A DNA stretch of 64,000 nt. It comes from Fragilariopsis cylindrus CCMP1102 (lineage: Eukaryota > Bacillariophyta > Bacillariophyceae > Bacillariales > Bacillariaceae). A model generated the notes under the pieces. The model was not told where the DNA came from, did no database searches, and saw nothing but the letters and a program-made list of their open reading frames with translations. The translations under genes were made by a program, and so were the position numbers. Location of the stretch: NCBI GenBank assembly GCA_900095095.1, contig FMBT01000310.1, positions 372,001 to 436,000 of the forward strand. The letters run 5' to 3'. Of the stretch, positions 1 to 64,000 are shown in pieces. Position 1 is the stretch's first letter. Every line of letters begins with the position of its first letter.

Positions 1-43
1 TAACAGTAATAAACCTGATGTTGCTTCTATTTCTTCGCTTTTA

Positions 44-2256
44 ATGAATCCGCAACTGATGAAGGATCATATAAAGAGAACAACAAGCGCGATATCATCG
101 AAGAACAGCAGCAGCAGCAGAGGTAGAGGCATAAGCTCCGATACTAATGAGAAGAAGGAGGATAAGAACAAAGATTCGTCAAACACAGATTCGTCATCAA
201 TTCATCTTCCATTCGATCCTGATTCGGTTGATTTTCCATATGATGCTCTATATCACGAAAATAATTCTAATGGAGACGAAGACAACAATATTAATTTATT
301 TTCAGAAATTTATTCAATGGCATACGCATCTGCGGGTGAGTTATATTATTATGTTATTGTAACAATAGTGTTGATTCTTGTGAAAATGGCGAATAATGAT
401 AGGAATTCCAATTGTTTTAAAAAAGTGCAGCTACTAATATAAGTCGTTTTCTTTTTCTCTCTCTTTCTAATTTCATCTTCAGCCATATTCGCTTTGGCAG
501 ATGTCCGAGAGGCTGCTCGTGAGGGGATAATTGATGCACCAGAGGCAATTACTCTTCCCCTTACAACTAATGCTATCGAACAGGCATTTCTTGACAATGA
601 AGAGATACTAAAAAAGAAATTAAAACCTGCCGATTTCGCATTTATGGAATCCCTTGCAGGTATAAGTAGTAGAACCAAAGAGAAAGAAGCAATAGGGGGA
701 GAAGAAGAAGAAGAAGATGAAGAAGAAGAAGAAAACCATTCAGACGAGAACGATGCAAGAAAAAAAATGATCAATATGTTACAACAATGTACTTTAGATT
801 ATTGTGGTGACGATAATTCAGAAAATGATTGTGTCTATCTGATCTTTAAAAATCCGACCCTCAAACGCATCACAGTTTGTTTCCGAGGTTCTATAACATA
901 TCAAGATTGGATTAAAGATGCCAAGGTAGTGGTGGGTGATATTCCTAATCCATTATCAGATCGACCAGATCAACCACCAACGATTGGAGTGCATTTGGGA
1001 TTTAAAGAATACCTTTATGGTACATCGAGGAAGACTAGTATAAGTCAACTCGGTGCGATACGATCCAGTTTGCACAATAGCTATACTCCTTCTTCTTCAT
1101 CTGTTTCCAATAATGAAGGTGAAGGTGAAGATGAATCCAATAACACGATCGATGACAACGCCGCCATCGCCGCCGCATTAAAAGGTTTGAATTTGAATGA
1201 AAATACAAAAAACAATATTTATAGGATGAGCTTGAACATAGGCTTGGCAGTGTCAAAATTTAAAGCAGGTTTAAATCAGTCAGATGGCGACGATACTAAT
1301 GATGCTAATGAGGACAAGAATAATAACGAGAACGACACTATTGATGAGGACGAGAATGAGAATGAAAATGGGAACGACATCAACAGCAACAAGATAGACA
1401 ACGATGATGATGAAAACGACAGGAATAATCGTGGAGACGGTGATGATGATGATGATGATAATGACGAAAATGACGATAGTAATAATGACGACGAAAATGA
1501 TGAGGATGATAATGACGATGACATAGACTCGTCTGATAAAAAAACTGGTAATCATCGGTGTAGATTAGATAAAATACTTGAAGAAATTGAAGATCTTCTC
1601 AAACAAAACGAAGGTTACAACCTCTATATCACTGGACATTCTCTCGGTGGTGCTCTTGGATTACTGACGGCATTGGAGGCGGGAACCCGTTTTGGTACCC
1701 CGGCTCTGCCTGTTACTTTTGTTGGAATTGCCAATCCACGTGGAGGAACAGAGGCATTTCGCGATGCTATAACAATTCTCGAAAAAGAGAGCAAACTTAG
1801 ATGCATATGTGTTCATGGTCATCTCGATCTCGTACCCATGATTCCCGCTTCGCCACCAAACACAAAAAAAGTAGACGTTTCTGTCAATCGGGAATTGAAT
1901 TGGTACTTGAATCTGACAAATTTACAATGCGTTACTCACCAAGAGCCGATGGTAATTACATCCAACGCGTTGGTTTAGTCCTTCGTCGTGCTCATAAAAT
2001 TGCTGAAAGACATCATTACATGACCTATCTGAAGGACCTAGAAAACCTCGCAAAGCCAATGAGTGAACTGTATCTCAATGATTACTACAACATGCTACTT
2101 GATTCTGACACGTTTCCATCTTCGGAGAAGAAACTGACACCGATGGTCGTGACATTAAATGGGGAAGAAGATGACTATTCGTGCAAATTTAATGCGGATC
2201 AAGATCAAGAAGCTGACACGAACGATGGTGATAGTGATGAGAATAACGCCACATGA
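44..2256 (+). CDS. Lipase class 3 family protein (5' end may lie outside the window)
   Basis: Predicted alpha/beta-hydrolase that cleaves acyl esters of lipids. The nucleophile elbow GHSLGG is at about 1633-1650, followed by a conserved segment (VTFVGIANPRGG) and an HGHLDLVP segment that probably supplies the acidic and His side of the triad. A GT-AG intron fits 336-482: it joins ...MAYASA to AIFALADVREA in frame, with a ctactaat branch-like site at 431-438. A very acidic Asp/Asn/Glu insert (about 1280-1540) separates the N-terminal lid region from the nucleophile. The frame is also open from base 2 to the ATG at 44, so the true start may be upstream. The conserved C-terminus (SGIELVLESDKFTMRYS, then YIQRVGLVLRRAHKIAERH) is in a different frame from the catalytic part. 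The switch lies near the A7 run at about 1862-1868, and exon lengths sum to one base short of a multiple of three. Confidence 0.8.
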
Positions 2257-2738
2257 TAATATATTGATGTTACTATTATTGCGCTATCTTAACTTATGGA
2301 AGGTTGGAACAGTTTCTTCTTGAATAGAGTAAAGAAGTGAGTCTAGAATGTAAAAGTATGATATATATATATAGATTTATATTCCTTAATTCATTGAATA
2401 GTATTATTCCAGATATATCATTGACCACTTTTCATCCTCCCGAACAAGAATAGACAGTGAGAGGTCCAACTTTAGCCTAGGGACTACACGAAGCTAGCTA
2501 ACTATTTCAAGTAGTATCAAATGTTGATACAAATTTTGCGTTGACATACAATAGGATGAACTAGAAACCAGTTGCAATCATTAATCTCCTACTATTCAAT
2601 GAGGGTTTGGAATTATATACAATGACCTTGATCATATAGTAATATTCCAGTCAAGTATGAAAGGAATGTTAACACATTAAAAACAAGATCTGTTAGATCA
2701 GACACAGGAAGCGTCTTTGCAGTCAATGATACGTTTTA

Positions 2739-2962
2739 CATCCCTCTCTCCCATCAACACCCATCCCATGAAAATCCAAAGGAATGCTTCGGTGCGGTCT
2801 TTGCTTCCAGGTGAAGGGAGCTGATGCGGACGAAGAAGAAGGCGAGAGGAATGAGCTTCATCGCTTTTAAAATAACTGCCAGCCTGGCAAATGTGGGAGA
2901 CCCGAGAGAAAACACGCAGCTAACACTTGAAGAACAAGCATATATCGGCGTCCTGCTTAAGT
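2739..2962 (+). pseudogene. Relic copy of part of the O-acetylhomoserine sulfhydrylase gene
   Basis: This stretch matches the sense strand of the intact-looking gene at 9331-11002 (its minus strand, about 9400-9690). Shared blocks include gtgaagggagctgatgcgga, gaatgagcttcatc and gaacaagcat, which in the parent encode FCFEVKGADADEE..RGMSFIS..ITANLANVGD and EEQAS. Compared with the parent, the relic has small deletions, lacks the segment for TLVIHPASTTHQQ, and stops matching shortly after gcgtcctgc. It has no start, no active-site lysine region and no open frame, so it is a dead partial duplicate. The parental region is a single exon, so the relic cannot show whether the copy was made from DNA or from mRNA. 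Confidence 0.85.
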
Positions 2963-3051
2963 GCCCATAATTTTGAAGAAAGATATATCTTATGTCCCTG
3001 TCAATTACCAGAAGAACATGTCGCTGTATGCATCATTCTTACGCTCATTGA

Positions 3052-3074
3052 TATTACTTCCTGAGGAAGTAATA
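3052..3074. repeat. 23-nt perfect palindrome
   Basis: Eleven-base arms (TATTACTTCCT and its exact complement) flank a single G. No gene lies within 600 bases. It could form a hairpin or bind a dimeric protein, but nothing in the sequence shows a role. Confidence 0.7.
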
Positions 3075-3516
3075 CTGGAGTACGGTACCAGGTACAGTAG
3101 TATAAGTAATAATAATACTATGGTATGAAGCATTCTTTTTGATGCTTGATTCAATTGATTCCGTTAAATATACGTGCGCACGAGCTGTAAATTGTTCCAT
3201 ACCATATGTCGTAACGATCAGAAGCCCTTCCGGTAGCACTGGCGAAATATGTTGTCACTGTATGCATTCCTTATCCCCATACTTATTACGGTATATATAT
3301 TAATGGAAATGACTGTTCTTTGACGCACTTAATAATCATTGCTTTTGCCAGTACAGTAATTAGAACTCTCGCGTGATGAATTATTCGCCATTATAATTTT
3401 GAATATTTAATTACGTGTAGAAAATTCATATTACTACTGACATTTTTATTTATTGTTACAACACAAGATATAAGTTTTTGTTAATAAATGCCCGTTGTCA
3501 ATCGTGTTCTTTGGTT

Positions 3517-3720
3517 CTTTTGATAGCGTGTAAATGTCCTGTCAGTCAGTCGGTCATCGATACTTATTGACGGTGATGTGTACAAAATTATCAAATCAAC
3601 TCTAAAACTGCTTACCCCGGGTCCATTTTTATTAGCCATCGCGTCGCCTTTTGATAGCGTGTAAATGTCTCATCGATACTTATTGACGGTGTTGTGTTCA
3701 AAAATTGTCAAACCAACTCC
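3517..3720. repeat. Imperfect direct repeat, two copies
   Basis: Copy 1 is about 3517-3602 and copy 2 about 3648-3720. Both begin cttttgatagcgtgtaaatg and share catcgatacttattgacggt followed by a similar tail ending in caactc. Copy 1 has an extra gtcagtcagtcggt-like segment, which accounts for its greater length. They are separated by about 45 bases and look like a local duplication. Confidence 0.75.
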
Positions 3721-3973
3721 TATAAGAACAATGATAAAACATATATTATAAAAAAGGCCCTACATTTAGAATTGTGAATAAACAACATACTACCGTAAAA
3801 GGAATATCTCAATCATCCACACAAATAAAGTGCTACAGTATTACACGCTCAACTGAACTAACAAACAAACCACGTTTATTTCAGTACGTTTCATAAGGCA
3901 AGATAGGCAAATAGTCAAAACAAAAAAAACAGACATAAAAGGAAAGGAAAGAAAGGATAAAAAGAAAGTAAAT

Positions 3974-5291
3974 ATGACGACGAACATATACAACAACAGG
4001 AATCACACACGATCCCCCGTAGTAATCGTAATCGTAATAGTATTACTACTACTAGTAGTAGTAGTAGTAACGGTAGTATCTGGAATAACAACAACTGTAA
4101 CAGTAACAACAACGATTCGTCTTTTATCGATTGTTCACAGATTATTTCCCTTAACAATGATGGAGCAACGTCTCTAATGTCTGGTGATATCGCATTAAGT
4201 ATATCAATGTTTTGTCAGGCATTACATTCATCGAAATCATGTTTAGGTCGACGTGATGAACAACGAAGACTGCAATATGAACAACAACAAAGAGATCGTG
4301 ATGAGATATTGATGGTAGTAGTAGATTCTATCACGATGGTGAAATGCCGAGGATGATACATACTATCATGATAATGATGAGGATGATATTAATGGCAACG
4401 ATGATGATTATTATAATCATTATAAAAAACCAGTTGTTTCTCATTTTGATATAAGTCAACTAATGGAGGCAGGATGTTTTGGTCTCAACGATAATGATAA
4501 TAACATCAACGATGAGTGTGTTGAGGTCAATACTAACAGCAACAGTGGCAGTGGCAGTAGCAGTAGCAGTAGCAGTGGCAACAGCAAGGTATCGTCATTA
4601 TCCGACACTTCTTTCTCCTCTTCTGCTACTACTTATACAGCAGTAATAATATCAAAGACAATGATAGCAATAGCAACGAGGCGAATCTTCCTCCGCTCTG
4701 CTACAGCTGCCGTCGCTGCTGCTGCTGCTGCTAATGATTTTATTTATGATCGACCTGTTCGTGTTCCGGAATCTTATGCTCATCATGCTGGATTACAACG
4801 ATCGGAGGTTATTTTACCATCAATTGTGATATTTAATTTAGCCTTGGCTCATCATCTATGGGCCATGAAGAAAAATAAGGAGGAAAAAAAGAACAGTAAC
4901 AAAACAACATCATCGTCATCCTTTACCGAACAAGAACAGCAACCAAGAAGTTAGTACACATGCAACACAACCGCAGCAGCAACAAACACAAATACAACAA
5001 CACTCATCGATGTTGTTGCTGAAAAAGTCAGTAAAGTTATACGGACTTGCTATTCAACTCCAAGAGGGACAAATGGTCAGTGAGGGACCACAATCGTACA
5101 GTAAACTATTCTTTCTATCATGTATTAATAATCTTGGTAGTACACATCGATTACTTGGTGATACAATATCATCTGAAAAGATCTTTCAACAATTATTAAC
5201 TATGCTTATGTATTTGAACTATAGTGAACAACAACAGGTGGAGGAGGAGGAAGAGGATCAGAGACAACAGCAATATCAATGTCAACAATGA
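3974..5291 (+). pseudogene. Decayed TPR-like gene of a diatom family
   Basis: Pieces of one protein occur in the right order but in different frames. They are: an N-terminal helix pair (NNDGATSLMSGDIALSISMF, from 4156); an Asn/Asp/Ser-rich linker; LPSIVIFNLALAHHLWAM near 4810-4867; and LLKKSVKLYGLAIQLQEG then LFFLSCINNLGSTHRLLGD with ISSEKIFQQLLTMLMYLNY (5010-5226). The pattern of paired helices with a NNLG motif resembles TPR-like proteins I know from diatom genomes. At least three frame changes or stops separate the pieces, and the reading frame at 3974 covers only a low-complexity lead. The linkers are full of CAA/AGT/GAT microsatellites, a likely source of slippage. A pseudogene is the simplest reading, but sequencing indels could contribute. 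Function unknown, perhaps a protein-interaction scaffold. Confidence 0.55.
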
Positions 5292-6271
5292 TAAACAACA
5301 ACACCAACAACGCAACTACAAATAGCAGCAGCAGCAGCAGCATATAGTAGTAGTAGTAGTAACAGTCGGATATCGGAATCCTTTTTTCAAAATATATTCC
5401 AAACTAAAGTAAATGCTGCATCCGCAGCTTAGATTTTTTCTACAACGTATACAATTTTTATGCATAATTATATATATTTTGATAACTATATTTTATAAAT
5501 GATTTATTTTCCATTTTTGATACTATTTAACTTTCTATATCAATACATATAGCTATATATATATTATACTACTTACTATTTTACTAGTATGAAATTTAGA
5601 TTATGGAGACTTTGAAACTATGATAAAGATGTTCACACCCCCAGTTTCAAATATGTTTCCATCCAAGAATCTTCCACTTTACCATAGTCTACTTAACATT
5701 ACCCTAATTGAACTCGTTTTTTTGTCATTATGTATATTCAATATACTGCTTATCCTCCTCAAATAGTATTGATGCGATCAGAACCAATAAATGGTGACAC
5801 ATATACCATTAAAAAGAGATAGTGTCTACTTGCTGCTGCATACATCAAAAGTGTAGCTTTGAATAGACTAGAACTATGAAACATTATCAACACCTTACTT
5901 GGTAAAATCCTTCTGCGGTGCATAGGAATATATGTACATATTTATATATATTATAATATGTGAATGATTTGTTTTATCAATGGGGGATATTTTTAAATTA
6001 AAATTATCCATGTCTGAAAGAAAATGAATGAATCAGCCAATCGAAAAAATCAACAATCGTCAGCGAAACCATCATCATCGATCGAAAATTCACAACATAA
6101 TCCCATATCCCTTGCTAGGAAATTATAATCAATAATCACAAAAATACATACCAAGTACAATAAGATCCAAGCGTTGAGGCAAACGACGAGGAAATAAACT
6201 TAAACGAATTTTATTATTATCGAAGGAGGTCAGATCATCGACTGCACTATTAGCTATTTATATTATATACT
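5292..6271. other. Intergenic region, nothing recognised
   Basis: AT-rich sequence with a short AGC/AGT microsatellite at about 5320-5365. Presumably the 3' flank of the TPR-like relic and the promoter of the AarF-type gene. I see no coding signal, RNA gene or long repeat. Confidence 0.5.
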
Positions 6272-8908
6272 ATGAGTATCAGCTATACAACCGAAGATTT
6301 TTTGTCGTCGCGTCACTCGCTGTCGCTGTGGCGGTGACGACGAATGTACATTTAGCATTCTCGTTTCAGCAGCCCAGTGGACATAAAAGATGTTCGTCTC
6401 CGTCCTCGTCGTCTTCGCTATCATCATCGATCGAAGATAGAGTTGATACCAGCAATGATAACATCAACAGCAACGTACCGTACAAAGAAGCTCAATACGA
6501 TCCACATGCCGCCGACATATTTTACAAATCTCGACCTATGAAATCGATCATCGTTTTGTACGAATATCAAAAACATCTTCAAGATTTATATTCAATTCGA
6601 TGGTCCTCGATAAAAATAAGAACAACGATAACGCTCACAATACCAATAGCGACGAAGAGAGTTTGGTGATGACAGACCTCGAACGAAAACGGAGTCGTGA
6701 ATTGGTTAATTTAATAACGGAATTGGGACCAGCTTTTATCAAGCTTGGACAAGCATTGTCGACTAGAACTGACTTGATACCGACCGATAAACAGTATTAT
6801 GGTATAGGATTATCGGAATTACAAGATTCGGTACAACCTTCCTTTTCATCGAAAGAAGCACGGAAAATTATTGAAGATGAACTCAATATTGGTAGTGTCG
6901 ACGACATATTTGAATATTTGAGTGAGGAACCGGTAGCGTCTGCATCGATAGGACAAGTCTATAAGGGTAAATTGCGAAAGGATGGGATGGAAGTTGCCGT
7001 GAAGGTTCAGCGTCCGAAGGTGCTTGAAAATGTTGCATTGGATTTGTATGTGTTGCGATCTATCATAGCACCATTGTGGAAGAAATACAACCTAAGAAAA
7101 CAACGACGACAAAAGAAAAAGAATCTAAATAATGGTGACGAGGAGAAGGATGAAACCAACGACAATGTCGATATAAATGACGAAAGCAACACGGACTTCG
7201 TTGCGTTGATAGATGCATGGGGATCAGGATTTGTAGACGAATTGGATTATAGGGCTGAAGCAAAAGCAACAAAAGATTTCACAAAAGCGATGAAGGAACG
7301 TGGGTTGGATTCAGTTGTATTCGCACCGGAAGTTATGGATGAATTATCTTCGACGCACGTTCTTGTAACGAAGTGGGTTGACGGTGAACGTCTCTCCACG
7401 AGCAATGAAGATGACGTGCCTAGATTGTGCGGAATTGCACTTAACACATACCTAACGATGTTGCTTGATACCGGGACATTGCATTGCGACCCTCATCCTG
7501 GGAACTTACTACGCACACCAGAGGGAAAACTTTGTATTTAAGATTGGGGCATGGTGCTTGACGTCCCGAAAGATCTACAACTATCGTTGTTAGAATTCAT
7601 CGCCGATTTGAAAGCCGAAAACTATGAGGATGTTCCAATGGATCTTGTTAAATTGAAATTCGTTCCGGAAGACAAACTCGATGAGTTGCGTCAAAGTGGA
7701 TTGACTGTAGGGATTTCTAGAATGCTCACATTGGCCGCTGAAGGTGGAGGTCCTAAGGGAACGATGGAACGGATGGTTGCACAAAACAAGGAAAAGTACG
7801 CTGATGCTTTAGCAGAATTCGACGATATAGATGGTGAGGAAGCAACGAAGGCTCGACAACGGATGTTTCGAGAGGATTGGCAAAGGGAAATGGCTGAAGA
7901 CTCGATGTCGCGGTCTGACTCGACGACGTCGACCACGGTAGATGTAACCACGAAAATCGAACAGATGAGGCAACAAAACACTAATGTTTTCTCTATTCCT
8001 GATTATTTCGTATACATGTCCCGAGCCTTCGCCACCCTTGAGGGGATAGGGTTGTCCTCTAATTCCAACTATTCTATCCTGAAGGAATGCTACCCGTATA
8101 TTTCGAAGCGGCTCCTTACGGACGATTCCCCACGAGCGAGACAAGCTCTCCGAATGTTGATCTACGGTAAAAACGGGACAGAGTTAGATTTGAGCAAGCT
8201 ACAGGATTTATCAACTGGTTTGGAAAGCTTCACCACTTCGACGTCGAGCATTGAAAGTGGTAGAGGCGAAAACAATGAAGGTCGAAATGCCGCAATAGAA
8301 CAAGTAGCAAATGTGGTGCTTAGTGAGGACACTAATTACGTGCAAGAACTGTTGATGCGTGAAACGGCGGTGGCACTTGACGCTACTATAAGAGACACAT
8401 TCACGAGTCCATTTTCACCGCTAATCAAGAATCTCCCTACAAGTTCTACTCCTCCTCCGGCAATCCTACGACCGTTTACACTCCCATTTGAGTTGGTGAA
8501 AGCATCGTTCGATTTACAATCTGTGGATGATCGTGACGAACGTCGGATCGAAAATGTTCGTATCTTAACGAAGATCGGAAGCGATTCCGATGGAGAGGAG
8601 GGATAAGAACTAACAGTGTATCAAACGAGAATACCTCGAACACGATCGGGAAACTTGCCAGAGAGGCGGCAAAACGCCGGATAGCTCTCGCACGAGTAGG
8701 AGTTCGATTTGGTGGAGTTTTGGTATCCGTCCAAGCGGAGCGTTTACGGGAACGAGCATCTTCCGGGATAATTCAGACGAGCGATGACCACCATCGTCCT
8801 ATCACGAAACTTGCGGAACGTTTGGCGACCAATAGAGCTGATAGACTCGAAGCATTGGCCGACGCTATAACCGATTTCGACAATGAAATAGCAAAAAGAA
8901 GCACTTAA
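6272..8908 (+). CDS. AarF/ABC1/UbiB (ADCK) family atypical kinase, frame-disrupted
   Basis: Members support ubiquinone or plastoquinone metabolism in mitochondria and plastids. Family landmarks are in order: GPAFIKLGQALSTRTDLIP (KxGQ motif, about 6727-6783), EEPVASASIGQVYKG (Ala-rich loop), VAVKVQRP (nucleotide-site Lys), VDELDYRAEAKA (Glu), HCDPHPGNLL (catalytic loop, about 7483-7512) and DWGMV (metal-binding Asp, 7542-7556). A leader can be read from ATG 6272 (MSISYTT...) into a hydrophobic stretch ending HLAFSF, similar to diatom plastid presequences, but this needs a frame change at the T6 run near 6297-6302. Other breaks: a frame change near 6555, an in-frame TAA at 7539-7541 just before DWGMV, and another change near 8590-8606, before the C-terminus ending at 8908. 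Either a recent pseudogene or a gene hit by assembly errors. Family identity is secure; functionality is not. Confidence 0.82.
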
Positions 8909-9330
8909 ATAAAATTAGAATATACGCCTAACAGACCAAATATTTACACCATAGCATGAGATTCTATCTAAATGGCGGTTGCATTGATTGTAGTGTTCTC
9001 CACCCTAACCCTTATGATTAGCCAATTTTCCTACGCGTAATAGCCTCAGAAAAATGAAAGTCCCAGAAGTTGAAATGAAGGAGTCGCCATAGTAGTAGAC
9101 ATGCAATTTTCCTTTCTAGATTTCATGCGAGGTAAAAAAAAACACAGTTAGTTTTTAAAGATAAGTCAGGCAGTTTAACGGATCTCTAGATATTATTTTA
9201 ACCTTAAATAGCAAACGTCGACAACCTTGCGAGTCGAATCACTTTCGACTACATTGTATTCTGTCTGCAGAAGAGATCATGCATGTATTCCATAGAGATG
9301 ACATCATCTTCACCATTAACATTTACCTAT
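8909..9330. other. Intergenic region between convergent genes
   Basis: About 420 bases separating the ends of the AarF-type gene (+) and the sulfhydrylase gene (-). Nothing recognised beyond AT-rich 3' flanks. Confidence 0.5.
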
Positions 9331-11002
9331 TCATGCATCGAAAGCTGCCAATGCCTGCTCGAAGTCAGCTTTTATGTCATCGAGGTCCTCATATCCCACC
9401 GAGACCCGTACTGAGGCAGGCAGGACGCCAGCGGATGCTTGTTCTTCAGTGTTGAGTTGCTGGTGTGTTGTTGAAGCTGGATGAATGACGAGTGTACGAG
9501 AGTCTCCCACGTTTGCTAGGTTGGCAGTTATTTTTAAATTGCTGATGAAGCTCATTCCTCTCGCCTTTTCCTCGTCCGCATCAGCTCCCTTCACCTCGAA
9601 GCAGAAGACCGAACCGAAGCATTCAGGACGGAAGTATTTCTTTGCATTTTTATGTGATGGGTGTGATGGGAGAGATGGGTGAAGAACAGAACCCTCCTTC
9701 ACTTTTGGATGTTTTGAGAGCCAAAGCGCGAGAGCATTGGCGTTCACAGAGTGAGCCTTAGCTCGTAGCGATAATGTCTCGATCCCTTGAATTAATTGCC
9801 AGGCGTTAAATGGTGAGATGCATCCTCCCATGTCACGAAGCGTTTTAACACGTGCCAGAAGAATAAATACTGTATTGGTTGCCTTAACACCAAAGATAGG
9901 ATGTTCTGCAAATACGGCACCATGATATGAAGCCTGTGGTCCTGCAATCAGAGGGAACTTTAGTGAGCCATCTGCATTCTTCGTTAGCCAGTTGAAAGAT
10001 GAGCCGTCAACAATAATTCCTCCAACTGAAGTGCCATGACCTCCGATCCACTTGGTTGCAGATTCAACGACGATATCAGCACCGAAAGCCAAAGGCCGAC
10101 AAGTATAGCCTCCCATTCCGAATGTATTATCACATACTATAGGAACCTTCGCCTCGTTGGCGATGGCTTTGATTGCATCGAAGTCAGGAATAGTCCCGCT
10201 AGGGTTGGCTAGAGTCTCGATGTAGATGGCCTATTTATTTTAAGTAGGAGAGATAAAAATTTGAGAAAAAAGAAGAAACGAAATTACTACCAACGGGAAT
10301 ATGCTATACTACACGTGTAATCAAAAGTTCCTACCTTAGTGTTGTCGTCGATAAGGCTCTTGATCTGTTCAGTATCGGAAACATCAGCAAATTTAGCATC
10401 AATGCCGATCTGTTTAAAGGAGTGGCCGAATTGTGTGTGTGTACCTCCGTAGAGTTCAGAAGCAGAGACGAAATTGTCTCCCGCCTGCATAAAGGTCAGG
10501 AGGGCGTGCATCTGCGCTGATTGTCCTGAGGCCACAGCTAGAGCGTTAGGAAGGGTCGCAGCATTGTCACAGTCACCATGAGCTAAACATGGTGCCCTTG
10601 AATGTAGATTGTATTTGAGTTTAAGTGGATAAATAAGAAGCAAAGCAAAACAAAACGGTCAGAGAAAATCGTTAATATGATAAATAAGTAATGAATGTAT
10701 CAAAATATGCAGTCGATTCGATACGATTACTTATAACACTCACCCCTCGAGCTTAGCCATTTTGTATTCGAGAACGTGCGTCGTGGGATTCATAATTCGA
10801 GTATAGATAGGTCCCAGTTCCGATAGAGAAAGAGACTACCGGCATGTTCTGCACTTTTAAACTCGAAGGAAGTTGTTTGAAAGATCGGTACTGCACGTGC
10901 TCTATTATCGGTATCCAATTTATGACCATGGTGGAGCATTGTTGTGGTAAAACCTTCTCCGGGCTTATCGTCGTATGGGTTCGAAGCTTCAGTTGATTTC
11001 AT
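9331..11002 (-). CDS. metY: O-acetylhomoserine (thiol)-lyase type PLP enzyme, three exons
   Basis: Cys/Met-metabolism PLP enzyme expected to make homocysteine (or methionine) from O-acetylhomoserine and a sulfur donor, probably cytosolic. Exons on the minus strand are 11002-10744, 10596-10335 and 10230-9331, all with GT-AG junctions. The joins give KLEG|APCLAHGDCDNAATLP and DDNTK|AIYIETLANPSG, as expected for the family. Motifs include RAVPIFQTTSFEF near the start, IYTRIMNPTT, ASGQSAQ, SASELYGGT, PIVCDNTFGMGGY and the PLP-lysine motif SATKWIGGHG. The ATG at 11002 opens MKSTEASNPYDD and fits the family's usual start. One frame break lies in exon 1 near 10830: AEHAGSLF and SLSELGPIYTR are in different frames, and exon lengths sum to one base short of a multiple of three. 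A broken copy of its 3' part lies at 2739-2962. Confidence 0.88.
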
Positions 11003-12512
11003 TGTTGTCGTTAATATTAGTATTAGTATTGAAAATGAAGAAATAAAATAAGCAGTAGAAGCAGAAGAATGAAAAATTATTTCCCAGGTAAAAGAATTAG
11101 TGAGACAACAAAAAGATCTTAAACAACTTAGTAGGCCATATGCTGTTGTGGCGGATTGAGGCCTTTCGTACATGATAGCACATACCGGAACTTGTCATAC
11201 GTAGGCCTTTCGTCCTCAACGCAATTCGAGGGGATTGAAAATGTATTCTGAGTAATTTCCCTAAAGAAATGTGAGCACTCATACTGAAATGAAAGTATGA
11301 TGTTAATAGATTTTGACGATCAAGTAGGGAAAACTATTACCTCATAGGCTAGTCTTAAACTGAATATGTGTATTTTGTTTAGTTTACAGTACGGTGTAAG
11401 CGCGATGTTAGTAAATATCCCCATCGGATGCGAATGCCTTCTTCTTTTGATTCCATATTCTCCGGTGCAACCGGCCTTGATTCGTACGCGCTATCGTGAG
11501 GAATTAACACACGCTAAGAGCGTGTTGAAGAAACCCTTAAAATCTTCGTAAATCTTCGCTTACTGTACTTATGTTTCTTTGATCGTAAAAACCGCTTCAG
11601 TTATATTCACGGCAGCCTTTCATTTAAGATACTAATGTGACCCTTCAACCTTGGGGACTTGCGGGCTCTGCTCCAGTTATTATGTCACTCGCGCACAAAA
11701 CTACGTGACCAAAAGGGGGCAGTTATTTTATATAATTCCCCTAAAATCAAGTTGAATTATCAAAAATAAAAGGAATAATAACAACATCATCAATATAATA
11801 TAGGATACCATACCACATACAACCACCACATCTTAACAAAACACACACAACCAGCAATAACAATAAGGAATAACAATATGGAGAGTGGAATAGCAGTAGA
11901 TAGATATTGCTAGAAATAGTGGTATATTCTAAGCAAGCACTGGGACAGTAATTGCTGTTTTACAAGGCAATGTGTGTAGTAGCTGTATCTACCGTATTAG
12001 CATTTGTTTGATACAGTGTATTCAAAAGCAAAAAAGGTTATGTGGACCCGCGAGGGGTTGTTTTTAAATATTAAGTTCATCCAAGTATCTGCCTCACCGC
12101 AGAGATCTCAGGAAAAATGCATGAGATCTTGTAGTCAGTGCGGCAAAGGACAATAAACTAGGTGGGAATCGAACCCATTGCACTCACCGTTTGAGCCTAG
12201 AATTTTCATACTAACAGCGCGCATTCTGTGTACATAAAGAATCGAGTTTTTAACCACTTCGCGTTAAAAATCTTTTCCAGACTCACATCACAATAATTGA
12301 ACTAAAATAGAACAAAAACCCTACCTATATATATATATACTTAATACTCTAGGATTTACTTTTGATTCTGCAAGCGAGAAAAAGTCATGTATCGCAGCAA
12401 AGAGAACAAATAATCATAGCACTTTTTATTCGAAAAACATCTTAGCTAATCAAAATATTTTCTTTTTCATTAGCTGTATTATTGTTTAAGTACAAACCCA
12501 ATTTTTAAATTG
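11003..12512. other. Intergenic region with a tRNA-like remnant
   Basis: 1.5 kb between two minus-strand genes. It contains the compact tRNA-like structure at 12158-12200 and an atat run near 12330. The small open frame at 11366-11551 has no recognisable features and I do not call it a gene. Confidence 0.5.
12158..12200 (-). other. tRNA-like fold or tRNA relic (B-box sequence)
   Basis: On the minus strand the stretch begins ctaggctcaaacggtgagtg and ends gggttcgattcccacctag. The terminal CTAGG pairs with CCTAG, CTCA-AACGG-TGAG forms a hairpin, and TGGG-TTCGATT-CCCA forms a T-arm carrying the Pol III B-box core GGTTCGATTCC. There is no D-arm, so it is not a normal tRNA. It may be a decayed tRNA, the head of a SINE, or chance. 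Confidence 0.3.
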
Positions 12513-13808
12513 TTATTCGTCATCGTAATCATCATCGTTATCGCTGTCGAATTCTGTATAGTCTTCCTCGTCATCATCGTACTGGTCGTAATCATCATCG
12601 TCGTCCCCATCATTTTCAGACTCAGACATAGTGATCCGTCTTCTCATAACGAACGTACCAACGGCTGTCCCAAATACATATTCACCCCGTTTCTTGCCAA
12701 ATTTTTGTTTATGTACCTGATATATCTTTCCAACCAATTTAATAACAGACTTATCAGCCAACTTACGTTGCCACGTTCCTTTATATCCATACATTCTCGT
12801 TTGGTCTTCACCTATTAGAAAGGCTGGTGCAACAAAGGACGTTTGAAAGGATGACAAACTTGCACCCTTTAATAACTTATTTTTACGAACAAATGTGTAT
12901 GGGGCACGATAAACAACGACATTGTCGTTATCATCATCATTACTACTTCCGCCTTTATCATTGCTGTCTTGCTTATTTTTGCTACGACGAACGACAACCA
13001 ACGGTGGTGATGAACGACCAGCACTACTGTCACGACGACGTTGTGAGTTCTGTTGTTTTGGTGGCCCTCCACGTACGAATTCAATCGTCGCGACACTTGC
13101 AACTGTTCTAGGGTCTCCACCCCGTTTATTACTTTTTTCAACAACTTGTTGATCTAGTCTCCAAAGTCCGTACGTATCAATTAAATCAACGTGTTTCGGT
13201 CGTATTACGTGATATGCAAGTTTTCCCGGTTGTTTCACTAACGCATTCCATGCCAATGATCCCGTCATTGATATTGATTTAGTTGCGAGTTTCGTTGCAG
13301 CCGTAGCAGCATTTAAACTTGCCCCAGTCCAAGAAGAAGCAGACGATAATGAAGAAGAATCAGATGATCCTATTGGTCCTCTTCCTCTTCTTCCTGAGTT
13401 CGAATTATAACCGGGTCGTGGACGAGGACGAGACCTTGACGTTGGTGGATCGATCAAAGAACGGTCATATTCTGTCTTCGACAGCTGTGAATCATCATCG
13501 TCCAGTTCGGAATCGTATTCGTCGTATAATTCGTCGTCATCATCGCCGCTATCGTCATAATCTCTACCTCCTCCTCCTCCTCCACGAATTTCTTGTAATA
13601 ATTGCGACACCAAAAACAACGAGGCCGATGACGAGTGACAGCAAGAAATAGTACTTGTATCACAAACAGGACTCGAAGTTGCTGCCGAGAGTATAGATAC
13701 CTTATGCAAAGATGACGGTGTAGGAAATGTTGTAGCAGCTACAACGGCACTGTTGTTATTGTTATTGCAATCCAGCAGCAGCAGCAGTAGCAGTAGTAAA
13801 AATGGCAA
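12513..13808 (-). CDS. Conserved-looking secreted protein of unknown function
   Basis: Not assigned to a named family. The protein begins with a Leu-rich hydrophobic stretch (PFLLLLLLLLLDC) followed by a polar AAT-type segment, consistent with a signal peptide. A Gly/Asp/Arg-rich low-complexity region follows, then a globular core of about 200 residues (LAWNALVKQPGKLAYHVIRP, DTYGLWRLDQQVVE, YRAPYTFVRKNKLLKG, GEYVFGTAVGTFVMRRR) and an acidic Asp/Glu tail. The core has the even, mixed composition of a real domain and runs uninterrupted to the TAA at 12513. The frame has no upstream ATG: it opens with TTG at 13808 inside gccattgccat, and an in-frame stop lies a little further upstream. The start is therefore unresolved (missing exon, one-base error, or non-ATG start). 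Confidence 0.65.
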   Translation of the reverse strand: MPFLLLLLLLLLDCNNNNNSAVVAATTFPTPSSLHKVSILSAATSSPVCDTSTISCCHSSSASLFLVSQLLQEIRGGGGGGRDYDDSGDDDDELYDEYDSELDDDDSQLSKTEYDRSLIDPPTSRSRPRPRPGYNSNSGRRGRGPIGSSDSSSLSSASSWTGASLNAATAATKLATKSISMTGSLAWNALVKQPGKLAYHVIRPKHVDLIDTYGLWRLDQQVVEKSNKRGGDPRTVASVATIEFVRGGPPKQQNSQRRRDSSAGRSSPPLVVVRRSKNKQDSNDKGGSSNDDDNDNVVVYRAPYTFVRKNKLLKGASLSSFQTSFVAPAFLIGEDQTRMYGYKGTWQRKLADKSVIKLVGKIYQVHKQKFGKKRGEYVFGTAVGTFVMRRRITMSESENDGDDDDDYDQYDDDEEDYTEFDSDNDDDYDDE

Positions 13809-14402
13809 TGGCGTTATTTTTAAATTCCGTTGTTGTCGTCGGGGGTGATATTGGCGGGGTGATCAGCTTCACGACAGCACACTGGTTGCGGTGGCTGATT
13901 TTGTTGCATTGTTTTCTTTGAGTTTCGTATTGAATCAAGGTGAGACGAATTTATGTTGCCATACGATCTAAGTATCATTGATGTCGACAAGTTATGTGTT
14001 GATTGTTGATGTGATTGATGATGTGATAATTAATGATAATGTGAGGTTTGATGAAAAATCGATTTTTAAAATTTGACACTAACTTATGTCCTATGAATTT
14101 TTAGAATCTCTGTATCAAGTGGCCGGTAAGTTAGCTAGATTAAGAATTTAGCAAAGAAAAACTTTCACCTTTTTAGATATTTTGAGTTATGTCTGTCATC
14201 AATAAGTAGGAATGCTCTAATAAGGTCTTCTGATTTGCTATCCATACATCTTTCGTCGAACGAACATTCAAGTATTGTACAGAGATAAGTATACGAATAA
14301 TGCAGTTTTACGGTTTTGGGAGAATTATATCTTTAGAAAGTTTATGATACACTACACGTTACAGATAAATACAGTTGCCAGTTAGGGTTACTATTACTAT
14401 CA
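13809..14402. other. Intergenic region, nothing recognised
   Basis: About 590 bases upstream of the 12513-13808 gene and downstream of the calpain gene, both on the minus strand. A tgatgatgtgat-rich patch lies near 14000-14040. No coding signal. Confidence 0.5.
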
Positions 14403-16548
14403 CTAATCTTCCAAGAACTCGGTCATATTCGAGGCAGATACGTAGAATGTTTGATAGAATCGAAAGAACTCTTCCTTTGTAACCCAGAATATTCCATCGT
14501 CCGCGAAGACAGGGTTTAATTCCGCTTTGATTTGAGGGTATTCGTCCCATCCAGGACCATCATCGTCAAAATCACCATCGTCGATTTCTCCAGAACCCCA
14601 TGGATTACGCATTTTGGCGAGACTGATACCGGTCCCAGCGACGTTTTCATGACACTCGATAAGGGAATACGCGTGATCTTCGACCAAACCAGAGTCTTGT
14701 CCGACCGAACTCACACCACCAGCACCAGTGGTTGCCGCAGACATAATGAAATTAACATCATCCCATGCGCACAAGCGTCGAAACAAATCGTCTTCGGTGA
14801 TTTCACCTGATCCACCACCACCTTCTTTTGGCCAGTCAGACTTCCACAGATTATGGCCGGGATCGTCCTTCGGATTGTTGTAATGTTTTTCCCATTTCCT
14901 TGTGTTAGAGTTATACTTTGTAAGAGCATAAAACTTGCCAGTTTTCGGATTGCGCGATATATCATATTGAAACTTGCACCCGGTCATGATTGACCAAGCT
15001 TGGGTGCACACTCCGCCTTGAAAATGAAAATTATTAGATTGATAATGATTTAATAAGGTATAGTAGGCACAAATTATGGCATTCGAGGTTGACGTCGAGG
15101 TATGAAGTATGTAAGATCAACAAAATAGACGTTCTCGTTTTACTATAGCTGCACACAACAACAATAATAACAACACACATACACACAAATAAAGTAGGAT
15201 AATAAAGTTCCATTAAATACGCACCGTGAATAGCATCCCATCCACCACAGTGAATAGCCATTGCTTTTTCCAACAAGGCTGGCCACAATTCGCCGTATCC
15301 GCTCAAACGGCAACTGAGCAACTTTCCCGATCCATCGCTCTTCACAGCTAGCCGTTCATCGATCTCGTATGTCACTGGTTTCCATGTTTCTATGTCATAA
15401 AGAGTTATCTTGTACATGTTGGGACCAGGCAAGGGACGTTTGCTAAGCAGTTTTGTTTTCTTGAACAAGCGTGTAATGGCGCCATCGAATTCAGCCATAC
15501 TAGAAATCGCACCTAATAACCAACAATCTCCAACTGTTCCTTGAAACACGTCAGAAGGATCGACGTCTTTTATTACACACAAATTAGGTGCATCACCAAT
15601 CGCCATTCCACGTCCCGGCAATATTGGAACATTGGGACCTGAATGCAATTTGTGTCCCTGATACGTCATGTCGTCGGTATATTTGTCACGTGCATTCATC
15701 GGAAATTCGTTACTAGGAAATGCTGGCAAGTTCTGGTACGTCCACAGTAGTAACGTAAAAGTACCAGTTGCATTTGGATCATCAGCGTCCATTGTTCCTT
15801 GGGGACGATATTGATACGTACCCATTCGATGCAGCAAAGTATACTTTTGTTTTTCAGCGGAAAATTGTGGCATGTTGGTTTGGAACATCATTGCAAGGTA
15901 GGTTATTGGAGACGTGATGAATTGAATAACCCCTTCTTTTATTGGGGCGCGGACTTCTTCGAGGTCACCAGTTACCTCGCATTTCGACTTTCCGTCGAAT
16001 CGAAAACTTTCAAGACGCCATTTCGTAGGATCCACTCCAACGAAGGCCTGGGGCCCTCCATTATATTTAGCAAATCCCTTATTATCGGCTTCGGCGACAT
16101 TGGAGTTTTTTTTATTTACTACTTTCCGCTTGGAAGGGTCGTTCAGATCCTTCTTTACCCGTGCAATTTCTTCCGGCGTGAAATTGGATTCAAATTTTTC
16201 AATCTGTTTTTGAGATTTAAGTCCCAAAACTTGTTTGAGGACAGCGATTTGTTCTAGTGTCAATTCACCTCCACCACCAGGGCTATTGGGATCATCGTCA
16301 CTGGGAGCAGCATCGTTAGCGGCGACTAATCGTGCAGGCGGTAACTTCTCTTTCTTGACAGTTTTATCTTTCTTAGGAACTTTCTTTACATTCTTTTTTT
16401 TCTTTTTGAGTATCTTTTCAGCTTGTGCACTGTCGGCACTCGATGTTTTGCCAACGTCCTTCTTCGATTTTGTTTTCTCCTTTTTGGGCTTAGGACTAGC
16501 TTGCTCCTCGCCATCTTCCGGTGCTTTCTTTTTGAAAGGATTCTTCAT
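14403..16548 (-). CDS. Calpain-type cysteine protease, two exons
   Basis: Papain-like intracellular protease of the calpain (C2) family, normally Ca2+-regulated. ATG at 16548 gives MKNPFKKKAPEDGEE; exons are 16548-15225 and 15016-14403 with a GT-AG intron (15017-15224) joining DAIH|GGVCTQAWSIMTG in frame, for 645 residues. A Lys-rich N-terminal region (about residues 1-110) precedes the protease core. The catalytic Cys is C342 in QGTVGDCWLLGA, the His is H556 in EDHAYSLIE and the Asn is N579 in MRNPWGS, so the triad is complete. No EF-hands or C2-like C-terminal domain are evident, and the protein ends soon after the core (FYQTFYVSASNMTEFLED). The frame also stays open upstream of 16548 to a TTG at 16599. 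One of the few long host genes here with no frame break. Confidence 0.9.
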
Positions 16549-17424
16549 CACAAAGTAGTATTCGTCAAATAATGGCAATCGTCGATAACCGCAACTCAAG
16601 AGAGATGTGTCCTACAGTAACGTCTAACATAAAAGAACATGAGAAAAGTATGTTGTTGAGAATAATAAAGAATTATACTACTGTATGAAATAAGATTATG
16701 AATGCACGACTGGAAATTATGTCAGTTGATATTTTTAATGACTATGACCAAAATTGACAAAAAATAATGTAAAATAAATAACCAGGGGTAATAATTTTAT
16801 TACCCCCGAACACAACAACATATTATGTTGAGCATTAGCTGTTAAAGGCCAGCATGCTGATGTTGTATTTTGCTACTCGTATCCATTATAGACCATAATA
16901 ATGACTTGTTGATGATGCATCTTCTGAGGATTAGTAGGACAGACAAGAGTAGAGTGCTCCATGGCATGCACCATCTTGATATCAAAGTTGTTGTATATTT
17001 TTGTGCAAGCTATATACTGTGTTCTAGGAAGTGCACAAGATCTGGTGGCTTGCTGGATTTTTTCTTAAATTTGCATTGCCAGTATAGCTTGCACAGGAAC
17101 AAAAAGCAAACATCATCAGTTTGGTGCTTTTTGAAGTGAAAATCCTGTGGAATTAGTAGCAGCTATTTTATGAGGGTTGCAACAAACTAAATGGGATTTG
17201 TATTTGCTGACTCAGTTATTCCAACAAAGACAGAAACATTTTTCTTCAGGAAAAAAATCCAAGCTAGCTACGACGAAAGACTGAAGGGAATTTACAATCT
17301 TTACTTGACAGATAGAAAGTATACATCTGTTGGAAAATATCTATATCATTATAATATATATTTAATATATATATAGTCCTATATTATATATATACATACG
17401 TATATTATATTCTACCTAATTCCT
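16549..17424. other. Intergenic region with a shared inverted-repeat motif
   Basis: Contains the inverted repeat at 16785-16806, whose right side recurs at 52066-52080, and a very AT-rich palindrome-prone block at about 17335-17410. Open frames at 16870-17139 and 17191-17376 show no recognisable protein and are not called. Confidence 0.5.
16785..16806. repeat. Short inverted repeat GGGGTAAT...ATTACCCC
   Basis: Eight-base perfect arms around a 6-nt centre. The 15-mer at 16796-16810 (tttattacccccgaa) occurs exactly in reverse complement at 52066-52080, also intergenic, so these may be ends of a degraded small mobile element. Confidence 0.45.
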
Positions 17425-19687
17425 TCAGGGAATCCAAGCAATCCATTGCCGAAGAGGATTTACCATGGCATTTGCAGCGCTTGCTCCTGAAATTGCCACT
17501 GCAGGTACCCCAATACCAGGAAAAATTTGGTCACCTGCCAACACAAGATTCGAGATGGGAGTACTTCCATCCTTGAGATAATCTTCAGTAGCAGAACCAT
17601 ATGTACCCCTCGGTCGTCTCAAAAAACGTTCATGTGTAAGTGGTGAACCGATTAAATCTAAAACGATTCTATCTCTAACGTCCGGAATCACACTTTCTAA
17701 TGCTCTCCATAACACTGTTGATCGTTCTTCTTTAAGTTGTTTGTATTCGGGTGATTTTCTATTATTACGAAATTTTTCCCAAACTTCGTATGGCTCATTT
17801 CCAGCCCCATACGCATGAAGTACCATATATCCAGATGGTGCTAGAGTTGGATCAATAACGCACGGATTTGATACAGCAATCATATTGAGTTCACCACATG
17901 GTCCATCTGAGATGCCATTAACAACTATGCCAGCGTTACCAGAAAGACCACGATCCATTACAGTATAATGCGCCTCCATTTGGGTTAGATCAAGACCTGT
18001 AGCGTTAATGGCAACGTGTAGATGTAAAAATGATCCAGTCATTTCAGCGGTATCGCAATTGTTGAGAAGGTCTTTGTCGTTGTAAGTTTTTGTATCGCTA
18101 TCGCTATCGCTATCATCCTCCTTCGTCGATGGTCTCGTCATTCTTATTGAATATCCATTCTCGTTTCCACCTTTCTTCTTCTTCGTGTTGTTCCCCACGA
18201 ATCCAAGTTTGAAGGGGTAGTGACGATGATGGCGGAGTACTTTCAACAGGATCAATTTTGTCGTTGTCCTTGTCCTTATCTATATCGTTCTGGGGATTAT
18301 TTTCATTATTAATTGGTAATATGCCAGAAAGTTTATCCAAAGCTTCCGTGTCCGTTTTACGGATTAAATCCCTGAGTGTCCACACGGGTGCATTGCAAAT
18401 AACACCCTCTTTCGCAATTATACGTTTTCCATTTGATAATGTGATACCCGTTGCTTTTGATCCATCTGAATTAAAGTCAATTTTATCGACGTGCGTACGT
18501 AATTGAATTCGTGATCTTCTTCTGCTGCTGTTATTGTTGTTGTTTGTTGAATGATGTTCGACACCTCGACATAATGCATCGATGACGGTACCTAATCCAC
18601 CTTTAGGATAATCTAGTCCAGCACCATCACGGTGCATATCATCGATAACAAATGCCATAGCGGCTGCAGATGTTCGTGATGCGGGTAATCCACTTAAAGA
18701 AAAAGCTAACGCGTCTAACCAATCACGTAACCATTTGTTTGTAACCACAAAGTCCGGCCCATCTAAGTACGAACGGAATGTACCAGTTAATTTCTCAGGT
18801 CCAGATGATAATAACTTGACAAGTGTGGGAAAATATTTTAATAATGGTATAAGTGCAGATGAACCAGGTCGCATTGCCATCGCAGGTATATCAATACCGA
18901 CTGTTAAATCTTTTGTTTTTGTTCGTAATTGTTCAAATTCTAATACGGCATCTGGTCCACCAAATTTTAATAATGGACCCTGTTGGAATTTATCTGGTCC
19001 TAATTCACATTTCCATCTACGTTCTTCTTGATGTTGTTGCTGTTGTTGTTGTGGATTTTCGATCATCCCCCATCCATCGTATCGTATCCATTCAACTGAT
19101 TGATTAACAGCATCTAATACTTGTCGTAATGCACAAAATGGTTTTTGTGAACATCCTAATAATATAGTTGGTCCAGAATCGAATGTAAATTTCATAGAAG
19201 AAGAAGCAGTAGTACCATTATTCGTGCTGCCTATTGATGCTACTCTGTCAAAAGCGTGTGCACATCCACCCGGTAGATAATGTGATTCGTATATTCCTAC
19301 CTTTTTATTGTATAATGTATTGAGAATAGCACCAGCGGTTAGACCACCTATTCCTGCACCTATAATAGCAATATCAACGACATGATCATCATCATCATTA
19401 TCAATTTCAGTTTCAATTTCGTCGTCTGTGGTTGTAGATTGGTCAAACAGCACCGTGGTCGGTCGTCGTGGCGTCATCAAAGAAGGATTGTTGTTGCGAT
19501 TTCTGACGATGTTGTTGTTGTTAATCATAAATGCATCAGCAGCCGTCATCAATCTCATTGGAGTTGATTTTACTGTCATTTCGGTTACTGTTGCCATCGT
19601 TGTTATCAATATTAGTACAAGTGCTTGTACGGCGAATACGCCAATAATGATACGACGATAACTAACCGCCATCTTTATTGTTGTCAT
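17425..19687 (-). CDS. Carotene isomerase-like / phytoene desaturase-type FAD oxidoreductase
   Basis: FAD-dependent enzyme of the CrtI/CRTISO/retinol-saturase superfamily, probably acting on carotenoids in the plastid. The N-terminus from ATG 19687 is hydrophobic (IIIGVFAVQALVLILITTMA) and runs to TAADAF, a plausible plastid leader. The dinucleotide-binding motif is DIAIIGAGIGGLTAGA, followed by ESHYLPGGCAHAF. Other matches are FDSGPTILLG, DDMHRDGAGLDYPKGGLG and the C-terminal FAD segment ISNLVLAGDQIFPGIGVPA, ending at TGA 17425. The protein is split between two overlapping frames: the N-terminal 524 residues run into a stop at 18113, and the C-terminal part (from SDSDTKTYNDKD onward) is in another frame. 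The switch lies near the ggaggatgatagc microsatellite at about 18100-18120. A single extra base would explain it, either as an assembly error or a real mutation. Confidence 0.82.
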
Positions 19688-19740
19688 TTTTAGTTAAAAG
19701 AATGTTGTTTTTGATTTGTTTCGTTCGTTCGTTCGTCGAG

Positions 19741-20076
19741 ATGGAAACGAAATCAGTAGCACTAGCGTTTGTAGAATGTAATCGACGGGGACGACTTTGG
19801 AGTACAGTAATGTATATACTTGTAGTCCTAACGGAAGCCTATCTTCGAATGGGTGTGTATTATTACGATACGCTGCTTATACCGATAACAGTATTAGTTT
19901 ATCTTAATTTCAATCGCAGGAATTTGCTTCCTACCCTCGTACCAAAGTACGAGAATATTAAAAAAAATGAGAAAATTTCGCAAAAATTTGATTGCGAAGG
20001 AAACGTTTTAGATGCCGATAGGGAACGGACGTTTCTGTTAAAATACGTCGAGATGCGTCATCACAAATTCAAATAA
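19741..20076 (+). CDS. Small putative membrane protein, weak call
   Basis: Open frame of about 111 residues from an ATG at 19741 (METKSVALAFVECNRRG...), divergent from the carotene isomerase-like gene. It has one or two hydrophobic segments (STVMYILVVLTEAYLRMG and LLIPITVLVYLNF) followed by a charged tail (DADRERTFLLKYVEMRHHK). I recognise no family. It could equally be part of a larger spliced gene or a chance frame. Confidence 0.3.
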   Translation: METKSVALAFVECNRRGRLWSTVMYILVVLTEAYLRMGVYYYDTLLIPITVLVYLNFNRRNLLPTLVPKYENIKKNEKISQKFDCEGNVLDADRERTFLLKYVEMRHHKFK

Positions 20077-20168
20077 TTTAAAGAATAATGAAAAATCAAA
20101 AATCTTTTCTTTTGGTTATCTCTATTTACAAATTTGAAATTGACAACTAACGTTAGAAGTAACTTACG

Positions 20169-21277
20169 ATGACGATTCTCTTACTTTTGTTGGTTGTTGT
20201 TCAACCCAGTTTTGGGTTGTTGATGCATCACCATTTCCATCGCCATTGTCATTGCCTATAATATGCAGCACCACTACTATTGGAGGTACTGGAAGTACAT
20301 TTAGTAGTAGTCGTTTAAGTTGTGATAACAGTAACAAATCTAAATATAATCGAATATTATTATCAACCACGACCACGACCACGACGTTATACAATTCGAA
20401 TCAAAACGAAGAAGAAGAAGAAAAAAAATCAGCTGTTTCGTTATCATCAATATTTTCTGAAGATGATATATCAAATTTTTGTAAAGGGACGAATGCATTC
20501 TGGAAGGGATTAGTTATTGAACCAGTTCGTAATTACGTTGAAATTCGACCGGCAGGTACTACAACTGGTGACATATTTTCAAAATTAATATCACCGCCAG
20601 AAGTTCCAGGAATACCACGACCAGTATGGTTTACAATATTAGGAAGTGTCCCAACTGGATTGAGTTGGTATGGGTATTATAAATTTTCTGTAGAAGAGGA
20701 ATTGTTTCAACATGAATTACAAACAAATAAAGATGGTCATGTATCTGGTTGTGGTGGATATGGAACATTATTTCCATTCGTTTATGCAATTATCATAGGA
20801 TTCCCATTGAGTCTTTTACATGTACCCGGAGGTGAATTGATATTACAATCAGCAGGAATATGGATTTTAGCGGGACAAGTTAATTTGTATCGTCGTGTTA
20901 ATGAATTATGCTTTGAAGATGAAAGTATTAGAAACGAAATTTTAGGAGGAGGAGGATCATTAAGAGGCAACAAAGAAGATGATGACAAAGACAGTAATGA
21001 CGACTAATCATTACAACCACCCCTACATGCCTGGTGGGCATTGTTACCACCTCCACTTGATGTTGTTGTCGGTCTGCGACAGGTACATTTCCTCTCCGAA
21101 TATTGGAGAGTCGTACGAGGGGAACCGTACGATAAAGATGTGATTGCAGAAGAATTATTCCCATTCATTAGTTCCAAACGATTTACACTCAAAGAATTCA
21201 TACGTAAACCATCCAATTGGTTTTGGTTTACAAAAAGTTGGAAAGATTTTGATAATGTCGATTTTTTGAAAGACTAG
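20169..21277 (+). CDS. Putative organelle or secretory membrane protein, unknown function
   Basis: Main frame is 20246-21277. It has a Ser/Thr-rich lead, then a globular part (FWKGLVIEPVRNYVEIRP, PPEVPGIPRPVWFTILG), two hydrophobic segments (SVPTGLSWYGYYKF and GTLFPFVYAIIIGFPLSLLH) and a C-terminal part (LHAWWALLPPPLDVVVGLRQ, LSEYWRVVRGEPYDKD). The main frame has no ATG lead. An ATG at 20169 in another frame encodes MTILLLLLVVVQPSFG, a good signal peptide, which suggests one frame break near 20240. An in-frame TAA at 21005-21007 interrupts the protein, but the sequence after it keeps the same frame for 90 codons with protein-like composition. No intron with matching phases removes the stop. 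No named family recognised. Confidence 0.6.
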
Positions 21278-22147
21278 CTAGCTACTAGTAGTAGTAGTAA
21301 GTTGGTTGTTCTACTGCGAGTATTATGGGTGAAAACTAACTTCCTATTATCTACAAAATATATATGAACAATATGCAGTATTATTTAGTGTATGACGATC
21401 CAACAACAAAATGTGATTGCTGCTCTTATTGGTCACATGGAAGTATCAAACAACAATGTAATTCTGATCCATTATTTTCTTGTCTTTCTTGTCTTTCTTC
21501 ATTCTTATCCAAGTGGGACTCGATTCACTCGTGTGACGTACGGTCGCGCGTCATTTTGACCTCTAAAAAATCAAAGCTTTTCGCTGTTGATGGTTTCTTC
21601 TGTCCACGTGTAGTTCAAAAAAATGATGCATTAGGGCTAGGGCGTAGTTGCTTGTAGTTTGCTATCAGAGCTATCAGCATACTGTGACTATCCGTAAAAG
21701 AACAAGTACTTTGAAGTACTGTAGTTGTTGAAGAAGATGATGATGATGATGATAGAGAGTAGGCAGGTAGCTGCAGTCTTGAAATAGTCTGAAGAAAAGT
21801 TATAAAATGGTATTATGATTAACTTGTAACTTAAATCCTAATACAATTAATTAGTAGGTTTTTGGTATCTTACTTTTTCTACAATAGCGTAGCACGGGGT
21901 AAAGCATTAATTATACATATTACAATAGGAATGAATAAATGAATTGAACCAATCATTATGATGGTTTTGGTGGCAACCAATGAACCGTTTGTTTAGTCAA
22001 CAGAATAGAATAGAATAGAATATAGTAGCCAATATAAGTTGAGTTGTACTAGCCTTTTTATTATCATTTATATCGTAAATGCTGTTGGTTCGAAAATGTC
22101 ACAATTCTTATCATTATAACAACGTCGGCGCATTTTTGGTGCCCTCT
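21278..22147. other. Intergenic region, nothing recognised
   Basis: About 870 bases between convergent genes, with (GAT)n near 21740-21755 and an agaatagaat repeat near 22005-22020. The open frame at 21364-21657 is not protein-like enough to call. Confidence 0.5.
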
Positions 22148-22846
22148 TCACTTCTCCCCCATTTCTCCTATTCGTAGTCGTCGTCCGGCGATAAATTCAA
22201 GATTTAATGTATTACCAACTCCAGCGATAGGTGAATGTATTGCAATGTGTCTTCCGAATGGGTTTGTATCAGCCGTATCATCAAATTCAGGAGATCCAGG
22301 AAACATTGGTGGTGGTCCTCCTCTGTCACATCGTTGTCGTTTGCGACGACCCAGGAAAATACCTATCGGCACCGACGTTGATGTTGATGATGTTGGTGGT
22401 GGTAATGATGATTCTCGTTGTTGTTTGATCTTCGTCTTCGCCACCAGCGGAGGTGGAGTATTGAATATACAGCGTGGTACATGGAGTGTACTAGTACGTC
22501 TGATGTTGTTGCTGGCAGTGGAAAAACGATCAGGAGTACTACAGCTGTATGATTTTACAGTAGGTAGTGATGATGGTGATGATGATGATAATTCCAATGA
22601 CGGCGATGATGATGATGATGATGATGGTGGTGATGTCTCACATTCCTGTTGCTGCTGCTGCTGCTGATGTTGTTGCTGCTGCTGCGACCGCTGTTGCTTA
22701 CTAGTACCATCGAGAGACATTTTGGAGACTTCATTTTGGATCCTGAAAAGATTAACGTCTTCTGAAGAAGATTCCTTGTTGCTCCAAGATGTCATATTAC
22801 TAGAACCGGGAGGAGTTGCGGCTTTTGTTGAGAGATGATAAGCCAT
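22148..22846 (-). CDS. Poly-Gln/Ser-rich protein, possibly nuclear
   Basis: 232 residues from ATG 22846 (MAYHLSTKAATPPG...) to 22148, uninterrupted. A short ordered-looking N-terminal part (DVNLFRIQNEVSKMSLDG) is followed by Gln/His and Ser runs encoded by CAG/CAA and TCA/TCC repeats. A basic cluster GRRKRQRCDRGG and a Pro-rich patch (PPPMFPGSPEFDD) precede the C-terminus FIAGRRLRIGEMGEK. The SP motifs and basic cluster would suit a nuclear or kinase-regulated protein, but no domain is recognisable. Confidence 0.5.
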   Translation of the reverse strand: MAYHLSTKAATPPGSSNMTSWSNKESSSEDVNLFRIQNEVSKMSLDGTSKQQRSQQQQQHQQQQQQQECETSPPSSSSSSSPSLELSSSSPSSLPTVKSYSCSTPDRFSTASNNIRRTSTLHVPRCIFNTPPPLVAKTKIKQQRESSLPPPTSSTSTSVPIGIFLGRRKRQRCDRGGPPPMFPGSPEFDDTADTNPFGRHIAIHSPIAGVGNTLNLEFIAGRRLRIGEMGEK

Positions 22847-23626
22847 CTGTAAATAATGAAGAGTGCAGTACTAGTATGCTTTTGTGAAATTATGTGCCAA
22901 CCTATATATCCGATAATATTATACGGCGTTATTAGTGTCATTTATGCTAATTAAAATCATTATTGTACCCGTAAAGCAGTACTGTCACACTATACACATC
23001 CAACAAACATCAAAACTACGTGATACTGTACGAGCTAAAACTTCAAATTCAAATTTGTTTATGGCGCGGACAAAAGTAGACATAAATTAAATAATACTAG
23101 TAATGTTCTTGACATACAAGTACTTCTACCGGCAGAAGAAGTACTTCTTGTGATAGTAAATTCTGACGTGTGGACTGAAAACTCAAGCTTCACGCTATTA
23201 ACTACTTAGAAAAATCCGCGCGAAATAAAGGCGGACTAATATAAGATACAGTAGATAATAATGATATCTCAGGAAAAATATTGTATGATTGAATTTAATA
23301 GTGATATTTTATCATCTTCGTTCTTTTCTTTCCTTAAAGTGGATCGTTGTTTCTATCATCTCATATATATAGAAAACATAGGAACTCGTAATAATAGACG
23401 GTAAATCGTTGATAATTATTGTCGCTCTACCCTCCCTTTCAGATTTTATCTTGTATGCTTGGTATATTCATATATTCATACCTCTCACCATCACTCCTGT
23501 TGATGACTATCCTACCATAATAGATTCATACGTATGCAACCATTGCATTCGTAATCAATGCGTATAGATAGATAGATAGATAGGTGCACATGAAGCAATT
23601 GGCTATTTATACACCCACTGGATCAT
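22847..23626. other. Intergenic region with an inverted repeat
   Basis: 780 bases between two minus-strand genes. An inverted repeat (arms aagtacttct 23118-23127 and agaagtactt 23137-23146, 9-nt spacer) and a gata microsatellite near 23565-23583 are the only structures seen. Confidence 0.5.
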
Positions 23627-26124
23627 CTATAATTCTTTTTGTGGTCCGTATCTTACAGGATCATGAAGACAATCTAAATAGATTCCGTATCCGGAATCGC
23701 TTTTCCATTCTACGGCACTTTCTACGGCTGTTCCTTCCCCCCATTCATTAAATGAGACGATTAACTGCCATGGTAGTTTACTTTCTTTCATCTTAACGAC
23801 CCATTCACACCATAATTCTCGAGAGACACGAGGATGTTCGGCCTCATCCGCATTCGCCTTAAAAAATCCAGGTCCAATTGTAAACGAAGTATCCGTATAT
23901 TCGAGGTAGCTATCAGATACACCCTGTATTGTTTCATTTATAAGTAGGTATATCAAAATGATGGTGATGGGATGGTGATGGTGATGGTGACGAATGTGTT
24001 CGAGGAGCAAAAAATAAAGTCAATATTTGGTTAGTATTGAAAGGTCGGTCAGAGAGACAGAAATGTGATAGATTGTAGACATATTTTCACGAAAATGAAC
24101 GATACAATATAAAGTTTTTATTACTCACGTATTGATGCCAACTATCGGGTTGGTTTGTGCATTCCTTCCATCCACCGAATAGCTTTAAAACGACATACCA
24201 ACCAGCCTCTTTCGCAGCAGCTACCCAGCGCTCCGCAACCTCGCACTCTTTTTCGTTCCAAATAAATATAACCGGTTTCCCATCTTTGTGTGCCCATGCT
24301 TCGTGCCAGGCGAACCATTTTTTCAGGTAATTGAGGTCGTCCACGAGTTGGTCTTTAGAATAATCAAACTTCTTTTCGTCTTCGTAATAGACGGTCCATT
24401 TGATATTTGATCGTTGAGTAACTGTCTCGTCGAGCAATTGAGTGATACGAGCACGATCTAGGCGATCACTTCGTCCCCACCCTAAGAAATGAAAGAATAG
24501 TATAGTACAGTATATCATGTTAGTTCGAACGATGATGATGAGAGTAAATCAATTTTGGTGGTACAACCTTTCCATTAACTTACACGACACAATAGAAAGA
24601 TCGGCCAAACCCCAGTCGAGTGCTTTCACATGATTCTCTACAACGACTGGATCACCAGTCCTATAATACTTTTCCCCGATGCTGCCAAGGTTTGGTGTGT
24701 ATTTGACTTTTTCGTTTCCAGTAGTCCACGTTTCTGGATACCACTGTGATGTTATGACATCAAAAAAATTATACATGCCGGGAAGAGGAAAGGGGATATA
24801 TTGTGAGTAGAAAGTTATTTTCAAACCAATGACATATACAAAACAAATCGAAATTCAAGATGGACTCACAGCATAATAGAAGTATCCTCTCACTGGAAAT
24901 TCCAAGTCAGGAGATACGGTGACAACGGGACTATAAATCCCTCGAGGAAGACCATCAATCCAAAGTGCTGTATTCTCAAACATTATAGATAATTGACCAC
25001 CATCGTCAATATGAAATTCCGCTCCATAATTTTTACTCGTTTCTGAATTCCATATAGCTTTTTTGCCCTGCTCGGCAGGTCTAAGTACCAAATTTCCATC
25101 CGGCTGCATGGCGACTGTGTGTACATCCGATATGACTGTTCCATACTTGTCCTCTAGCTCCCAGATATTATTATTTCCCTCCTTCATAACAAGTTTCCCA
25201 TCCGAATCCAACCCGACCTGATATTTTCCTCCATTGGGGGAAAATACGAATTGATTTCTATAATATTTTTGACCGGATTTAAAAACTACTGTCGAATTTA
25301 CAATAATTGGTAAAACCGGATCTTGTTCTGGTATCGGGAGCAACGACGGGAGCAACAACTGGGGCAGCGACAGGGGCTTGAGTTGGACATAGAGTTGGAC
25401 ATAACGAAACATCAACGTCATCATTATTTTTGCACCCAGCGACTACATCAAATTTGCAATTGCGGGGATTTTTATTACATTTCTTCTTTTTCCGATTGTT
25501 GGTACCATTAATGGCAGTACATAATGGAGATACTTTACATTTGTTCTTTCTATTTTTCCACTGACAAAATATCGTATCAGCATTTTCCTTGCACTGGTTT
25601 TTTTCCCCATTGAAGTCCTTGCAAATAGTCAAATCTGGCTTAATGATGATCTTGTCAACGTTTGGTCCTTGTATTTGGGATGCAAGAAGCTTCAGATTTT
25701 GGACTTCTCCAGTAGCAGTAATATATACTTTGATCGTTTCAATATCCCATTCATCCCAATCATCTGCAACTTTTTCAATTTCAAAGCTACCTAACTTGAT
25801 GTTGTTTACGATCAGATCCAAGGGACCACGATCCGCGATGGAAGCGTACCGTATGGCTACGTCGTAGAATCCAGTAGTTGGAATATCGACCGACCACGAC
25901 ACGGATGTCCCAACGTCGCCGAAATCGACGAAACCTTCACCTCCCGTGTATCCTTCGTTATTGTTAGCCATCTTGATTCCATCCCCATCAAGAATACCAT
26001 CGTTTGCGTCATATGTGACCTCGCTATTGACTGGTCGTCCATCTGCGCTTCTTACTAAGAATAAGATGCCGATGATAAGGGAAAGTGCCTTGACCTTGAT
26101 AGAAAAGCAGCAAAGAAGTACCAT
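23627..26124 (-). CDS. Secreted GH99-like glycosidase with CBM35-like and B-lectin domains
   Basis: Four exons: 26124-24870, 24743-24584, 24481-24129, 23923-23627, all GT-AG, joining GYFYYA|WYPETW, LSIVS|WWGRSD and DSWHQY|GVSDSY. Domain order: signal peptide (LSLIIGILFLVRSADG); CBM6/35-like beta-sandwich (GEGFVDFGDVGTSVSWSVDI, FYDVAIRYA); Cys-rich region; Ala/Pro/Val linker; bulb-type mannose lectin domain (MQPDGNLVLRP); then a catalytic domain resembling GH99 endo-alpha-mannosidases/mannanases, with WYPETW, SWWGRSDR and SFNEWGEGTAVE. The two Glu residues three apart in EWGE match the catalytic pair of GH99. The enzyme probably acts on mannose-rich glycans or wall polysaccharide outside the cell or in the secretory path. 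The linker and the lectin domain are in different frames (switch near 25310-25335), and exon lengths sum to one base more than a multiple of three. Confidence 0.82.
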
Positions 26125-26845
26125 CGTTGATGTGTGTTGGAGAAGTTAATGTTGGAGAAGTTATCAATACAATTGTTGTAGTCTTTTCGTCCTGTCAAAA
26201 TTGATATTATGGAAGTTGTCAACCAAAAAGTGATCCGATGATATACTGGCTAGCTAGTAGGTTGTTGTTGATTCATTCGTATTCAACTTTTATCATTGAT
26301 CTTGCACTAGTAACCAGGGGTCATAAAATGACTGAGACTGCTTACACATACACTCAAAAATCAATCGGAGTGAGTCGGGGTTTTCATCGCATTTTCAATC
26401 AGTTCTTTGAAATACCTAACGGTAGGCCTGGCACGTGGAATAAAATCATAGTATCCCGCGTACTGTACGCATCAAGTAGTTTGCGTTGTGGCCATTGAAC
26501 GGTCCCTGATGAATACTTCTGTTCGTCACGTTTCGGGTTTTTTGTTGTCCTCCTCCTACGTCCTTTTACATGTTGGTTAATACATTGTCGTTAATCTTGT
26601 TTGTCATTTTAATTGATCGACGATATAATACATGTTGGTTAATACATTGTCCTTAATCTTGTTTGTCATTTTATTTTTTATTTGATCGAAGATATAATAC
26701 ATGTTGGTTAATACATTGTCGTTAATCTTGTTTGTCATTTTATTTGATCGACGAAATAAGATAACCGTAAAATGATGTGTGATTCGAATTTAAAAACGTA
26801 AATCACGACTGAAAACAAAAAATCATTACAAAATGAAAAAACAGT
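26125..26845. other. Intergenic region holding a minisatellite
   Basis: Upstream flank of the GH99-like gene. Apart from the tandem repeat at 26568-26759 and the A-rich Pol III stop of the tRNA, nothing is recognised. The open frame at 26238-26498 is not called. Confidence 0.5.
26568..26759. repeat. Minisatellite, three units of 62-69 bp
   Basis: Units begin at about 26568, 26630 and 26699, each starting acatgttggttaatacattg and containing ttaatcttgtttgtcatttt and a gatcga(c/a)ga(t/a)ata tail. Unit 2 has a few extra bases in its T-rich part. The array ends about 90 bases before the tRNA-Thr gene. Confidence 0.9.
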
Positions 26846-26919
26846 AGCTTCTTCGCAGAGTCGAACTGCGGACCTTTTCATTACTAATGAAATGCTCTAA
26901 CCAACTGAGCTAAAGAAGC
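26846..26919 (-). tRNA. tRNA-Thr (anticodon AGT)
   Basis: On the minus strand the cloverleaf is complete: acceptor GCTTCTT/AAGAAGC (7 bp), D-arm GCTC-AGTTGGTTA-GAGC, anticodon arm TTTCA-TTAGTAA-TGAAA with anticodon AGT, variable AGGTC, and T-arm CGCAG-TTCGACT-CTGCG. It has 73 nt plus a discriminator T, no intron and no encoded CCA. A run of Ts follows on the minus strand (A-run at about 26835-26841), a normal Pol III stop. Confidence 0.95.
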
Positions 26920-28256
26920 CGATCTGATAGGTTCTCTTCCCGACACATTTTAACAATAATAATAATAGTTTTGTGTAAATATTGATTGAGATAAGTCCTT
27001 ACAATTATTGATTAGTTAGATGTATATCGTTACTTGAGGCATTGAGATGTGAGCAGTTGTTGATATCCTTCACCTCACCATAATAACTATTCAATTATAT
27101 CTTTTAGTTGAGTGGTTTATCATAATATATCTTTGATTCATCAATTAGATAATAATATTCAGAGGTGGTTCAAAATAATTGGGCCTACAATACAGTATAA
27201 TAATAACATAATAGCATGTATAATATTATATTGGTGAATCCATCAGTTGGATAAGACTCAACTCCGTACTATTACTACTTAGAAAAGTAAATTCATACTA
27301 TTATTCTCATAGTAAAAAATATAGAGTTTGCAACACAATAATAATAACATGTAAATAATGTTAATTTGTACAAGGTAGAAAAAGATGCTGTCTTATAATG
27401 AGATACAGATTGATGGAACTAAAAAAGAGATTGATAAATAACTCAGTAATATCTTTGATTACTATTGAGTAGTTCATGTGATTTCAATGACTATGTGAGC
27501 ACGGACTGTTATCCTAATTTATCTGATAAAAACATCTGTAAATACTACCCCACATATATTGTCTAAAATACTTCTCAATGTGAGCTTTATTATTATATAA
27601 GTACTATCATAACGTACTTATGATTATGCCAATTAGGCTGGAAGAATACTTCATTCTGGTCTATTATCAGGTGGTATTTCAGATGGTTTTTGGCTACTAC
27701 TGATGGAAAGACTATATGATTTTAACTATTTTTATACATTCCTTTTTTTCTTGACAGGTATTGATTGCATAATCACTCGATATTTTATAACAGCATTACT
27801 TATATACTCTTCATTTGGTCAAATAAATGTTGTGAACAAGCCAGGTATTTTAGGATAGGATTACCTGGTGTGCACTCATTTACAATCTTGGTTCACAGCA
27901 AAAAATCAAAGAAGATGATACTCATCGACTTGACATCATCCATAGATCTCTTCCATATATAGGCTCATCTCTTGAAGGAAGAACATTCCATTCTGGGAGT
28001 GAAGTTATGACAATTATTCCATGAAGAGGTGGATTTTAATTATAAATAACCACTTTCATCTGTGGTCAACTATTATTAATATTACTATTAATGGAAATAA
28101 TCAGAAGGATTCATACACTATTTGAGTTGATTGAGTCCTGATTGGTCATCAAGATCTTGATTGATGAGATTTGCTTGGTTGTTTGTTCATCACATGGCTG
28201 ACTGTATTTATATAGTAGTGTCACATAAAATTAAGCCTGGATAAGACTTCACATAC
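26920..28256. other. Intergenic AT-rich region left of the LINE
   Basis: 1.3 kb with no convincing gene. Phrases such as cataagactt/ggataagact and actattact recur loosely, suggesting old repeat material into which the LINE inserted. The open frame at 27765-27962 resembles nothing I can name. Confidence 0.45.
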
Positions 28257-28272
28257 TATTACTCTTGTATTA
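28257..28272 (+). repeat. Left copy of the LINE target-site duplication
   Basis: TATTACTCTTGTATTA, identical to 39112-39127. Its position just before the LINE 5' UTR and its 16-base length fit a target-site duplication made by APE-type retrotransposition. Confidence 0.8.
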
Positions 28273-28399
28273 CTCTTTTCGTTTGGAATAATTTAAAACG
28301 CGCACCTTTGTTTACACATCTACTAAAACAACTAGTACTAAATCTACGTAGAACCTACGTAGAAATCTTTTGACAACCTTTAAATTTGAGGTATCGACC

Positions 28400-31297
28400 A
28401 TGGTAATCATGTCTAATACTATCCAAGCAGGGTGGGATTTTGACAATATTGATAGCATAGTCGATGAACTATCTGTAGGGACTAACTCAAGTTACAAAAA
28501 GAATGGAAATCCGAGGAAAAATGATGGAGAAATGATTTTAGCAAAATCTGCGACAACACATACCGGTATTAGACATGACAACACTGACGAGGAAGGATGG
28601 ACGACGACAAGCCCAGGAAAGAAGAAACCAAAGAAGAATAACAACAACAAAGCAGCATCCACTGAATCGATCATCACGACAATTGATGGAAATATTGATC
28701 AAATTGAAGCAGGGAAAAATAACAGAATCAACGTAACATCACCAGGAAGGAAGTATAAGTGCAACATACCGGACGACAACAGAAAAATCATTGAACTAGA
28801 CTTTAATCCAACAGTCATGACAGATGGAAGAGAAGAACAAGGTAATAATAAACAACAAGACAACGGAGAAGAAGAAGACACCAACAAAACAAACGGACAG
28901 AACAATGGCAGAAGCGAAGAAAACAGAAAAGAAAAAGAAAAAGATAAAAATGAACAAGATGCAGGAAATAACGACGACAGTAACAGAAACAACAATGGAA
29001 GAAATGATCAGGGAGGTAGAGGAGGACGAGGTGGTCGAGGTGGTCGAGGTGGACGAGGTGGAAATAGACCAGAAAGAAAACAAACCCCAAGAGAAGACTG
29101 GGAGACGTACGACTTTTCGATAAGCTTCAATCCAAAAACAATGAAGGATAAGAATCCTAATGCAGAGTTCCAAGCACTACTAATGGAGATGATGAAAAAG
29201 GCACCAGGAATCACGTTTCATCCAACAAATGAAGCAATGTATCCTAAACCAAGTTCATTCACAACGATTCAGGGGTATCCAAAAACAGAAGCAGACTTTA
29301 AAGACTTCTATGAAGTATATGAAAACAAAGGACTAACAATATACAAAATATTTGTAAAAACCACAATGCAATATAATGAATTGGAACTAAGAAACAGTTT
29401 AATGAATTACTTGAGAGGTAATAATCTATGGATGTCAAGCGAGTTAATATCCGAAAGTGTGGATGAAATGATTGGGTATATCAACTACGGACATGATAAA
29501 ATGGTATGGCGACCTGACTGTGAGAAGAAAATAAACAATGGAATGAAAGCATTGATTCAAAGCGAGTCAATACCAGAAGCATTGAGACTAAAAATACAAG
29601 GATTGAAGAAAGGAATCCATGTTCGAGTAGCAACTGGCACAGTACGAGGAGGAACAAGAAATGAACCAGTAATGTGTGAAGGACTGGTACTGAGAACAAC
29701 TAAAGTACAAGCCCGAGCATGCATCGAACTATTAGGATTATTAGATGATAATATTTTAGGAGATTTTTATAGCATAGTACCAAGAGGAGTTGACAAGGAA
29801 CTAGGACCACAAATGTATGGAGACTATCTCAGAGCAAACAATGATATGCTGAATACTATTAGGGCAATAGCAGTAGTGAACTGGCCAGAGGAATTGTTCT
29901 ATGAAACCTACAATCCAGCACTAGGAGTAACAGGAACAGTGGCAAAACAAGTTGACAAATTATTACTGGACGCATGGCATTGCGTAGCGATTGAACGAAC
30001 CATGGAGACAACTACAAGAGGGAAGTATCTGCTACTATTCAGAGAACAAGATATGGAGAAAGCAAAAGAATCGATAGGCAAGTTAATTGAGGATTTCGGC
30101 AGAGCAAGTGACAGAAAATGCGCAAAATTGGCATTGGAGAAGTACAACGAATACCCAGAATTCGATAGTATCCAACGAATATCATCATCAGTACACTCAA
30201 AAGGACTACGAATAAGAGCAATGCTAGAAGCGGCAGCAGGAAAAAGACCAATCAGAACAGCCAAGAAGATTCCACAACAACAGAAATTTCATTTCTTTGA
30301 TGTACCACAAGAGCTACAGAAACAACCGCTACCAAATCAGACACCAACATACAGCAATATAGTAACAAACCAAAACACGACGACAAAGAAACAAACAATG
30401 ATAGCGCAATCCACACCACAACAGAAAACGCAACCAAACTTGCGACAACAGAGCCAGTTGACGCAGACAACACTACTATCAACACAAGCATCACCAGACG
30501 CGAGGACCGTAGCAACAGCGAACTCGGGACTATCGGATCAACACACGATAGCAACCATGATGACACAGATAACAACCCAGTTCAGCGAAATGGAGAGAGA
30601 TAGAATAATGCGAGAAGACAGAAATGAGATGAAACGACAAGAGCGCGAAACCAAAGCAGAAGAGAAACGTGAAGAAAGAGACGCAAGAATGGAAGAAATA
30701 CGGCTTCAAACAGATACAAGAATGGAAGAAATAAGACTCGAAACAGAATCAAAGATGAAACAAGCTGAAGTTCAACGAAACGAAAGAGAAACAAGAATGG
30801 AAGAGAAAAGATTAGAAGCAGAAACAAAGATGTACTCATTTATGCAAACAATGATGACATTCAATATTAACAAGAACATAAACCAAGGACAAGTACCAGC
30901 TACATTAACAACCGGAACTACAGAACAAACAAGCGCACTCACAAACAGTATTGCCACGACAAATACAGCAACCTCATCAGAAAAAAGACCACTATCGCAG
31001 CTATCCAATGACAATGAAGAAACAGAAATGAAAGATGCTAGTACAGTAATAGAAACAACAGAAACAGAGGAAGAATCGTCGCCAATAAAAAGGAATAAAC
31101 CACTAACAGGAAGCGAGGAAGTAGGAAATGAAGAATCGACCAACAACGATATGGAATTAGTGATAGAAAAGGATGATCCAACCAGCAATAGCGAAATAAA
31201 ACAAAAAGATACCGGATCATTCACAGAAGGTTTCAACAACCAACAATTTACAAGTACAGAAGCAATCACTCCTAGGACGGGGGTGAACCAACAATAA
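28400..31297 (+). CDS. LINE ORF1 protein: RGG box and coiled coil
   Basis: About 965 residues from ATG 28400 (MVIMSNTIQAGWDFDN); the frame is open a little further upstream to a TTG at 28370. ORF1 proteins coat the element's RNA and chaperone it. Visible parts are: a charged, Lys/Asn-rich N-terminus; an RGG box of about five GGRGGRGG repeats (residues about 203-225), a likely RNA-binding patch; a globular mid-region (residues about 235-640) starting YDFSISFNPKTM and including YNELELRNSLMNYLRGNN and GKYLLLFREQDMEKAKESI; a Gln/Thr-rich linker; a long charged coiled coil (about 731-815, repeats of RMEEIRLETES type) for oligomerisation; and an acidic Ser/Thr tail. No RRM or CCHC knuckles are seen, so the RGG box is the best RNA-binding candidate. 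The mid-region resembles nothing I can name. Confidence 0.82.
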   Translation: MVIMSNTIQAGWDFDNIDSIVDELSVGTNSSYKKNGNPRKNDGEMILAKSATTHTGIRHDNTDEEGWTTTSPGKKKPKKNNNNKAASTESIITTIDGNIDQIEAGKNNRINVTSPGRKYKCNIPDDNRKIIELDFNPTVMTDGREEQGNNKQQDNGEEEDTNKTNGQNNGRSEENRKEKEKDKNEQDAGNNDDSNRNNNGRNDQGGRGGRGGRGGRGGRGGNRPERKQTPREDWETYDFSISFNPKTMKDKNPNAEFQALLMEMMKKAPGITFHPTNEAMYPKPSSFTTIQGYPKTEADFKDFYEVYENKGLTIYKIFVKTTMQYNELELRNSLMNYLRGNNLWMSSELISESVDEMIGYINYGHDKMVWRPDCEKKINNGMKALIQSESIPEALRLKIQGLKKGIHVRVATGTVRGGTRNEPVMCEGLVLRTTKVQARACIELLGLLDDNILGDFYSIVPRGVDKELGPQMYGDYLRANNDMLNTIRAIAVVNWPEELFYETYNPALGVTGTVAKQVDKLLLDAWHCVAIERTMETTTRGKYLLLFREQDMEKAKESIGKLIEDFGRASDRKCAKLALEKYNEYPEFDSIQRISSSVHSKGLRIRAMLEAAAGKRPIRTAKKIPQQQKFHFFDVPQELQKQPLPNQTPTYSNIVTNQNTTTKKQTMIAQSTPQQKTQPNLRQQSQLTQTTLLSTQASPDARTVATANSGLSDQHTIATMMTQITTQFSEMERDRIMREDRNEMKRQERETKAEEKREERDARMEEIRLQTDTRMEEIRLETESKMKQAEVQRNERETRMEEKRLEAETKMYSFMQTMMTFNINKNINQGQVPATLTTGTTEQTSALTNSIATTNTATSSEKRPLSQLSNDNEETEMKDASTVIETTETEEESSPIKRNKPLTGSEEVGNEESTNNDMELVIEKDDPTSNSEIKQKDTGSFTEGFNNQQFTSTEAITPRTGVNQQ

Positions 31298-31529
31298 AGG
31301 CACCTCAAGTACCTTTCTAACGAAAAAGCATGATGACAAAACAAAAGATAATACAAAAGAAGGAACGCAAGTAGATATCAATAAACAAACAAGAGACCAA
31401 TCAAACAATACAAACAAAAAGCCTGATCCAACGGGTGGCAAATCAAACAACATAACAGAACAATTAGCAAAAACAACGAACGCATTCATACCAACAAAAA
31501 TACTACAACAAAGATCAAAAGCAAACAAA

Positions 31530-34500
31530 ATGAAAAGTACTGGAAATATTACAGAGCCACTACCGATAGAAACGAGATTAGAACTACTGAAAGAAGCAAT
31601 AACAAAACTTAAACGCATTCGTAAATTAGAACAAGATACTTACAAAACAACAAGTCTTATTAGCGGAACTAATCACTACTCCGACGATGATGACAGTAAT
31701 GAAGAAGAAACAGATATAGCAGATGTAATGAATAACCTACCTAGACTACAAGAAAGGGACAGATGTGATAGTGATAGCGAGGATGATAGCGACAACGACA
31801 GTGATGACGATGAAGAAATTGAGGAGGAAAGTGAGAGAGTGCCTATAGTAATAGTCGAAACGGTGACCGAAGAAGAAACAACAGAAGAGGCAAACAACAA
31901 TCAAGAGAAGAACGAGGGAAAAGAAGAAAATGAGTACAGTAAAATGCCAGGATTACAGGACAGAAACAGAGAGGACAGCGATAGCGAAGATGATGAGGAA
32001 GATGACAAGGAGGACAATAAACATGACCAACAACAACAACAAAATATTAGGACTATACACACTATAAATGAGGCCAACAATGGAATAAAAACTAAATTAG
32101 TGCGAAATAACAAAGACCCAAGCCAATTAAGGACTAAATTATCGCGAATTGCAGAAATAAAAACTAAATTAGTGCGAAACAGCGAATTAAGGACTAAATT
32201 ATCGCGAATGGAAAAAGAAAACATTAGGACTATACTCAACGATGAGGTTGAAACTACAGCATCAATGGAAACAACAACAACAAGAGCTATAGGGAATAAC
32301 AGTGACTACGGAAATGGAAACAACAGTGAAGAAGATCTATTCTTTGAGCCAAGCGACGATGAGGGCGAAAAAGAAGATATACAGAATAATATTAACTATA
32401 ACAATGAAAATAAAGCAGCAACAACAACAACAACTACAACAACAACACCAACAACATCAAACAAAATGAAGATCACACAAGACAACCTACCGTTTGGATA
32501 TATCTGTGATGATATAGCAATAGGCAATGATACACCGTACGTTAGAGTATACTGCCAAAATGTATGTGGAATATATGATAGAGAAGGTATAGGATTAGAT
32601 TCAGCATTCAATGAAATGAAACAAGCAGGGGCTGATATATTTACGTTTAACGAGACACACGGAGATGAATCAAATGCCTTAACGAGAAGTGTAACAAGAA
32701 TGTCAAAACAAAGAATGTGGAGAAATAATAATGAAGATTGCAAAATAGTACACTCGTCATCAACTGCACCAGTACTCACATTTACGAAACCTGGAGGAAA
32801 TATGGTAGGAATAACAGGATCATTAGTAGGCAGAATAAGAGAAACAATCACAGATCCGTATGGAAGATGGTGTGGCTACACACTGATAGGAAAAGATAAC
32901 AAAGAAATAATGGTGCTAACAGCATATAATGTATCACAACACAAAAATGCAAAAGTAGGAGATGATACACTGTACAACCAACAAACAGCATTATATAAAT
33001 TAAAAGATATTAGAGATCCGGATCCAAAGAAATTATTTATAGAAGACTTAACAGCACTAGTAAAGAAGGCAAGAATGGAAGACAAAGATATCATATTAAC
33101 AGGTGACTTTAATGAATTAGTAGGAGATGATCCGAACGGTATGGTGAAAGTTATATCTGCAGGAAGACTTACAGATGCCCATAGTCATCAACATGGTATA
33201 GTAGACATAACAACGTATACAAGAGGAGTCAAAAGATTAGATTATGTATTTGTAACGCCAAGGCTAGTAGACCACATACTTCGAAGTGGATACGAACCTT
33301 TCCATGCAAGAATAGCATCAGATCACAGAGGCTATTTTGTGGACTTTGCACTAGCTGGATTCCTAGACAGACAGTTACTATCGATATTCTCAGCATCATC
33401 AAGAGCAATCAGAGGAACCCATCCGAAGAACATCACAAAATATGTGGAACACCTCCATAAAGTTTTCAAGATGAGAGATATCTACAGGAGAGTAAAATTA
33501 CAAAAGAACTGGTATGAAAAGAAGAAATTGGAGGCACTTGACAGAGAAATAACAGCAGTGATGCTAGAAGCAGAAGAACAGTGCAGAATACATCATAGAG
33601 AACCATGGTCAGAGGAAGTGAATGAAGTGATGACAACAGCGAACATACTGCGAATCCACTTGTCAAGCCTGAAAAACAATATCGATTGCAGCAACCAAAT
33701 ACAACAAAAGCAGCTCTTGTTGAAGCACCAAATACAACTCCCAGAAGACATTGCAGAGGCCTCCAAAGCGCTGAGTTTAGCGCAGAAGAAAAGAAGAAAA
33801 TTAATAAGAGATAACAGAACAAAGACGACTAGCATAGGAGAGGAACAAGAAGCAGCATATGTAGCAATGAACCCAGAAATGGATGCAAAGAGGGCAGCGC
33901 AGATATTCCAGAGAGCAAGAGATACAAAACAGATGATGTCGGAGCTACCATCAAAAATGAACTGTCCAGGGGGTCTATCAGCCGTACTAGTTCCACTACC
34001 AAAAGAAGGAATTGAACTTGAGTATTTGGCAATAACAGATGGACCAACATTAGAAAGAATAATACTGGAGAAGAATATTCGACACTTCAGGCAAGCAGAA
34101 TTCACTCCATTAGCATCACCAGAAGTAATACGCAAGATAGGTTTTGGTGCAGATACGGAAACAGCGGAACATCTGCTTGATGGAACTGGCGATCCAACTG
34201 ATATAACGGATGATGAATGGGCAAGATTCCTCCTAACATCAATGAAAAGAAACTCAGAAGAACTAAAAATAGAGATAACAGCAGAGAAAATGATGGAGAA
34301 GTATACGAGGTGGAACGAACGGACAAGTACATCACCATCAGGCAGGCACTTGGGACATTTCCATGCATTATTTAGACCACTAAAGGCAAAGAACAAGAAA
34401 CACCGTGAGCAACTGGATGATATCAGAGACGATATAATTGATTTACATGCAACAATGCTGCAGACAGCGTATGACAATGAGCATGTCTACAAACGATGGG

Positions 34501-35852
34501 AGTACATCCTCACCTGTATGCTGGCTAAGGAATCTGGAATACCAAGAATACACAGACTACGAGTGATACACCTATACGAATGTGACCTGAATCTACTATT
34601 TTCATTAGTCTTCAGAGAACTGGACCAACACTGTGAAGATAACTTCCTACTCAACAAGGGAGTGTATGGATGTCGACCGAATAGACGAGCAATGGACCCA
34701 GTCTTTGTAGATGTAACCCAAAATGAAATGGCAATGGTAACACGGAAGGCCCTGGTGAAATTCAACAACGACGCAACAGCATGCTTTGACAGAATATTAG
34801 TACATTTACTCAGTCTGTGCTTACAATCTTTTGGATGTCCCAAGAAACTAACAAAAATATTAGGAGAACTGCTAAGAGTAGCAAAATATGCAATAAAAAC
34901 TGGAATAGGAATATCAAAAGAAACATACCAACACTCAGATGAATCACCTGCATTTGGATCTGGACAAGGTAGTGCAGCATCAGCACAAGGATGGACTAAA
35001 TTAGTATCAATGCTGTTTGATATTCATGACAAGTATGGACACGGATGTAAATATGAAGACCCATGGAGACTATATAGTGAAATAATTGGCATGTTAGGAT
35101 TTGTGGATGATAATAATATTACAAACAATGGTGAAGACTGGGAAACAGTAAATGATATCATTATTAGAACACAACATGATGCACAGCTATGGAATGATTT
35201 ATTGCGAGCAACGGGAGGAGCTCTGAATCTTGACAAGTGCTTTGCACAAGTACTAGCATTTCAATTTGGGCTGAATGGAGCACCAGTTATCGCACCAGCG
35301 GATCCAACCAACATAATAATAATAAAAGATAGACAGAACAACAAAGACGTCATAATCAAACCAATATCACCATATACTACGTATAGGTTCCTAGGCACAG
35401 AACAAGGAACAAGCAAGAATCAGAAGTCACAACAAGGAAAATTAGTGAAAACATCATCAACACATAACAGAAAGCTAGCTTGCTCAGCAATGTCACCAAG
35501 ATGCGCTTGGGTCCATTATACGGCAGTATTCCTAAGCAGTGTAGGCTATCCGCTCAGCATGTGTCACCTAAGCCAACATCAATTACATGATCTACAGAAG
35601 AAATATATCCCAACACTACTAAATAAGATCAGTATAGCAAGAACACATGCCCATGCACTGGTATTTGGACCAAGAGCGTACGGAGGAGTAGGTTGTAATG
35701 ACCTACGAATAGAACAAGGATTAGATGCAGTACAAAATCTAATCAGGCAATTACGAACACCAGGCTACGGCAAACAACTAGCTACAATCTTCCTGAGAAC
35801 GTTCCAACATGCATCTGGACTATCGAAACCACTCCTAGAGTACCCGGAATAA
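31530..35852 (+). CDS. LINE ORF2: APE endonuclease and reverse transcriptase
   Basis: 1440 residues; the frame is open from about 31287, so it overlaps the ORF1 stop by about 11 nt in another register. The N-terminal 300 residues are acidic (DSDSEDD runs) with short internal repeats. The endonuclease has VYCQNVCGI, E375 in FNETHGD, GDFNE (D526, N528), LDYVFVTP and SDHRG (D598, H599). The reverse transcriptase (about 930-1250) has GVYGCRPNRRAMDPVF, motif A FNNDATACFDRI (from 1078), motif B-like GSGQGSAASAQG, motif C FVDD (1191-1194) and motif D GGALNLDKCF. It would nick the target and prime cDNA synthesis there. FVDD in place of the more usual FADD is a tolerated variant in this class. The frame ends (LLEYPE) where homologous sequence appears to continue in the ORF3 frame. 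Confidence 0.9.
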   Translation: MKSTGNITEPLPIETRLELLKEAITKLKRIRKLEQDTYKTTSLISGTNHYSDDDDSNEEETDIADVMNNLPRLQERDRCDSDSEDDSDNDSDDDEEIEEESERVPIVIVETVTEEETTEEANNNQEKNEGKEENEYSKMPGLQDRNREDSDSEDDEEDDKEDNKHDQQQQQNIRTIHTINEANNGIKTKLVRNNKDPSQLRTKLSRIAEIKTKLVRNSELRTKLSRMEKENIRTILNDEVETTASMETTTTRAIGNNSDYGNGNNSEEDLFFEPSDDEGEKEDIQNNINYNNENKAATTTTTTTTTPTTSNKMKITQDNLPFGYICDDIAIGNDTPYVRVYCQNVCGIYDREGIGLDSAFNEMKQAGADIFTFNETHGDESNALTRSVTRMSKQRMWRNNNEDCKIVHSSSTAPVLTFTKPGGNMVGITGSLVGRIRETITDPYGRWCGYTLIGKDNKEIMVLTAYNVSQHKNAKVGDDTLYNQQTALYKLKDIRDPDPKKLFIEDLTALVKKARMEDKDIILTGDFNELVGDDPNGMVKVISAGRLTDAHSHQHGIVDITTYTRGVKRLDYVFVTPRLVDHILRSGYEPFHARIASDHRGYFVDFALAGFLDRQLLSIFSASSRAIRGTHPKNITKYVEHLHKVFKMRDIYRRVKLQKNWYEKKKLEALDREITAVMLEAEEQCRIHHREPWSEEVNEVMTTANILRIHLSSLKNNIDCSNQIQQKQLLLKHQIQLPEDIAEASKALSLAQKKRRKLIRDNRTKTTSIGEEQEAAYVAMNPEMDAKRAAQIFQRARDTKQMMSELPSKMNCPGGLSAVLVPLPKEGIELEYLAITDGPTLERIILEKNIRHFRQAEFTPLASPEVIRKIGFGADTETAEHLLDGTGDPTDITDDEWARFLLTSMKRNSEELKIEITAEKMMEKYTRWNERTSTSPSGRHLGHFHALFRPLKAKNKKHREQLDDIRDDIIDLHATMLQTAYDNEHVYKRWEYILTCMLAKESGIPRIHRLRVIHLYECDLNLLFSLVFRELDQHCEDNFLLNKGVYGCRPNRRAMDPVFVDVTQNEMAMVTRKALVKFNNDATACFDRILVHLLSLCLQSFGCPKKLTKILGELLRVAKYAIKTGIGISKETYQHSDESPAFGSGQGSAASAQGWTKLVSMLFDIHDKYGHGCKYEDPWRLYSEIIGMLGFVDDNNITNNGEDWETVNDIIIRTQHDAQLWNDLLRATGGALNLDKCFAQVLAFQFGLNGAPVIAPADPTNIIIIKDRQNNKDVIIKPISPYTTYRFLGTEQGTSKNQKSQQGKLVKTSSTHNRKLACSAMSPRCAWVHYTAVFLSSVGYPLSMCHLSQHQLHDLQKKYIPTLLNKISIARTHAHALVFGPRAYGGVGCNDLRIEQGLDAVQNLIRQLRTPGYGKQLATIFLRTFQHASGLSKPLLEYPE

Positions 35853-35977
35853 GAGCACCACACCTTGAAGGACACTATTATGTACACATAAGAAGATTCC
35901 TAGCGAAGCACAGAGCTAGTCTGGAGATAGAATGTATACCAAAATCAATAGATGAAAGAATAGGAGACACATACATC

Positions 35978-38900
35978 ATGGATGTAGTATGTGCACCAGA
36001 AGCAGCATCGACATTGGATAGAACACAACTGAAACACTACACTGATGCAGAAATCAACCAACTTCACTACTGCAAGAGCTACCTACAGGTAAAAAGAATT
36101 TCCGATTTGTGCACAGCTGATGGAGCTTTTATACTACCATCCATAGCAAAAGGTGAAAGAAGCATCAGACAATGTACATCCAAACTGAATGAAATAACAC
36201 AAGAAAGACCTGGAGATCAATCGTGGACAGTGTGGAGAAAATTCCTTAAGACAATATGCAAACCCAGTTCGAACCAAGATCCAAGATTTGATCCAAGATC
36301 CGATCCACGTTTCAAGGAACCAAGTACCAATCCACGATCCAAGGAACCAAGCTCAGATCCAAGAGCTGGACCTAGGTTCAACGAACCAAGTACCAAGTCA
36401 CGACTCAACCTATACACTGAGCCAAGAACTGAACCAACCACAATGAAAAATAGTGATACCCTCATCAACCATGAGGGTCTACAGCAGCGAAAAGAAGAGA
36501 TAGACAAAGTCAGTATTGGGACGTACATACTTAAATATTGGATTGGAGTACCGTACAGAGGAATTGTAATGAACAATACAGGCAAATACTACAAAATACT
36601 ATACGAAGATCATGACGAAGAAGACCTTAACCATACAGAGGTAATACAATATGAGAAAAAGTACAGAGGAGAGGGAAGAATGACAAAAGAAGTAGGAAGA
36701 CGAATGAGACTTACAAAACCGTTAGGGGACTGGATCGTACAAGCTAATGATTCTGAGAGGCTGTGGCCATTCTATTATTCAGAAGAAACAGACGTACTAT
36801 ACAGGAGTTACAGAAAAGAATGGCACACCAATGGAGAATACTACTATGACTGCCATAAACTAGCAGACAACGATACATACAACTACAAACCCGATGGAAA
36901 TGTGGAACGACTACCGAATGATGCAACACCAACAGACGTGATGGACACCGAAGACGGATGGAGAATATCAGAACACCACTCAATAAGACAACAAGAAGAA
37001 CAATGCGTGGAGAGCAAAACGATAATACAATATCTACAGTCACAAGAAGAACATGTGTCACAGTACTATGCAGAAATAAACTTTCTAACAACGCCATTTG
37101 AAGTTTACGAACTCATCAAATCACCAAGAAAATACAACATAGCAACAGATGGAGGAGCAATACCACTCAAAGGATCTCTGGGATTTGTTGTTGCCAATGA
37201 AGATGGAACAGTACTATTATCTTGCTACGGACAACCATCAGGAAATGACCCACTATCATTCAGATCTGAAATATGTGCACTACTAGCAGCAGCAAAGCTA
37301 CTACAATTGATAACAGAATACTATGACAACCAAATACAATGTGAAGAGCCGGCAAGAGGAAAAATACAGGTATACACAGACAGCTTAAGTATGATAAAGA
37401 AATTAGAAGCATATGATGAATATCCAACAGCTCACCTGAAGACAGTACTTAACTCAGAGTGGGATGTCCTTTCAGCATTAAGTAGGACCTTGAAGAAATT
37501 CAGAACTTACCCAAAACTAAGCTGGGTAAAAAGTCACCAAGATGATATGGTTTTTGATGAGAAAACAATGCCACTGGATGCCTATCTGAACTCAGAAGCA
37601 GATGAATTAGCAACGATAGGACTGAAGCGACTACAAGAAAAACCTATTGTGCCAATGGATCCAAACACATGCATACAGTTCCATATCGAAGGAAGAACAA
37701 TAACAAGAAACTTCAAAAACACAGTAAGAGAAATAATACAACTGAAACCACTCCGAAAATTCTACTGTGACAGATTCAAGTGGAGTGACAATATATTTGA
37801 TCTAATTGATTGGGACATCTTTCGACCAGTATATAAGAAACATTTAGCTACTAAAGGAATACAGTGGATACACAAATTCTGCATTAAGAAGCTGCCAACA
37901 GGAGAAAGAGTCCATCAACGAGACCATTTCCATGACAAAAGATGTGCATCATGTTTGGAGCATGAAGATGATAATCACATACTTCAATGTTCTAAAAGAA
38001 GAAGTGTAAGAAAGAAGGTTGTCAATCAAATAAATGTACTGCGCAAAACAGTGGACAAGAACTTGTGCGACATACTACAGGAAGGATTAATGGCTTACTT
38101 CAACAGGGACTGCATGTCCAACACCATGTTTAGAATAAGAGGAGGAAAAGGCATGGAAAGGTACAAAAATTTAATAGATGAACAAACAGTAATAGGATGG
38201 GACAATCTGTTAAGAGGAAAATTTTCAAAGGAATGGAGAATACAACAGAAAGCATATAAAACAAGACTAAGATTAGTAGACCCAATTGAGTATGATAAGA
38301 TAAAAAGAGCTCAGAAACGAAACCAAGAGCAACAAAATGAAAATGAACCAAACAACAACAAGAAAACAACCAAAAGCAAAAACAAAACAGAAGAATTTCA
38401 CGGTTTCTTTCAGTCAATAGTACCAATAATATTAGAAATGTGGACAGATAGGTGCATTGACAGAAATACACCAGTATTAGGGGGCAGAATAGTAGCAGAA
38501 TATGAATCTCTATGCAAGAACGTAACCCACCTGTATACACTGAGAGAAATGGTACTGCCAGAAGATGAAATTAAGATATATGATGAAACACTACTATCAA
38601 AACTTGCAGACACAAACCAACAATTGAAAAAGTGGATCAACAGATGGAGACCAGTAATAGATCATAGCATGAAAAGAGTGAAAGAATTAGCACAAGAAAA
38701 CAGCAAACCGATATGGCAACACTTCACTGCAAACAAACCAGCAAAGACCAAGGTATCACGGAAACTATTGAAGCAATTGAAACCAAAGAAATATTCTAAC
38801 AACCCATTGACGAACGTGTACACCAGATTAAAGAAGAAGCGATCATCAAGTAGAGTACTTCCAGTAATAAAGAAAATCAAACATACAGTTAATCATTTGA

Positions 38901-39013
38901 TATCAACATTGTACAACAAATTGGGAAAGAAGAGATCAACTAGCAGAGAGCAAACAGCATTGGAGGTGGGAAAGCAGATAATTGATGACAGATTTGGAGA
39001 TGAACCTAAGTAA
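35978..39013 (+). CDS. LINE ORF3: Tudor-like segment, RNase H and zinc knuckle
   Basis: 1011 residues from the ATG at 35978; the frame is open from about 35699, overlapping ORF2 by about 150 nt in the -1 register. Parts: a DPRF/DPRS/KEPS degenerate repeat (residues about 95-145); a segment (about 179-226) with YRGIVMNNTGKYYKILYEDH and DEEDLNHTEV, which looks like a Tudor/agenet-type chromatin-reader fold; RNase H with D391 (ATDGG), E431 (RSEICAL), D468 (YTDSLS), H520 (HQDD) and D542 (SEADELA); a knuckle C656-x2-C659-x7-H667-x3-C671 like those at the C-terminus of many LINEs; and a long basic tail. RNase H would remove RNA from the cDNA hybrid. In most RNase H-bearing LINEs this domain sits in the same ORF as the polymerase. 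Confidence 0.85.
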   Translation: MDVVCAPEAASTLDRTQLKHYTDAEINQLHYCKSYLQVKRISDLCTADGAFILPSIAKGERSIRQCTSKLNEITQERPGDQSWTVWRKFLKTICKPSSNQDPRFDPRSDPRFKEPSTNPRSKEPSSDPRAGPRFNEPSTKSRLNLYTEPRTEPTTMKNSDTLINHEGLQQRKEEIDKVSIGTYILKYWIGVPYRGIVMNNTGKYYKILYEDHDEEDLNHTEVIQYEKKYRGEGRMTKEVGRRMRLTKPLGDWIVQANDSERLWPFYYSEETDVLYRSYRKEWHTNGEYYYDCHKLADNDTYNYKPDGNVERLPNDATPTDVMDTEDGWRISEHHSIRQQEEQCVESKTIIQYLQSQEEHVSQYYAEINFLTTPFEVYELIKSPRKYNIATDGGAIPLKGSLGFVVANEDGTVLLSCYGQPSGNDPLSFRSEICALLAAAKLLQLITEYYDNQIQCEEPARGKIQVYTDSLSMIKKLEAYDEYPTAHLKTVLNSEWDVLSALSRTLKKFRTYPKLSWVKSHQDDMVFDEKTMPLDAYLNSEADELATIGLKRLQEKPIVPMDPNTCIQFHIEGRTITRNFKNTVREIIQLKPLRKFYCDRFKWSDNIFDLIDWDIFRPVYKKHLATKGIQWIHKFCIKKLPTGERVHQRDHFHDKRCASCLEHEDDNHILQCSKRRSVRKKVVNQINVLRKTVDKNLCDILQEGLMAYFNRDCMSNTMFRIRGGKGMERYKNLIDEQTVIGWDNLLRGKFSKEWRIQQKAYKTRLRLVDPIEYDKIKRAQKRNQEQQNENEPNNNKKTTKSKNKTEEFHGFFQSIVPIILEMWTDRCIDRNTPVLGGRIVAEYESLCKNVTHLYTLREMVLPEDEIKIYDETLLSKLADTNQQLKKWINRWRPVIDHSMKRVKELAQENSKPIWQHFTANKPAKTKVSRKLLKQLKPKKYSNNPLTNVYTRLKKKRSSSRVLPVIKKIKHTVNHLISTLYNKLGKKRSTSREQTALEVGKQIIDDRFGDEPK

Positions 39014-39111
39014 TAAATAAATGTAGAATAAATTTGGCGGGTAGATTGTTGACTTTCTGTCTTTCTAAGACCTTAAGGAGCAAAGCTGCAGCTATTAAAT
39101 AATAAGTTATA

Positions 39112-39127
39112 TATTACTCTTGTATTA
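39112..39127 (+). repeat. Right copy of the LINE target-site duplication
   Basis: TATTACTCTTGTATTA, an exact match to 28257-28272, 98 bases after the stop codon of ORF3. It marks the 3' junction of the element. Confidence 0.8.
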
Positions 39128-40710
39128 TTATATTTGAACAGTTGCTGCACTTGACACAATGATTGATATGGGCAATGCCATAGATAAGTACAATATTGAG
39201 AGGAACCACCAACAAGACGGCACCACACCAGTCCCATACATGTGCAAAAAATCATAAGGATAAACAGAAGAATAAATCTAATGGCATATTATCTGTCAGA
39301 GTAGGGTAATATTTTGGGTATAGCACTTTCCATTCCTCAGTCAACAATCATTTTGATGTAGAAATATTTAGCAGAAGCAGCAGTAGCAGGAGCAGTGTGA
39401 GAGACTTCTTGATGAATAATGCTATATATTTATTATGCTTGCATTGAGAGGAGTGAGCAATCATCATTGGATTGAAATTAAATTGAATGGCATTCAAAAC
39501 AGCAGACTAAGCATATCCAGTTGGATATATGTCTTCCATCAACACCGTGGCAACAACAGCGCAGTGTAGTAACCTGGTTGTTGATTTCAATCAAAATCAT
39601 CATCATGTGGAAATGAGAAGCTCTATAGTTAGTGTGATTTCTAGTAGTATGCGTAAAACCCCCAAAAAAGAACACAACAAATTCATCTCCATTACTCTGT
39701 ATACATACTTCTATTTTGGTTGGTATGATTCTACTATGCTGGTATCTTTCTTTCATTATACAGTACATTATAGCGGCGGCTACAAAAACTCGTTCTTACA
39801 CGTAGCAGATCTTTCTCCTCTCCCCTCCCCTTTTTCTGTTTCTGGTGTCAACCATTAAGTAATTTCTATTTTACTTACCACGATACGACACCACGTGCGA
39901 GTTTTTAAATTCACTTTAGAACTCTCTTCTCCTACTAAGTTAGTAGCTAGCTCCCTTGCTTTAATTTTCTAGCTCCCGTTCTTTTAAAAAAATCTAAATT
40001 ATCATCAAAATAACGAGCGACATACTCGGATACGGTTATAAACGTGTAATTTGTATGCATGTTAGGTGCGAAGGTTACGTAATAGGAATTGTTTCACAAA
40101 AGGATATATGAACGAAGAGAAGTCATCTCTTGTTATCATTATCATTGTCAACCTTCGTCATATACATTGCAGTCATCCATCACCATCATTATCACCATCA
40201 TCACACCATCATCATCATCACTTTCTGCAATTATACCACGATGCTATTAGCAAATTCGAGTGATGACAACGATGATAATGATGATTCATCTACTTTATCT
40301 TCCATAACGATTTTCTTTACATAAAACAACAACAACACCACAGCAGCAGCAACATCAGCATCAGCATTAAAAGCACTATTAATAACAAATAGATATTTAT
40401 CGTTCATTGCGAGAATAATAAAGCCAAAACAGATTTAAAGAACAGTAGAAGGAGAATTAACAACATCAAAAAATTCATACACCGACAATAAGTAGTAGAC
40501 ACTGCCGCCGCCGCCACCCGCCGTCATCGTACAAGTAATTGCCATCATCATCAATATGATCATCAACAACTACAGATATTCAACACCAGCAGGAGCAGGA
40601 ACAGGAGCAGCTCCAACAACAACATCAACAGCATCAGCAGCATCAGCCATCAGCAAAAACAACGCAGACGAAGACGAATAATACACACACCACCACCACC
40701 ACATTGTTCT
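39128..40710. other. Intergenic region between the LINE and the PERK-like kinase
   Basis: 1.6 kb. The first 400 bases continue the AT-rich target sequence. From about 40130 the sequence becomes CAT/CAC- and AGC/AAC-rich microsatellite (atcaccatcatcacaccatc type), probably the long 5' leader of the kinase gene. Open frames here (39529-39858, 40066-40263) are low-complexity and not called. Confidence 0.45.
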
Positions 40711-43700
40711 ATGTTATTCCGTCGTCTATACAATCAGCAGTCGATCGTTTTCTCCTTATTGACATTTCTTTCCGTCGTTCCTTCCTTGACGGTAGCCAGT
40801 GATGGCGACTATTGAAACTGAACCCAGTTCTTCTCCAACAACAATGGAGGAATCGATATCATTAGATCTTCCCGTAGATGCAGCATCCCGTTCATTAGCT
40901 CTTTTACTTCTACTCCTCAACATTGACGGAGAAGACGGAGAAGACGATGACAACGATGACGAGAACGACAACTACAACTACAATGATGACAACGACAATG
41001 ATGACAACGATGACAACGATGACATCGACGACATCGACGAATGGGAAGAAGAAAGCATTCTACAAACGCATTTGATCAGCACAGACGATGATTACAAAAA
41101 TACATACAATAGGAACAATAATATCGGTGACGACGACGACGATGACGGTGACGGTGACAACAACGATAGGTATCATCCCTTTCTGGTAATATGTACTGTA
41201 GATGGAGACATATTGGTTTTAAACGCACTAGATGGATCATTAATTTGTTCCTTCAATTCGGGTTTACCCTTGGTAGGTGCATCTGAACCACTGCATGACG
41301 ATGACGATGATGCAGATCATGATAACAATCACGAAAAAGATGAAGACAGATTCGGTGATGGTGATGATGATTATTACCAACGACAGATCGTTCCAGGTTT
41401 GGATGGACAATTATATGTAACCGCATCAGATGGATTTTTAAAACCTCTTGAAATTACTGTATTGGATGTTCTTGCAAATCCTGTTAAGACATGTAAGAGT
41501 AAGAGCAACAATAGCAATAACAATAACAATAATAGCAATAGTAATAATAATGACCACGATGATAGTGATAGCGACGACGGCAGTAGTACGGCTAATAACA
41601 ACAGCGACAAAGACAATGATGACAATAACAGCAACTACGACGACAATGGTGACCATAACAGCATTGAATGTGGTATCGTTACTGCAACTAAATCCACTTC
41701 ACTCTTCGCCTTAGATGCTACCTCAGGAACCTTGGTATGGCATCAACATCCAAATGGAACTACTCTAAAAATGGATTACAACGACGATGATGATTACGAC
41801 TATAACGATAATGATATAGACATTAACAACGACGATGATATCGATATCGATATTGGTTCCTCCTCTACCCGACAACGAACAAAAAAACGACAACCACAAA
41901 AACGTAAGAAAGAAAGTCAACAAACGAAGACGACGGTTCTTTTACAACGCGAGGATGTTATCGTCCAACAAATAAGTACCTCAACGGGTGCTTCCGTTTG
42001 GAACGTCACATTGGGAACATTACAAGCATTAGAATTTGGAGGTGATACCGGCGGTGGTCGTCGGGGTGGTAGCACTTCGCAAGGACGTGGATCAATGGAT
42101 GACGAATTCAGCAACCAATTGACATCATCACCGGCAAATAATGAACAAAGGGGTCTTTTACCGACGGGGGAAGAAACAGAAAATAATGGTAATAATAATG
42201 AATATAATAACGACAATAACAATAATCTGTTATCGGCGAAATTACCAAAAGTCATTTTTAGCGGAGACGGAACCAGCCTTACTGCAGTGCATCCCTCATC
42301 GGGAAATAATAAGGTGATGTGGAGTCGAGAATTTCCCACCACTGTTGCCTCAGTATTCGGATTGAATGGCAAGTCGTGGGAACCATTAACGGTCCTCGAT
42401 GAACAGGCACTTCTACCCGAAAATGACATTGACAACGATCAATCTTTCGAAATGGCTCTAATAAACCAATTTAATAATAACGACGACGGTAAGGAATTCT
42501 TCAATTCTTTTCATACAGAATTGTTGATTAATCATGGTGGTAGGGGTGATCGAGATCGGTTGTTTCAAAACGCTATTCGTCAACATCGACGTCGTCAACA
42601 ATCACCACCTTTGCTGCCATCCTTCTCGTCGTCGTCGAAATCGATGATGTTTATTACAAGTAACGACAATGGCTACCACGATGATGGTATATATTATCCT
42701 TCGCCGTCTCATCATTATAAGCATCAATTACAACTCCCTTCTCCCACCGACTATCAAGATTTGCGTCGATTGTTTTGTTTGTTACCCAATTCGATGTGTT
42801 TATCAATGGGTACGCAAGGTCTATTTTTGAGATGGCCTATAGTGCTACTGGCAACACTATGTGTGGCGGCTATCGCCATTGTGACGTATCGTCGCTTTTA
42901 CGAACAAATCAAGAAGAAGAAGAAAGAAAAGAGATCGAAGCAAATGAAAAGATGGGAAGAATTGAGGATAGCATCTCGGGTCAGTCGGAACAGTCGAGCC
43001 AGTCGTGTTTCTTTCCTAGATGATGACGATAATGACCACCAGGTGCATTCCGCGGATAATGCAGATTTATACGGCGATCTTGATAGTAACGATAAATTAA
43101 ATAGTCATATTCCACCACGGTCTCCCCAGCATCGTCGTCGTCCTCGTCGAGCCAGTTTCGCTATAAGTAGTCCTATGGCCCCCGACAGTAACCCAATAAA
43201 CAACGCAACCGCCACCGGTAATAAGGAAAAGAATAATAACAATGACAGTAACATCAACATTGTTAGTGCGAATGGCTTGATTCGATCGCGTAGTATGCCC
43301 GGGAATATGAATCAACATCAGAGGATGTCCATGGTTCAAATGACTCCAGTCAATTTAAACAATGAACGGATATCGCCATACGGAAGCCCGAAAGTTGACG
43401 GTATTGCCGCTATTGCATCTCCTCCCGCAATGTTGCCACTCGAAGCACAGACTTCACATGGAGTCGGACTTATCGATGGAACCATTCCTTTGATCCAATA
43501 TACTCGGTACGCTTCTGAATTCGAAGAAATCGGTGCGCTAGGCAAGGGAGGTTTTGGGTCAGTGTTTCAATGCCGAAATGCCTTGGATAAAAGAGACTAT
43601 GCAATAAAAAAGGTCTTGATTCGATGCGACGCGAAATTACCTCAGATAGAATTTTCGAGACGCTTGAAACGAACTCTACGAGAAGTTAAAAGTTTGGCGT

Positions 43701-45397
43701 CATTGGATCATTCAAACATCGTTCGATATTACACAGCGTGGTTGGAATTAGAACAGGCGAACCATAATGACAACAATCACTCTGTAGTCGGACCTTGTAG
43801 TGACTATTACTTGATGTCTCCCAGTTGTGGAAATGATATCTCTGAAATTAGATCACCCACATGGAAAGAGAACATTCTCACCAATCCGTTTGGGTCGGGA
43901 GGGGGTTTACCGTCAGTATTAGACCACTCGTTTTCGTCTTCTCGTGACGATGACCGTGTAATTCCGGGTATCTCTGAAGAACTTGACGATATCGGCTTTG
44001 TCTTTGATAGAAGTGAAGGCGAGAAACCATGTGCCAATCCAGATGTTAGAAAAGTAGAAGAAGCGATCGACGAATCGACGTCCAAAATCGACGCATTGTT
44101 TCCTAGGTCGAACCGACTAAACTACGGTACTGCTTTTCAATCTTTTAGATCATCCCAATCGAGTGTCGAAGAGTCATCGGTGGGATGGTCTCGAGAAAGC
44201 ATTAACCAGTCTGATGCCACGGGGGAAGAGAACAAGAGTAAGAGCAACAGTGCCACGAAAGAGTCAACGACCGCCGCAGAGACTTCCACCTCGCAGAGGT
44301 ATATGTTGTATATCCAGATGCAATTTTGTAGTCAAAAAACACTGGCAGACTTTTTATCGAACGAGGAAGCACGAAAAGGTCCATCGGGTAGCAGTATCGG
44401 GGGTGTAGACATCCCCTACGCTCTTAATTTATTCTTGCAAACCTGCCAGGGTGTCAAACACGTCCACACCCAATGTCTTATCCATCGCGACTTAAAGCCG
44501 AATAATGTTTTTATAGATGATACAGGAGCAGTAAAGGTCGGCGATTTTGGTTTGTCTCGAGAGTCAAGTGATAATAGTGGTGAATCTGAAGCAGAGCCCG
44601 CCCTAACAGGGGCTGAGAATTATAGCTACAACGGTGATATCACAGCAGGAGTTGGTACCCGTTCTTATGCTAGTCCCGAACAAATGAAGGGTGGATCAGA
44701 TTATGACTCTAGTACGGACATTTATTCTCTCGGAATCATTCTTTTCGAGTTATGTTTCCCTATGTACACGGTAAGTGTATCGATTTAGATTGAATAGCTC
44801 GATTAAAGAGTTGCTATCCCATAAATCCTACTAACATCACATTTTGTTTCTCTAATATTATTTGTCAAGGGGATGGAGCGCAATATCGTTCTTACCAAAC
44901 TTCGGAATCATATCCTTCCAGACCAGTGGATGGAAAGTGTCGCAGTAGATTTTCCAAAACTTCATACACTTCTACTCTCGATGATTTCAAACAAACCCGA
45001 AGATCGACCTGACGCAGCAGCAGTTGTTCGTACCGTACAGTCGATTTTGGAAGGATTTACTATCTCATCTCTCGACAGACGCGACTGTGAAGGTTCCATC
45101 CTGTTAAGAGTTGAGACCTTGTTCCGCGAGAATGGTTTACACCAAACAATGGATCTTCTTCGTCAGGCAGCTCTTCCAGTTCTGATTGATATAGTACAAT
45201 ATGGTCTCCGTAGCGGCACGAATCAGGGTGAAATGAAGTCTATAATGGAATTCGCTATTGTTCCTCGACCTCAGCAAGAAGAAGTAGATGCCACCAAGTG
45301 CTCTCCTTCTAGTATCGGAGAAGTATTAGTTAAAACATTGAGTGACAACCCGCAAGTGCTATTGATCCGTCAAGTATCTGCTACGAAATACACATGA
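40711..45397 (+). CDS. PERK-like eIF2alpha kinase (ER membrane stress sensor)
   Basis: Transmembrane Ser/Thr kinase expected to sense unfolded protein in the ER and phosphorylate eIF2alpha. ATG 40711 encodes a good signal peptide (SIVFSLLTFLSVVPSLTVAS). The main frame then runs from about 40802, so one frame break lies near 40800-40815. The luminal part has beta-propeller-like repeats (DGDILVLNALDGSLICSF, SLFALDATSGTLVWHQ, STSTGASVWNVTLG) split by long Asp/Asn runs. The transmembrane segment is WPIVLLATLCVAAIAIVTY (about 42832-42888). The kinase has GALGKGGFGSVFQC, YAIKKV, a long insert typical of eIF2alpha kinases, HRDLKPNNVFID, GDFGLSR, GTRSYASPEQ and DIYSLGIILFE. A GT-AG intron at 44771-44869 joins CFPMYT|GMERNIVLTKLR, matching the MERxxVLxxLR motif of PERK/GCN2 kinases. 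About 120 residues follow the kinase core. Family assignment is strong. Confidence 0.9.
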
Positions 45398-45516
45398 AGC
45401 ATCATGCATAGTAAAATGTTTATTACATTAAATTTTTATCGTTACTCCATTTTAGCTAAATACAATTTGTCATATAGACTTGATTAACTTATTTATTTCG
45501 TCTTTAAATTGCATGC

Positions 45517-47450
45517 TTATGTCGTGTCCAACATTTTCTGTTGCCTTCGTTGACGCATTGCATATTTCCTTTTCAAGACCCGGAAAGTCTCAATATCGAC
45601 CAACCCCATGCGTTGTAACTCAACTTTATAAAAGTCTTCTATGGAAAACATTGATGATCCATTTTCTCTCGGATTATTTATTGCTGCTACTACCGGTGCC
45701 TTGTCGTCGTCTTTCATAGCACGATTCTGACGATAGTGATGGTTGGTATCGGTGGCTACGACGCTTTTACTATTAGCTCTGATAATCTTGGTGGTGTCGA
45801 AGTAATAGTGTTTGTTAGCGACAGCATCTTGTTTACGCTCTTGTTGTTGTCTTCTTTGTTCTTGTTGTTTATACTTTCGTCTTTGCGTCCGTTGAATATA
45901 CCTTTGCGCTATGTACACAATCCAATGCAAGGTAGTAGTCATGGACAATGGTATGAAAAGCAAAGCTAACACTTTACCCCTTGTAGAAATAATGACATCG
46001 CCGTCCAAACCGGCAGTTCTTGCCGTAAAAACAGCGTAATACAAAGTTGAAACAAAATCCCCATTATTACCCTTGTACTCGTCGTTGTTGTTGTTGTTGT
46101 TGTTGTTGTTGACACCGATGGTTGATGTAAGCGTTGATGCTACTGCAGCTACCGTTGCTATTGATAATACCGTCAAAAAGAGGGACTGCATGAGTAACCA
46201 AGAATGATATGGAAAAAGTACAAGAAAATCGTCCCTTACTACGTTGCCATCATGGTCATTATGATACGCTTTGCCAGTTTCTTCATCATCTATTGACATA
46301 TCACCAGCCGTACGGCGACTATGATTCTGACCATGACTGCACGCATCATTATTATTAGAATACGAGGAGATGGCAGTATTATAGGCTTCGATAACGGCGT
46401 TTCCACATTGACCTAAAGCCGATCCGACAAATCCCGATGTACAAATCATAAAGAGACATTTTAATATCCTTGTCCAAAAAATTGATAACGACGTGTACCG
46501 AATTCGATCCAATTCAAGATCATCGGCACCCTCAACATCATCTTTGTATTTGTTGGTCGGCATTGAAAATACTAATATCCATATAAAAGCCCCAACCGAC
46601 CAATACAAGGTGAACTTCCAGATATGTAACGACGTATTAGTACTGTAGTATCCAAAATTGTTTCTTTGTTCTCATCATCGCAGCAATCACGATCTTGATG
46701 ATCTACTACTACGTCATTATCTCTACGCTTCAATTCGTCCCGTAGAAGTTTCGTAATGAGTGGTGATCTTACAGACAATGTATGATTAGATTTTTCGTCT
46801 TCGTCGTCGAACACATCATCCTCATTATAGTCTGTATTTCCATTCTTTGCTTCTTCGCAATAGTCATCGTAATCGTCATCATCATCGTCGGAATATGAAA
46901 AGAACGACGCCGAAGATGACATTGCGACTGTACAAGGAGTTGTGGCAGCTTTCTTCGTCGATGTGGCAGTTAAGATTGTTGTGTTTACTATCGAGGGTGG
47001 TAGTGGCAAAGACGAAGACGAGGAGTAATCCATCATTGAATTACCAGACGATGGATCACTGGTAGTTCTATGATGATGATGACGATGATGATGATGATTA
47101 GCAAATGGAGAAAATTTCTTACGTAACAACGTCAGTTTATTGTGTCTACTCTCTTTGGTGTTGATTTTTCTGTCGTTGTCGTTGCCGTTGCCGTTTTCAT
47201 CATCGCAACCCAGTGACGACGTAGAACGGATGAGTAACCTATGCAACTTGCTGCTGCTACTGCTGCTGCTACTGCTACTGCTTCTTTTCCTATTACTGTT
47301 ACTGTTACTATCATTATCATTAACGATGCGATTGTTATTACCAGTATAGCTGCAATCAATGAATCGTCGATGGTCTCTACCTCTTTTTTCTGTGTCATTA
47401 TTGCCGACAATATCTGCTACTTGACCGAAGTAACCGTAATAGGGACCCAT
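45517..47450 (-). CDS. Ion-channel-like membrane protein (two-pore K+ channel type) with unusual filter
   Basis: Starts at ATG 47450 (MGPYYGYFGQVADIV) with a long Ser/Asn/His-rich cytosolic N-terminus. Hydrophobic helices follow: TLYWSVGAFIWILVFSMP, a second at ILKCLFMICTSGFVGSALG, a third at LLMQSLFLTVLSIATVAAVA, then a pore-loop-like STLYYAVFTARTAGLDGDV and a last helix VLALLFIPLSMTTTLHWIVY. The order and the FIPLS helix resemble K+-channel domains of diatom two-pore-type channels. The filter would normally read TVGYGD; here it reads TAGLDGD, so selectivity for K+ is doubtful. A Gln/Arg coiled tail ends at LQRMGLVDIETFRVLKRKYA. The N-terminal part (47450-46572) and the membrane part (from about 46640) are in different frames. 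A small intron or a one-base break near 46620-46650 is needed. Confidence 0.6.
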
Positions 47451-48029
47451 GATGACAGTTTTAGATGTACGTCAGTCAATACAAGAACTATTATTAATGC
47501 TATATTGAATATTATTTATTTCAGTCGATTGGGCTGTTGTCAACAATTACAATAACATCATTACTATTTATTATTGTTAACATTCAACATACGGTACATT
47601 GCATGTTACTTTTTTCCTGCATTTCTTTCAAAAAAGAAATCCCATCACGATCGATGGTAAAGCAATAATTCTTACAAATTCGAATGCTTTTTTATATTGA
47701 TTCAATGACATTTATTTAAGAGATATTACTGTACATAAGTGAGAATAATTAACGGTATTAACGGTTATTATAGTTCTTAAGTAAATGAAAAGGGCGTAAG
47801 AAATGGGTTGGAGCAATTTTAAGATTTAAAAATGACAGCCGTTTCGGCGCGACTCAAAAGCTTTGCATATTATTATGTTCAGATGTTCAGATTTCAGATT
47901 CAGCAGAATTATGTCTACTGTACACAATAACTTCGAAACTACCATATATAATTTGTACTCATATCCAAGATTCCAAAGAGAAAGCCCCGAGAGAGGACGA
48001 GAGAGGCGAAGGGAGATCAAAGCGAAATA
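47451..48029. other. Divergent promoter region
   Basis: About 580 bases between the divergent channel-like (-) and glycosyltransferase-like (+) genes, so it should hold both promoters. It contains tactgta at 47727-47733. Nothing else recognised. Confidence 0.5.
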
Positions 48030-48678
48030 ATGACAATGACTCGTAAACGGGCATTGATGAGACAGAACAAGAATCGCTCCGGACACGGACTTGTTACTAC
48101 TAGTAGTAGTAGCAGTAGTACAAGATTTGGCAACGATGATGCAGTATTATTGCCGTCATCGTCATCATTGTCATCATCATCATCATCGCCGTCGTCATTA
48201 TCATCATCAACCACCGACTGCAGCAATAATTGTGTCGTATGCGATAGAAAATATTCCCATGATAACAATTCATCGTATCTTCCTTGTGGTGGTTGCTGTT
48301 ATTATCCTTACACGACGATAATCCAAAAACGACGACTACTCAAACAACAACAACAACAACAACAACGACGACCAAAGATGATAATGATTACTACCATTAT
48401 TATACACTTCTTTCTCAAAACGATACCTATATTTCTGATTTTCATGATTATAGTGTTAACCGTACCTAAATTATTGTTTGATATCGCACGTTATTCAACA
48501 ATGAGCCGACCGGCATTGTTGTATGGAACTCCTACAGATCTTAATGACATTAAGGGTTGCTTATCTCATACGTATCGTCAAGAAGTACGTGATTATTTAA
48601 ATTCAAATTTAAATTTAGATTCCGAAAATACAGATGATGATGTTATATGGAACTGGAATCGGTATTCATCTACTAGTA

Positions 48679-48713
<35 letters not shown>

Positions 48714-50099
48714 CCATCACCATCATTGTATGATAAAGATTCCGCTGTGTCCGGTTTAAACAATAATATTACCAGCAACACAACTACAATATCAACAACA
48801 ACGACAACTACGTCCACTCCTCGTCGACGATTATTAATAGCTCAATATTCTGGAAAGGGATCCTACCTACGTTTACTTCAAGAAGTGGAACCAATTAATA
48901 AAGCATACGCCAAGAAATGGGGACATGATTATATTACATTGGTAGGAACAGCATTAAAATTTCCAGGATTGCTATATGATAATAATAGTAACAGTAATAA
49001 TAATAATAGTAATAATCAATATTGTCGCTATTACAACAACATCAACAATACTGGTGGCTACAACAACAACCACAACAACAACAGCAGCAACAACCATACG
49101 ACAATGACTTCATCGATGACACCATCTCAACAACAATTGTACTATAATTACGAAGCTCAATCAACATTTAATAAGATACCTTTACTCTTAAAGGCGATGG
49201 ATGAATCACCACAAAAGTATGATCAAGTTTTGATTCTAGATACAGATACAATGATCGTTGATTTTGATTATGATATAACATCATTAATGTTTTCAGAGTC
49301 AAAGTCGAAGTCGAAGTTGAATAACAATAACAATAACAACAACGATGACAATAATTATTTTTATCGTGGTAGTAGTGTTAACGAAGATACCAATGCAAAT
49401 AATGGTGATGAAAATACTGCGTTTGATACCACTAGTCGTAACGACGTCAAACAAGATTCTGTGAATGACAACGACAAAAACCATTCTCCAGTTATATATA
49501 GTGACCGAAACACGAATGATACGAATGATAGTAATATAACCAATAACAGCAAAAACAACAACAACGCAATGAATGATGATGATGAAACGTCGAAATTTTT
49601 AGTCGCATATCGGGTATGGTCATTAGATCCTACCGATACGTGGGATGTAAATGCTGGAATAACATTATGGAATTTACGTCATCCGAAAACCAGAATTGTT
49701 GCTGAAGATTGGTTAAAAAGATCATTGAGTCATCCGAAGGATGTATTATTGAAAAATGATGACCAATATTACTTGCAACGATCGTTGCAAGAAGTCACGA
49801 CGGTTACTACTACACATAGTACAAATACTGCTACAGTATTCGGAACAATAAAATCTGCATGGTACTGGTGGAAACGACATTCGTTTTTGCCGTTGGTATT
49901 AAATTACTACCGGCTACGAGGACATGGTGACGGTAGCAGTGGTATACGTGCAATAAGAAAGGAGTTTGAATACTACAACGCAACCGTCGTGAAGCATTTT
50001 AAACGAGATACTGCAAGTTGGAGTCGGACTGGTCTCGAGCAAAGATTGATGCGCATTAAAGAAACGAAAATCGATATTTGTAAACGATGGCAATGTTAG
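48030..50099 (+). CDS. GT34-like (galactosyl/mannosyl) type II membrane glycosyltransferase
   Basis: 689 residues, uninterrupted, ATG 48030 (MTMTRKRALMRQ). Ser-rich cytosolic tail, then a membrane anchor (FFLKTIPIFLIFMIIVLTVP, about 48408-48467), so a Golgi type II protein. The luminal domain has LLIAQYSGKGSYLRLL, INKAYAKKWGHDYITLVG, STFNKIPLLLKAMDE, the metal-binding DxD motif LILDTDTMIVD (about 49231-49263), TWDVNAGITLWNLRHP and NDDQYYLQRSL. This order fits the GMA12/MNN10 (GT34) family, which adds galactose or mannose to glycans. Long Asn/Asp/Ser inserts from AAT/AAC/TCA microsatellites lie between conserved blocks, so the protein is longer than usual for the family. Divergent from the channel-like gene. 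GT34 is inferred from motif order only. Confidence 0.72.
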
Positions 50100-50299
50100 T
50101 TTTTGTCGTCGGGGGAGGAATGTCTAAAGTCGTAACTATAACTAGACAAATAATTTCTATTTCTATTTCACTTCACGGGGGGACAATGATATGTAATCGA
50201 GTCTCACTCTCACTTGATGTCAGGTATGCGTAGTGTAATAACCATTTCTAGCTAGCGCAATCTCATAATATAATAACAATATTAATGATAAGAATCTCC

Positions 50300-51855
50300 T
50301 TATTCTTCTATTATATTATCATCGTCACCGTCTACCAAGAGTATACCGGTATTGAATTTTGATAGTCCTCGTTTGTACTTTGATCTTTTGCTACTAACTT
50401 CTCCAAGTAAATTTAATGCTTCCTTAGCCGTATCGTCCAATGTATAATATTCTCTGTACTGATGCGTGTCGCTAAAGGTACAGTAATATTTTCTATTACC
50501 TGGATCGTCTTCTGCGTCTAAGTCATCGTAAACGAATCGATTCATTACAACCAATTTTGCATTCTGACTGTTGTAACTGTTTTCAAATTCTTCTACAGTC
50601 AATTGAAAGTACCGCATCAAAAGCAATCGCAATGTTAAGCCGTGACAAACAACAAGGATATTCATATTTTCCATACCATCCTCCTCACTATTTATATTAT
50701 TCATATTATTATTAATATTATTGTCGCTGGAATTTCCGATGTTATTATTAACGTTATCATCCTCGACAACCGATTCAGCTTCGTTTTTTAATTCGTCATT
50801 TCGATGAAGGTAGGAATACCGTTGATCGATTTGTTTGATATCCCTCGATAGTGTTGCTAAAAAACTACTACATCTATTATAAACATCCAATCCAGATTCA
50901 CCATTCGGAAATCGAAAAAAGAATCGTCCAAACGTTCTTCGTTCAGCTTTCGCCGTTCGTACCTTATGAGGATTTTCTTTATTTTTTCATGATATAAAAA
51001 GCAATCATACAGTAACGTTAGAATGAAGTGAAATGAAACGAAATAAAATAAATCGGTCTAGTATGAACTATGCCCCATATCCATTCGAGAGAATGAATAT
51101 TTTACTCAACAATATACCGATACTACTTACGAAAATTTCCAAATTGTTGTTCGGCCACCCTAGGTTCTTCTCTCATTCCGATTATTCCTACTCCTTTATT
51201 ATTGGTATCGTCGTCCTTATGGTGGTTTTCAAGATAATCTTCTATAATTTCCCAAGTTGTAACAGCACGTTTGTATGGACTACAATAAGCGAAGACTGAT
51301 TCTCCATCGAGTAACTTAGCCAGTTCTTTCGCAGCTCCTAACGCTTGTCGTTCTCCTCTGTGAGATTAGATTAAATAAATCCAATCCGAAGGGAAAGAAG
51401 AAACGCATTCACAGTGAAATCAAGATGTGTAAGAAGAAAGAAATCTCACAAACATATTGTTGAATACTGTACTACTTATTCAGCAGAAATTCCAAAATAC
51501 CTTTTTTACTTTTTACTCACCGTCTTGTCATAGGGATTTTCCAATCGGGTATAGTTGCATATGCAGTATCATCAATATTACCTAAAGATTCCCCATGTCG
51601 TAACAATATAATTCGTTTCGGTAATAGATACTTGGCTTTTTGGCCTTGTTTCGGTTTCTGCTGCGAGCTTATTGTGCCACTTATTATACTGGACGAATCA
51701 TTATTATCGCACTCTTTGCCATTTTCGCTGGTTGTTGATGAAAACAACAGGGTCCGTGTGTTCGATATAGTTGGAAATATGTAATGACAGCGAGATATGG
51801 GAGGGCGGTTTCGCATCCTTACAGCGATTGTGGTACTGATCCCAATAGCGTTCAT
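50300..51855 (-). CDS. Histidine phosphatase (phosphoglycerate mutase-like) protein, three exons
   Basis: Exons on the minus strand: 51855-51521, 51357-51131, 50976-50300, with GT-AG junctions, giving 412 residues. The joins read MTRR|GERQALGAAKE and FGNF|QNPHKVRTAKAERR, keeping frame throughout. The catalytic phospho-His is in ILLRHGESLGN (exon 1). AYCSPYKRAVTTWE supplies the usual Arg region in exon 2, and LVVCHGLTLRLLLMR the second His in exon 3. FGRFFFRFPNGESGLDVYNR is a strongly conserved block for eukaryotic members. A Ser/Thr-rich N-terminus with several Arg (MNAIGISTTIAVRMRNRPPI) could be a targeting peptide. An Asn/Asp insert sits in exon 3. Substrate unknown; members range from sugar phosphatases to protein phosphatases. 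The acceptor-like ttcttgcag just upstream of the ATG leaves room for a further 5' exon. Confidence 0.85.
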
Positions 51856-53331
51856 ATTGGTCTGCAAGAATTTAATACTAGTAGTACAATAATGGAAGCT
51901 AGATGAAATGGAAAATGGAGAATGGAGAGATAAGAAATGAAAGATCTTGATCTCTCGCTACACGGCGCAGATCAATCCAACGCGGTATTACAGTACAATA
52001 TAGTGTTCCGGGACTCAACAACTAGTGATTGATAAAGGGGACAGTGTGGTTGTTTTATTTCAAATTTCGGGGGTAATAAATTTCCAGGGGATACTAGTCT
52101 TTTTTATGACCCCTACCCTGTCAAATTCTGGTAATGTGACATAGGAGTTGCAAAAGCGAAATAAAGTATAAATCAGATAGTAGTATAGGACCAAAAGTAA
52201 CAGTTCCTACAGTATTGATTATTACCTCTTACCATTATACTAATTCTTGTTGTTGTAGATCTACTATTATATTATTAGTTAGGTTGTAGGAAGGAGGTAG
52301 TAGGGTCCTGGTTTTTCAACGCATGCATTATCTTATGATGTGTGTGGACTTAAAGACTCCTGCAGCGCTATATGGGTGGAAAGAAGAATCACTACTCCAA
52401 GAATGGACCCAATTTACCAATGTCCATACTTTACTGTGTGGCGAAGGAACCGAACAGGGGTTAAAAAAGAGAATCAACCGGTGGTCTTTTTCTCTCAGTA
52501 GTCTATTTCTCTTTATTATCACAAAGCTAATGCAAGTCACAAGCACTTCAGAATGATTTGTCTCTATTGTTACTGCTGCTGTTAATGTGATGCTGTCATT
52601 CTGTTATTCTGTTGTTATTCTCATGTTTGCTGATATTTATTATTTGCTTTATTACTGTTGGGGATTCAATTATTACGAGTCCCGTGTATGTGAGGTTTTC
52701 ACAACAGTCATCGTGTCATGAACGTCATGGCATCTGTACATGTTGTTTCCTCACAATAAATATATATATGCTGAACATTATCGTGTGGTTGACAATTGAA
52801 GAGAAAGATGTGTCGTATTTACATTGCGTTAATGTAAGCACCTCCATCGGCACCTCGGATTGTCAACCAATGTTAGTCATTATTTATTATAGAACTTATG
52901 CAATAGGTAAATAATAATAACAAGTTAATAAGCTAGCCATACATAGTATTCAAACCTATATCATCCTAGTATCTTCAAGCATTACGTAATAAGCAACATA
53001 CCAATATCCACGGCGTTACGATTACTGTATTTCAACAATTACTGTACCTAAACTTTCATTAAACATTTATTTGAATTTTTTTAAAACGAGGCGGCGGGCA
53101 TATCTCCAGAAAAGCTAAATTTTTCGATTGTGCAAGCGTAAATATATACGAAAGAGTACGATATGTTTTTTACACATCATTACAGTTTTTTGGATACAAT
53201 CAACACTCATTATTGTAACAAGTATACGATACATAAATGCTAATTGAAACAAACGGAGTAACAATAATCAACGAACAGTCAAGTGAAAGTACTTTACTGT
53301 AGTACTGTACTACAACTATCATTTTTAAACG
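51856..53331. other. Intergenic region, nothing firmly recognised
   Basis: 1.5 kb between divergent genes. It contains the 15-mer shared with 16796-16810 (at 52066-52080) and several tactgta motifs near 53295-53309. Open frames at 52323-52556 and 52612-52914 have no recognisable domain and were not called. Confidence 0.45.
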
Positions 53332-54899
53332 ATGTCAATCTATGCCTCCGACCTCGCAAACAAAAAGAAGAATAAGAAGAAGACATCGAGCGTAATCATC
53401 GCCTTCCTTTCTGGAGTTTTTGTTGGATCCGTTGTTGTATCGTTGGTCGCCGTCAACTACTACGCGGGTTCCTCTATATCACAATCAAAGTTGATTCTGG
53501 AGCAGCAACAGCATTATCAACATCAACATCCATCAAAACCAACAACGACGACAACAACAACAACAGAATAAGCAGCAGCTGCAGCATCAACAACTTCGGA
53601 ATGAACGATCGTCGACGTCGACTACTGTTAGGGAAGAAGATGAAGAAGATTTCCCAGCAATAACATTCAATATTTTATCTAACAATAATACATTCGATGG
53701 CGGGATAGAAAAACATAGTACTGAAAAACCACAACAGAATCAAAACAAAGCATCATTTCTTCGTCCTCATTTCTGGTCGAGGAACCACCATCATTTTTTG
53801 AATTGGCACGTCAAACTGGTACCGATAAGGTCAAGGGAATTGCGTATTTACCATCATGTTTAGAAGATGATACGACGTGTACACGACCATCATGCGAACG
53901 AGAAAAATGTCGACCGTGGGGTCATTTTTATCACACCATGTATCAGCAAAAATTTAGTAAATTTTTGAATAGTGACGAAAGATTTCAGTTGTTAGAAATT
54001 GGTTATGTACGTTTATATAATATGATGGCTGACGAAATATGATGTGATGTCGTCTATCTTGATCTGCATATTGCATTACTGTCGTCTTCAAAGGTTCTGA
54101 AAGTTTTTCTTTCTGTATTTATGCTTACATTTCGTTCCTATTCCAATTGAATATTCTTTTGTTTTCGATAATTCATGCACCTTATGTACAACGTACTACA
54201 TTGGTTTGTATTCAATAACAGAACCTTGGTTTCGGATACGATACATATAAGAAATTTTTCGCTAATGTTCCTGGAGCCGAATTACACACAATAGAAATCA
54301 GTTGCATCGAAGAAGGACCACGGGAGGAGGGTAAATGGCCCAAAGAATGGGGTAATTTCGCTAAAGAGAACAAAGAATATCAAAGTTTATTGGACCAGAA
54401 ACGTCTTCATTGTGGGGATGCTTCCGACGTTGATTGGCTCTACAGAATCTGGAACGAACATATGTACCGACGACAACAACAGATTGATTCACCACCTCTG
54501 AAAATAGTCGTCGACGACGGTTCTCATCTCGCTAAGCACATGATATACAGTATCTTCTTCTGGTTCCCCCGTATCGAACCTGGTGGGATTCTGATCATTG
54601 AGGACGTTCAACCGATTGAAGAAGCCAACTTGTTTAGGACACAATTTTTGCCACAAATCATGAGCGATTTGCATTTTTGCGGCGACCCTAAAGAGCACAA
54701 TGATGCAGCTTGTTTCCCACAACTTTATCCATTGTTGCAGTCTATTCATTGTGAAATGCATATTTGTGTACTGGAGCGAAACGATATACCAGCCGTTAAT
54801 CTATCCATTGAAGAATCTAAGCCTCCACCCAACGCTCTTGATATGAGCCAGTGTTTTACATTCGCCAACGTATTTGGCTTAGGAATGAATACCGAGTAG
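53332..54899 (+). CDS. Membrane-anchored SAM-dependent methyltransferase-like protein, two exons
   Basis: ATG 53332 gives a short basic tail and a membrane anchor (SVIIAFLSGVFVGSVVVSLVA). The catalytic part opens with FFELARQTGTDKV, continues with a Cys-rich stretch and WGHFYHTMYQQKF, then LLEIGY|NLGFGYDTYKKF across a GT-AG intron (54007-54221), the SAM-binding Gly-rich loop. It goes on with LHTIEIS (acidic residue for SAM ribose), HCGDASDVDWL, KIVVDDGSHLAKHM and PGGILIIEDVQPIEE. This order fits class I methyltransferases of the type fused to sugar or hydroxylase pathways; the substrate is not predictable. Two frame changes in the low-complexity linker (near 53540-53565 and 53770-53790) restore the original frame, so the linker is read through another frame for about 75 codons. 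Likely secretory pathway. Confidence 0.68.
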
Positions 54900-54972
54900 T
54901 TTACTGTGGTATGGAAGCTCTCTCTCCCACCCCTACACAATCAAAATAATTACGATTGTGTAGCGTATGCTA

Positions 54973-55008
<36 letters not shown>

Positions 55009-55340
55009 CGAAAGGAGTACTGCTCAAGGTTTTACCATATGAGTAATTCTCATCATTATGGCTATACTCATTATTTTATGATGTGGCTGGTACCAAAACG
55101 ACTAATCGTGTAGAAAAGATGCTACTTATTACTATTTTAAGTGGCTGGTACCAACCAATCGTGTAAAAAAGATGCTATAATATTATTAGAATGAATTTCA
55201 ATTTTCTTCAACGTTCTATTTTAATTCTACATTGTGTTTAAGATATGATATAATTTATATTTAGTAGTTTTGTGTGATATTATAATGTAGATGCTATTGT
55301 AATCTATTTATTTTCAATGTCGTCATTGATCAGTATAGAA
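54900..55340. other. Intergenic region with (TA)14 and a direct repeat
   Basis: Holds a TA dinucleotide run (54977-55004) and a direct repeat: copies at about 55083-55124 and 55141-55177 both read gtggctggtacca, then aatcgtgta and aagatgct. It separates two convergent genes. Confidence 0.7.
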
Positions 55341-56171
55341 TTAATGACAGGTCGCTGCGAGACAGTTTCCTGAGAATTTAACGAACACGTCTTTTTCTTC
55401 TTTAGTTTGTTTTGGTAGAGGACATACAGCTGTTACTGGCTCGTCCCACGAATGGAAGACCGGTCCTGAGGGGATTGTCATGATGTTGGGTAGATCATCC
55501 TTCTCGTAACAGCTTTCACACCCTGCACTGCAGAATGCTTTCACAATATCAAACCTCATTGATTCAACGGTATCACCGCTACATTCGGCTTTGTACCAGT
55601 ATCCCGTATGATGATCGAAGTTACATTGGTCGTTAGCAACGAGTTCATGGGTGTGAGTGTATCGATCGGCTTCAGATGCGGTAATCACCTTGGTTTGGAA
55701 TTCGCAATGATCGTTTGCGTCGTTATCCTCTTTTTGAAAGGATACATAGCATTCTTCGTCAAACGACGAAGAATCTGAAGAATCTTCTACTGCTAGTACG
55801 GGCGCGAGAATGGTCCTTACGCTACCTTCAAAACCATTTTCCTCGTTAAAAATTCCTTCCTTGAACAGATCTGTTACCAGATTTAATTTTCGTTGTCCAC
55901 CGTCTTCTTTTGCGTCTTCGTCTTCCGAATCAGATGACGAAGAATCTGAAGCAGCATCTTCTGTTGGTGGTTCGAGAATGGTTCTTATGCTACCTTCAAA
56001 ACCATTTTCCTCGTTAAAAATTCCTTCCTTGAACAGATCTGTTACGAGAAGCTTATTACCTCGTAGTCCATCTTCTTTTGCGTCGCTAATAGATACGGTT
56101 GCAACAAAAACCAGAGCAATAAAAAAGACTGAGTAACAGTTAATCGATGATGTGTTTGTGGTTGCGTTCAT
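55341..56171 (-). CDS. Small secreted Cys-rich protein with a duplicated motif
   Basis: About 276 residues from ATG 56171 (MNATTNTSSINC); the upstream open frame (to 56285) reads like a 5' UTR. A signal peptide is clear (YSVFFIALVFVATVSISDA). Two near-identical units follow, LLVTDLFKEGIFNEENGFEG and LVTDLFKEGIFNEENGFEGS, each ending RTIL and separated by an acidic Ser/Asp/Glu linker. Their DNA is also nearly identical (about 55810-55885 and 55976-56052), so the duplication is recent. The C-terminal half has about ten Cys (EECYVSFQ, DHCEFQTK, NDQCNFDHH, AFCSAGCESCYEK, NCLAATCH), suggesting a disulfide-stabilised extracellular domain. No named family recognised. Uninterrupted frame. Confidence 0.7.
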   Translation of the reverse strand: MNATTNTSSINCYSVFFIALVFVATVSISDAKEDGLRGNKLLVTDLFKEGIFNEENGFEGSIRTILEPPTEDAASDSSSSDSEDEDAKEDGGQRKLNLVTDLFKEGIFNEENGFEGSVRTILAPVLAVEDSSDSSSFDEECYVSFQKEDNDANDHCEFQTKVITASEADRYTHTHELVANDQCNFDHHTGYWYKAECSGDTVESMRFDIVKAFCSAGCESCYEKDDLPNIMTIPSGPVFHSWDEPVTAVCPLPKQTKEEKDVFVKFSGNCLAATCH

Positions 56172-57057
56172 GTTGAGTTGGTTTATCTTGTAAAGTTGTG
56201 GGAAAGTTTGTTTGACTTGAAGGTATACTATTATCCTATACTTTGGGATATGAATGAAATAAAACTTTATGAATACAAACAACAATTCTTACCCGCACCA
56301 AAGTGAGGAAAGTGAGTGAGACTAGTCGTGCTTTCTTTCCTGTGAAGTCTTTTCCTACTTGAAAGCGCACATCGCTGTGCCTGAAATAGGAATCGTGCAT
56401 GTGGTATTATCCGTCATACTGTACAGTGGTGCAGTAGGTGGCTGAACACTCCATAGCAGAGAATGGGTAGCGCTTGGAGCGATACTTCCCAAGACTCGCT
56501 CTCTACTTACTCACTGTACGCCTACGAACAGCGCAGTACTTCTTCGCCGATGTTTTACGCGAACCAACCAACGACCTAGAATCATGAATCGTGCGAACCA
56601 TTCTACGTTTGTCCGAAGACATACATACAGTCAGAGGAGAAGTTGCTGACCTACGGTACCGTTTTGCTCAAGGATGTGTTGTTTTAACTTCTAAAAATCA
56701 AAAAAGAGCCAAAAAGTAAATCTAATTTGTGAGCAAAAAATAATCAAATTTATTGGGCCTAAAAATCTTTGAATCTTTCGTGTTTATACCCTCAATACGT
56801 ATGACTCGTACAACATGAAGTATGAGGCAACACAAGAATCATCAAATAAATCATCATCGAATCAAGATGAACAATCCAGGAAGAAAGAATTCTGCAATCG
56901 CACTACCGCGAATAAAGTGAACAATACGAAGATGATCTGTATGCGACACAAGGTTTGCTACCAATTGTGTGGATATGATTATAAAGTCTCTCAAGAGAAT
57001 AAATTAAAAGCTTCGCTACAGTAACTAACTCGGCTCACGAACAAGAAGATTGTAAAT
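56172..57057. other. Intergenic region, divergent promoters
   Basis: About 890 bases upstream of both the Cys-rich secreted gene (-) and allantoicase (+). It contains catactgtacagtg near 56415-56427. A 69-codon frame at 56815-57024 (Lys/Ser/Asn-rich) lies just before allantoicase; I see no support for it as a gene. Confidence 0.45.
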
Positions 57058-58554
57058 ATGACGACATCCCATAATACCGGTACTAAAACCAACGACAATA
57101 AAGACAACGAAAAAATGACAACGTATACAGCTCCAACGAATTCACCTGTAACGCACCAACCTCGTTACACCTTGTATGGTACGAATCTTACGGATGAACA
57201 TTTAGGTGCAAGAGTTATATTTGCAACAGATGAATTCTTTGCGACAGCAGATAACCTACTTAAGCGAGAAGCTCCTGAATATGATCCAAACGCGTATTGT
57301 TCTCAAGGAAAAGTAATGGATGGGTGGGAATCTCGGCGTCGTCGTCAACCTGGTCATGATTGGTGTGTAATCCGACTCGCATACCGTGGTACAATTGCTG
57401 GTATTGAAGTCGACACTGCATTCTTTACTGGAAATTATGCTCCAGGGATTTCTATCCAGGCAGCTAATATACCTGACTATTCATCAGACGAACACGATGA
57501 ATGGATGCCTGGTTCATTCGATAGATTCGAACGAGGTGGTGGCATCCGCGGTAGTAAGGCCGATTCTGACCTTATTACTAAAGCAGAAGATGTATGTGGT
57601 CAACACGAATGGAAAACATTGGTTTCATCTGTAGAATTGAATCCAGGTTATCCCGAAACAAGAATGCATCACTTTACCGCAGAAGATCATTCTACACCCT
57701 TTACACACATTCGTATTAATTACTTTCCTGATGGAGGAGTTGCTAGAGTCAAAGTTTATGGTTCTGTCAGTGTCGATTTTACTCGAGATGTGTTTGGAAT
57801 ATTAAAAGCTAGTGAACCGGTCCCCGTATTGGACTTAGCCAGTATGGCCTTAGGTGGACGTGGATTGGCATGTTCTAACAAACACTTTGGTGTACCACGT
57901 AATTTGTTAAAACCTGGTCGTGGATTAGATATGGGTGATGGTTGGGAAACTGCCAGACATATGAAACGACCACCAATCATAAACACCAACCCCGAAACCG
58001 GCTTAGTCGATACTGATTTAGGAGATTGGTGTATTCTACAATTGGGAACAATCACTGCACAAGTCGAAAAACTTGAAATCGATACCTGTCACTTTGTAAG
58101 TAACATGCATGTACAATATTTTTGATTTTAGTCTGCTCATAGCAGAAAAACTGCATACTTATCCAATTTTCTAAATTTTAATCTTTCGTTTGCTTTGCAG
58201 AAAGGTAATTACCCAGAAAGTATCATGGTGGAAGGAGGATGTGCAAGAAACATGAATGCCGAGGTTCACGATGAAAAGGACGATGAAGATGATGTTAAGT
58301 TTGAAGATCTGAACATTAAATGGTTCCCACTATTGAATAGAACCAAACTTGGACCTGACAAAATCATTTCCTATGAGTTAGATCGTGGCGACCTAAATCA
58401 GCCATTTGCTGATGCTCCATATATCAGTCATATCAGAGTAAATATTTATCCTGATGGCGGAATATCTCGAGTTCGTGTTCATGGACGACCTAAACGAATG
58501 GAAGAAAAGGAAAGAAAGTCCATGAGACGTGTTTTGAGTGGTTTGGAATTGTAA
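57058..58554 (+). CDS. alc: Allantoicase, two exons
   Basis: Hydrolyses allantoate to ureidoglycolate and urea in purine degradation, letting the cell recover nitrogen. Exons 57058-58095 and 58201-58554 with a GT-AG intron join EIDTCHF|KGNYPES in frame, for 463 residues. The two allantoicase repeats are visible. Repeat 1 runs from GARVIFATDEFFATADNLL through KVMDGWESRRRR, DWCVIRLA and IEVDTAFFTGNYAP to IRINYFPDGGVARVKVYG. Repeat 2 runs from GRGLACSNKHFGVPRNLL through MGDGWETARHMKRP, DWCILQLG and LEIDTCHF to RVNIYPDGGISRVRVHG. A Lys/Asn/Thr-rich N-terminal extension (about 35 residues) precedes repeat 1 and does not look like a signal peptide, so the protein is probably cytosolic or peroxisomal. 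Length fits the family apart from that extension and acidic inserts. No frame break. Confidence 0.95.
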
Positions 58555-59329
58555 AAGAAAAAGAAAACGTTCTTCTGTGAACGAACATCATTTTCGACGA
58601 AAGTGTACAATTTTATTTCTCTTCTGTCATATCAGGGCAGCGGTGAGTTGGTTCTTGATTTGAACATTTTCTAAACGTATGCCACACCTCTACTAGGCCT
58701 GCAATATCCACTTGAAAAAAATGTAGTAATGATCACTTATAAATGCCATGTTAACACGATATCAATTATTTTGTAGAACATTTAATGGGGCAACGTATAA
58801 TACCATCCTCTCATTCGTGTTACAGTTCATCTATTGAATCTTGCTGCCTTGAACCATAATCTACCCAATGGGGAACCTAGCGAGGCAGTACACTACGGCA
58901 TACAATTACGCAGTCAGGCCTTCTACTACATAAACATACTTACCGTATCTTGTATTATTTCTCTTCTAGTTAGCCTCATATGTTAGTTAGTAGTATTAAA
59001 AAGTACTTCGTATTATTTTATTGCTAGTTAGTAGGTTGTATATATAGCCAATAGTAGTATACTACTATTACGTAGGAAGATCGTAGTTTTTCGCCGCCTC
59101 TTGGAATTATTATGTATTATATATATAATTGTATTGTAGTGTGACACACAAAAACAAAGAATATTGAGATATTCCAATGAACATCGTTCGTTCCTTCGTT
59201 CCCATAAATTGAAGATGAACACAGAACGACTTTATAACATCGTATTACTTTTTACACATGATTGTAACTGTTATTGTTACTGTTATTGTTGTGTTTCCGT
59301 TTCGTTCTTTCGTCGTTTCTTTTTTGGTA
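58555..59329. other. Intergenic region between convergent genes
   Basis: About 770 AT-rich bases. Nothing recognised apart from short agtagt and tatata runs. Confidence 0.5.
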
Positions 59330-60802
59330 TCAATCTCTCTTTCGTTTTCGCTCTGTTATTGTGGTTTTCGAATTCATCCTTTTTGTTCTTCCTAAAGGAT
59401 TGCTGGTCCCATCGTTTTTATCATTGCTATTATTGTAATTGCTGTCATCATTTTTATCATTATCATTATTGTTGTTCCTATTGCTTACTGCCGTTATCGC
59501 TAATGGTGATGGATTCGATAATAGTTTCACCAAAATATCAGGTTCTCTCCGGATCAAAAAATAGACACAATCTATATGAACATTTTCATCAATAGCTGCC
59601 ATCATTAATGCTTCCACAATATTTAATGGTGATGCATGATTGTCCAAAGAAGTAGAATAACGAATAAGAGTGTCTTCTACTACTTCCATCACTTGTTCAT
59701 GTCCATATTTTTCACAAGCAATTTTGAAGGGTGTGTCACCTTCATTGGTTTTGATGAATAGGAGATTAATTCCTTTCTTCTTTGGAAAATAATGAATTCC
59801 ATATTCGAAAATAGATTGGAATCCTCGAATTGAATCTCTATTGAGGTAAGAGGAACGAAGTGGTAGATTTGAATATTCAGTAGTATGTGTTAATGCGGAC
59901 GGATCCCATTGAACCAAGAACCGAAATCGTTTCTCTCCAGAATGAAAATAATGGCAAGACAAGTCGTTCAATAGGTCATACTTTTGAATATCTTCTTTCT
60001 TTAGAAGACCCATTTTTCTCAATTGAATCAAAACTTGTAGATATTTATCATCGATATGTTCATGATATTCCTGACTACGACGTTCGATCGGGTCACTACA
60101 TATGAGGTAATGCAGAACATGACGTATATCATGTGTTTCATCTTCAAATAACAATCCTCCTCTATGCTGCTCATCAAATAAGCCGAACTCTATCGCTAGC
60201 CTAGCTACGAGAGGGATGAAAGGAGCAGATTTCACGTTGCACCACTGGTCAGAGGACCAGCTGCCGTCTGGATAGAGTGTGACTGCGAGGAATTGAATTG
60301 GATACAACACCACTCGTTCCTCCTCCTCCTCCTCATCGTCATCATCATCACCTTCATAAATTGCAATTTCTTTTCTTCTCGTCATAACGCCAGGAAATAA
60401 TCGTAGTACAGTTTCAACTTCAGCTTCTGTATCACGATCGCTATCTAGTCCCTGATAATTACCATCGTCATGGTCCCTTTCACAAATCATATCATGAATA
60501 TCATCTTTTAGAGTTTCAAGAAAAGTTTCAACTAATTCATCAGTTTTATTTTCTGATCGAAAAGGAAATTCTTCTGTTTTTTGAAGGACCGTAATCAATT
60601 CGAGACGTCTTCTCCTACGGGCATCAGCGGCTTGATGCTCTTGACCATCTTCGTTATCAATATTGGCATATTCCATGGCTTCTATCGTCGTCGTCTTCGT
60701 CGTCGCTGTTGTTGTTTGGTTGTGTGTCTTCAGTGTGCTTTTGTCTTCTCTCAAAAGATTTTTACGGCGTTCTGAATGTTTTGAGGATTTCAGATGCAAC
60801 AT
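59330..60802 (-). CDS. Lineage-specific ankyrin-like repeat protein of Bacillariaceae
   Basis: 490 residues, uninterrupted. Opening choices are ATG 60802 (MLHLKSSKHSERRK) or the later MEYANIDNEDGQEH, which matches the usual start of this family. Characteristic blocks are ARRRRRLELITVLQKTEEFP, LRLFPGVMTRRKEIAIYEG, FIPLVARLAIEFGLFDEQHR, HIDDKYLQVLIQLRKMGLLK, KRFRFLVQWDPSALTHT, FEYGIHYFPKKKGINLLFIK and GDTPFKIACEKYGHEQVM. The helical TPF.IAC repeats are ankyrin-like. I know this pattern as a large expanded family in Fragilariopsis and Pseudo-nitzschia; that is recollection, not a search result. Function unknown. An acidic run (DDDDDEEEEEE) interrupts the N-terminal part, and the C-terminus is an Asn/Asp microsatellite followed by a basic tail. 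Confidence 0.78.
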   Translation of the reverse strand: MLHLKSSKHSERRKNLLREDKSTLKTHNQTTTATTKTTTIEAMEYANIDNEDGQEHQAADARRRRRLELITVLQKTEEFPFRSENKTDELVETFLETLKDDIHDMICERDHDDGNYQGLDSDRDTEAEVETVLRLFPGVMTRRKEIAIYEGDDDDDEEEEEERVVLYPIQFLAVTLYPDGSWSSDQWCNVKSAPFIPLVARLAIEFGLFDEQHRGGLLFEDETHDIRHVLHYLICSDPIERRSQEYHEHIDDKYLQVLIQLRKMGLLKKEDIQKYDLLNDLSCHYFHSGEKRFRFLVQWDPSALTHTTEYSNLPLRSSYLNRDSIRGFQSIFEYGIHYFPKKKGINLLFIKTNEGDTPFKIACEKYGHEQVMEVVEDTLIRYSTSLDNHASPLNIVEALMMAAIDENVHIDCVYFLIRREPDILVKLLSNPSPLAITAVSNRNNNNDNDKNDDSNYNNSNDKNDGTSNPLGRTKRMNSKTTITERKRKRD

Positions 60803-61082
60803 CTAAAATTTTATATATGTTCGTTTCACAAAGACTTATCGACTCACTCGACTTAGTGCAGATAAAAAAATCTAGTCCGTGATCGAATCCAGTCCCGTAC
60901 GGTGGATCGAAAGTGATTTCCCAAATTTGGCTCGAATTATAATTTAACGGAGACAAAGACACATCACAACAATTAACAAGAACTCTTCAACTCTTCGGCA
61001 GTACAACGACACATCACCACTGCTTTCCTATTCAATTTTGTGCTTCTGTTATACATTAATAGTAATAATAATAAAAAAATCT

Positions 61083-61831
61083 ATGACGATGGACGGTACC
61101 AGTACAGGTAGACGAGAAGCGGGAGCTTCTGGCAATAGGAAACCAATCACAATGGCTGACTTTTTCCGACCGATCGGCGACGCCGCTAATACTGAAAATA
61201 AGATAATCATCAACAATACCTGTAATAGTACGGTAATAGTACCAGTACCAGTACCAGTACCAGTACCAGTAATACGTTTTCTTCACAGGAGAAGCAACAT
61301 CCAATTTCACCATCGTCGTATACTGTACGAGCGACGAAAAAGGGGAATGTTCCGGTTGTGATCGAATCACGGAAACATCATAAGGTTGTTGTCTTGTCGA
61401 ATGTTGAGGGAGATATTGAAAAATTATTATCAATATTGAAAAAGAAATTAGGAACGGGGGGTAGTATACAGAAAGGGAATAATTCAATTGAAATTAGTGG
61501 TGGGAAAGATAAACATCTTGAAGTTATTGCAAAATTTTGTATCGAATCTGGATGTCTAGTCGGTGCGTCGAAACATACGAAAGGAACGGTCGAGACAAAA
61601 AGCAGCAACAACAAGAAATATGAAAAAGAGCAAAAGAAGGAACCAGCAAAAATCGAAAAAGCACCACTAAATACAATTGTTCTGAATCCGAAAGTAATCA
61701 AAACGATGAAACCAATCAAATTAAAGGAACACCTATCAGCTAGACAATTATCGACACAAGGTAATAAAAAAGAATTGATTGCAAGACTGATGATGTCAGC
61801 AGCAACAGAAACAGCAATAGCATCGACGTGA
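61083..61831 (+). CDS. SUI1 (eIF1-like) domain plus SAP domain protein, frame-disrupted
   Basis: The N-terminal frame from ATG 61083 reads MTMDGTSTGRRE, TMADFFRPIGDAANTENK, then a (GTACCA)n-encoded Val-Pro run. The conserved C-terminal part is in another frame: YTVRATKKGNVPVVIESRK, a SUI1-type core with LLSILKKKLGTGGSIQKG, IEISGGKDKHLEVIAKF and a Lys-rich linker, then a SAP motif (MKPIKLKEHLSARQLSTQGN, KELIARLM). SUI1 domains act in start-codon selection; SAP domains usually bind DNA or RNA. The frame switch lies in or just after the hexanucleotide repeat (about 61235-61275). Because a six-base unit cannot by itself change frame, at least one single-base event is needed. The two domains in one protein suggest a translation factor with nucleic-acid tethering, but no pathway is shown. 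Confidence 0.7.
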
Positions 61832-62560
61832 CGTGACGTTTTGACACGATGAGATCGTTTTGGGGCTCGGAAATCAAGTCAGTCACTGTTACTGTTGCGT
61901 CAAGTACTACTTGCATGCAAAGATACATATTTATCTTTTTGTACCGATAAGTAACCGTTTGATGTCGTTTCTATCTTGAATACCAAAAGGGAAAGAGATG
62001 ACACTGATCGTCAAGAATGAACAGGTCATAGAAACGAATCGAATGAGATCGATGTGACGACAAACAACCATTGCTCTGATTCTCGAATCGATTATCCTGT
62101 GAGGGAATTGTGGGCGTTATGATTTTATGTCGGGAGTTGTATCGTACTTGCTAAAGTAATAATGATGATTAAAACCAATTCAACATTTTGCGCTACAGAC
62201 AGACAATAACATTGAGCCAAGAAAGAATAATCTCTCGATTTTAATTCAAAATTGCTTGCTGATATTTTTTAATTTTAAAGTATCATTTCCTATATAAAGT
62301 AGAGGTATAATACTGAATACTAGTACCATTTGTTTAATTTTATATATATTGTTGAATTAAGAAAAGCAGTAGTGAAGGAAGCCGTGCCCCCGGTGTTAAT
62401 CAAACATGATTGATGGTTGTCATCAATATTATAGCACTCATTTATAATACAAATAGTGTATAAAGTACTTGGCGGCTTGGCGGGTGTTCCTTAGATGTAG
62501 TGTGATTATGGTGTACACGAGTAGCCCCCCCCCCCCCCCCGTGCCGTCCTGTTGTGTTAT
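61832..62560. other. Intergenic region with a C16 homopolymer
   Basis: About 730 bases between convergent genes. A run of sixteen C (62525-62540) lies just before the 3' end of the next gene. The rest is AT-rich and unremarkable. Confidence 0.6.
62525..62540. repeat. Poly-C run, 16 bases
   Basis: Sixteen consecutive C in an otherwise AT-rich region; the other strand is a G16 run able to form quadruplexes. Its exact length is uncertain in any assembly. Confidence 0.8.
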
Positions 62561-63079
62561 TCAACTACTCCAGCATTTAGTTTCATAATATGTTCTACTA
62601 TTTTTGTTGTTGTTTCTTCTATCTCCATATCCACACATATTAGCGACGAAGGGTGGTTTTACTGTTGGAAAGAATGTTTCTGGTCGACGACATTTTGGAT
62701 CAAAGACATGACAGTCACGAACAGAGGAAGATCCACAATATTCACATGCCAAAGGAAGACGGAAGGGTATATACGGACGTGTGATATCTTCTTCTTCCTG
62801 AACTCTTTCATTTTCTTCACCACCTTGTTGATCATTAATATCGTTATCTGTTGTTGTTCTTGTTGTCGTCATTAATTCAATTGGAAGACAATGTATTGTG
62901 GCTATTTCAAGTACCCGATCGAATGATTTCGAGATATTATTGATGGATGACGAAAGTAACGATGAAAATGATTCGTCTAATCCATTGCTATTGTTGTTGT
63001 TCTCGTCGTTGCTATCATAATCGCCGGCATTGTCATTGTCAACGTTGGAAATGACTACTGCGGGCGATAGTGACACCAT
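62561..63079 (-). CDS. Small Cys-rich protein of unknown function
   Basis: 172 residues from ATG 63079 (MVSLSPAVVISNVDND), uninterrupted. An Asn/Asp-rich acidic lead is followed by an amphipathic stretch (SFSSLLSSSINNISKSFDRV), a Thr/Glu-rich linker, then a compact Cys-rich part: FRLPLACEYCGSSSVRDCHV, FDPKCRRPETFFPTVKP and ANMCGYGD. The CxxC with further Cys suggests a zinc-binding fold. No family recognised; the well-ordered C-terminal part supports a real gene. Confidence 0.45.
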   Translation of the reverse strand: MVSLSPAVVISNVDNDNAGDYDSNDENNNNSNGLDESFSSLLSSSINNISKSFDRVLEIATIHCLPIELMTTTRTTTDNDINDQQGGEENERVQEEEDITRPYIPFRLPLACEYCGSSSVRDCHVFDPKCRRPETFFPTVKPPFVANMCGYGDRRNNNKNSRTYYETKCWSS

Positions 63080-63589
63080 TTTATTACTCGTTTCGTTGAT
63101 GTTAAGAATAAACGTTATTAGAATACGACGTCAATTATTTATACTATACTATACTATACTATACAATACAATACCAATGACGATGATGGCTGATAGCGAT
63201 TTGACGACACTACCGTATATCTTATATCGCAGTGATCGGTTGTGATCATAGCATTATTATTCAAGTAATCGATGAAGAACTGCTCCGACCGAAATACTAG
63301 TAGCTGCAAATGGTGTTGCCACTACAGTATTTGAAGGTTTGAAAATGGTACGGAGTCGTTGTCTATTATTTCTTTCTTTCCATTTGATAACTTATATTTT
63401 TTTTACTCTTATCTATGGTCCAAACGTGCAATGGCGTGGGATAGGACTCGACTCGACTAGGTCGATTAGATCAAACTTATTTCTTACAGTATCTTTTTGT
63501 TGTTTCTATGCAACAAACAAACAAACAAACAAACCAAACCTTGAACCTACAGTAGCTTTCAGATAGCATTAGTACCAACATTTATCATC
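63080..63589. other. Intergenic divergent promoter region
   Basis: 510 bases with (actat)n near 63140-63162 and (aaac)n near 63510-63535. Nothing else recognised. Confidence 0.5.
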
Positions 63590-64000
63590 ATGGCTTTGAT
63601 GCTTCTCGCTGGTGCGGGCTACGCACTATACAAACAACAACAAGAGAAAGAACCAACTAAAGAATTTAAGGACTATGAGTTGGATCCAGCTGTGTTACGA
63701 TTTTTCAACGATGAAAAAGATGATGACGAGACGACCACAACAAGCAGCACGAAGATAGGATTCATAGAATTTCTACCATCGGAATTAGCGATGGGTCAGT
63801 ACTCGAATTCATTAACGACAATCACATTTTACGAAGGTGACTATTTACAAATAAAATTACAATTAGAATGTAGAATTAAGGAAGTATTAACAGTTAATCC
63901 ATGGCTGGGAGGACGATTGGTAGTAAACCGGGCGAAGAGGATCTCAAGTTATGGTACGACCCAGAATGCAATGACAGACCCTCCAATATCTATACGTGTC
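63590..64000 (+). CDS. Start of an acyltransferase/condensation-domain-like gene (runs off the window)
   Basis: ATG 63590 gives a short hydrophobic start (MALMLLAGAGYALYKQQQE), an acidic linker, then FIEFLPSELAMGQYSN, TITFYEGDY, LQLECRIKEVLTVNPWLGGR. The phrase (V/L)xxNPWLGGRLV matches the N-terminal part of diatom proteins that resemble CoA-dependent acyltransferases or condensation domains. After GGRLV the sequence SKPGEEDLKLWYDPECND, which fits better than the continuing frame, lies in another frame (switch near 63925). The gene is cut by the window edge, so the catalytic His motif cannot be seen and the family call is tentative. Confidence 0.5.
   Translation, partial: MALMLLAGAGYALYKQQQEKEPTKEFKDYELDPAVLRFFNDEKDDDETTTTSSTKIGFIEFLPSELAMGQYSNSLTTITFYEGDYLQIKLQLECRIKEVLTVNPWLGGRLVVNRAKRISSYGTTQNAMTDPPISIRV

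Follow-up and report, generated by a model that had tools for sequence, protein, structure and literature searches.

A probable haplotype-specific insertion of an APE-type LINE in the diatom Fragilariopsis cylindrus, with a hairpin-bearing tail and a Tudor-like insert in ORF2

In this work we describe a retroelement in a window of 64,000 nucleotides from Fragilariopsis cylindrus CCMP1102 (the whole stretch of DNA analysed; contig FMBT01000310.1, positions 372,001 to 436,000 of the forward strand), to which all coordinates below refer. The element is very probably a diatom APE-type LINE that was inserted through target-primed reverse transcription on one haplotype, and that combines a hairpin tail, a Tudor-like insert in ORF2, an exchange of ORF1 and, in the window copy, a frameshift in ORF2.

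Insertion site and other copies

28257..28272, + strand: left target-site duplication, 13 or 16 bp (exact repeat, genome uniqueness, empty site)
28273..39114, + strand: LINE insertion (ends common to other copies; empty site)
39112..39127, + strand: right target-site duplication (exact repeat, genome uniqueness, empty site)

The sequence TATTACTCTTGTATTA is exact at both 28257-28272 and 39112-39127, as an earlier note on this DNA had reported, and the two element flanks hold its only exact matches in the 67.9-Mb genome (n=2; backward control, 0); shuffling the window 100 times produced two or more matches only once, even with two mismatches allowed. That note took the repeats for target duplications, and named an empty allele lacking a single copy of the 16-mer as a result that would speak against it. 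A collinear contig without the element (C263) was found, and holds at the site a single TACTCTTGTATTA, which is the 16-mer minus its leading TAT, 13 bases in all; the empty allele is there, but the full 16-mer is missing from it, which taken literally counts in part against the note's reading. Tails of the element also commonly end in TAT. The missing 3 bp are explained if either the duplication was 13 bp or the alleles differ by 3 bp, and the duplication length is 13 or 16 bp. The right boundary is uncertain within 39111-39114 because the TA-rich element end merges with the duplication. Left of the insertion, the filled and empty contigs share 97.7% identity, and we read C263 as the other allele of the filled site. 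Presence and absence between such similar contigs, together with a separate copy (C704) of 99.7% identity across 1.9 kb, support the suggestion that the insertion is recent.

Elsewhere in the genome, copies have common 3' and full-length 5' ends and different flanking duplications, the pattern for which a search had been proposed. The 3'-end query gave 42 genomic matches, and all 41 others stop at query positions 410-422, within 13 bp; the full-length 5' end is common to 11 of 20 other element matches, which start at query 121-123. Duplications of their own flank 7 of 20 shorter, 5'-truncated copies (12-17 bp) and two of four other full-length copies; at the other 13 shorter loci and two full-length copies no duplication of at least 12 bp was found at the junction that was used. 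The two element ends share no direct or inverted repeats of at least 25 nt; direct repeats of that length inside the element are internal and short-range, and inverted ones number 0.

Coding organisation and the ORF2 frameshift

28273..28399, + strand: 5' UTR, from the common 5' end up to the earliest in-frame ATG of ORF1, at 28400
28400..31297, + strand: ORF1 type I, 965 aa from its ATG (open frame, no Pfam or PDB match)
31530..35852, + strand: first part of ORF2 (APE-RT); frame open from 31287, with the ATG at 31530 as candidate start
32610..33326, + strand: APE-type endonuclease (Exo_endo_phos, ORF2 aa 361-599; Pfam)
34554..35249, + strand: reverse transcriptase (RVT_1, ORF2 aa 1009-1240; Pfam, FVDD motif)
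35702..39013, + strand: rest of ORF2, shifted to another frame by a one-base deletion (the earlier note's third ORF); first ATG at 35978
36518..36643, + strand: Tudor-like domain (PF21743; Pfam, genome search, family comparison, dN/dS)
37148..37603, + strand: RNase H-like domain, delimited by the outermost conserved acidic residues (residues, weak profile match)
37817..37993, + strand: zinc-binding zf-RVT-like domain (Pfam)

With a predicted endonuclease upstream of the reverse transcriptase (RT) in one protein, the element is classed as an APE-type LINE, that is, a non-LTR retrotransposon. Where three long ORFs had been described, we read two genes, with a one-base deletion splitting ORF2 in the window. 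Both window frames are long, with an overlap of about 150 nt, as would suit a true three-ORF element, its ORF2 and ORF3 being either separate genes or a pair joined via programmed frameshifting. However, related copies carry both parts as one open frame (C288, 2,486 aa; C441, 2,489 aa; C640, 2,445 aa), the window copy has a one-base gap relative to C288 and C640 where its frames overlap, and 8 of 19 full-length family-A RT matches lie in open ORF2 frames of 2,443-2,489 aa, leaving the three-ORF reading extremely improbable. Under the two-gene reading the window copy is probably unable to produce the full ORF2 protein, while the frame stays whole in other copies. Tested as a translated extension, the stretch 31287-31529 before the ORF2 ATG gave a dN/dS of 0.64 against C401.

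The endonuclease and RT that the earlier note had recognised both have support from Pfam: in the window copy Exo_endo_phos scored 26.8 bits (Pfam cut-off 24.5) and RVT_1 26.9 bits (E 4.6e-6), slightly below its cut-off of 29.6, and among relatives Pfam found RVT_1 in C288 and C478 and Exo_endo_phos in C288 and C441. The RT motif FVDD is invariant across two RT families, A and B, and RT dN/dS is 0.03-0.04. For RNase H, also claimed from the outset, the support is mixed: residues D, E, D, H and D are invariant, in that order, in six sequences from two families, and profile comparison links the region weakly to E. coli RNase HI (38 columns, probability 30%, E 5e-4), but Pfam RVT_3 has no match in the window copy. 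LINE clades with RNase H include I, R1, LOA and Tad1. Searches of the PDB with the C288 ORF2, its C-terminal part and APE-RT returned nothing relevant and no RT relative, and a comparison of viral contigs with the ORF2 part 33630-35849 gave 5 pattern matches, of which 0 were confirmed. The ORF2 of C441 showed no match in one comparison and 87% in another.

An ORF2 insert resembling a Tudor domain

In family A the ORF2 carries, between RT and RNase H, a Tudor-like insert that is missing from sister family B. The matching profile, PF21743, is a PTM/DIR17-type Tudor domain; against a cut-off of 27.2 bits the window scored 22.8 as protein and 27.4 in the genome search, in which 150 of 169 candidates were scored, and 17 copies scored 25.9-29.9, on both sides of the cut-off. 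The insert is under purifying selection, with dN/dS of 0.047 and 0.063 vs 0.465 and 0.584 in the adjoining linker. Single-sequence structure predictions were too poor for use, both for the Tudor-RNase H region (mean pLDDT 32.6) and for the ORF1 core (mean pLDDT 42.4). A copia-like integrase frame in the same genome (L079; integrase recognised by eye) also matches PF21743.

Scores so close to the Pfam cut-off, an unusable structure model and a still putative reader function would also fit a small barrel or linker with another role, such as RNA binding, and we give this almost an even chance; the contrast in dN/dS between domain and linker, and the status of the block as an insertion relative to family B, argue against it.

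Exchange of ORF1 between RT families

Three ORF1 types were distinguished, each found with both RT families; families A and B are ~30% identical in RT. Family-A RT is paired with type I in the window, type II in C441 and type III in C640. A single clade for RT family A is rejected when tested on ORF1 (p-AU 6e-44; 10 rows in the ORF1 tree and 9 in the RT tree, with the RT family of C297, C88 and C265 assigned by position only), and the sequences show that ORF1 was exchanged between the two RT families. None of the types matched Pfam or PDB, alignment-based PDB searches included. Repeats are prone to misassembly, and with the ORF1-RT link positional in three of the copies the mosaics could be assembly joins between repeats and not real elements; yet C441, C640 and the window copy are each bounded by one duplication, C478 and C81 were read through in single stretches, and the same pairings recur, so that we hold joins to be quite unlikely and exchange to be the better reading.

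The 3' tail and its hairpin

39014..39111, + strand: 3' UTR (tail reading, locus comparison)
39035..39094, + strand: conserved covarying RNA hairpin (covariation, genomic core matches)

As the earlier note had observed, the window copy does not end in a long poly-A, and all 30 loci read have a short TA-rich end, none a poly-A. Its suggestion that 3' recognition may differ from that of poly-A LINEs gains support from a covarying tail hairpin. In an alignment of 18 tails, chosen for difference out of 32 distinct, 98.9% of cells are paired, and at 6 of the 20 pairs both partners have changed; the covariation score, which kinship can inflate, is 0.220 vs 0.090 for shuffles (none of 500 reached it). 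The hairpin core has 115 matches in the genome and 0 in the control; a further set comprised 32 distinct strings from the core matches listed (100 of 115, the last 20 without letters). The hairpin model was found at 10 places in 25 sources; four of the ten (the window copy, L057, L065 and L055, with L039 and L058 likewise) belong to the rows that went into building the model and provide no test. The tail is at least as conserved as the preceding coding stretch at 28 of 28 loci (31 tried, 28 counted; L024 and L025 were excluded beforehand, and L032 and L057 are one copy, C288). Stringent-type LINEs often, though not always, have a partner SINE with the same tail; six tail matches absent from the longer query's list are all short LINE copies, none a SINE. 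No Rfam family matched within 28000-40000.

An L1-like LINE that depends on poly-A but whose tail has been trimmed or lost, with a hairpin that has no role, would equally show 5' truncation and variable duplications, and one tail alone folds no better than shuffles (z 0.34 and 0.22). Nevertheless, the absence of any poly-A end among the 30 loci read, the arrest of all other copies at the same place and the six covarying pairs make this very unlikely, and favour recognition of the hairpin.

Discussion

Taken as a mechanism, the ORF2 protein would bind the hairpin of its own RNA in a stringent-type manner, APE would nick the target, the primer end would pair with the short TA-rich RNA end, RT would copy the RNA, often stopping early, and the RNase H-like domain would remove it. 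The Tudor-like domain may tether the complex to chromatin, and new ORF1s may be gained when RT switches from one RNA to another, or through DNA recombination.

Stringent-type LINEs (UnaL2, ZfL2-1/2, SART1, R2Bm) resemble the diatom LINE in having a conserved 3'-tail stem-loop without poly-A, and 5'-truncated copies with target duplications (PMC4176376). That account gives LINE length as 4-7 kb, in contrast to 10.8 kb here, and the stringent-type LINEs as described in it differ further in having no Tudor-like ORF2 insert and in having had tail recognition assayed, where ours is read from covariation (PMC4176376). Reticulate ORF1 evolution, in which the same ORF1 type occurs with different ORF2 lineages, is likewise described for CR1/L2 LINEs; compared with that description, the diatom exchange took place in one genome, between RT families ~30% identical and with ORF1 types unlike anything in Pfam or PDB (PMC4120745). 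Chromodomain LTR elements (chromoviruses, Chronos, diatom CoDi-I copia) are also retroelements with a chromatin-reader-like domain, but their chromodomain lies behind the integrase, whereas the diatom LINE domain lies between RT and RNase H and is Tudor-like by Pfam (PMC5348765). RTE-like LINEs, also non-LTR retrotransposons, are named in the diatom Thalassiosira pseudonana (PMC2806351). Searches of open-licence literature on diatom LINEs and Tudor domains, at the level of titles and the starts of abstracts, brought up no description of such an element.

A broader proposal, which we put forward tentatively and consider rather unlikely to hold in full, is that this lineage took up a Tudor-like chromatin reader in ORF2 for insertion-site choice, as is thought of chromodomains in some LTR elements, and that in its evolution a single hairpin-tailed enzyme module is joined to exchangeable ORF1s drawn from the RNAs of a LINE family with only ~30% identical RT.

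Together these findings provide a defined RNA tail on which stringent recognition can be tested at a distance from the animal LINEs of the literature cited, a LINE enzyme with a chromatin-reader-like domain inside it, and a clear case in which families with young, polymorphic copies exchanged ORF1. Should insertion be directed by the Tudor-like domain, chromatin tethering would have arisen convergently in the LINEs and LTR elements of one genome.

Insertion site and target duplication

The exact 16-bp repeat that the earlier note had claimed is confirmed: TATTACTCTTGTATTA stands at 28257-28272 and 39112-39127 of the window, and a genome-wide exact search found only these two copies in the 67.9-Mb, 818-contig genome. 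A repeat search found no long direct or inverted repeat at the ends of the LINE. The 5' query also matches contig C263 over the left flank alone, at a locus (L045) that shares 97.7% identity with the window across 1.6 kb of left flank and 97%, 89% and 90% identity across three blocks on the right. We read this locus, from its sequence, as the other allele of the window site. The expectation of an empty site with one copy of the 16-mer was borne out in that the element is absent there, but the single motif present is TACTCTTGTATTA, from which the leading TAT is missing. Because many copies end in TTATATAT, the right-hand TAT may be the element's own end, in which case the two alleles would differ by 3 bp at the left-hand TAT; the sequences put the window duplication at 13 or 16 bp. 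A scan of the window for ORFs of at least 200 aa found none across the insertion site apart from those of the element. Host genes around it (window 494-50099) include lipase class 3, ABC1 kinase, Cys/Met PLP enzyme, calpain, amine oxidase and protein kinase matches, and the genome at large has 27 silicic-acid transporter matches, which mark the host as a diatom, and 53 ice-binding matches, which suggest that it lives in cold water.

Copies elsewhere in the genome

A 551-bp 3' query gave at least 42 matches in the genome, a lower bound since 40 of 223 candidates were scored. The shared ends proposed earlier were recovered on both sides: 41 other matches stop at query 410-422, with the 3' end at element position 10839-10842 (counted from the LINE start) in 30 loci read, the window's own included, and 19 of 20 non-window element matches to the 5' query start at 121-146 (11 of the 20 at 121-123; C340 at 236). 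That each copy should have its own flanking duplication held for some copies only. Among the 20 shorter loci whose 5' junction can be seen, 7 are flanked by duplications of 12-17 bp (L024 and L025, among these seven, have the same junction), as are two of the four other full-length copies (C441, 17 bp; C640, 16 bp), but none was seen at the remaining 13 shorter loci, some of whose junctions may be breaks in similarity rather than true ends, or at the full-length copies C288 and C154. A further copy, C704, is 99.7% identical to the window copy over 1.9 kb with a different 3' flank, and RT proteins 100% identical (rounded) to the window's occur at three further places. Two separate short copies, L006 and L022, have similar flanks on both sides, as if put into a similar place of another repeat; at C53:61920-79439, C154 and C306, several LINE copies are arranged tail to tail or nested within each other. 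A third RT family, ~25% identical to the window's, occurs on C62, C712, C809, C66 and C311 in frames of 544-1,573 aa.

Organization of the open reading frames

The window duplications enclose ORF1, an APE-RT frame and one more frame, the three long ORFs of the earlier count. This count is superseded: ORF2 is a single open frame in C288 (2,486 aa), C441 (2,489 aa) and C640 (2,445 aa), and the window copy is one base short relative to C288 and C640 at the overlap of its two frames. Frames of 2,443-2,489 aa hold 8 of the 19 full-length RT matches of family A, the RT family of these copies, and ORF2 is broken, each time in its own way, in C154, C401 and one C53 copy. In C640 the start codon (ATG) of ORF2 and the stop codon of ORF1 overlap; the window has no ATG at this position. 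Short internal repeats occur in window ORF2 at 32084-32226, before APE and near the onset of similarity to C288 (element 3809), and at 36278-36408, in the linker that leads into the Tudor-like domain.

Exchange of ORF1 between reverse transcriptase families

The RT tree splits family A from its sister family B (C478, C81) at 100/100, while the ORF1 data reject a single clade for family A (p-AU 6e-44) and the ORF1 tree needs at least three changes of RT family. The ORF1 of C288 and C441 is 77% identical to that of C478, against RT identities of 32% and 30%, respectively. The window RT is 98% identical to those of C288 and C640, with ORF1 at 23% (over 304 aa) and 32%; C640 and C81 share 50% in ORF1 and 31% in RT, and the window and C297 or C88 share 68% in ORF1 and ~30% in RT, the latter RTs being assigned by position. 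Three ORF1 types are represented by the window copy, C441 and C640, and a single duplication encloses each of these copies. These mosaics therefore moved as units; they may have arisen by RNA template switching or by DNA recombination. None of the ORF1 types has a convincing match in Pfam or PDB. Reticulate ORF1 evolution is already known in CR1/L2 (PMC4120745).

A Tudor-like insert in ORF2

Family B RTs are 30-33% identical to those of family A, and an alignment of two family-B and four family-A rows shows a block of ~145 columns between RT and RNase H that is present in family A and missing in family B. Within it lies a match to PF21743, a PTM/DIR17-type Tudor domain, which scores 22.8 bits in the window protein and 27.4 bits when the genome is searched, against a cut-off of 27.2. 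By position comparison PF21743 falls just downstream of RT in 17 of 19 full-length family-A matches (25.9-29.9 bits; none in C469 and C59) and in none of seven full-length family-B matches. The Tudor-like stretch has dN/dS of 0.047 (window vs C288) and 0.063 (vs C640), whereas the linker gives 0.465 and 0.584; synonymous sites in this stretch are saturated between the window and C441. At window 36518-36643, only 52 codons, dS of 1.2-1.6 (vs C640, C288) is above the neighbours' 0.3-0.75, through local exchange or noise. PF21743 has at least 139 matches genome-wide, many in ~1,360-1,400-aa frames, and none in 14 control genomes, microbial where named and a weak control. The one such frame examined (L079, C681:4500-5600) has a copia-like integrase, recognised by eye, followed by the PF21743 match. 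Chromodomains are known from chromoviruses and diatom CoDi-I copia elements (PMC5348765). Searches of open-licence literature gave no paper whose title mentions a Tudor domain in a LINE ORF2, and none whose title or opening abstract describes this diatom LINE.

A conserved tail hairpin

RNAalifold predicted 20 pairs from 18 different tails, with 98.9% of cells paired against 91.6% in shuffles, a covariation score of 0.220 against 0.090 (reached by 0/500 shuffles; sliding the partners gave 0.060 at most), and six pairs changed on both sides against a shuffled mean of 3.8 (6/500 as high). The stability of a single tail sequence taken alone is not unusual. The hairpin core pattern has 115 genomic matches, its backward control none; among the core matches listed are 32 distinct strings, and 30 of these have a canonical pair, of four types, at the variable top of the stem. 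Canonical pairing falls to 19/32 and 11/32 at the two positions that follow outward, and the stem is therefore interrupted there. Over the last 75 nt, all 28 loci counted match the window as well as or better than they do over the preceding coding stretch (mean identity 97.9% and 92.4%). The hairpin model found no match in stretches fetched from the family-B copies C478 and C81, nor Rfam any in the window element. The window LINE probably works like stringent-type LINEs, which likewise have a tail stem-loop (PMC4176376) and for which the stem-loop would be required.

Together, the LINE insertion of the window is real, young and polymorphic. It belongs to a known kind, its combination of parts is unusual, and the parts that the first observation did not cover are the more interesting ones.
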